This document shows, one piece after another, positions 1-36,113 of a DNA stretch of 36,113 bases. A model generated the notes under the pieces. It saw only the letters and a list, made by a program, of their open reading frames with translations. It ran no database searches and was not told the origin of the DNA. A program made the position numbers and the translations under genes. Position 1 is the first letter of the stretch; the number at the start of each line of letters is the position of its first letter. Source of the stretch: an uncultured Prevotella sp. (lineage in GTDB: Bacteria > Bacteroidota > Bacteroidia > Bacteroidales > Bacteroidaceae); assembly GCA_946183985.1 (NCBI GenBank), contig CAMHDT010000005.1, positions 1-36,113 on the forward strand, in the 5' to 3' direction.

Positions 1-75
1 CCATCGTTACTAAGGAAAAGTTTTGCTTGCAACGAATTTTTTTGATAAAAAGCGTGTGTTTTAACAGAAAAGTAT

Positions 76-83
76 TATCTTTG
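76..83 (+). promoter_or_regulatory. Bacteroidetes -7 element TATCTTTG upstream of the AraC-type regulator
   Basis: TATCTTTG matches TAnnTTTG, about 33 bp before the ATG. Confidence 0.5.
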
Positions 84-116
84 CAAACGTAAACTTTACC
101 ATTAACGAATCTTTCG

Positions 117-2576
117 ATGAGGACCATATACCTGTTGCTAACCTTGCTCATGGCACCTCTTGTTGTAAAGGGTGCTGAGCACGACCGCACTTTCCGTGTG
201 CTCAATGCCGCCAACGACCTGGCCGACAATAGTGCGCAGGTCATCGTATGCACGCACACAGGGCGTATGATTATCTCAACGATAGGCAACCTGAACTTCT
301 ACGACGGCACTTCATTTTCGCATATCGATACCCGTCAGGACCTGCAATACCAACTGCCGCTGTATCGTGGCAACTATCACCTCTATTTCGACCATAGCCA
401 TCACATCTGGCTGAAGAACACCAATACCGTTACCTGCGTAGACCTGCTTACCGAGCAGTTCATTCAGAATGTGGACAGCGTGATTGCCGGCATGGGATGC
501 CATGAGCAGGTGCTCGATATGTTTGTCGATTCTTTGGGCTGTGCGTGGTTCCTTACCGAGAAGGGGCTCTACGGCGTTGACCATCAGAAGACCTATAACG
601 TGCTTCGCGACCGCAACCTGCAGGACGTGGAGGTCATGGACAACCTGCTGCTCCTGTTCTATGACGACGGCGAGGAGGTGGGCATGGACATACAGACGGG
701 CAATGTGGTGCATCGCACCAAGGCCTACGATTGGGACACGGCCCAGAAATACACCAACTCATCAGTGCTGTTGAGGCATAAGGACGGCTTCTACCAGATA
801 CGCAACGGCAGCGAAGGGTCCATACTCCTGCATTTCGATGTGCCTGCCCTGCAATGGACCGTGGTTCAGGCCATGGACATTCACATGAACAACCTTGCGT
901 TGAAAGACAACCAACTGTATATTGCATCAGAGTGGGGCTATTTCATCTACGACATCGCATCGGGGCGCATGGATCATATCAAGGAACTGGCCCTCGTGGG
1001 CGGCAATGTGATGGAGACCGACTGCAACACCCTGGCCTTCGACCGTCAGGGAGGCATGTGGATAGGCACGGAGCGGCGCGGCCTGCTCTATTCCCGTCCG
1101 GTGGCATCGCCCATCAAGGCTTATACATGGAAGGACCCGCAGGCGTTGAAGTATGCCGCGATGATGGACGATATAGAGCAGAACCTGAGCGAGTTTCAGG
1201 GCCAGCGGGCCAACTGCCTCTATACCGACAGCCGCGGTTGGTCGTGGATAGGCACCACCACGGGGCTCTACCTCTATAAGAGCCCGCAGTCAGAGCCTGT
1301 GCTGTTCAACCGCCGCCGTGGTTTCTACAACAATGTGGTGCACTCCGTGGTGGAAGACAAGTCGCATAACATCTGGGTGGCCACCTCCTGCGGCATCTCC
1401 TGCATCCTCTTCAATGGTGAAACTCCTTATTTCGTCAATAGTTTCGGCGATATCGACAATGTGCCGAGCGAGTCGTTTGTCAACTGCAAGGCCATCTGTC
1501 TGGACGACGGAACGGTGGTCATGCAGTCCATAGACCATGTGGTGGCCTTCCATCCCGACAGTCTTGCCGATGTCAACATCCCCCATACCTACAAGATGTA
1601 TCCCAAACTCATCAAGTTGATGGTCAATGGCAATGTGGTGGTGCCCAATCAGTCTATAGACGGCAATGTTGTCATCAACAAGGCCATCACGCGTGTGAAG
1701 GACATCTGGATCAACAGCGACATGAACTCGGTGGTACTCCACTTCTCGGCCCTCAACTACTACCGGCCCCTGCAGACCTACTACCGGGCACGGGTCATAG
1801 GCATGGACAACAATGAGTGGCGCGAATATTCCTATTTCGATTCCGATGGAAAGGTGGATGACCAAGGCCGTCTGCACCTGCCGCTGATGGACCTGGAGCC
1901 AGGCGACCATGAAGTGTCGGTGCAGGTGTCCATGTTCCCCGGACAATGGGACGGCGATCCCTATGTGTGGATCATTCATGTCAACCAGCCGTGGTGGCAG
2001 ACCACGGGCGTGTTTCTGATCTTTGCCTTCATCATCGTGGTGCTGGCCATCGTCAACTTTGTCTATTATAGCCGCAACACGCGCATGCGCCTCCGTCGCA
2101 GCCATGAAGAGGGCGATGTGGTCAGCAAGATACGCTCGTTTGCAGACCGTTGCAACGCTATTTCCACCGAAATCCTCATGCCCATACAGGAGGATTTCCA
2201 TGGCAGAACGCCCGACAGCCGCACCCAACTCAGTCCGGAGTTCATAGAGATTATGTTCAAACTCATGCCCTATGTCGAGGCCAACAGGCATGGCGACCTG
2301 TCGATGCGCATGATGAGCGAAGAGTTGAATGTGGAAATCGTCCACCTCTACGAGGTTATCTCTGCCAATATCCATAAGAGTCCGCGTGAATTCGTCCGTG
2401 TGTTCCGCTTGCAGCGTGCCGCCGAATTGCTGCGCACCACCGACAATACGATTGAGCAGATTTCAGAAGAGTGCGGTTTCTATACGCCCAACTATTTCAT
2501 GGGCAATTTCTTCCATCAATACAAGCAGACACCCAAGGAATACAGGGCGATGTGTTCGTCAAACAATGGCCAATAA
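117..2576 (+). CDS. Membrane-anchored AraC-type regulator with periplasmic two-component-regulator propeller and Y_Y_Y domains; no histidine kinase or receiver visible
   Basis: 819 aa; signal peptide; propeller-like motifs (GGMWIGTERRGLL, GWSWIGTTTGLY, HNIWVATSCGIS); Y_Y_Y-like segment; TM (GVFLIFAFIIVVLAIVNFVYY); C-terminal AraC HTH (TIEQISEECGFYTPNYFMGNFFHQYKQTPKEYR). Confidence 0.9.
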   Translation: MRTIYLLLTLLMAPLVVKGAEHDRTFRVLNAANDLADNSAQVIVCTHTGRMIISTIGNLNFYDGTSFSHIDTRQDLQYQLPLYRGNYHLYFDHSHHIWLKNTNTVTCVDLLTEQFIQNVDSVIAGMGCHEQVLDMFVDSLGCAWFLTEKGLYGVDHQKTYNVLRDRNLQDVEVMDNLLLLFYDDGEEVGMDIQTGNVVHRTKAYDWDTAQKYTNSSVLLRHKDGFYQIRNGSEGSILLHFDVPALQWTVVQAMDIHMNNLALKDNQLYIASEWGYFIYDIASGRMDHIKELALVGGNVMETDCNTLAFDRQGGMWIGTERRGLLYSRPVASPIKAYTWKDPQALKYAAMMDDIEQNLSEFQGQRANCLYTDSRGWSWIGTTTGLYLYKSPQSEPVLFNRRRGFYNNVVHSVVEDKSHNIWVATSCGISCILFNGETPYFVNSFGDIDNVPSESFVNCKAICLDDGTVVMQSIDHVVAFHPDSLADVNIPHTYKMYPKLIKLMVNGNVVVPNQSIDGNVVINKAITRVKDIWINSDMNSVVLHFSALNYYRPLQTYYRARVIGMDNNEWREYSYFDSDGKVDDQGRLHLPLMDLEPGDHEVSVQVSMFPGQWDGDPYVWIIHVNQPWWQTTGVFLIFAFIIVVLAIVNFVYYSRNTRMRLRRSHEEGDVVSKIRSFADRCNAISTEILMPIQEDFHGRTPDSRTQLSPEFIEIMFKLMPYVEANRHGDLSMRMMSEELNVEIVHLYEVISANIHKSPREFVRVFRLQRAAELLRTTDNTIEQISEECGFYTPNYFMGNFFHQYKQTPKEYRAMCSSNNGQ

Positions 2577-2599
2577 GAACGCTTATTGGCCATTGTTTG
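2560..2599. terminator. Perfect 18-bp inverted repeat between convergent genes, probable bidirectional terminator
   Basis: CAAACAATGGCCAATAAG-AACG-CTTATTGGCCATTGTTTG; both flanking stop codons lie inside the arms. Confidence 0.75.
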
Positions 2600-3812
2600 T
2601 TCCCACCAGACGCCAAGAGCGCTCGCCCGTACCTTTATAATATATGAAGGCATCATAGCGGTTTTCCGTTTGGAAAAACGAGCCTTCTTCCGGCAAGGGG
2701 TGCGTGGTGCCGTCCATGTCCTGCAGCAGAAACAGGTAGTTGTAATAGCCCAGTTTCTGCATCACCACGGCCTGATACGACTGGCTTTCCTCGTCATACT
2801 CCATCACATACTGCGACGGCTCCTCTGTTGTCCAGCGACCGCTGATGATGACCTGCGCGTCGTCATGGCATCGGGCGGCCTGCAGACGGTAGTGCACATA
2901 CACATAGTCTGAGGTGCGCTCCGTCTCTATGTTGTCGCTGTTGCGCAGCAGGAACGCCCCGTTGGCATCCTGATCGTACAGGTAGTGGCGTCGCGGCTCT
3001 GTCTGCGAGGGTAGGGCATGCCATGTGCGTGAGTCTTCGTCCCAGTTCACGGCTGCCAGTCCCATGGAGATATGCGTAGGGTCGAGCACCTCGAACTTGC
3101 GGTATTCGTTGCCCGCGTCAAAGATGAGGCTTCTGTTGTGCTCCCAACGCAGTCCCTGCGGTGTGGTGTAGTTGGGCTCCACGTTGATTTTCATGTTATC
3201 CTCGCGCCCGTTCTGCATCACGATGGTCTGTATCTGCTCGTCGGGGCGCGTCACCTTCATGCCATTGTAGTTCACACTCATGGCCACCTGCTGGTAGCGC
3301 GTGTTCAGCCCCGTGTCGGTGTTCGTGGTTATGCCCAGTCCCACGCTCATCAGCGGTTCCACCACACGCAGTTCCACCACGATGGCATCCTCTCCGTCCT
3401 CGTCCATGATGTGCAGACGGTAGTTGCCGCTCATCTTCATGCGGCATTGGGCGTTGGGCAGCGTCAGTTGGTAGTGGGTGTAGAGCACGGTGGTGTTCAG
3501 CGAGTTCGTGTAGTCGTCTATGGGCAGGTCGTTGAAGCCCTCCAGCCAGTTGCTTTCAAAGAGTCCTTCTGTAGGCGTCCAGTCAGGGTTGCAGGGCTCC
3601 AGACGGTAGGTGTAGCGCACATAGTTGTGCGACAGTTCGTCGAAGCCTATCGTCACCCTGTCGCCGCTGTTCAGCCCCAGCACCGGCAGCGCCTCGAAGT
3701 CATCGTTCACCACCACCGTCAGCCCCTTGATGTCAGGGCTCACCACCTTATGCCATGCGCTGGCTCCCAGTGTCGCCGCGAGCAGCACCATGATCATCAT
3801 CATTCTTTTCAT
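2583..3812 (-). CDS. DUF5103 / type IX secretion system plug-like protein
   Basis: Signal peptide; DUF5103-like features (LNSGDRVTIGFDEL, YRLEPCNPDWTPTEGLFESNWLEGFND, DANGAFLLRNSDNIETERTSDYVYVHYRL, YYNYLFLLQD); start chosen at MKRMMMIMVLL. Confidence 0.85.
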   Translation of the reverse strand: MKRMMMIMVLLAATLGASAWHKVVSPDIKGLTVVVNDDFEALPVLGLNSGDRVTIGFDELSHNYVRYTYRLEPCNPDWTPTEGLFESNWLEGFNDLPIDDYTNSLNTTVLYTHYQLTLPNAQCRMKMSGNYRLHIMDEDGEDAIVVELRVVEPLMSVGLGITTNTDTGLNTRYQQVAMSVNYNGMKVTRPDEQIQTIVMQNGREDNMKINVEPNYTTPQGLRWEHNRSLIFDAGNEYRKFEVLDPTHISMGLAAVNWDEDSRTWHALPSQTEPRRHYLYDQDANGAFLLRNSDNIETERTSDYVYVHYRLQAARCHDDAQVIISGRWTTEEPSQYVMEYDEESQSYQAVVMQKLGYYNYLFLLQDMDGTTHPLPEEGSFFQTENRYDAFIYYKGTGERSWRLVGTNNGQ

Positions 3813-3816
3813 GCCG

Positions 3817-3824
3817 CGAAGATA
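3817..3824 (-). promoter_or_regulatory. -7-like element TATCTTCG just upstream of the DUF5103 start codon
   Basis: Minus strand reads TTTCTTTGTATCTTCGCGGC-ATG; same motif as upstream of queC. Confidence 0.5.
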
Positions 3825-3864
3825 CAAAGAAAAGGGGGAAAATACAAAATAAACCGAGATTTAT

Positions 3865-3895
3865 TTTGCATTTTACTCGTTTATTCGTACCTTTG
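3865..3895 (+). promoter_or_regulatory. Bacteroidetes sigma-ABfr-type promoter driving the 6S-like RNA
   Basis: TTTG (3865-3868), 19-bp spacer, TACCTTTG (3888-3895). Confidence 0.75.
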
Positions 3896-3901
3896 CAGTC
3901 A

Positions 3902-4087
3902 AAGTCCGCAGGAAGGACCTGCGGGTGATGCTCAATTCCCTCTCGAACTGCGACCTCGAAAAAGGAAAAGAAGAGCAATAAACACCTTGTAGGAGTGTGC
4001 ACTATTGTGTGCAGACTTTTAAGTACAAGGTGTTAGGTTGTCGCAGACCTGAGAGGGAGTACTGAGGGTCTGCGCACTTCCTTTTTA
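3902..4087 (+). ncRNA. ssrS: Candidate 6S RNA (SsrS-like), boundaries approximate
   Basis: Own promoter; no convincing ORF; ~186 nt; rod-like pairing: AACACCTTGTA (3981-3991)/TACAAGGTGTT (4024-4034), CTGCGAC (3948-3954)/GTCGCAG (4040-4046), CCCTCTC (3938-3944)/GAGAGGG (4051-4057), outer AAGTcCGCAG/CTGCGcACTT; A-rich internal bulge; ends CCTTTTT. Confidence 0.6.
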
Positions 4088-4180
4088 TATATATAATAAG
4101 GTGTATTTGATTAGGCAGTCGCTGAATCCTCTATGGGTGAACCGACTATTCTTTATTACTAATTAAATACTAACAAAACA

Positions 4181-7084
4181 ATGACAAAAAAACTATTAAC
4201 TACAATGACGCTCCTGCTGTGTATGTGCGCAGGGGCGTGGGCAACGGACTATTACACGCCGACAAGTGATGAGGTAATCATTCTGAACGATGTATATAAT
4301 AACACCGCTACATCCACAGGCTATTCTGATCATTCGGCTGTTACATGGGCAGGCACAGCCTCTACCTCGAGTAAAACTGCTGGTGACCCATCTAATGCTG
4401 GGGCGGCAACATCTTCTAAAGTTGCCTGCTATTCTATAAAAAATAACGGCAAAGGTAAGAATATATCTCTCACTATAAGTGGTGTTTCAAAAATAACTCT
4501 TTATCATGAAAGACATGCTGAAAGATATCCTCAATTGATATTAACACCATCTTCTGGAAGTGGCTCTACTTTAGATGGAAACACAAATGTTTATTATAAC
4601 GATTATGATTTGGATGGTACGAAATCGTATACAATTGCATTGCAAGGTTATGACGGCTCCAGTAATCAGGATTTCTATGTTTATGCCATAAAACTCACAA
4701 AATACGTTTCCAAAACTATCGATACTCAAACTCTTAGTGGTGTAAAACTAGGTGGCTCTGCCTTAACAGAGGATGCTGCTACAAATGGTTATAGCGTGTC
4801 AGGCACGACCATCACACTGAGTAGTGACCTCGTGTCTTATGCCAAGCCGACAACTGTGACATTAACCAACCATATTACCTATACTGATGCATCAACCGAG
4901 GACAAGAATGTGTCTGTGTCATTCGGAGAGTCTCCTGCCGAAGGCTATTGGACAGGCACTGCCACCATTGGCGCAACAACCTATACGGTGAAAATTCCAT
5001 ATGTGAGCCAGAGCGTGACAGGCGTTACTATCAATGGCTCTGCTATTAGTGCAAGTAATCTGACAACACTGACATCTACTAAATCGGTAACGATTGATGG
5101 CAGTTCGCTGAATGGTATTGGTACTATTGGTGTAACACTTAATAGCGGTACTACTACAGTTTCAAGAAATAATAGTGGTAACAATGCCGTGTTTACATTC
5201 ACACTTAACAGCGATGACAACTACACTGTTACCGTTACCAATGTGAAAAAGACTTATACTGCAGAGGGCTCAGTTTTCTCTGCAACAGCAGGCCTTAATG
5301 TCAATACACATACGGCTAATGGTATAACGTTTACGATGGTTAATTCCTCGAAGAACTTCCAATATGGTACAGGCCGTTTGACGATGGGCGAAAGCGAGTT
5401 GGTTCCTCTCAAACTTTCTACTGGTAGTGCTGTAAATGTTACATTCCCTGACTATAAAGTTGCTACAAAGGTAAAGGTTTACGGATGGTCAGCAGGAGGC
5501 GATGGTAAACTATCCTCTATGGGTGAAACCAGTGAGTTGACAAAATCGGTAGATGTTAGTTCCGATATCTTCTATGCTACTAATACAAACAAGGATATCT
5601 ATCCTTCTGTCTATGAGCATGAACTTGATAATTGGGAGAGTCTGTATTTTAATCCAGGTGGTTCACCGTCACAGCCTTTTGTGATAATGGACTTTGTATT
5701 GGCTGACACACGTACTGCTTTATCAAGTTTTGCATTTGAAGGAGGTGTCACATCTGTCTTTACTACAACCATAGCAAGTTTTGTGGCTCCTAAGTTAACT
5801 GCTACTTATGGCGGTAGCGATGTCTTGAGCGGCTTAACAGCGAACATCACATATGCCAGCAACAATACTAGCGTGGCTACCGTAAACGAAACAACGGGTG
5901 CTGTTTCGTTGACAGGTACGGCTGGTACAGCCAAAATAACCGCAACCTTTGCCGGCAATGCGACTTATGCCAATACCTCGACATCGTATACGATAACGGT
6001 GTCCGTCAATCCTGAGGGTAGCAAAACATTGACATGGACATTGTCACCGTTGAATTCGTCAAATGCAGAATTGACCTCTTCGCAGGTTAGCACATCCACA
6101 GCACTCACAGATCTGGAAACAATCAATGTCAGCAAAGTTGGCTTCGCTGGAAGTCCAAGTAATGCTGAAAATCGTACAGCAAAAATCAACCGTCTTGCTG
6201 GAAAAGATGTTGACAAGTACATTTATGTAACCTTTGAGGTTGCTGACGGTTATACCTTTACACCTTCTTCAATAGCGATAAAAGTAGCCAATGTAAGCAA
6301 TGTGACAACTTTTGATGCTGAATTGGTAAGCGAAAATGATGTGACGGTGAGTGAAACCGCTAAGTCGTTTGCTTCTACTGATGGCACAGTAGAAACATGG
6401 ACGATTAATAATGCAGATGACAGTAAGAAGATGACTGGTGCTGTGACACTGAAAATTTATGCTTATGCAGAATCGGCGGGTTCTTTCCGCTTTGGTAATA
6501 CCATCACTATCTCTGGTACAGTTGCACAGACTCTCGTTCCTGTCGGCACTATTTCTGGTCGCAATTATGCTTCTTATGTGACCACAAAGAAACTTGACTT
6601 CTCTGCAGCCGACGGCATTACGGCTTACATCGCTACCGGTCTAAACGGTGCGAGCGATGCTGTGGTTATTAAGTCTGTGGATGTTGTTCCTGCCGGCACA
6701 CCCATCATCGTGAAGACCGACACGAAGGGTGCTACGGTGAATGTGCCTGTGACCACGGCCAGTGCCAGCGATGTTTCTGGCAACAAACTGGTGGCTGGCG
6801 ACGGCTCGACCTCTTACAGCGCAGGAACGTATTATTATCTGGCCAGCGACCTGTTCCATCTGGCTACGAGCGGCACATTGCAGAGTGGCAAGGCTTATCT
6901 GCAGATTCCTTCTCCTGCCCGTCAACTCGGCATCGTCTTTGGCGATGAGGCCACAGGCATTCATTCAATTGATAATGGAAAATTGACAAATGATAATGAT
7001 GTATATGATCTTCGCGGTCAGCGCGTGGCTCAGCCTAAAAAGGGTCTGTACATTGTGAATGGTAAAAAGGTCGTCATTAAATAA
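4181..7084 (+). CDS. Large secreted protein with Ig-like (BIG2-type) region and T9SS-like C-terminal motif
   Basis: Signal peptide MTKKLLTTMTLLLCMCAGAWA; BIG2-like segment ITYASNNTSVATVNETTGAVSLTGTAGTAKITATFAG; C-terminus VYDLRGQRVAQPKKGLYIVNGKKVVIK. Confidence 0.85.
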   Translation: MTKKLLTTMTLLLCMCAGAWATDYYTPTSDEVIILNDVYNNTATSTGYSDHSAVTWAGTASTSSKTAGDPSNAGAATSSKVACYSIKNNGKGKNISLTISGVSKITLYHERHAERYPQLILTPSSGSGSTLDGNTNVYYNDYDLDGTKSYTIALQGYDGSSNQDFYVYAIKLTKYVSKTIDTQTLSGVKLGGSALTEDAATNGYSVSGTTITLSSDLVSYAKPTTVTLTNHITYTDASTEDKNVSVSFGESPAEGYWTGTATIGATTYTVKIPYVSQSVTGVTINGSAISASNLTTLTSTKSVTIDGSSLNGIGTIGVTLNSGTTTVSRNNSGNNAVFTFTLNSDDNYTVTVTNVKKTYTAEGSVFSATAGLNVNTHTANGITFTMVNSSKNFQYGTGRLTMGESELVPLKLSTGSAVNVTFPDYKVATKVKVYGWSAGGDGKLSSMGETSELTKSVDVSSDIFYATNTNKDIYPSVYEHELDNWESLYFNPGGSPSQPFVIMDFVLADTRTALSSFAFEGGVTSVFTTTIASFVAPKLTATYGGSDVLSGLTANITYASNNTSVATVNETTGAVSLTGTAGTAKITATFAGNATYANTSTSYTITVSVNPEGSKTLTWTLSPLNSSNAELTSSQVSTSTALTDLETINVSKVGFAGSPSNAENRTAKINRLAGKDVDKYIYVTFEVADGYTFTPSSIAIKVANVSNVTTFDAELVSENDVTVSETAKSFASTDGTVETWTINNADDSKKMTGAVTLKIYAYAESAGSFRFGNTITISGTVAQTLVPVGTISGRNYASYVTTKKLDFSAADGITAYIATGLNGASDAVVIKSVDVVPAGTPIIVKTDTKGATVNVPVTTASASDVSGNKLVAGDGSTSYSAGTYYYLASDLFHLATSGTLQSGKAYLQIPSPARQLGIVFGDEATGIHSIDNGKLTNDNDVYDLRGQRVAQPKKGLYIVNGKKVVIK

Positions 7085-7149
7085 TACATGATATATTCAT
7101 GTTTAATTTATGGCAATTTATGTTTAACAAAAAAAAGATTGACGTAACA

Positions 7150-7326
7150 ATGAAAAAGACATATATTATTCCTACTGTACAAACAGTGATTATCAATCAG
7201 CGCCAGCACCTGCTGGCGGGGTCTGAACAAGTGAACATTGGTGATCCCGGCAGTGCCAATGAGGCAGAGTCGCGCCGTCGCGGTAACCTTTGGAACGACG
7301 AGGACGAGGAGTATGAAGACTATTAA
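7150..7326 (+). CDS. Small (58 aa) peptide of Bacteroidales MKKTYIIP...LLAGS...acidic-tail type, unknown function
   Basis: MKKTYIIPTVQTVIINQRQHLLAGSEQVNIGDPGSANEAESRRRGNLWNDEDEEYEDY; the track's upstream start is probably too long. Confidence 0.65.
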   Translation: MKKTYIIPTVQTVIINQRQHLLAGSEQVNIGDPGSANEAESRRRGNLWNDEDEEYEDY

Positions 7327-7385
7327 CCTCCATTTGGGATATGAGCGGTATTAAGAACACTCTGTAGAAGTATGGGCCTTGGAAA

Positions 7386-7444
7386 AAATTATGGCCAGAA
7401 TTTTTTAAATTATAGCCATAATTCATAAAATTATAGCCATAATT
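7386..7444. repeat. Three imperfect dyad repeats (AAATTATrGCCAkAATT) with exact 21-bp period
   Basis: Copies start at 7386, 7407 and 7428; the last two are identical over 17 bp. Confidence 0.8.
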
Positions 7445-7596
7445 TTTCCAGGCATGAATTGAAAAGATGTGTTATTAAGAAAAAAATGGAGGTAAGACAA
7501 ATCCCGTCTGTATGACGGTGATAGTTAGTTTTAATTATAAGAATCAAGCCCTATGGCCCGCGAGGGTCGCCGGGACTTGGAAATAAAAGTTAGTTC

Positions 7597-7628
7597 GTGG
7601 CGGCTGCATCGTGAGGTGCGGCCGCCAC
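7597..7628 (+). terminator. Strong hairpin upstream of queC, possible terminator or leader structure
   Basis: GTGGCGGC-T-GCATC-GTGA-GGTGC-G-GCCGCCAC, followed by TGTTTTG. Confidence 0.45.
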
Positions 7629-7678
7629 TGTTTTGCGAAAAAACGTTGCTAATGTTTGGTGTTTTGCCCATTTCTTTG

Positions 7679-7686
7679 TACCTTCG
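7679..7686 (+). promoter_or_regulatory. -7-like element TACCTTCG four bases upstream of the queC ATG
   Basis: TTTG-N20-TACCTTCG-CGGC-ATG. Confidence 0.55.
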
Positions 7687-7690
7687 CGGC

Positions 7691-8347
7691 ATGGAAAAAG
7701 ATACAGTACTTATTCTGAGTGGTGGCATGGACAGCACCACCATGCTCTATGACTATAAGGAGCGCATTGCGCTGGCCCTTTCGTTTGATTATGGCAGTAA
7801 CCACAACGCACGCGAGATAGCCTTTGCCCGCCTGCATTGCGAGCGTCTGGGCGTTGAGCACCTTATTATTCCCCTGAAGTTCATGGCCCAGTATTTCGAG
7901 AGTTCGCTGCTACAGGGCGCCGACGCCATACCCGAGGGCCACTATGCCGCCGACAATATGAAGTCGACGGTGGTGCCCTTCCGCAACGGCATCATGCTCA
8001 GCGTGGCCGTGGGCATGGCCGAGAGCCGGGGCCTGCAGTATGTGATGATGGCCAACCATGGTGGCGACCATACCATCTATCCCGACTGCCGACCGGAGTT
8101 CGTGGATGCCTTCGACCAGGCGGCCTGTGCCGGCACGTTCAACGGCGTGCACCTGCTGTCGCCCTACACGCACCTTACCAAGGGGCAGATAGCGGCCCGC
8201 GGTGTGCAGTTGGGCATCGACTATGCCGAGACCTGGTCGTGCTACAAGGGCGGTGAGAAGCATTGCGGTCGCTGTGGCACCTGTGTGGAGCGCAAGGAGG
8301 CACTGGCCGAGGCCGGTGTGGCCGACCCTACAGAGTATGAATGTTGA
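7691..8347 (+). CDS. queC: 7-cyano-7-deazaguanine synthase QueC
   Basis: SGGMDSTTMLYDY PP-loop; FDYGSNH; VPFRNGIML; zinc-binding CYKGGEKHCGRCGTCVERKEAL; start at MEKDTV. Confidence 0.95.
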   Translation: MEKDTVLILSGGMDSTTMLYDYKERIALALSFDYGSNHNAREIAFARLHCERLGVEHLIIPLKFMAQYFESSLLQGADAIPEGHYAADNMKSTVVPFRNGIMLSVAVGMAESRGLQYVMMANHGGDHTIYPDCRPEFVDAFDQAACAGTFNGVHLLSPYTHLTKGQIAARGVQLGIDYAETWSCYKGGEKHCGRCGTCVERKEALAEAGVADPTEYEC

Positions 8348-8409
8348 AGATTGAGACAAAAGGAATACATCATGTGACAAATGTGCATAGGGCGTATTCT
8401 TTTTTTTCT

Positions 8410-8446
8410 TATTTTTGCAGCAGTTACTAACCATAAATGCTGCAAA
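8410..8446 (+). promoter_or_regulatory. -7 element TATTTTTG overlapped by the dyad TTTGCAGCA-N15-TGCTGCAAA
   Basis: -7 at 8410-8417; arms at 8414-8422 and 8438-8446, just before the ATG at 8451. Confidence 0.45.
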
Positions 8447-8450
8447 TATA

Positions 8451-10358
8451 ATGACAAAACGATTTCTTACTGCTGTTACTCTTCTGAGCCTCTCGCTTTC
8501 GGCGATGGCTCAGCCGCGCTGTAATGCCGACGGCACGGTGACCTTTCAGTATGCAAACGACTCGGCCCAGAAGGTGATGGTCGACGTGCAGTTTGCCGGA
8601 AGGAAGGAGATGGCCCGCGGGGCCGATGGCAAGTGGACGGTGACCCTTGGTCCTGCTGCTCCCGATATGTATCCCTATTGCTTCATTGTCGATGGCGTGA
8701 GCGTGATGGACCCTGAGAATCCACAGTATTTCCCCAACGAAGGTTTTAAGAACAGTCTGCTGGAGATACCGGCGCTCGATGGCACCTCGCTGCCTCACGA
8801 CATACGGCCCGTGCCCCATGGCCGCATAGAATATGTGCACTATTACTCGAAGAGCCTGAACGGCACCAATGCGGCTGTGGTCTATCTGCCACCCAGTTAT
8901 CTGACTGACCATCAGAAGAAATATCCCGTATTCTACCTTATCAGCGGCACCACCGATACGGAAGAGGTGTATTACAAGGTGGGGCGCGTGAACTATATCC
9001 TCGACAATCTGCTGGCCGACAAGCAGGCCAAGGAGATGATTGTGGTGATGCCCTATGGCAACCCGACGAAACTGCTGCCTGAGCCGCCGGCAGACGCCAT
9101 GCCGCAGACGCGCTTCGGCGGTGATGTGTTCAGCCAGGACCTGATCAACGACCTGATGCCCTATATAGAGTCGAACTACCGCACCATTAACAATGCCGAC
9201 CACAGGGCCATAGGCGGTTTTTCGCGTGGTGGCAACCAGGCGCTGTACAATGGTCTGACGCATCTGGACAAGTTTGCCTATCTGTGCAGTTATAGTTCGT
9301 TTACCTCGACCGACATCCCTGAGGTGTATGACCATGCGGCCGAGACCAACAAGAAGATTCAACTGTTTTGGCTGGGCGTGGGCACCGACGACTTCCTCTA
9401 CGGCAACGCTCGCGACTATATGCAGTTTCTCGATGAGAAGGGCATACGCTCGGTGAAGGAATATACCAACGACAAGTTCGGCCATACGTGGATGAACGCC
9501 AAGTATTTCCTGACCAAGACATTGCCGTTGCTCTTTAACAAAAAGGCATCGGCCGAGGCCATGGCCAACGCACAGCCGGCAATGGCCGCTACGGGCAAGG
9601 AGCAGCAGTTTACACCGCAGGTCATGGCGCGGCTCTTCCCCCGTCCCATCATCTCGCCCGAATATGGTCAGCAGGGCATCACCTTCCGCTTCAAGGCACC
9701 GCAGGCACGCCAGGTGGCCCTTGAGGCAGAGATACTGCCCGAGGACATGGCCATGGAACGCGACAGCGATGGTGTGTGGAGCGTGACGCTCGCCGACTTC
9801 CTGTTTGAAACGTTCGAGTATTGCTTTGTGGTCGACGGGATGAGGGTGGCCGATCCCTACAACATGTATCTCTCGCCCGACAAAGGCTTCAAATACAGCA
9901 TTGCCGACAATCCACGGTCGCCGTTCAACTTTGCGTCGCAGGGCAATATTGCCCATGGCCATGTGAGTTACGACCTTGAGAGAAACGAGGCATGGTATAT
10001 GTCGCCTACTAACGGACGCTTTGTGGCTCCCGTCTTTATTCAACTCATACCCGGCAGTGGCGATACCATGGAGAGTTGGTTCAAGATGGGCGGTGCCGAT
10101 GCCGTCGCCGACCGTCTGCTGGCCGACGGCAAGACCAAGCCCTGCATCATTACCACCAGCACGCTGGAGTTTATGGCCAACATGCCGCAGATGCCAGGCT
10201 TCAAGATAAGGACGCTGAGGGCTGACGACTATCCCACATGGGGACTGCGCCGCCGTGCGCTGTTCAAACTGCTGCTCGACATAGGGCGCGAGCAGGCACC
10301 ACAGTTCCCCGGCATGGGTGGCGGGCCGTTTGGCGGTCGTCCGGATAATGACTTCTAA
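8451..10358 (+). CDS. Secreted CE1/enterochelin-esterase-like protein with E-set domains and a second, degenerate esterase segment
   Basis: Signal peptide; GGFSRGGNQAL nucleophile motif; FGHTWMNAKYFL near the His; two E-set-like regions (YCFIVDGVSVMDPENP and YCFVVDGMRVADPYNM). Confidence 0.9.
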   Translation: MTKRFLTAVTLLSLSLSAMAQPRCNADGTVTFQYANDSAQKVMVDVQFAGRKEMARGADGKWTVTLGPAAPDMYPYCFIVDGVSVMDPENPQYFPNEGFKNSLLEIPALDGTSLPHDIRPVPHGRIEYVHYYSKSLNGTNAAVVYLPPSYLTDHQKKYPVFYLISGTTDTEEVYYKVGRVNYILDNLLADKQAKEMIVVMPYGNPTKLLPEPPADAMPQTRFGGDVFSQDLINDLMPYIESNYRTINNADHRAIGGFSRGGNQALYNGLTHLDKFAYLCSYSSFTSTDIPEVYDHAAETNKKIQLFWLGVGTDDFLYGNARDYMQFLDEKGIRSVKEYTNDKFGHTWMNAKYFLTKTLPLLFNKKASAEAMANAQPAMAATGKEQQFTPQVMARLFPRPIISPEYGQQGITFRFKAPQARQVALEAEILPEDMAMERDSDGVWSVTLADFLFETFEYCFVVDGMRVADPYNMYLSPDKGFKYSIADNPRSPFNFASQGNIAHGHVSYDLERNEAWYMSPTNGRFVAPVFIQLIPGSGDTMESWFKMGGADAVADRLLADGKTKPCIITTSTLEFMANMPQMPGFKIRTLRADDYPTWGLRRRALFKLLLDIGREQAPQFPGMGGGPFGGRPDNDF

Positions 10359-10392
10359 TCTTAATCAACCATAAACCTAAAACCAAATCACA

Positions 10393-11940
10393 ATGAAAAA
10401 GTTATTATTCCTGCTGCCGATGATGGCGATCATTGGCTGTACTTCAACAGAGAAGGAAGCAGAAAACCCCGTGCTCACCATAGAAGGGGGCAGGGTGCAG
10501 GGCGTGAGGTGCGCGACACCAGAAACCTGCTGTATGGAACAAAGTAAGGAGTGCAACGACGAGGGCGTGTTTGTTTATCGAGGCATTCCCTATGCGGCAC
10601 CGCCCATTGGCGACCTGCGATGGAAAGAGCCGCAGCCCGTGGTGGCATGGGACTCGGTACGCATCTGCGACAAGTTCGGACATCCGGGCTATCAGGCCGT
10701 GCACTATCCCGGCTTCTATGCCTCGGAGTGGGGCTATGGCGACGAGGCTCCTTATAGCGAGGACTGCCTCTATCTGAATGTGTGGACAAAAGCCCCTGGG
10801 CAGGTGGACAAGAAACTGCCCGTGGCCCTGTGGATTCATGGTGGCGGCTACCGCGAAGGGTGGGGGTCTGAACCCGAGTTCGACGGCTATGAGTGGGCTG
10901 CCAAGGATGTGGTGCTCGTCAGCATCAACTATCGTCTTGGCATCTTTGGCTTCATGACTCACCCCGACCTGTCGGCCGAGAGCCCCCACCATGTAAGCGG
11001 CAACTATGGCATCCTTGACCAGATACAGTCGCTCAAGTGGATCAGGCAGAACATTGCACAGTTTGGCGGCGACCCCGACAATGTGACCATCTTTGGCCAG
11101 AGCGCCGGTGCCGGCAGCGTGCGCACCCTCTGCGAGAGTCCTTTGGCACGCGGTCTGTTCCATAAGGCTGTTATCATGAGCGGCGGCGGCATCGATGTGC
11201 CGGCACGCGATGGCGAGGAAGCCAAGCCTGCCACGCCTGTGAACAGGTTCTTCTCTTACAACCCCACGTTGCAGGAGAGCGAGGCCGAAACCAAGAAGGT
11301 GATGGACTGGGCAGGACTTACCGACATCCAGAAACTGCGCGAGGCATCGACCGAGTTGCTCTACACCATTCCACAATTATATAATATGGTGACGAAGAAC
11401 GATGTGTTCCTCATGCAGCGCCCCATCGTCGACGGCTATGTGTCGATGGCTTCGTTCAATGAAGCCACGCGCCAGGGTAATATTGCCGATATTCCCTATA
11501 TGATAGGCTATACGCTTAACGACATGGGATCGATGGCACCCGGCATTGCCGAGTTCTGCAAGGTGAGACAGGAGCAGGGCTCTATGGCATGGGCCTATGA
11601 GTTTGCACGCCCCTTGCCCGACGACGGGATGCATCCGGAGATTACCGACAGACTGAAAGGTGCCTTCCACAGCAGCGACCTGTGGTATGTGTTCAAGAGC
11701 CTCCGCCATGGTTGGCGTCCATGGACACAGGGCGACTGGGATTTGTCAGAGAAGATGCTCACGGCCTGGACCAACTTTGCCAAGTACAGCAATCCTAACG
11801 GACAGGAGGCATCTGCCCCCCATTCTTCTGCCGACATAGGATGGACACCCTGCACGGAAGACTCGCCCCTGTTCATGCTCTTCAAACTCGATGCCAACAA
11901 TACCGAGGCATCAGAGATGGGCGAGCCTATCATGCCTTGA
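10393..11940 (+). CDS. Type B carboxylesterase family lipoprotein
   Basis: Lipobox-like LLPMMAIIGC; EDCLYLNVWTKAP; NVTIFGQSAGAGSVRTL. Confidence 0.95.
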   Translation: MKKLLFLLPMMAIIGCTSTEKEAENPVLTIEGGRVQGVRCATPETCCMEQSKECNDEGVFVYRGIPYAAPPIGDLRWKEPQPVVAWDSVRICDKFGHPGYQAVHYPGFYASEWGYGDEAPYSEDCLYLNVWTKAPGQVDKKLPVALWIHGGGYREGWGSEPEFDGYEWAAKDVVLVSINYRLGIFGFMTHPDLSAESPHHVSGNYGILDQIQSLKWIRQNIAQFGGDPDNVTIFGQSAGAGSVRTLCESPLARGLFHKAVIMSGGGIDVPARDGEEAKPATPVNRFFSYNPTLQESEAETKKVMDWAGLTDIQKLREASTELLYTIPQLYNMVTKNDVFLMQRPIVDGYVSMASFNEATRQGNIADIPYMIGYTLNDMGSMAPGIAEFCKVRQEQGSMAWAYEFARPLPDDGMHPEITDRLKGAFHSSDLWYVFKSLRHGWRPWTQGDWDLSEKMLTAWTNFAKYSNPNGQEASAPHSSADIGWTPCTEDSPLFMLFKLDANNTEASEMGEPIMP

Positions 11941-12007
11941 CAGACAGGACTGCCCTGCAGAACATGAGCATGGCTCCGCAATGTTTGTGGGGCAAACGGA
12001 AAAAAGA

Positions 12008-12038
12008 TTCGGGAGACTGGCAGCGCCGGTCTCCCGAA
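12008..12038. terminator. Hairpin terminator between convergent genes
   Basis: TTCGGGAGAC-N11-GTCTCCCGAA, perfect 10-bp arms. Confidence 0.7.
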
Positions 12039-12075
12039 GTGTTTAATATGAAAAAGCAATTTGTCAGCGGTTTCT

Positions 12076-13011
12076 TTAGAGTTTGAATCTCCAAATCTGT
12101 CTATTGCCCGCTTTGCCACCGCGGTCTGATACAAAGTAAATATATCCATCCGTGGTCCAATACGGCTGTCCGTCATATGACTTGTTGATAGTTACCTGTG
12201 TCAGATTGTTGCCGTCTGAGTCAATAATATAGATGTCGTTGTCTTTCTTATCCTTCTTAAAACAATCAAACACAATCTTATTTCCATCAGGGCTATAACG
12301 CGGGTGGTAAGCGTAGCCTTTCTTTGCATCGGTTAACTGTACAGGGTCGCTGCCATCAGTACTCATTGTCCAAACGCTGCAACTACCTGCATCAGTTGAA
12401 TATTTTACATAAACTATTCTCTTATCGTCAGGTGAGAAAGATGGTTGTGCTCCATTTCCTAAAAGTATATTCTCACCAGTCTGCAAATTTCTCAACCAAA
12501 TTTCACTATAGCGCTCTGAGAAATAATAATAGTATGACCTCGCAACTTTGGCGTAAACAAGGAACTTTCCATCACTACTAAAGCATGGATCCAGTTCAAA
12601 TGCATCATTGGATTCTGTAATTTGTGACAGAGCCTTCCCTTGATTGTTGTTCATCATATAAATGTCTGATGTAGAAGCCCCTTCGAGTTTACACTGAAAT
12701 GCAATTTTGTCTATGGCAGCACAATAGGCGGGAGAGATGTTAAAGTTCCTTCCACTTGTTTTCTGACTCATAGCATTGGAGAACGGATTGTCCTTTTTGT
12801 AGATGTTGTAGAACTGGCGGCTTTCGCGTGCTGCAAAAAACAAATCTTTACCATTGTCACCACCAAAAGGCGAAATACAGGGTTCTTCATTGTCTGTAAC
12901 TTTCGTTAATGCAGATAGATTCTCGCCTGTCATCGTAATGGCATACTGAGTACTACCACAACTTGCAAACATTGCGGCAATTCCAAATAAAATAATTGCA
13001 TTCTTTTTCAT
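12076..13011 (-). CDS. PD40/TolB-like beta-propeller lipoprotein
   Basis: MKKNAIILFGIAAMFASCGS lipoprotein signal; repeats PSFSPDDKRIVYV, PRYSPDGNKIVFD, PCFSSDGKFLVYA. Confidence 0.85.
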   Translation of the reverse strand: MKKNAIILFGIAAMFASCGSTQYAITMTGENLSALTKVTDNEEPCISPFGGDNGKDLFFAARESRQFYNIYKKDNPFSNAMSQKTSGRNFNISPAYCAAIDKIAFQCKLEGASTSDIYMMNNNQGKALSQITESNDAFELDPCFSSDGKFLVYAKVARSYYYYFSERYSEIWLRNLQTGENILLGNGAQPSFSPDDKRIVYVKYSTDAGSCSVWTMSTDGSDPVQLTDAKKGYAYHPRYSPDGNKIVFDCFKKDKKDNDIYIIDSDGNNLTQVTINKSYDGQPYWTTDGYIYFVSDRGGKAGNRQIWRFKL

Positions 13012-13403
13012 TTTGCTTGTTATTAAATTGTTAAATATGAGTGCTGTTATCAAGGTTATTGAATTGCAGGGAAGCCTTATACTCAAAACTATCCCTTGCT
13101 TTTTATTCGAGCTATTCCAATTAGGTTTTTCTAGTTTTTCGGTAAGCGCGAAATAATAGGCTAATGCATCAATGAAATCGGATTTCTCCCCGATTCAGTT
13201 ACAAAAATAAATAAAAAACTTCAATTAACAAACAAATAGATACAAAAATCACATAAAATTTAACGGATTTTTGCAAATTTGTTTGCAGGGATACTTGTAT
13301 GAGTGGAAAAATGAGATATTTTGAGGTTGTATACCCGAATGAGGAACATCAAGACAATCCGACGGAGAAAAGAGGCTTTTGAGAAGGAGCAGTGCCCTTC
13401 GGT

Positions 13404-14558
13404 CTATGGTCTGTCCTTCCACCAGTCGTCCTTCTGACGGCAGAGGGCCTGGACGAGGCAGTTCATGGTCTTGCAGTAGGCGACGGTGATCTGGTCGTCG
13501 GCGCGGCGGTAGTGGTAGAGCCAAGGGGTGATGATGAGGAGACGGGAGGCCGCGCAGAGGGAGAGACGGCGGTCGGAGGGGTGGTAGACGGCGGGGAAGC
13601 CATTGTCGTTGATGGTAATGACGGGGAAACCGTCATCGGCGACCGTGCGGATAATGTCTTGTTCGCCCTTGGCGATGCGGGCGGAAACGAGGATGGCGCC
13701 ATTTCTGCTAGCGGCAAGGCAGTTGGCCTTCTGGCAGGGGAAGAGAGGTGCGTCGCGGTGATGGCATACGACGGGGAGAAGGCGGGCAGCGAGGAGACTG
13801 CGGTCGCCGTAGGTGTCGCAGTCGATGTGGCCGTTGGCGATGAGGAGGCGGGCTTGGAGGTCTTGCCAGATGGCATCGTTGAACTGAGAGCGGTGGCACT
13901 CGCGTTGCAGATAGCCCTTGAGGGCGGAGGGGGTGAGGGCAGTGTCAATGCCGCCGCGCTGGGGGGCCATGAGGGCGGTCTGCATACGGAGGAGACGGTT
14001 GCGGGGATTATGACGGATGTATTCGCGCTGTTGTTGTAGTTGCCCTTCGTCCAGTGGCATCACATCGACATAGCCATATTCGAAGAGCGGTGGGCGGCCG
14101 GTAGTGGTTGTGGTGGGTTCTCCCTGCCCTGCTATGGTGGCATCAGGCACGGTCATGCCGGTTATATCCCAGAAGTGGCGGTTGCATCCCTTCTTGAAAC
14201 CGGCGATGACCTGGCCGAGGTGGGTGTCGCGGCCATTGGCGCTGATGAGGGGCTTCCATACCACGAGGATAAAGTGCAGGTGCTCGGGCATGATGACATG
14301 CTCCAGCACCTCGACCATCGGGTAATGAGCCGTGATGCTGGCCAGCAGTTCCTCCTCCACCATCTTACCGATGGACGAGAGGGCAGTATGCGGGGCGGCA
14401 GGGTCGCCGTCGGGCTTGTTGATGTCACCTATTACCTGTCCCAATGGCTGGCGAAACAAGGCGTTCGTCCTAAGGGTGATGTGATAGGTGCCGGAGTGGT
14501 GGTAGTTATTGATTTTGCTACGGCGGCCCATGCGGTGCTGGCCTTGCTGGTATTCCAT
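13404..14558 (-). CDS. REP-associated tyrosine transposase-like (Y1/HUH) protein with long C-terminal, possibly DprA/SLOG-like, extension
   Basis: YHITLRTNALF; HUH motif IMPEHLHFIL; catalytic-Tyr motif REYIRHNPRNR; extension containing AILVSARIAKGEQDIIRTVADDGFPVITINDNGFPAVYHPSDRRLSLCAASRLLIITPW. Confidence 0.85.
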   Translation of the reverse strand: MEYQQGQHRMGRRSKINNYHHSGTYHITLRTNALFRQPLGQVIGDINKPDGDPAAPHTALSSIGKMVEEELLASITAHYPMVEVLEHVIMPEHLHFILVVWKPLISANGRDTHLGQVIAGFKKGCNRHFWDITGMTVPDATIAGQGEPTTTTTGRPPLFEYGYVDVMPLDEGQLQQQREYIRHNPRNRLLRMQTALMAPQRGGIDTALTPSALKGYLQRECHRSQFNDAIWQDLQARLLIANGHIDCDTYGDRSLLAARLLPVVCHHRDAPLFPCQKANCLAASRNGAILVSARIAKGEQDIIRTVADDGFPVITINDNGFPAVYHPSDRRLSLCAASRLLIITPWLYHYRRADDQITVAYCKTMNCLVQALCRQKDDWWKDRP

Positions 14559-14576
14559 ATTCTTTCTGTTTTTTAA

Positions 14577-14612
14577 AAAGCGGCGCACCCGTTTTTTCGG
14601 ATGCGCCGCTTT
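14577..14612 (-). terminator. Rho-independent terminator of the mutAB operon, upstream of the transposase gene
   Basis: Minus strand AAAGCGGCGCA-TCCGAAAAAACGGG-TGCGCCGCTTTTTAAAAAA; 11-bp stem plus inner CCG/CGG, followed by a T tract. Confidence 0.7.
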
Positions 14613-14656
14613 GGGATGTTAATGCTTCCATGCGGGACTGCCCTTTTTATGCGGGC

Positions 14657-14677
14657 TTTTGCGGGGGAACCGCAAAA
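14657..14677. repeat. Small palindrome TTTTGCGG-GGGAA-CCGCAAAA, REP-like candidate
   Basis: Perfect 8-bp arms, 5-nt loop, next to the Y1 transposase gene. Confidence 0.55.
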
Positions 14678-14712
14678 CGCGACCGGGAGGGCAATATAGG
14701 AAGAGTGGCGCT

Positions 14713-14817
14713 GTGATCGCGGGGGCGGGTTCTCCCCGCCTCTCTTGTTCTGTGGTCGCAGGTTCTTCCCGCCTCTCCTGTTCTATGGTCGCAGGTTCTT
14801 CCCGCTCTTCCTGTTCT
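14713..14817. repeat. Short tandem repeat array, three copies (39, 33 and 33 bp)
   Basis: 14713-14751, 14752-14784, 14785-14817; unit GTGGTCGCAGGTTCTTCCCGCCTCTCCTGTTCT; copy 1 has a GGCGGG/CCCGCC palindrome. Confidence 0.8.
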
Positions 14818-14834
14818 CGGAAATCGCGGTGGGG

Positions 14835-17003
14835 TTACTCCTCGTCCAGCAGGATCTTCATCATCTCGACGGCGGCCTTAGCCACGGAGGTGCCGGGGCC
14901 GAAGATGGCGGCAACGCCAGCCTGATAGAGGAAGTCGTAGTCCTGAGCGGGGATGACACCGCCGGCGATGACCATAATGTCCTCACGACCGAGTTTCTTC
15001 AACTCCTCGATGAGTTGCGGGATGAGCGTCTTGTGACCAGCGGCCAATGAAGAGGCACCTACCACGTGGACGTCGTTCTCGACGGCCTCACGGGCAGCCT
15101 CGGCGGGCGTCTGGAACAGCGGGCCCATATCGACATCGAAGCCACAGTCTGCGTAGCCCGTTGCTACAACCTTTGCACCACGGTCGTGACCGTCCTGACC
15201 CATCTTTGCGATGAAGATACGTGGACGGCGACCTTCCTTCTGTGCGAACTCGTCGGTCAGTTTCTTGGCTAACTCGAAATCGCTGTCGTTCTTACTTTCT
15301 GAACTGTACACGCCTGAAATTGTTCTGATTACTGCTTTGTAACGGCCCACGATCTCTTCGCAGGCATCGGAAATCTCGCCGAGGGTGCAGCGCAACTGGG
15401 CGGCCTTGACGGCGAGGTCGAGGAGGTTGTTTTCACTCTTGCGGCCTTCGTTGAAGTCGCGGACGCAGTCGGTGATGGCCTTGAGGGCAGCCTGACAGGC
15501 GGCCTCGTCGCGGGTCGAGCGCACTTGCTTGAGGCTCTCCTCCTGCTGCTTGCGCACGGCGGTGTTGTCCACCTCGAGGATGTCGATAGGATCTTCGTGC
15601 TCCAAGCGGTACTTGTTGGTGCCGACAATGGTCTGCACGCCAGAGTCGATACGGGCCTGCGTGCGGGCAGCGGCCTCCTCGATACGCATCTTGGGCAGAC
15701 CGGTCTCGATGGCCTTGGCCATACCGCCGAGTTTCTCAATCTCCTGGATGTGCTCCCAAGCCTTGTGGACGAGTTCGTTGGTCAGGGTCTCCACGTAGTA
15801 AGAACCTGCCCACGGGTCGATCTGCTTGCAGACCTTGGTCTCGTTCTGGATATAGATCTGGGTGTTACGGGCGATACGAGCGGAGAAGTCGGTAGGCAGG
15901 GCGATGGCCTCGTCGAGGGCGTTGGTGTGGAGCGACTGGGTGTGACCCAGCACAGCGGCCATGGCCTCGATACAAGTACGGCCCACGTTGTTGAAGGGGT
16001 CCTGCTCGGTGAGCGACCAACCTGAGGTCTGCGAGTGGGTACGCAGGGCAAGCGACTTCGGGTTCTTGGCACCGAAACTCTTCACAATCTTTGCCCAGAG
16101 CAGACGGCCTGCGCGCATCTTGGCAATTTCCATGAAGTGGTTCATGCCGATGGCCCAGAAGAAACTGAGGCGCGGGGCGAAGGCATCCACGTCGATACCA
16201 GCATTGACACCCGTGCGCAGGTAGTCCATACCGTCGGCCAGCGTGTAGGCCAACTCGATGTCAGCCGTAGCACCAGCCTCCTGCATGTGGTAACCGGAGA
16301 TGGAGATGCTGTTGAACTTCGGCATCTTCTGTGAGGTGTACTCGAAGATGTCGGCGATGATCTTCATGGAGAATGCGGGCGGGTAGATGTAGGTGTTGCG
16401 CACCATGAACTCCTTCAGAATATCGTTCTGGATGGTTCCGGCCATCTCCTCCAACTGTGCTCCCTGCTCCAGACCGGCCACGATGTAGAAAGCCAGGATA
16501 GGCAGTACGGCACCGTTCATGGTCATAGAGACGGACATCTTGTTCAAGGGAATGCCAGAGAACAGTACCTTCATGTTCTCCTCGTTGCAGATGCTTACAC
16601 CAGCCTTACCGACATCACCCACCACACGTGCGTTGTCAGGGTCATAGCCACGGTGTGTAGGCAGGTCAAAGGCGACAGAAAGTCCCTTCTGGCCAGAAGC
16701 CAGGTTACGACGATAGAAAGCGTTCGACTCTTCTGCCGTAGAGAATCCGGCATACTGGCGGATGGTCCACGGGCGGAAAGGATACATCATTGAATACGGG
16801 CCGCGGAGGTAGGGCGGAATACCGGCTGCGAAGTCGAGGTGCTCCATGCCTTCGAGGTCCTCTTTCGTATAAACGGGCTGAATGTCAATCTGCTCGGGCG
16901 TACGCCAGTTAGCGCTGATGCCATTCTCCTGCTGCCACTGCTGGCCATTCTTCTGCTGAATGCCAGCGTAGATATCAATATCTTTAAAATTCTTACGTGC
17001 CAT
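14835..17003 (-). CDS. mutB: Methylmalonyl-CoA mutase large (alpha) subunit
   Basis: [49 protein letters not shown]12-binding [26 protein letters not shown]. Confidence 0.97.
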
Positions 17004-17005
17004 AA

Positions 17006-18865
17006 TTAGATTCCGAGTTTAGCATTGTACGCACGGAGCGTTTCGAGCTGGTTAGACTTAACATGAATGAAGTTCTCAATACCGGCAGCCTTGAGGTCTT
17101 CCGAGCAAGCGGGAGCACCAGCCACGACGAACATGGCGCGGCCGTTGAGATACTGGAAGGCGGGAATGGCATATTCGGCGTACTCATCGTCGCTTGAGCA
17201 GATGACCACGATGTCGGCCTTGGCCTCGAGGGCTGCATCAACACCTTCCTCCACGGTCTTGAAGCCGAGGTTGTCCATGACCTTGTAGCCAGCAGCGGCA
17301 AGGAAGTTGCACGAGAACTGTGCACGGGCCTGTCGCATGGCAAGGTTGCCGATGGTGAGCATAAAGGCGATAGGTTGCTTCTGAGCCTTCTCCGTAGAGA
17401 GGCGCAGGGTCTCGAACTCAGAGGCGAGACGCTCGGTGTTGAGAGTGGGCAGGTCGCCGGTTTCGTGTGTTGCTGTGGCACAGCAACATGCTGAACTGCA
17501 GGGCTGCTTTCCGTCGCTGGTCTCGGTGAAGTTGGGGAACTGGTTGGTGCCCAGAATGAACTCCTTGCGAGTAGCGGCAGCAGCGTGACGCTTGCTGTTG
17601 GAAGTGTTCACGGCATTGGTGATGTTGCCCTTCAGAGCCTCTGCCAGGAAACCACCGGCCTCCTCGATAGCGAGGAACAACTTCCAGCCTTCCTGTGCAA
17701 TGGCATCGGTGAGGTGCTCGATGGTGTATGAGCCGCCCGAAACATCGACCAACTTGTCGAAATGGGACTCCTCCTTCAGCAGCAACTGCTGGTTGCGGGC
17801 AATACGCTCAGCAAACTCCGTAGGCTGCTCATAGGGCTTGTCAAACGGAGTGACGATGATGGAGTCGACATTGGCAATGGCAGCCGACATCGTCTCTGTT
17901 TGTGAACGGAGCAGGTTGACATAAGAGTCGAACAGTGTCTGGTTGTACTCTGATGTGATAGCGCAGACATGCATCTGGCAAGCGCAATCGCACTTGGGCT
18001 CGTATTGCTTCACAATCTGGGCCCATAGCATACGGGCGGCACGGAACTTGGCAATCTCCATGAAATAGTTCTCGCTGACACCCATGTTGAACTTAATGCG
18101 CTTGGCTGCCTCGGTGGCGTCGACGCCAGCCTCGGTCAGGATGTTCATATACTCAGCGCCCCAGGCCAGGGCATAGCCCAGTTCCTGATAGATGTAGGCA
18201 CCTGCATTGTTCAGTGCTACGCTGTTTATGTTGATGCACTTGTAGCCGGGTAGTTCCTTCAGAGCCTCGATGAGCGACTTTGCTTCTGCGAGCACGGGCG
18301 TTACATCCTTTCCCTTCTTCAGAATCTTCTCGATGGGATCGAAATTAATGCTGCCCTTCAGTTCGGCAAGGGGATAGCCTTTTTCCTTGAAGTATGCCAC
18401 CAGAATCTCGGCCAGTTCCACGCAGTGGCGCTGACAGGTGTTGAAGTTCAACTCCACGTATTGCGGTAGGATGCCGTCGAGCAGTGTGGCGATGAGTTCT
18501 TTGCTAAGGTTCTTGCCGGGAATCTTGAACCCCAGTGAGTCGACGCCCTTGTTCAGGATGTCGAGTGCCTTCTTGTTGGCCTCGGCTGCGTCTTCCACCT
18601 TAATGTCTTGGCGGACAAACCACAGGTTGTTGTCTTTCTTGTTGCCACGGACAAACGGAAACTCGCCGGGCAGCGAGTCAACAGCCTTTAGGTTAGCCAG
18701 GTCTTCGCGGCGATAGAAGGGCTGTACGTTGAAACCTTCATTCGTTCTCCACACGAGCCTTTTCTGGAAGTCGGCCCCTTTCAGGTCCACCTCAATCTTG
18801 TCCAGCCACTCCTGTGTGGTGGGCGCAGTAAACTCGGTGAAGAGTTTTTCTTTGTTGTTTGACAT
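17006..18865 (-). CDS. mutA: Methylmalonyl-CoA mutase small (beta) subunit
   Basis: Mutase family sequence ([45 protein letters not shown]); directly upstream of mutB; start at MSNNKEKLF. Confidence 0.95.
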
Positions 18866-18910
18866 AGTTTTGAATTTTGTAGTATTATATAAGTTTTCTT
18901 GTTCCAAAGG

Positions 18911-18938
18911 GCAAAGGTACGAAATAATTATGAACCAA
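18911..18938 (-). promoter_or_regulatory. Bacteroidetes promoter for mutAB
   Basis: Minus strand TTTGGTTCATAATTATTTCGTACCTTTGC, containing -33 TTTG and -7 TACCTTTG. Confidence 0.7.
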
Positions 18939-19001
18939 AGGTTGCGAATACCGTTAAAAGATAATAATCGTGAGCAATTATGCGTTCGGGTCTACCGCTT
19001 T

Positions 19002-21911
19002 TTATGAAAAAGAATGGTTTTCATGCATCTCTTTCAACTCTTCTTTCAGGAAATGCGGTGTGTAGCCCACATGACTGTCGGCCACCTGCTCAGGCGTGCC
19101 TTCGCTGAGGATGGTGCCACCTCGTTGTCCGCCTTCCAGTCCCATGTCGATGATATGGTCGGCCAGTTTGATGACATCCAGGTTGTGCTCAATGATGATG
19201 ACGGTGTTACCTCTGTCTACCAGCATTTGCAGCACCTGCATCAGGATGCGAATGTCTTCGAAGTGCAGGCCCGTGGTGGGCTCGTCGAGAATGTACAGGG
19301 TCTTTCCCGTGTCACGTTTCGACAGTTCGGCAGCCAGTTTCACGCGCTGGCTCTCACCGCCAGAGAGGGTGGTGGAGGGCTGTCCCAGTTTGATATAGCC
19401 CAGTCCCACGTCCTGTATGGTCTTAATCTTCCGCAGGATGTCGGGGATGTTCTCGAAAAACTCCACTGCTTGGTTGATGGTCATGTCGAGCACATCGGCT
19501 ATCGACTTGCCTTTGTAGCGCACCTCTAATGTCTCTCTGTTGTATCGTTTTCCATGGCATTCCTCGCAAGGCACCTGTATGTCAGGCAGGAAATTCATCT
19601 CAATGGTCTTATAGCCGTTGCCGCCGCAGGTTTCGCATCTTCCGCCCTTTACGTTGAACGAGAACCGTCCGGGCTTGTAGCCGCGGATCTTTGCTTCGGG
19701 CAGGCCCACGAACAATGACCGTATGTCGGAAAAAACACCTGTATAGGTGGCTGGATTCGAGCGCGGCGTGCGTCCCAGTGGCGACTGGTCAACATTCACA
19801 ACCTTATCTATATATTGCATGCCGTCGATAGAGTCATAGGGCATGGGCTGTTTCATCGACCTGTAGAAGTGCTGGCTGAGGATGGGCTGCAGCGTCTCGT
19901 TGATGAGCGTAGATTTCCCGCTGCCGCTGACGCCAGTCACGACAATAAGTTTCCCCAAGGGGAAGGATACGTCGATGTTTTTCAGATTGTTGCCCTTCGC
20001 ACCATGTATGACGATAGCCTTACCATTGCCTTCGCGGCGTTTCTGTGGAATGTCTATTCTTTGTGTGCCGTTCAGATAGTCGGCTGTCATGGTGTGCTGC
20101 CTGAGCATTTCCTGCGGTGTGCCTTGGAACACTACTTCGCCTCCTTTGCGTCCAGCCTGCGGGCCAATGTCGACGATATAGTCGGCCGCCAGCATCATGT
20201 CTTTGTCGTGCTCCACCACAATGACCGTGTTTCCCAGGTCGCGCAACTCCTTGAGCGAGCGTATGAGTCGCTCGTTGTCGCGCTGGTGCAGACCAATCGA
20301 CGGCTCGTCGAGGATATACAGCACGTTGACCAGTTGCGAGCCTATCTGCGTAGCCAGCCTGATGCGCTGACTCTCACCGCCCGACAGCGATGCGGCAGGA
20401 CGGTTGAGTGCCAGATAGTCAAGTCCTACTTCCAGCAGGAAGTCAAGGCGGGTGCGTATCTCCTTGATGATCTCCGTTGCAATCAGCCGTTGCTGCTTGT
20501 CCAGATGTCCGTCCAGTTCGTCGATCCATTCGCGCAGAGCCGAGATGTCCATTGTTGCGAGTTCAGCAATGTTCTTGTCCCATATCTTGTACGACAGGGC
20601 CTCGCGGTTGAGTCGTTGTCCGTGGCATTCCGGACATTCGCAGACCGCCATGAACTGGTCGGCCCATTTCTGTGCGCTGGCGCTGTCGTCGCTTTCGATG
20701 GCGTCGCGCAGATATTTGACGATGCCGTCGAAGGCCACGAAATAGTCACTCGAAGTGTGGACGAGGTCCTTGTCAATGCGAACGTTGTCTACCGAACCAT
20801 AGAGAACCTCGCTCATGGCTTCGTCCGACAAGTCTCTGACAGGCGTCTTGATGTCGAAGCCGAACTTATTCAATACAGCGTCTATCTGCCAGAAAATCAG
20901 TTGGTTCTTGTATTTGCCTAAAGGAACGATGGCGCCGTCGTGGATGCTCAGATCTTTCTGTGGAATGATCTTGTCAATGTCAATCTCGTTAATGACGCCC
21001 AGACCCTTGCATCGCTGGCAGGCTCCCTGTGGCGAGTTGAACGAGAAGTTATTTGGTGCTGGGTCGCTGTAGGCAATGCCCGTGGTGGGACACATGAGGC
21101 GTTGTGAGAAATACTTGACCTCCCCCTTGCCCCCTCCCAAGGAGGGGGAATTGGTTACGTCAAGTATCATAATCAGACCTTCGCCCTGCTTCATGGCCAG
21201 TTGCACAGATTTCTTCAGCCGTTCCTCAGGCATTTGAGTCACCCCTCCTTTGGAGGGGGCTAGGGGGAGGCTTAACTTGTCTATCACCACCTCAATGTCG
21301 TGGTTCTTATAGCGGTCTACCTTCATGCCGCGCTCAATCTCCACCAGTTCGCCGTCAACGCGCATGGTGAGATAGCCCTTGCGCCGCATGGCTTCGAACA
21401 ACTCGCGGTAGTGGCCCTTCCTGCTTCGCACTAGTGGTGCCAGAATATAGATGCGTCTGCCGGGATAGTCGTGCTGAATCATCTCCAGCACCTTCTCCTC
21501 AGTATATTTCACCATCGGCTCGCCCGTAGCATAACTATAGGCCTTGCCTGCACGGGCATAGAGCAGGCGCAGGTAGTCGTAAATCTCGGTGGTGGTGCCC
21601 ACCGTTGAGCGCGGATTCTTGTTGGTGGTCTTCTGTTCGATGCTGATGACGGGCGACAGGCCGCTGATCTTGTCTACATCAGGCCGTTCCATGCCGCCCA
21701 GGAAGTTGCGGGCATAGGCCGAGAATGTCTCTATATAGCGTCGCTGTCCTTCGGCAAAGATGGTGTCGAAGGCCAGCGATGACTTTCCCGAGCCGCTGAG
21801 CCCGGTAATCACGGTGAGCGACTGGCGAGGAATCTCTACATCAATGTTCTTCAGGTTGTGAACACGCGCCCCGTAAACGCATATTTTCTTCTCGCTGTTA
21901 TTAGTTGCCAC
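19002..21911 (-). CDS. uvrA: Excinuclease ABC subunit A (UvrA) with two repeat-derived insertions
   Basis: [84 protein letters not shown]. Confidence 0.98.
21119..21148. repeat. C/G-rich palindromic element copy A inside uvrA
   Basis: CCTCCCCCTTGCCCCCTCCCAAGGAGGGGG; inverted relative to copy B at 21241-21270. Confidence 0.85.
21241..21270. repeat. C/G-rich palindromic element copy B inside uvrA, inverted relative to A
   Basis: ACCCCTCCTTTGGAGGGGGCTAGGGGGAGG; reverse complement CCTCCCCCTAGCCCCCTCCAAAGGAGGGGT. Confidence 0.85.
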
Positions 21912-22599
21912 TGGTGGTTCCTCCGCTTGTATAGTTTCTTAGAAGGTTCACATCCTTTCTTATGTTATACTCTTTCCCGTCGGCTCCCTTCGCCTTCACC
22001 AGCACGAAGTATACGCCGTCCTTCACATCATGGCCCTTATAGGTGCCGTCCCATCCACTAGCAGGGTCGTTCCACTCATAGAGTTTCTGCCCCCAGCGGT
22101 TGATGATGATGGCATGGAACTTCACGATGCTCCTGTAGCCCTCCTTGGCCTGATATTTATCGTTGATGCCATCGCCGTTGGGCGAGAAAGCGTTAGGAAA
22201 CTCCAGATAACTGTCGGGGATGGTCACCGTCAGTGTCACCGAGTCCAGTTCAGCACCATCCTGCTCCAGTCTGGTTTTCAGCACGATGTCGTAGGTGCCC
22301 GACCGCTCGAACGTATATTCCGTCTCCTCCTCGTAGCGCACGAAAAGGTTGATGGTGCCTTTCTTGTAGTCTTGTTTTCTGAAGTGCCATTCATACGACG
22401 GCGAGTAGCCTTCCATGTTTTCTGGGTTGGCCTTGAAGGTCACCTGCAGGGGTGCCTTCCCGTCCTTAATGTCCACGGAATCGCGCATCACTCCCTCCGC
22501 ATCAAGGAAATAGGCTTTTGGATGTACCGACTGCCCATATATCGTGAGTGGCAGCATGGTGACTGCCATCAGCGCCAATAATATCAGTTTCTTTTTCAT
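21901..22599 (-). CDS. Secreted protein with PKD-like and gliding motility-associated C-terminal (CHU_C / T9SS type B sorting) domain
   Basis: Signal peptide; YLEFPNAFSPNGDGINDKYQ...IINRWGQKLYEWNDPASGWDGTYKGHDVKDGVYFVLV; overlaps uvrA start by 11 bp. Confidence 0.9.
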   Translation of the reverse strand: MKKKLILLALMAVTMLPLTIYGQSVHPKAYFLDAEGVMRDSVDIKDGKAPLQVTFKANPENMEGYSPSYEWHFRKQDYKKGTINLFVRYEEETEYTFERSGTYDIVLKTRLEQDGAELDSVTLTVTIPDSYLEFPNAFSPNGDGINDKYQAKEGYRSIVKFHAIIINRWGQKLYEWNDPASGWDGTYKGHDVKDGVYFVLVKAKGADGKEYNIRKDVNLLRNYTSGGTTSGN

Positions 22600-22794
22600 C
22601 TTATCTGTATTTAGAGTGCAAAGATATGAAATGTTTTCTATCCTGCCAAACAAATCTGCCGTTTTTATCGGTGCCCTGTACTGAGATGACTTACCAAAAT
22701 AAGTATTTTCAGGAATAAAATAGTGGTCGTTTTTAAAAAAAACAGCGTGTAGCGCGTGCTATTCACAATTTTTTCGTACTTTTGTAGGCGAAAA

Positions 22795-24165
22795 ATGAAA
22801 AACGGTGTTATGAAACGATTATCCAGATATGTTTGGCTGCTGGCCTTTCTCTTTGTTGCCATGGGCGTTGCTGCCCAGCAACTCACGGTGAGCCACAAGG
22901 TGAAGAAGAAGGAAACTATCTATGGCATAGCCCGTGACTATGGCATCACGATAGAGCAACTCATGCAGGCGAATCCGGGAATGGAGAGTCCTGACTATCA
23001 GTTGAAGAAAGGGACGATTATACAGATTCCTGTCATTGCATCGGGGCCGCAGGCCGATGCGGGCAGCGTGGCTCCTGTCACGTCCTCAGGCACTGCCGAT
23101 GATGTGCGCAGCAGGAGCATCCGTTTGGGTGTGATGCTGCCGCTGCACCAGAGCAATAACGACGGCAAGCGCATGGTGGAATACTATCGTGGCGTGCTGA
23201 TGGCATGCGACAGCGTGAAGAAGGAGGGCATCTCTGTGGATGTGTATGCCTGGAATCTCCCTGAGAACGGCAATGTGAAGGCACTGCTCGACCTGCCAGA
23301 GGCCAGGAACTGCGATATGGTGATAGGACCGTTCTATTCTAAGTATATGTCGGTGATGTCGGCGTTTGCCGATGATCATGATGTGCTGCTGGTGGTGCCG
23401 TTCTCCATCCATGCGCCGGAGGTGTATTCCAACAGAAACATCTTCCAGATATACCAGACCCCCAACGACCTGACAGAGAGTACAGCACGCCGCTGTGCGG
23501 AGTGGTTCAAAGACAGTCATATGATTGTTGTGGACTGTGCCGACTCCACGAGCACCAAGGGGGCTTTTACCGCCATGCTCCGTCGCCAGTTGGAGGTGGC
23601 CGACCGCCGCTATAGCCTGACAAGCCTCAAGTCGTCGGATGCTAATTTTGCCGCTGCCTTTGTGAAAGACCAGCCTAACGTGGTGGTGCTGAATTCGGCT
23701 CGCTCACGCGACCTGCTGGCTGCCTTCGGCCGTCTCAGTGCCATCAAGGCCAGTCAGCCGGAGGTGCAGATTTCTATGTTCGGCTATACCGAGTGGCTGG
23801 CCTATGCACAGCAGCAGGCTGGCAATTTCCATAAGTACGGGGTCTATGTGCCATCGCCGTTCTATACAAACCTGTTGTCGCCTCAGACAGAGGCTTTCCA
23901 GCGCAGATACAGGGCCTGCTTCCGTCAGGAGATGCTGCCGAGCCTGCCCCGTTTTGCCTTGTCGGGCTTTGACCATGCCCTGTTCTTCCTTCGTGGCCTG
24001 CATAAGTATGGCAAGGCTTTCGACGGTGCCGGGGGCCGTTTTGGCTATCAGCCCATCCAGACACCGTTGAAGTTCGAGCGTGTGGGCAACGGCGGTTTGC
24101 AGAACCGGTCGTACATGTTCATTCATTATAAGCCCGATCATACTATAGAAACAATTAACTATTGA
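22795..24165 (+). CDS. LysM-domain protein with periplasmic-binding-protein-like domain
   Basis: Signal peptide; LysM VSHKVKKKETIYGIARDYGITIEQLMQANPGM; PBP-like IRLGVMLPLHQSNNDGKRMVEYYRGVLMACDSVKKEG; -7 TACTTTTG just upstream. Confidence 0.85.
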   Translation: MKNGVMKRLSRYVWLLAFLFVAMGVAAQQLTVSHKVKKKETIYGIARDYGITIEQLMQANPGMESPDYQLKKGTIIQIPVIASGPQADAGSVAPVTSSGTADDVRSRSIRLGVMLPLHQSNNDGKRMVEYYRGVLMACDSVKKEGISVDVYAWNLPENGNVKALLDLPEARNCDMVIGPFYSKYMSVMSAFADDHDVLLVVPFSIHAPEVYSNRNIFQIYQTPNDLTESTARRCAEWFKDSHMIVVDCADSTSTKGAFTAMLRRQLEVADRRYSLTSLKSSDANFAAAFVKDQPNVVVLNSARSRDLLAAFGRLSAIKASQPEVQISMFGYTEWLAYAQQQAGNFHKYGVYVPSPFYTNLLSPQTEAFQRRYRACFRQEMLPSLPRFALSGFDHALFFLRGLHKYGKAFDGAGGRFGYQPIQTPLKFERVGNGGLQNRSYMFIHYKPDHTIETINY

Positions 24166-24179
24166 ATGTTGAAATTCGA

Positions 24180-24920
24180 ATGTTGAGGCTGTTAGCAATA
24201 CTTATCACTTATCACTTATCGCTTATCGCTGTTTCGGCTCAGGTGGGCGATCACCGCAGCGATTTTGCCGTGGGCCTGAGCGGTGGCTATATGCTGAGCA
24301 GCGTGGGCTTCACGCCCCGTGTGCCACAGAACCAGCATACGGGCATGACGGGTGGCATCAGCATGCGCTACACTTCGGAAAAATACTTCAATAGCATCTG
24401 TGCCATCGTTGCTGAATTGAACTATGCACAGATTGGATGGAAGGAGAAAATAACCACGATGGAGGACGAACCGCTCATCAACTCGGTGACGGGACTGGCA
24501 GAAGCCTATCAGCGCGACTTGAACTATCTGCAGGTGCCTGTGATGGCACGCATGGGGTGGGGGCGTGAGCGCAAGGGTGTGCAGTTCTTTGTGCAGGCAG
24601 GCCCGCAGATAGGCGTGATGCTCAGTGAGAATACCGTGAAGAATTATGATGTGAGCGAGCGCGTGCAAGGGGCTCAGGCACAGGACAGCATGAGCGTTGA
24701 GCATAAGTTCGACTATGGTATTGCGGGCGGACTTGGTCTGGAATTCTCGCATCCCAAGGTAGGGCATTTCATTCTCGAGGGCCGCTACTATTACGGTCTG
24801 GGCGACATCTATGGCAACTCGAAGCGCGACTTCTTTGCCCGCTCCAACTTCCAGAACGTGACGGTGAAACTGACTTACCTCTTTGATATACAAAAGACTA
24901 AAAACTATAAAATAAAATAA
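24180..24920 (+). CDS. PorT-family / outer membrane beta-barrel protein
   Basis: Signal peptide MLRLLAILITYHLSLIAVSAQ; PorT-like barrel (GLSGGYMLSSV, YLQVPVMARMGWG, FFVQAGPQIGVMLS); ends in aromatic strand VTVKLTYLFDI. Confidence 0.8.
   Translation: MLRLLAILITYHLSLIAVSAQVGDHRSDFAVGLSGGYMLSSVGFTPRVPQNQHTGMTGGISMRYTSEKYFNSICAIVAELNYAQIGWKEKITTMEDEPLINSVTGLAEAYQRDLNYLQVPVMARMGWGRERKGVQFFVQAGPQIGVMLSENTVKNYDVSERVQGAQAQDSMSVEHKFDYGIAGGLGLEFSHPKVGHFILEGRYYYGLGDIYGNSKRDFFARSNFQNVTVKLTYLFDIQKTKNYKIK
24201..24228 (+). repeat. 7-bp tandem repeat (CTTATCR)4 within signal-peptide coding sequence
   Basis: CTTATCA CTTATCA CTTATCG CTTATCG read directly. Confidence 0.9.
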
Positions 24921-24923
24921 GTT

Positions 24924-26798
24924 ATGTTTGAGAATCAACCGAAAGGATTATTCACGTTGGCATTGGCTAACACTGGCGAGCGTTTTGGTTATTATACCAT
25001 GCTGGCCATCTTCACGCTGTTCCTGCAGGCAAAGTTTGGCTATACTGCATCAGAGACCAGCACAATCTTTGCCAGTTTTCTGGCGTGTGTTTATTTTATG
25101 CCCGTTGTTGGTGGTATATTAGCCGACCGCTTTGGCTATGGCAAGATGGTTACTCTGGGCATATGCGTGATGTTTGTGGGCTATGTGCTGCTTTCTATTC
25201 CCTTCGAGGGTGCAGCACCCATGTTTGTTGCCTTATTGGCAATCTCTCTGGGTACAGGTCTTTTTAAGGGTAACCTGCAGGTCATGGTAGGCAATCTTTA
25301 TGATAATCCCAAATATGCAAATCGCCGCGATGTAGCATTCAGCCTATTCTATATGGCCATTAACATCGGTGCACTGTTTGCTCCTACAGCCGCCAACAAG
25401 GTTGCAGGCTATTTTCTTGGAAAGTCGGGGCTAACCTATGACCCTGATATTCCAAGTTTAGCAAATGCGTTGGTGCGTGACTATGATCATGTGACTGTAA
25501 AACAGGTGACGAGCCTTACGAATCTGGCAGAGAAACAGGGCGTGGATAGTGCCAGTTTACAGCCTCTTCAGGAATTCTGCGACAAATATATGTCTGTGCC
25601 AGAACTAGCTAATGCCCCTATATCCAAATTGGGCGCGCATCTGGGTGATGTTGATATAGCTGCAATGCTTCAGCCTCTTAATGAGTTTTCTTCTAATTAT
25701 TTGACTAATCTTTCTGGTGCATATCATTGGGGATTTTCCGTCGCTTGTGTTTCGCTTGTCGTTTCTATGCTCATCTATGTGCTTGGCCGTAGCACTTTCA
25801 AAGGTACGGAGGCTTCGCAAAAGTCGGCAAAGGCCGATGCTAATGTCGCCCCTGTCGAGGAATTGTCGAAAAGTGAAACTAACCAGCGTATTGTTGCATT
25901 GGTATTGGTGTTCTTGGTTGTGTTGTTCTTCTGGATGTCATTCCATCAGAACGGACTTACGCTTACATTCTTTGCCCGTGACTATACTGCTAAGACCATA
26001 TCAGGTATTGGTACAATAGCCTTTAATGTGCTTAATCTGGCCATGATTATCATAGCATTCTATTCGTTGTTCAATATATTCCAAGCGAAGACAACAAAGG
26101 CAAAGGTTATTTCTTGTGTCCTTATCGCTCTCTGTGCAGCAGGTATTTACAGCCTTTATGTAGGTTCTGGCTCTGGACAGGAGATGAAGGTAGGCCCCGA
26201 ACTCTATCAGCAGTTCAATCCCTTCTTTGTGGTGCTGCTCACACCAGTATCGTTGGCTGTATTTGGATGGCTAGCCAAACATGGTAAGGAACCGTCGGCT
26301 CCGAGAAAGATAGGACTGGGTATGATTATTGCAGCCGTAGGATTCTTGGTGATGGCTTTAGGATCATTTGGCTTGCCCAAACCCGAAGTGTCGACTGATT
26401 TAGCCACGGATGGCTGGGCTGCTGCAGAATGGACAACATTCTTTAATCAGTATGTTCCAATGGCAACAAGTGGTGGCACTACTGCTGTTGTTGATTCGTT
26501 CTCACGTGTTTCTCCGGCATGGCTTATCTCGACGTATCTTATCCTTACATTTGCTGAATTGCTGCTTTCGCCCATGGGTATCTCGTTTGTATCGAAGGTG
26601 GCACCTCCGAAGTACAAAGGTTTGATGATGGGCGGATGGTTTGCTGCTACTGCTGTAGGTAACTATATGGTTTCCATTATAGGCTATCTGTGGGGAACTG
26701 TTGAGTTGTGGATGCTCTGGTGCATTCTCATAGCACTTTGCCTGTTGGCTGCACTCTTCATCTTCGCTATTATGAAGCGATTGGAAAAGGTTTGCTAA
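24924..26798 (+). CDS. POT-family proton-dependent peptide MFS transporter
   Basis: PKGLFTLALANTGERFGYYTMLAIFTLFLQAKFG; GGILADRFGYGKMV; LGTGLFKGNLQVMVGNLY; many TMs; FAELLLSPMGISFVSKVAPPKYKGLMMGGWF. Confidence 0.95.
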   Translation: MFENQPKGLFTLALANTGERFGYYTMLAIFTLFLQAKFGYTASETSTIFASFLACVYFMPVVGGILADRFGYGKMVTLGICVMFVGYVLLSIPFEGAAPMFVALLAISLGTGLFKGNLQVMVGNLYDNPKYANRRDVAFSLFYMAINIGALFAPTAANKVAGYFLGKSGLTYDPDIPSLANALVRDYDHVTVKQVTSLTNLAEKQGVDSASLQPLQEFCDKYMSVPELANAPISKLGAHLGDVDIAAMLQPLNEFSSNYLTNLSGAYHWGFSVACVSLVVSMLIYVLGRSTFKGTEASQKSAKADANVAPVEELSKSETNQRIVALVLVFLVVLFFWMSFHQNGLTLTFFARDYTAKTISGIGTIAFNVLNLAMIIIAFYSLFNIFQAKTTKAKVISCVLIALCAAGIYSLYVGSGSGQEMKVGPELYQQFNPFFVVLLTPVSLAVFGWLAKHGKEPSAPRKIGLGMIIAAVGFLVMALGSFGLPKPEVSTDLATDGWAAAEWTTFFNQYVPMATSGGTTAVVDSFSRVSPAWLISTYLILTFAELLLSPMGISFVSKVAPPKYKGLMMGGWFAATAVGNYMVSIIGYLWGTVELWMLWCILIALCLLAALFIFAIMKRLEKVC

Positions 26799-26819
26799 CC
26801 CAATTTGAAATATAAATAT

Positions 26820-27815
26820 ATGATGAACGACAAGACGATGCATTGCGCTCGATGGCATGTCTTGCCGTTCATCATTTTGTTATGTGCCGTCTGCCATGTG
26901 TCGTTCAGTCCTGCTGGGGCGCAGACGCTCACCTTTGTCGAACTCAACTGCGAGAATCTCTTTGATACTCGCCACGACTCGCTGAAACAGGATACCGAGT
27001 TTGCGCCTGATGGTGTCCGGCGGTGGACGACATCGAACTACTGGCGCAAACTGAAGCATATAGGGCAGGAGATTCTATCTTGCTCAGCACAACTGCCCGA
27101 CATCGTTGCACTCGTTGAGGTGGAAAACGACTCGGTGTTGCATGCGCTGCTACGCCGTTCGGTGCTCCGACAGGCGGGCTACCAATATCTGATGACGGAA
27201 TCGCCCGATGTGCGTGGCCTTGATGTGGCCCTTGTCTATCAGCCATATGCCTTCCGCCCCATTTGCTATGAGGCCATTGGCGTTGCTCCCTTGCCGGGGA
27301 TGCGCCCCACCCGCGATGTGCTTTACGTGAAGGGACGCTGTCTTTCCGGCGACACCCTTCATATGTTTGTAGTCCATGCGCCCAGTCGCTATGGTGGCGA
27401 GCGGGCCACACGACCCAATCGGATGCAGGTGATGCATACGCTGCTGGCTTACATGCAGACCCTGCCTCAGAATGCCAAGGTCATTGTGGCGGGTGATTTC
27501 AACGACTATGCTGACAGCCCGTCAGTCAGGTTGCTCTGTCGTAATGGACTGCAGAATGTGACAAAGACCGCCGTGGGCACCCACGGTGCCAAGGGCACTT
27601 ACCGCTATCAGGGCAAGTGGCAGTCTATTGACCATGTGCTGGTGTCGCCAGGACTGGCGTCACAAGTAGACTCTGTTTATATCAATGATGCCCCATTCCT
27701 GCTTGAAGACGATCCTCGCTATGGCGGTAAGCGCCCTCGTCGCACATTTCAGGGCTATAGGTATCAGCGCGGCTTCAGCGACCACCTTCCCCTCGTGGTG
27801 CGTTTCCGGTGGTGA
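26820..27815 (+). CDS. Endonuclease/exonuclease/phosphatase family protein
   Basis: FVELNCENLFDTRHDS; PDIVALVEVENDSVL; IVAGDFNDYADSPS; GFSDHLPLVVRFRW. Confidence 0.93.
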   Translation: MMNDKTMHCARWHVLPFIILLCAVCHVSFSPAGAQTLTFVELNCENLFDTRHDSLKQDTEFAPDGVRRWTTSNYWRKLKHIGQEILSCSAQLPDIVALVEVENDSVLHALLRRSVLRQAGYQYLMTESPDVRGLDVALVYQPYAFRPICYEAIGVAPLPGMRPTRDVLYVKGRCLSGDTLHMFVVHAPSRYGGERATRPNRMQVMHTLLAYMQTLPQNAKVIVAGDFNDYADSPSVRLLCRNGLQNVTKTAVGTHGAKGTYRYQGKWQSIDHVLVSPGLASQVDSVYINDAPFLLEDDPRYGGKRPRRTFQGYRYQRGFSDHLPLVVRFRW

Positions 27816-27908
27816 ACTTAAATTACTAAAAAAACTGTTGCTATTGGGCGGCGTTTGATTTTTTATTCGTATATTTGCGGACAAAAATAATATTAATACT
27901 TATTTATT

Positions 27909-28856
27909 ATGCGGTACACGGAATTAGGAAAAACCGGCATGAAGATTTCGCAGTTGAGTTTCGGTGCTTCATCGCTGGGCAGTGTGTTTCATGAAACGAA
28001 CGAAAAAGACAGTTTCGAGGCTGTTGAGGCTGCAGTTGAAGGTGGTATCAACTTCATTGATGTGAGTCCCTATTATGGTCATTACAAGGCCGAGACGGTG
28101 CTGGGAAAGGCGCTGCGCAATATTCCACGCAGCAAATATTACCTGAGTACCAAGGTGGGGCGCTATGGCAAAGATGGCGTCAATACATGGGACTATTCGG
28201 CCAAGCGCGTTACCGACAGTGTCTATGAGAGCATGGAACGGCTAGGCATTGACCATATAGACCTTATCAACGTGCACGATATTGAGTTTCAGGCTGCTCT
28301 GCCTGGCGGACTGCAGAAGGTGGTGGACGAGACACTGCCTGCCCTGGTGAAACTGAAACGTAAGGGCGTGGTGAGCCACGTTGGCATCACCGACCTGCAA
28401 CTGGAAAACCTGAAATGGGTGGTGGAGCATAGTGAGCCCGGCACCGTGGAGAGCATCCTGAACTTCTGCCACTATACGCTCAACGATGATGCGCTTGTAG
28501 ACTATCTTGATTTCTTTGAGCAGCGTGGCATCGGTATCGTCAACGCATCGCCGTTGTCCATGGGACTACTGTCACAACGTGGCGTGCCCGATTGGCATCC
28601 GGCTCCGAAGGCATTGGTGGAGGCCTGCGCTCGTGCCGCTCAATACTGCAATGAGAAAGGTTATCCCATTGAGCGTTTAGCCGTGCAGTTCTCGGTGAGC
28701 AATCCCCGTATTGCCTCAACGTTGTTCTCGTCGGCCAATCCTGCTAATGTGCGCCGTAATATCCAGTGGGCCAACGAGGATCCCGACTGGAATCTTGTGA
28801 ACGAAGTGAAGGCCATCATTGGTCAGCAGCAGCGCGTTACTTGGGCTAATTCATAA
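27909..28856 (+). CDS. Aldo/keto reductase, resembling L-galactose dehydrogenase type
   Basis: MRYTELGKTGMKISQLSFGASSLG; FIDVSPYYGHYKAETVLGKAL; DHIDLINVHDIEF; upstream TATATTTG -7. Confidence 0.9.
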   Translation: MRYTELGKTGMKISQLSFGASSLGSVFHETNEKDSFEAVEAAVEGGINFIDVSPYYGHYKAETVLGKALRNIPRSKYYLSTKVGRYGKDGVNTWDYSAKRVTDSVYESMERLGIDHIDLINVHDIEFQAALPGGLQKVVDETLPALVKLKRKGVVSHVGITDLQLENLKWVVEHSEPGTVESILNFCHYTLNDDALVDYLDFFEQRGIGIVNASPLSMGLLSQRGVPDWHPAPKALVEACARAAQYCNEKGYPIERLAVQFSVSNPRIASTLFSSANPANVRRNIQWANEDPDWNLVNEVKAIIGQQQRVTWANS

Positions 28857-28883
28857 ATTAATCAACATTAAATATCCAAAATA

Positions 28884-29903
28884 ATGAAAGCAATACAAAT
28901 AACTCATTCACAGCAACTTAACATTATCGATATCGAGAAGCCGCAGGCGCCTGGTGACGGTATGGTCTTACTGCGTCTCTGCTATGTAGGTTTTTGCGGT
29001 AGCGACATCAATACCTTCATGGGACGCAACACGATGGCCTTGAATCCGGTGATTCCCGGACATGAGGTAGGAGCCGTCATTGAGGCCGTGGGCGGTGGCG
29101 TGCCAGAAGGACTGAGGCCGGGTATGGTCGTGACATGCAACCCCTATACCAATTGTGGCAAGTGCGCCTCATGCCGCAACCAGCGTGTCAATGCCTGCCA
29201 GCACAACGAAACGCTTGGCGTGCAGCGCGATGGTGCCATGCGCGAATTCATTGTCCTTCCTTGGGAGAAGGTTATTCCTGCCGGGATGCTGACCCCAAAG
29301 ATCTGTGCGCTGGTCGAGCCCATGAGTGTGGGTTTCCATGCCGTGAGCCGTGCGCAGGTCACCGATATTGATGTGGTCATGGTCATTGGCTGTGGCATGG
29401 TAGGCATGGGTGCTATCGTGCGTGCCGTGATGCGTGGTGCCACCGTTGTGGCTGCCGACATAGACGACGGGAAGTTGGCGCTTGCCAAGAAGGTGGGTGC
29501 CCTCTATACCATCAACACCAAGACCGAGAATGTGCATCAGCGACTACTCGATATTACCGGAGGTTTCGGCCCCGATGTGGTGATTGAGGCTGTTGGTAGC
29601 ACGGTGACCTATCAGATGGCCGTCGACGAGGTGGCTTTCACGGGGCGTGTGGTCTGCATAGGCTATGCCAAGACGGAAGTGTCGTTCCAGACCAAGTATT
29701 TTGTGCAGAAAGAACTCGACATTCGCGGCTCGCGCAATGCCCAGCCGTCGGACTTCCGTGCTGTTATCCACTATCTGGAACGCGGCACCTGTCCTGTTGA
29801 CGACCTGATAACGAAGGTCATTAAGCCCGAGCAAGCACTCGAAACCATGCAGTGGTGGGCTCAGAACCCAGGCAAGGTGTTCAGGATTCTGGTGGAGTTT
29901 TGA
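28884..29903 (+). CDS. Zinc-dependent medium-chain alcohol dehydrogenase
   Basis: GFCGSDINTFMGRN; GHEVGAVIEAVGGG; structural zinc CNPYTNCGKCASCRNQRVNAC; VIGCGMVGMGAI. Confidence 0.92.
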   Translation: MKAIQITHSQQLNIIDIEKPQAPGDGMVLLRLCYVGFCGSDINTFMGRNTMALNPVIPGHEVGAVIEAVGGGVPEGLRPGMVVTCNPYTNCGKCASCRNQRVNACQHNETLGVQRDGAMREFIVLPWEKVIPAGMLTPKICALVEPMSVGFHAVSRAQVTDIDVVMVIGCGMVGMGAIVRAVMRGATVVAADIDDGKLALAKKVGALYTINTKTENVHQRLLDITGGFGPDVVIEAVGSTVTYQMAVDEVAFTGRVVCIGYAKTEVSFQTKYFVQKELDIRGSRNAQPSDFRAVIHYLERGTCPVDDLITKVIKPEQALETMQWWAQNPGKVFRILVEF

Positions 29904-29915
29904 TGAGTTGACCCT

Positions 29916-31106
29916 ATGATGAGATTGTTTTTCCTGATTGGTCTGGCTTGTGCCTCAGCCGTGCAGGGTAGGGCGCAGGTTGGCGTGCCGTTGGTGTATG
30001 ATGTGGAGAATACAGGACAGGGCTGTGAGCAACCGCTTATGCCTGAGCCCAGCCAACTGCCCGTGGTGCACGAACTGCCCGATGCACTTGAGGGTGTAAG
30101 CACCTTTTCCGACTGGGTCAAGCGTCGCAGCGACATAGGTCACATGATTCAGCATTATGGCATCGGTAAGAAGCCGGTAGTCAATGGCGGTCAGGTCTTG
30201 GCCCGCATGGAGGGTGATACCGCTCTGGTGGTCGATGTGACCGTAGAGGGACAGACGCTGACATTGCGTTCCGTTATCCGTTACCCAGAGGTAGGGCAAC
30301 CGCCCTATGCCCTGATGATTGGCACCAGCATGATTTCGCTGCCGCGACAGTTGTTCGACGGGCGGCCTATTGCCACGATGGTATTCCATGAGAAGCAGGT
30401 GAACGACTATGGGCAATGGGGCCAGCATCATGAGCGTGGCGAACATCCGTTCGACCGTCTCTATCCAGCCTTGGCGGCCAATGGTGCCTATAGCGAATGG
30501 GCATGGGGGCTGAGCCGCCTGATAGATGGTTTACAGCAACTGGGTCCGGATGTGACGAAGATTGACACTCGCCACATTGGTGTGACCGGATGTTCCTATG
30601 CTGGCAAGATGGCCCTCTATTGTGGTGCCTTTGATGAGCGCGTGGCATTGACCATAGCGCAGGAGCCCGGGGGTGGTGGTGCCGCTGCATGGCGCAAGTC
30701 GCATGAGTCGGAAGAGAAGGTGGAAGATATTGACAAGACCGACTATCACTGGTTTCTAGAGAGCCAGCGCGATTATTTCAAGGGCGACTCGGTCTATCGG
30801 CTGCCCTACGACCAGCATGAACTGTGTGCCATGGTGTGTCCGCGGGCATTGTTGCTTTTGGGCAATCCCGACTATCCGTGGCTGTCGGATGCGGCCATGC
30901 TGCCATCGGCGCAAGCCGCAGCCAAGGTGTGGGAGCACTTCGGCATTGCCGACCGCATGGGCTGGAGCATTGTTGGCGGTCATGGCCACTGTCAGTTGCC
31001 GCGCAACCAGTGGGCAGAAGTGCAGGCTTTTATAGACCGCTTTCTATTGGACCGTCCTGTAAACACCAGCAGGGTGAGGCGGTTTATGCTTAAGCCGGAG
31101 GAGTAG
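29916..31106 (+). CDS. Secreted alpha/beta hydrolase resembling CE15 glucuronoyl esterase
   Basis: Signal peptide; GVTGCSYAGKMALYCGAFDERVALTIAQEPGGGGAAAWR; GGHGHCQLP near the predicted catalytic His. Confidence 0.8.
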   Translation: MMRLFFLIGLACASAVQGRAQVGVPLVYDVENTGQGCEQPLMPEPSQLPVVHELPDALEGVSTFSDWVKRRSDIGHMIQHYGIGKKPVVNGGQVLARMEGDTALVVDVTVEGQTLTLRSVIRYPEVGQPPYALMIGTSMISLPRQLFDGRPIATMVFHEKQVNDYGQWGQHHERGEHPFDRLYPALAANGAYSEWAWGLSRLIDGLQQLGPDVTKIDTRHIGVTGCSYAGKMALYCGAFDERVALTIAQEPGGGGAAAWRKSHESEEKVEDIDKTDYHWFLESQRDYFKGDSVYRLPYDQHELCAMVCPRALLLLGNPDYPWLSDAAMLPSAQAAAKVWEHFGIADRMGWSIVGGHGHCQLPRNQWAEVQAFIDRFLLDRPVNTSRVRRFMLKPEE

Positions 31107-31187
31107 GGAAATCGACTGGGCCATATATAAATAGGTAAAAAAAGTGCCTTTTTTGATAAATATGTCGTTTGTTTGCAAAAAAAATAG

Positions 31188-31195
31188 TAATTTTG
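31188..31195 (+). promoter_or_regulatory. -7 element TAATTTTG upstream of the nuo operon
   Basis: Matches TAnnTTTG, about 43 bp before the nuoA start codon. Confidence 0.55.
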
Positions 31196-31238
31196 CAACC
31201 GCTTATAAGTAAACAAGAGTTATAACATTAATAGTTTT

Positions 31239-31589
31239 ATGAATTTCACAATGTTAATTACCGTCCTTGTGACGGCTATTACACTGGTGGCATCAGCCTA
31301 TGTGATGGCGAAACTATTGGGTCCGCGCTCTTATAACAAGATCAAGGGAGAACCGTTTGAATGCGGTATTCCCACGCACGGCTCAAGTTGGATTCCCATT
31401 AATGTAGGCTACTATCTGTTTGCCATCCTCTTCCTCATGTTCGATGTGGAAACGGTGTTTCTGTATCCATGGGCAGTTGTTGTGAAGCAGGCCGGTGGGG
31501 CAGCACTCCTGTCTATTGGCTTCTTCTTGGTTGTATTAGTATTTGGCTTGGCCTATGCCTGGCGGAAAGGAGCACTGGAATGGAAGTAA
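31239..31589 (+). CDS. nuoA: NADH-quinone oxidoreductase subunit A
   Basis: 116 aa; FECGIPTHGSSWIPINVGYYLFAILFLMFDVETVFLYPWAV. Confidence 0.96.
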   Translation: MNFTMLITVLVTAITLVASAYVMAKLLGPRSYNKIKGEPFECGIPTHGSSWIPINVGYYLFAILFLMFDVETVFLYPWAVVVKQAGGAALLSIGFFLVVLVFGLAYAWRKGALEWK

Positions 31590-32311
31590 GAAAACCGAAA
31601 ATCAAGGCTTTGCCATACGACGAGTTCAAGGATAACGAGTCGTTGGAAAAGATTGTTGACGAACTCCATGAGGGTGGTGTCAGCGTGGTGACGGGTAATC
31701 TGGACTCACTCATCAACTGGGGACGCTCGAACTCACTGTGGTCACTCACCTTTGCCACATCATGCTGTGGCATCGAGTTCATGGCCTGCGGCTGTGCACG
31801 CTATGACTTCTCGCGCTTTGGTTTCGAGGTGACACGTAACTCACCCCGTCAGGCCGACCTGATTATGTGTGCCGGTACGATTACACATAAGATGGCTCCC
31901 GCACTGAAGCGTCTGTATGACGAGATGGCTGAGCCAAAATATGTGGTGGCTGTGGGTGGCTGTGCCATCAGCGGTGGTCCGTTCAAGTCGAGTTACCACG
32001 TGGTGAAAGGCATTGAGGAAATAGTGCCCGTGGATGTGTTCATCCCCGGCTGTCCTCCCCGTCCAGAGGCAATCCTCTACGGTATGATGCAGTTGCAGCG
32101 CAAAGTGAAAATAGAGAAATTCTTCGGTGGCGCCAACCACAAGCAGACCAGCGAAGAGCGTGAACTGGGCGTGTCGAACGAGGAACTGGTGGCTCGTCGG
32201 CTGGGCGACCATCGTCGCGAGCCGATGGTTATCACAGAGGTTCCCCAGGAGTTTGTTGAAGAAATGAAAACTGCTCAGGCAGAAGCAAAAGTAGAGGAGG
32301 ACAAGGCATGA
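31580..32311 (+). CDS. nuoB: NADH-quinone oxidoreductase subunit B
   Basis: SLWSLTFATSCCGIEFMACGCARYDFSRFGFEVTRNSPRQADLIMCAGTIT; start at MEVRKPK, overlapping nuoA. Confidence 0.96.
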   Translation: MEVRKPKIKALPYDEFKDNESLEKIVDELHEGGVSVVTGNLDSLINWGRSNSLWSLTFATSCCGIEFMACGCARYDFSRFGFEVTRNSPRQADLIMCAGTITHKMAPALKRLYDEMAEPKYVVAVGGCAISGGPFKSSYHVVKGIEEIVPVDVFIPGCPPRPEAILYGMMQLQRKVKIEKFFGGANHKQTSEERELGVSNEELVARRLGDHRREPMVITEVPQEFVEEMKTAQAEAKVEEDKA

Positions 32312-33918
32312 AATTAGAATTCTTATCATTCGATTTTGACAAGTTCGCCTCTGAGATGCAGAACTTGAAGAACAAGAAGCACTTCGACTTCCTTGTAACC
32401 ATCGTCGGCGAGGACTTCGGTGAAGAGGGCTTAGGCTGCGTGTATATTCTTGAGAATACAGAAAGCCACGAGCGCTGCAGCGTGAAGATGCTGGCACGTA
32501 CCAAGGTGTGCGGCGATGGCATGGCGTCAAACGGTACAGGCGATATGGATGGGCAAGCCATGGCCTATATCCCCTCTGTGGTCAATATCTGGAAAGGTGC
32601 CGATCTGCTGGAACGTGAGGTCTACGACTTCTTTGGTATCGTGTTTCTGGGACATCCTGACATGCGCCGCCTCTTCCTGCGCAACGACTTCAAGGGACAT
32701 CCGTTCCTGAAGAACTGGAAAGGCACCGACACATATTCGCTTGACGATGATGTGGAGCCCGACCATGGCCTGGAGTTCTATATCGATAAGAACGGCGACC
32801 TGCAGTCGAAGCAGAACCGTCTCTTTACCACTGACGACTATGTCATTAACATCGGCCCGCAGCACCCCTCTACCCATGGTGTACTCCGCTTGCAGACCGT
32901 GCTCAACGGCGAGGTCGTGAAGCGCATCTATCCCCATCTGGGCTATATCCATCGCGGCATAGAGAAGATGTGGGAGTCGATGACCTATCCACAGACTCTG
33001 GCTTTGACCGACCGCCTGAACTATCTCTGCGCCATGCAGCAGCGCCATGCATTGGTGGGCGTTATCGAAGAAGCCATGGAAGTGGAACTCACCGACCGTA
33101 TCCACTATATTCGCACCATCATGGACGAGTTGCAGCGTCTGGACTCTCACCTGCTGTTCACCTCGTGCTGCGCCCAGGACCTGGGTGCTCTTACCGCATT
33201 CCTCTATGGCATGCGCGACCGTGAGCATGTGCTGAACGTGATGGAGGAAACCACGGGCGGACGCCTCATTCAGAACTACTATAGAATCGGTGGCCTGCAG
33301 GACGACATTGATCCTAACTTCGTGAAGAATGTGAAGGACCTCTGCAAGTATCTGCGCCCCATGATCAAGGAGTACATGGATGTGTTCGGCGATAATGTCA
33401 TCACTCACAACCGTTTGGAGAACGTAGGCCCAATGAGCCTCGAAGACTGTATCAACTATGGTGTCACCGGTCCTGCCGGTCGTGCTTCCGGTTGGCAGAA
33501 CGATGTGCGCAAAAATCATCCATATGATATGTATGATAAGGTTCAGTTCGAACAGGTTACCTATGATACCTGCGACTCCATGGGCCGCTATCTGGTGCAT
33601 ATCAATGAGATGTATCAGAGCCTCGACATCATTGAGCAACTCATCGACAATATTCCCGAGGGCGACTTCTATGTGAAACAGAAGCCTATCATCAAGGTGC
33701 CTGAGGGACAGTGGTACTTCTCTGTTGAAGGTGCTGCCGGCGAGTTTGGCGTTTATCTCGACTCCAAGGGCGACAAGAGCCCGTATCGCATGAAGATGCG
33801 CCCCATGGGCCTCTCGCTCGTCGGCGCACTCGATCCCATGCTGCGTGGCCAGAAGATTGCCGACCTGGTGACCACTGGTGCCGCCATTGATATTGTTATA
33901 CCCGACATAGACAGATAA
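32308..33918 (+). CDS. nuoCD: Fused NADH-quinone oxidoreductase subunit C/D
   Basis: NuoC part LLEREVYDFFGIVFLGHPDMRRLFL; NuoD part INIGPQHPSTHGVLRLQTVLNGEVV; ATGA overlap with nuoB. Confidence 0.96.
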   Translation: MKLEFLSFDFDKFASEMQNLKNKKHFDFLVTIVGEDFGEEGLGCVYILENTESHERCSVKMLARTKVCGDGMASNGTGDMDGQAMAYIPSVVNIWKGADLLEREVYDFFGIVFLGHPDMRRLFLRNDFKGHPFLKNWKGTDTYSLDDDVEPDHGLEFYIDKNGDLQSKQNRLFTTDDYVINIGPQHPSTHGVLRLQTVLNGEVVKRIYPHLGYIHRGIEKMWESMTYPQTLALTDRLNYLCAMQQRHALVGVIEEAMEVELTDRIHYIRTIMDELQRLDSHLLFTSCCAQDLGALTAFLYGMRDREHVLNVMEETTGGRLIQNYYRIGGLQDDIDPNFVKNVKDLCKYLRPMIKEYMDVFGDNVITHNRLENVGPMSLEDCINYGVTGPAGRASGWQNDVRKNHPYDMYDKVQFEQVTYDTCDSMGRYLVHINEMYQSLDIIEQLIDNIPEGDFYVKQKPIIKVPEGQWYFSVEGAAGEFGVYLDSKGDKSPYRMKMRPMGLSLVGALDPMLRGQKIADLVTTGAAIDIVIPDIDR

Positions 33919-33929
33919 TAAAAGAAGGT

Positions 33930-35042
33930 ATGGAACATATATTCAATTTTACTGAAGTGACCACCTGGTTTCACGCCCTGCTGACACAGACGCTGGGATT
34001 GGGTGAGTTCTGGGCGATACTTATTGAGTGCGTGCTCGTTGGCTCGGCCATCCTGGGCGCCTACTCGGTCATCGCCATGATACTGATATTCATGGAGCGT
34101 AAGGTCTGCGCCTATTTCCAGTGCCGTATCGGCCCGGTCCGTGTAGGTCCCTGGGGATTGATGCAGGTGCTGGCCGACGTGCTGAAGATGCTTATCAAGG
34201 AGATATTCTTCGTTGACAAGGCCGATAAGTTGCTCTATCTTGTGGCTCCCTTCCTGGTTATCATTGGGTCGGTAGGCGCATTTGCCTTCCTGCCTTGGAA
34301 CCGTGGTGCGCACATTCTCGACTTCAACGTGGGCATCTTCCTGCTCACGGCTATCTCGTCGATAGGTGTCGTGGGCATCTTCCTCGCTGGCTGGGGTTCA
34401 AACAACAAGTATTCTGTAGTGTCGGCCATGCGTGCCGCCGTGCAGATGATTTCCTATGAGATGTCACTCTGCCTGTGTCTGATCACGGCTGTTATCCTGA
34501 CAGGTACGATGCAAATCAGCGGTATCGTGGAGTTCCAGCGTGGTTCGTGGCTCATCTTCAACGGGGCTGCTGCCATTCCCGCCATCATCGCTTTCCTCGT
34601 ATTCCTCATTGCTGGTAATGCTGAGGCTAACCGTGGCCCGTTCGATATGGCTGAGGCTGAGAGTGAGTTGACGGCTGGTCATCATACAGAGTATTCGGGC
34701 ATGGGCTTCGGATTCTTCTATCTGGCGGAGTTCCTCAACCTCTTCATCATTGCCGGCATTGCTGCCACCGTGTTCCTGGGCGGATGGATGCCCCTTCACA
34801 TTGCAGGCCTGGATGGCTTCAACATGGTGATGGACTATATCCCCGGCATTGTGTGGTTCATGGGCAAGGCCTTCCTGCTGGTGTGGCTGCTCATGTGGAT
34901 TAAGTGGACATTCCCCCGTCTGCGTATCGACCAGATTCTGAAACTGGAGTGGAAATACCTGATGCCGCTGGCACTCATCAACCTGGTGCTGATGACCGCT
35001 ATTGTGGCTTTGGGATGGTTCTTTGAGCCTGCCGCCCTCTAA
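33930..35042 (+). CDS. nuoH: NADH-quinone oxidoreductase subunit H
   Basis: MERKVCAYFQCRIGPVRVGPWGLMQVLADVLKMLIKE; NRGPFDMAEAESELTAGHHTEYSGMGFG. Confidence 0.96.
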   Translation: MEHIFNFTEVTTWFHALLTQTLGLGEFWAILIECVLVGSAILGAYSVIAMILIFMERKVCAYFQCRIGPVRVGPWGLMQVLADVLKMLIKEIFFVDKADKLLYLVAPFLVIIGSVGAFAFLPWNRGAHILDFNVGIFLLTAISSIGVVGIFLAGWGSNNKYSVVSAMRAAVQMISYEMSLCLCLITAVILTGTMQISGIVEFQRGSWLIFNGAAAIPAIIAFLVFLIAGNAEANRGPFDMAEAESELTAGHHTEYSGMGFGFFYLAEFLNLFIIAGIAATVFLGGWMPLHIAGLDGFNMVMDYIPGIVWFMGKAFLLVWLLMWIKWTFPRLRIDQILKLEWKYLMPLALINLVLMTAIVALGWFFEPAAL

Positions 35043-35068
35043 TACCTTATATAAATAAGAAGTAGAAA

Positions 35069-35614
35069 ATGGAAAAAGAAAGATCATATTTCGGAGAAAT
35101 CGGGCACGGCATAAAGACGCTTGCTACGGGCATGAAGGTTACCTTGGGCGAATATGTCAAGGACTATTGGACCAACAAGTCGACTGAGCAGTACCCTGAG
35201 AACCGCAAAACCACCCTCCACGTGGCCAAGCGCCATCGCGGTCGTCTGGTTTTCAAGCGCGACGAGAATGGTGCCTATAAGTGCACAGCCTGCACGCTCT
35301 GTGAGAAGGCCTGCCCCAATGGCACTATCAAGATTACCGCTCACATGGCCGAAGATCCAGAGACAGGCAAGAAGAAAAAGGTGCTCGACGACTATCAGTA
35401 CGACCTAGGCGACTGCATGTTCTGTCAGTTGTGTACCAATGCCTGCAACTTCGATGCTATTGAGTTTACCAACGATTTTGAGAATGCCACATTCGACCGC
35501 TCGAAGTTGGTGCTCCATCTTGACAAGGAAGAGTATAAGGGCGGTTCGCTGCCCAACTTGATCGAGGGTGGGGCCGACTGGCAGGTAGGTAAGTTTAACA
35601 CTAAAAAGAAGTAA
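35069..35614 (+). CDS. nuoI: NADH-quinone oxidoreductase subunit I
   Basis: Two 4Fe-4S motifs: CTACTLCEKACPNG and CMFCQLCTNACNFDAI. Confidence 0.96.
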   Translation: MEKERSYFGEIGHGIKTLATGMKVTLGEYVKDYWTNKSTEQYPENRKTTLHVAKRHRGRLVFKRDENGAYKCTACTLCEKACPNGTIKITAHMAEDPETGKKKKVLDDYQYDLGDCMFCQLCTNACNFDAIEFTNDFENATFDRSKLVLHLDKEEYKGGSLPNLIEGGADWQVGKFNTKKK

Positions 35615-35620
35615 ACGACT

Positions 35621-36113
35621 ATGGCTAGTATAATTGTATTTTGCATCCTCGCCGTTGTCATACTGGGCTCAGCCCTGTTGTGTGTGACGACGAAGCGAAT
35701 CATGAGGGCCGCAACGTTCATGCTGTTCGTCCTCTTTGGCGTGGCAGGTCTTTATTTCCTGCTCGACTATACCTATCTGGGCGCTGCTCAGATTGCTGTC
35801 TACGCCGGTGGTGTGACAATGATTTATGTGTTTGTCATTCAACTGGTTAGCAAACAGACGCTGCAGGGAATGGTGGAACCTATCAAGTGCTCGCGTATTC
35901 TGCAGGGCCTGCTGGTATCGGTCATCGGACTGGCAGTGGTAGTCTTCGTCTTCCTGAAGAATCACTTCCACTCGTTTGCAACGACCAATGAGGTTCCCAT
36001 GGACAAGATTGGCGAAGCATTGCTCGGCTCGGGCAGATATCAGTATGTGTTGCCGTTTGAGTTCATCTCAGTATTCCTGCTGGCATGTATCATCGGCGGT
36101 TTGGTTGTTTCAC
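35621..36113 (+). CDS. nuoJ: NADH-quinone oxidoreductase subunit J (partial, runs off the window)
   Basis: MASIIVFCILAVVILGSALLCVTTKRIMRAATFMLFVLFGVAGLYFLLDYTYLGAAQIAVYAGGVTMIYVFVIQLV; open to window end, absent from the ORF track. Confidence 0.9.
   Translation, partial: MASIIVFCILAVVILGSALLCVTTKRIMRAATFMLFVLFGVAGLYFLLDYTYLGAAQIAVYAGGVTMIYVFVIQLVSKQTLQGMVEPIKCSRILQGLLVSVIGLAVVVFVFLKNHFHSFATTNEVPMDKIGEALLGSGRYQYVLPFEFISVFLLACIIGGLVVS

Follow-up and report, generated by a model that had tools for sequence, protein, structure and literature searches.

A family of RAYT-like Y1 transposases with a fused DprA-like domain in Prevotella-type bacteria

The window analyzed here, a stretch of 36,113 nucleotides from an uncultured Prevotella sp., is the whole of one contig (C5) of a fragmented genome that is 77% complete. 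It carries a gene that we read as a chromosomal, domesticated REP-associated tyrosine transposase (RAYT or TnpA_REP) with a DprA-like Rossmann domain at its C-terminus. The protein would nick hairpins with its first domain and hold single-stranded DNA (ssDNA) with its second, a reading to which we give a probability of roughly 0.55. The analysis established the two folds, the conservation of key residues in both, vertical inheritance with purifying selection, and an association with hairpin-forming palindromes. The first-pass annotation of the window had been confined to a single gene; that a RAYT with a fused DprA-like domain makes up a whole family goes beyond that account. No description of a RAYT-DprA fusion, including any among Prevotella RAYTs, was found in open-licence PMC papers.

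The fusion gene

The gene and its parts lie at the following positions of the window.

13404..14558, minus strand: RAYT-DprA fusion gene, 384 aa (ATG at 14558, stop codon 13404-13406)
13974..14531, minus strand: Y1/HUH REP-associated tyrosine transposase domain, residues ~10-195 (NF047646 and AlphaFold2 model)
14274..14282, minus strand: HUH motif H93-L94-H95
14019..14021, minus strand: putative catalytic Tyr180 (Y-I-R-H-N-P)
14088..14150, minus strand: variable insert between the HUH and Tyr motifs, of low confidence in the model; site of an in-frame palindrome in half of the relatives
13434..13820, minus strand: predicted DprA-like Rossmann domain, residues ~247-375 (~130 aa; profile, intermediates, AlphaFold2/Foldseek)
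13755..13757, minus strand: Arg268, within 1-2 residues of the DprA GSR Arg (HpDprA R52) by alignment
13662..13664, minus strand: Glu299, aligned with the Asp of the DprA G-I-D motif
13461..13463, minus strand: Asn366, aligned with the Asn of the DprA R-N-R motif

An alternative GTG start at 14588 would give a product of 394 aa. The Y1 and C-terminal motifs that the first-pass annotation had read from this frame, IMPEHLHFIL, REYIRHNPRNR, AILVSARIAKGEQDIIRTVADDGFPVITINDNGF, and YHPSDRRLSLCAASRLLIITPW, were all present letter for letter where it had placed them. The closest relatives of the protein are 48-56% identical across most of its length, and the nearest named one comes from a Prevotella MAG. 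Because of these relatives, the 67 full-length fusions and the low dN/dS in syntenic orthologs (see below), the frame is confirmed as a real gene and not a chance frame.

The Y1 domain

The N-terminal part of the protein is, according to its predicted structure, a Y1 HUH domain. The NCBIfam model REP_Tyr_transpos (NF047646) matched residues 82-185 (E 4.9e-6) with 26.5 bits, not reaching its cut-off of 80. A Pfam search of the window protein gave no match to PF01797, which matched 23 of 31 relatives (at E up to 1). Since the scores of the curated models fall below cut-off, we file the fusion as divergent RAYT-like by fold and motifs. An AlphaFold2 model of the whole protein, built on a 3-row alignment, had a pLDDT of about 75-90 at residues 21-130 and was matched by Foldseek to the TnpA structures of ISDra2 and IS608 (E 1e-4, probability 1.00); these matches back the Y1 part only, because the C-terminal pLDDT was mostly below 60. 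Among the 67 fusions M90, P91, H93, H95, and N184 were invariant and Tyr180 was found in 66, and in the model together with this alignment the HUH motif and a single catalytic Tyr lie within the Y1 fold. The Y1 signature had been noted from the sequence, with the proviso that the catalytic His and Tyr be conserved among orthologs, and on both counts it held.

The DprA-like domain

When the window protein alone was searched, no match to its C-terminal part was found in Pfam, NCBIfam, PADLOC, or PHROGs. An AlphaFold2 model of residues 245-384 (4-row alignment; pLDDT 66, pTM 0.62) had strands and helices in alternating order. The top 14 of its 482 Foldseek matches in the PDB were 13 DprA chains, from H. 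pylori, S. pneumoniae, and R. palustris, and ShosA (E 0.012-0.29, probability 0.84-1.00), while the next match below them had a probability of 0.20; the rmsd to DprA was about 5 Å and no E-value was below 0.001. The family profile, searched against 177,635 PDB sequences, placed three DprAs first at E 0.12, followed by one nanobody. The profile was also run in an unbiased way over 396 genomes from the phylum, where it matched standalone proteins of 157-225 aa, with E-values down to 1.6e-13, and directly matched two bona fide PF02481-domain proteins, L072 and L073 (E 6e-6 and 2e-5). Most of the standalone homologs match PF02481 at E 2e-6 to 3e-5, with 21.6-27.6 bits against a gathering score of 29.6; the fusions themselves gave no PF02481 match in Pfam. 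One standalone homolog, L065, also matches the defence-associated DprA-like family PsyrA (E 2.8e-12), a further link to DprA. In hhalign the C-terminal profile and Bacteroidales DprA aligned colinearly along 130 columns, though with weak scores (P 0.005, probability 6.8).

None of these lines is decisive singly, but jointly they are convincing: the model and its Foldseek matches give a DprA-type Rossmann fold, profile and intermediates support it, and we have little doubt that a DprA/SMF-type Rossmann domain makes up the C-terminal ~130 aa. The first-pass annotation had proposed a candidate DprA/SLOG-like Rossmann C-terminus, to be checked for such a match with AlphaFold and Foldseek. Its fold call was essentially right, with Foldseek, the PDB profile search, and the PF02481 intermediates in agreement; the DprA part stands, but the generic SLOG part does not, as the fold is the DprA subtype. 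The suggested role as a signalling enzyme has no backing other than that some members of the fold class bind nucleotides.

The standalone DprA-like proteins were seen in other Bacteroidota (L065-L071, L107) and also on two viral contigs, where they adjoin a dUTPase-like gene. In L072 (106-2130) a protein of 675 aa carries two PF02481 (DprA) stretches in tandem.

G251, L256, E299, P327, L341, and N366 are invariant in the second part of the 67 fusions, and an Arg at the GSR position, or within a residue or two of it, is present in 66. The corresponding Arg of DprA, R52 in H. pylori and R115 in S. pneumoniae, contacts ssDNA (PMC7314969). The first Arg of R-N-R, the G-[GS]-A-x-G signature, and the SAM and WH domains are missing, so DprA functions may have been lost. 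Because of these absences, because the PF02481 gathering score is not reached, and because the genome has its own dprA elsewhere (on C23), the domain is by its sequence DprA-like and not a DprA ortholog.

Distribution and inheritance

A search across Bacteroidales for the same two-domain architecture, as the first pass had suggested, found full-length relatives in many genomes, and 67 full-length members of this conserved family, 306-523 aa long, were collected. The C-terminal profile matched 82 of 150 sampled genomes of the window's genus (77 at E <1e-20), and single genomes had as many as ten matches. As about half of these genomes carry the domain, the fusion family is common among gut and rumen bacteria of the Prevotella type. 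Three copies are present in the window's genome, on C5, on C1 near 61.7 kb and on C20 near 24.8 kb, the latter two sharing about 25-31% aligned identity with the window copy.

Seven related fusion copies form one well-supported clade, and most of them adjoin the same gene for a succinate dehydrogenase-type iron-sulfur subunit (sdhB) in different species; the copies of L127 and L128 have another site in common. The syntenic orthologs are under strong purifying selection in both domains, with a dN/dS in the sdhB-linked clade of 0.073 for the Y1 and 0.055 for the DprA-like part; the values for the window's own, more diverged group are 0.38 and 0.23. No relatives of the fusion were found in 72,556 plasmids, 50,697 phages, or viral contigs, fusion-profile searches of the viral contigs included. 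Vertical inheritance, low copy number, and diverged paralogs are what is expected of a RAYT, while the mobility, near-identical copies, and defined ends of IS200/IS605 elements were not found. The term domesticated, already used in the first pass, fits the syntenic orthologs, the diverged low-copy paralogs, the purifying selection, and the lack of plasmid and phage copies.

No defence genes were seen consistently beside the fusions. In the two named relatives the gene tightly adjoins large genes for GGGN-repeat surface proteins, on both sides in L002 (1-7158) and downstream in L001 (228-3447). A link to adhesin loci was rejected as a general feature, since other fusion copies adjoin unrelated genes.

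Palindromes in and around the fusion genes

Perfect palindromes, with arms of at least 8 and loops of at most 8, were observed 54 times in the fusion genes compared to 7.8 expected from codon-shuffled genes (maximum 13). The HUH and Tyr motifs enclose 38 of the 53 placed palindromes (binomial p 5e-21), which are in frame and mostly 33-42 residues after HUH, and 34 of the 67 genes carry a palindrome in this interval. All of these counts are partly non-independent because many of the sequences are related. Covariation in the stems was set aside as evidence, since the palindromes had been picked for perfection.

The commonest in-gene palindrome, a 21-mer, reads TGTTGC-NNTG-N-CANN-GCAACA, and its copies have outer flanks in common (roughly GTTC..GT / AC.GAAC). 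It was also found on the upstream or downstream side of the same fusion genes, at a distance of up to about 80 bp, and is dispersed in 2-27 copies (one mismatch allowed) in the six genomes having it; the reversed control pattern had no match in those six. The 21-mer was commoner in genomes with the C-terminal domain (21 of 82) than in those without it (6 of 68; Fisher p 0.006). Six of the 27 palindrome-bearing genomes show no fusion, some of them being incomplete assemblies. One genome without a C-terminal-domain match, G885 (82% complete), has eight copies of the 21-nt palindrome; candidate explanations are a RAYT that was lost or left unassembled, or another user of the palindrome.

The window holds one such palindrome outside the fusion gene.

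17468..17488, no strand assigned: palindrome TGTTGCTGTGGCACAGCAACA of 21 nt within the coding region of mutA; a palindrome in the second fusion gene of this genome (C1:62137-62157) is identical

This copy is an in-frame part of a variable linker in mutA, which encodes a methylmalonyl-CoA mutase subunit. We did not accept it as a proven REP insertion: the linker is of variable length and Cys/His-rich in relatives, and one relative is without a shorter linker.

In-gene palindromes, often of the GTAGAGAC type, were present in 10 of 13 non-fused Bacteroidales RAYTs checked. Non-fused RAYTs with in-frame REPs include L020, L022-L023, L026-L030, L032, and L040, many of the GTAGAGAC...GTCTCTAC type. 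RAYTs of subclass 2.4 are known to carry REPs within their genes (PMC6006769). Because in-gene REPs occur both there and in non-fused Bacteroidales RAYTs, the fusions look, as far as their sequences tell, like a DprA-bearing RAYT offshoot with its own palindromes. The palindromes in and beside the fusion genes had been missed in the first pass and are new here.

Hairpins upstream of the window copy

No clean internal palindrome was found in the window's own fusion copy. Of the adjacent palindromes that the first-pass annotation had mentioned, those upstream of the gene are present, but downstream there are AT-rich imperfect ones only.

14577..14612, no strand assigned: hairpin AAAGCGGCGCACCCG / CGGATGCGCCGCTTT, 18 nt upstream of the start codon
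14657..14677, no strand assigned: palindrome TTTTGCGGGGGAACCGCAAAA, its core found once in this genome and four times in G898, there solely a short way upstream of the closest homolog
14725..14823, no strand assigned: three tandem 33-bp units, the first with a GCGGG-TTCTC-CCCGC hairpin, the others degenerate versions of it

One of these upstream hairpin features, TTGCGGGGGAACCGCAA, has a single occurrence in this genome. In the single-contig genome G898 (3.45 Mb) the only exact copies of TTGCGGGGAAACCGCAA, four in number, belong to a tandem array of 64-bp units immediately upstream of the window gene's closest homolog (56% identical). This array, with 5.6 copies of the 64-bp unit carrying the TTGCGGGGAAACCGCAA hairpin (6375-6730 of L126, which is G898:C1:14000-30000), sits between a cas9-like gene and the RAYT-DprA gene. 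A CRISPR array beside the cas9-like gene was considered and rejected, as the whole 64-bp units are 96% identical. Dispersed and gene-flanking REP palindromes were seen in the TGTTGC-type subfamilies; the window's subfamily has upstream hairpins only, and they are undispersed. Its sites resemble an array private to the region upstream of the gene, which may serve autoregulation or recognition in cis.

Relation to known systems

Quentin et al. (2018) described 12 TnpA_Y1 subclasses, the longest of which has a median of 325 aa and occurs in Chromatiales and Alteromonadales; the tails of the long subclasses are DnaA-like, HTH, or unknown, and a few unexpectedly long proteins were discarded as gene fusions or annotation errors (PMC6006769). 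RAYTs of subclass 2.4 have a median of 194 aa, no extension of the core domain and GT[AG]G-footed REPs (PMC6006769), whereas the fusions have a greater length (306-523 aa), a DprA-like domain, and palindromes of the TGTTGC or other types. Subclasses 2.1 and 2.3 are likewise RAYTs with long conserved C-terminal domains, but their tails are DnaA-C/HTH-like or subclass-specific, they are mostly from Proteobacteria, and no REPs were found nearby (PMC6006769).

With DprA/SMF (PF02481; H. pylori DprA 4LJR/5MLL) the fusions have in common the Rossmann core, the GSR-type Arg, the strand-helix order, and the Asn of R-N-R. They differ in being without SAM and WH domains, in keeping R-N-R and G-x-A-x-G-I-D only partly and in being joined to a nuclease. 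PsyrA and ShosA, the DprA-like proteins of the PsyrTA and ShosTA defence systems, share the DprA-like domain, and the standalone homolog L065 matches PsyrA in PADLOC (E 2.8e-12); however, the fusions matched no PADLOC model and none was seen beside a toxin gene. The Y1 HUH fold is shared with the IS200/IS605 transposases IS608 and ISDra2 TnpA, from which the fusions differ by their low-copy diverged paralogs, their syntenic orthologs, the extra C-terminal domain, and the lack of IS signs.

Proposed mechanism and alternatives

Hairpin nicking by the first domain is suggested by E. coli TnpA_REP, which cleaves its cognate single-stranded REP hairpins (PMC8266576), and holding of the flanking strand by the second domain is suggested by DprA, which binds ssDNA and loads RecA (PMC7314969). 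The Y1 domain would recognise its cognate hairpin while the DNA is single-stranded, on the lagging strand or during repair, and Tyr180 would nick or join beside the hairpin, as E. coli TnpA_REP does. The DprA-like domain would grip the flanking ssDNA via the conserved Arg and perhaps dimerise or contact RecA like DprA, RecA recruitment being speculation, and this would keep the cut strand in place for transfer or recombination. The likely substrates would be the palindromes within and next to the gene, which would provide it with recognition sites of its own. We consider it unlikely that the fusion goes further and is a self-contained machine for copying REPs, in which the RAYT domain would nick hairpin ssDNA at its own palindromes, the DprA-like domain would put RecA on the end so released or anneal strands there, and copying would thus proceed by recombination and not by classical transposition. 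If true, the spread of REPs in the absence of a mobile transposase would be accounted for, as would the presence of copies within the transposase gene.

Two other accounts concern what the second domain does. It may be a nucleotide- or ligand-sensing regulator of the SLOG type that switches the nuclease on and off and does not bind ssDNA, a role of the kind proposed for PsyrA/SLOG antitoxins. The PsyrA match of L065, ShosA among the Foldseek matches, and Glu299 and Asn366 as invariant residues of a pocket type speak for it. The fusions, however, match nothing in PADLOC and are not consistently accompanied by defence genes, and the ssDNA-contact Arg of DprA, kept in 66 of 67, fits ssDNA binding; we regard such a regulator as unlikely. 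It is doubtful, too, that the domain is a scaffold for dimerisation or protein contact that has no ligand of its own and leaves all RAYT activity to the Y1 domain. It is appended behind a complete Y1 core, several DprA signature residues are absent, and DprA dimerises via its Rossmann domain (PMC7314969), but the invariant E299, P327, and N366 and the near-invariant Arg suggest a chemical or binding role, and dN/dS is lower in the DprA-like part than in the Y1 part.

That the fusion is the transposase of an active IS200/IS605-like insertion sequence moving its own gene is very improbable. The Y1 fold, the up to 10 C-terminal-domain matches per genome, and the palindromes flanking some of the genes would be expected of such an element, but the copies within the window's genome are diverged, orthologs are syntenic beside sdhB and in L127/L128, and the plasmid, phage, and viral searches gave no match. 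We find it just as hard to believe that generic Rossmann similarity has led to a spurious DprA assignment. The window protein alone matches nothing in Pfam and the profile-profile comparison with Bacteroidales DprA is weak, as such an artefact would have it, but Foldseek ranked DprA above every other Rossmann family, and the PDB profile search, the intermediates, and the direct matches to DprA-domain proteins agree with it.

Implications

DprA-type domains hold single-stranded DNA during recombination. On the preferred reading, a domesticated RAYT with an ssDNA-holding partner domain, the gene unites two ssDNA-handling types of protein in a single chain, namely a domesticated transposase that cuts hairpins and a domain resembling DprA. 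It would be a compact and testable protein, with two catalytic motifs, one putative ssDNA-contact Arg, and defined palindromic candidate substrates. The benefit of RAYTs to their hosts and the spread of REP sequences are open questions, and a conserved RAYT family that includes a DprA-like domain suggests that a missing step is the handling of ssDNA or recombination.
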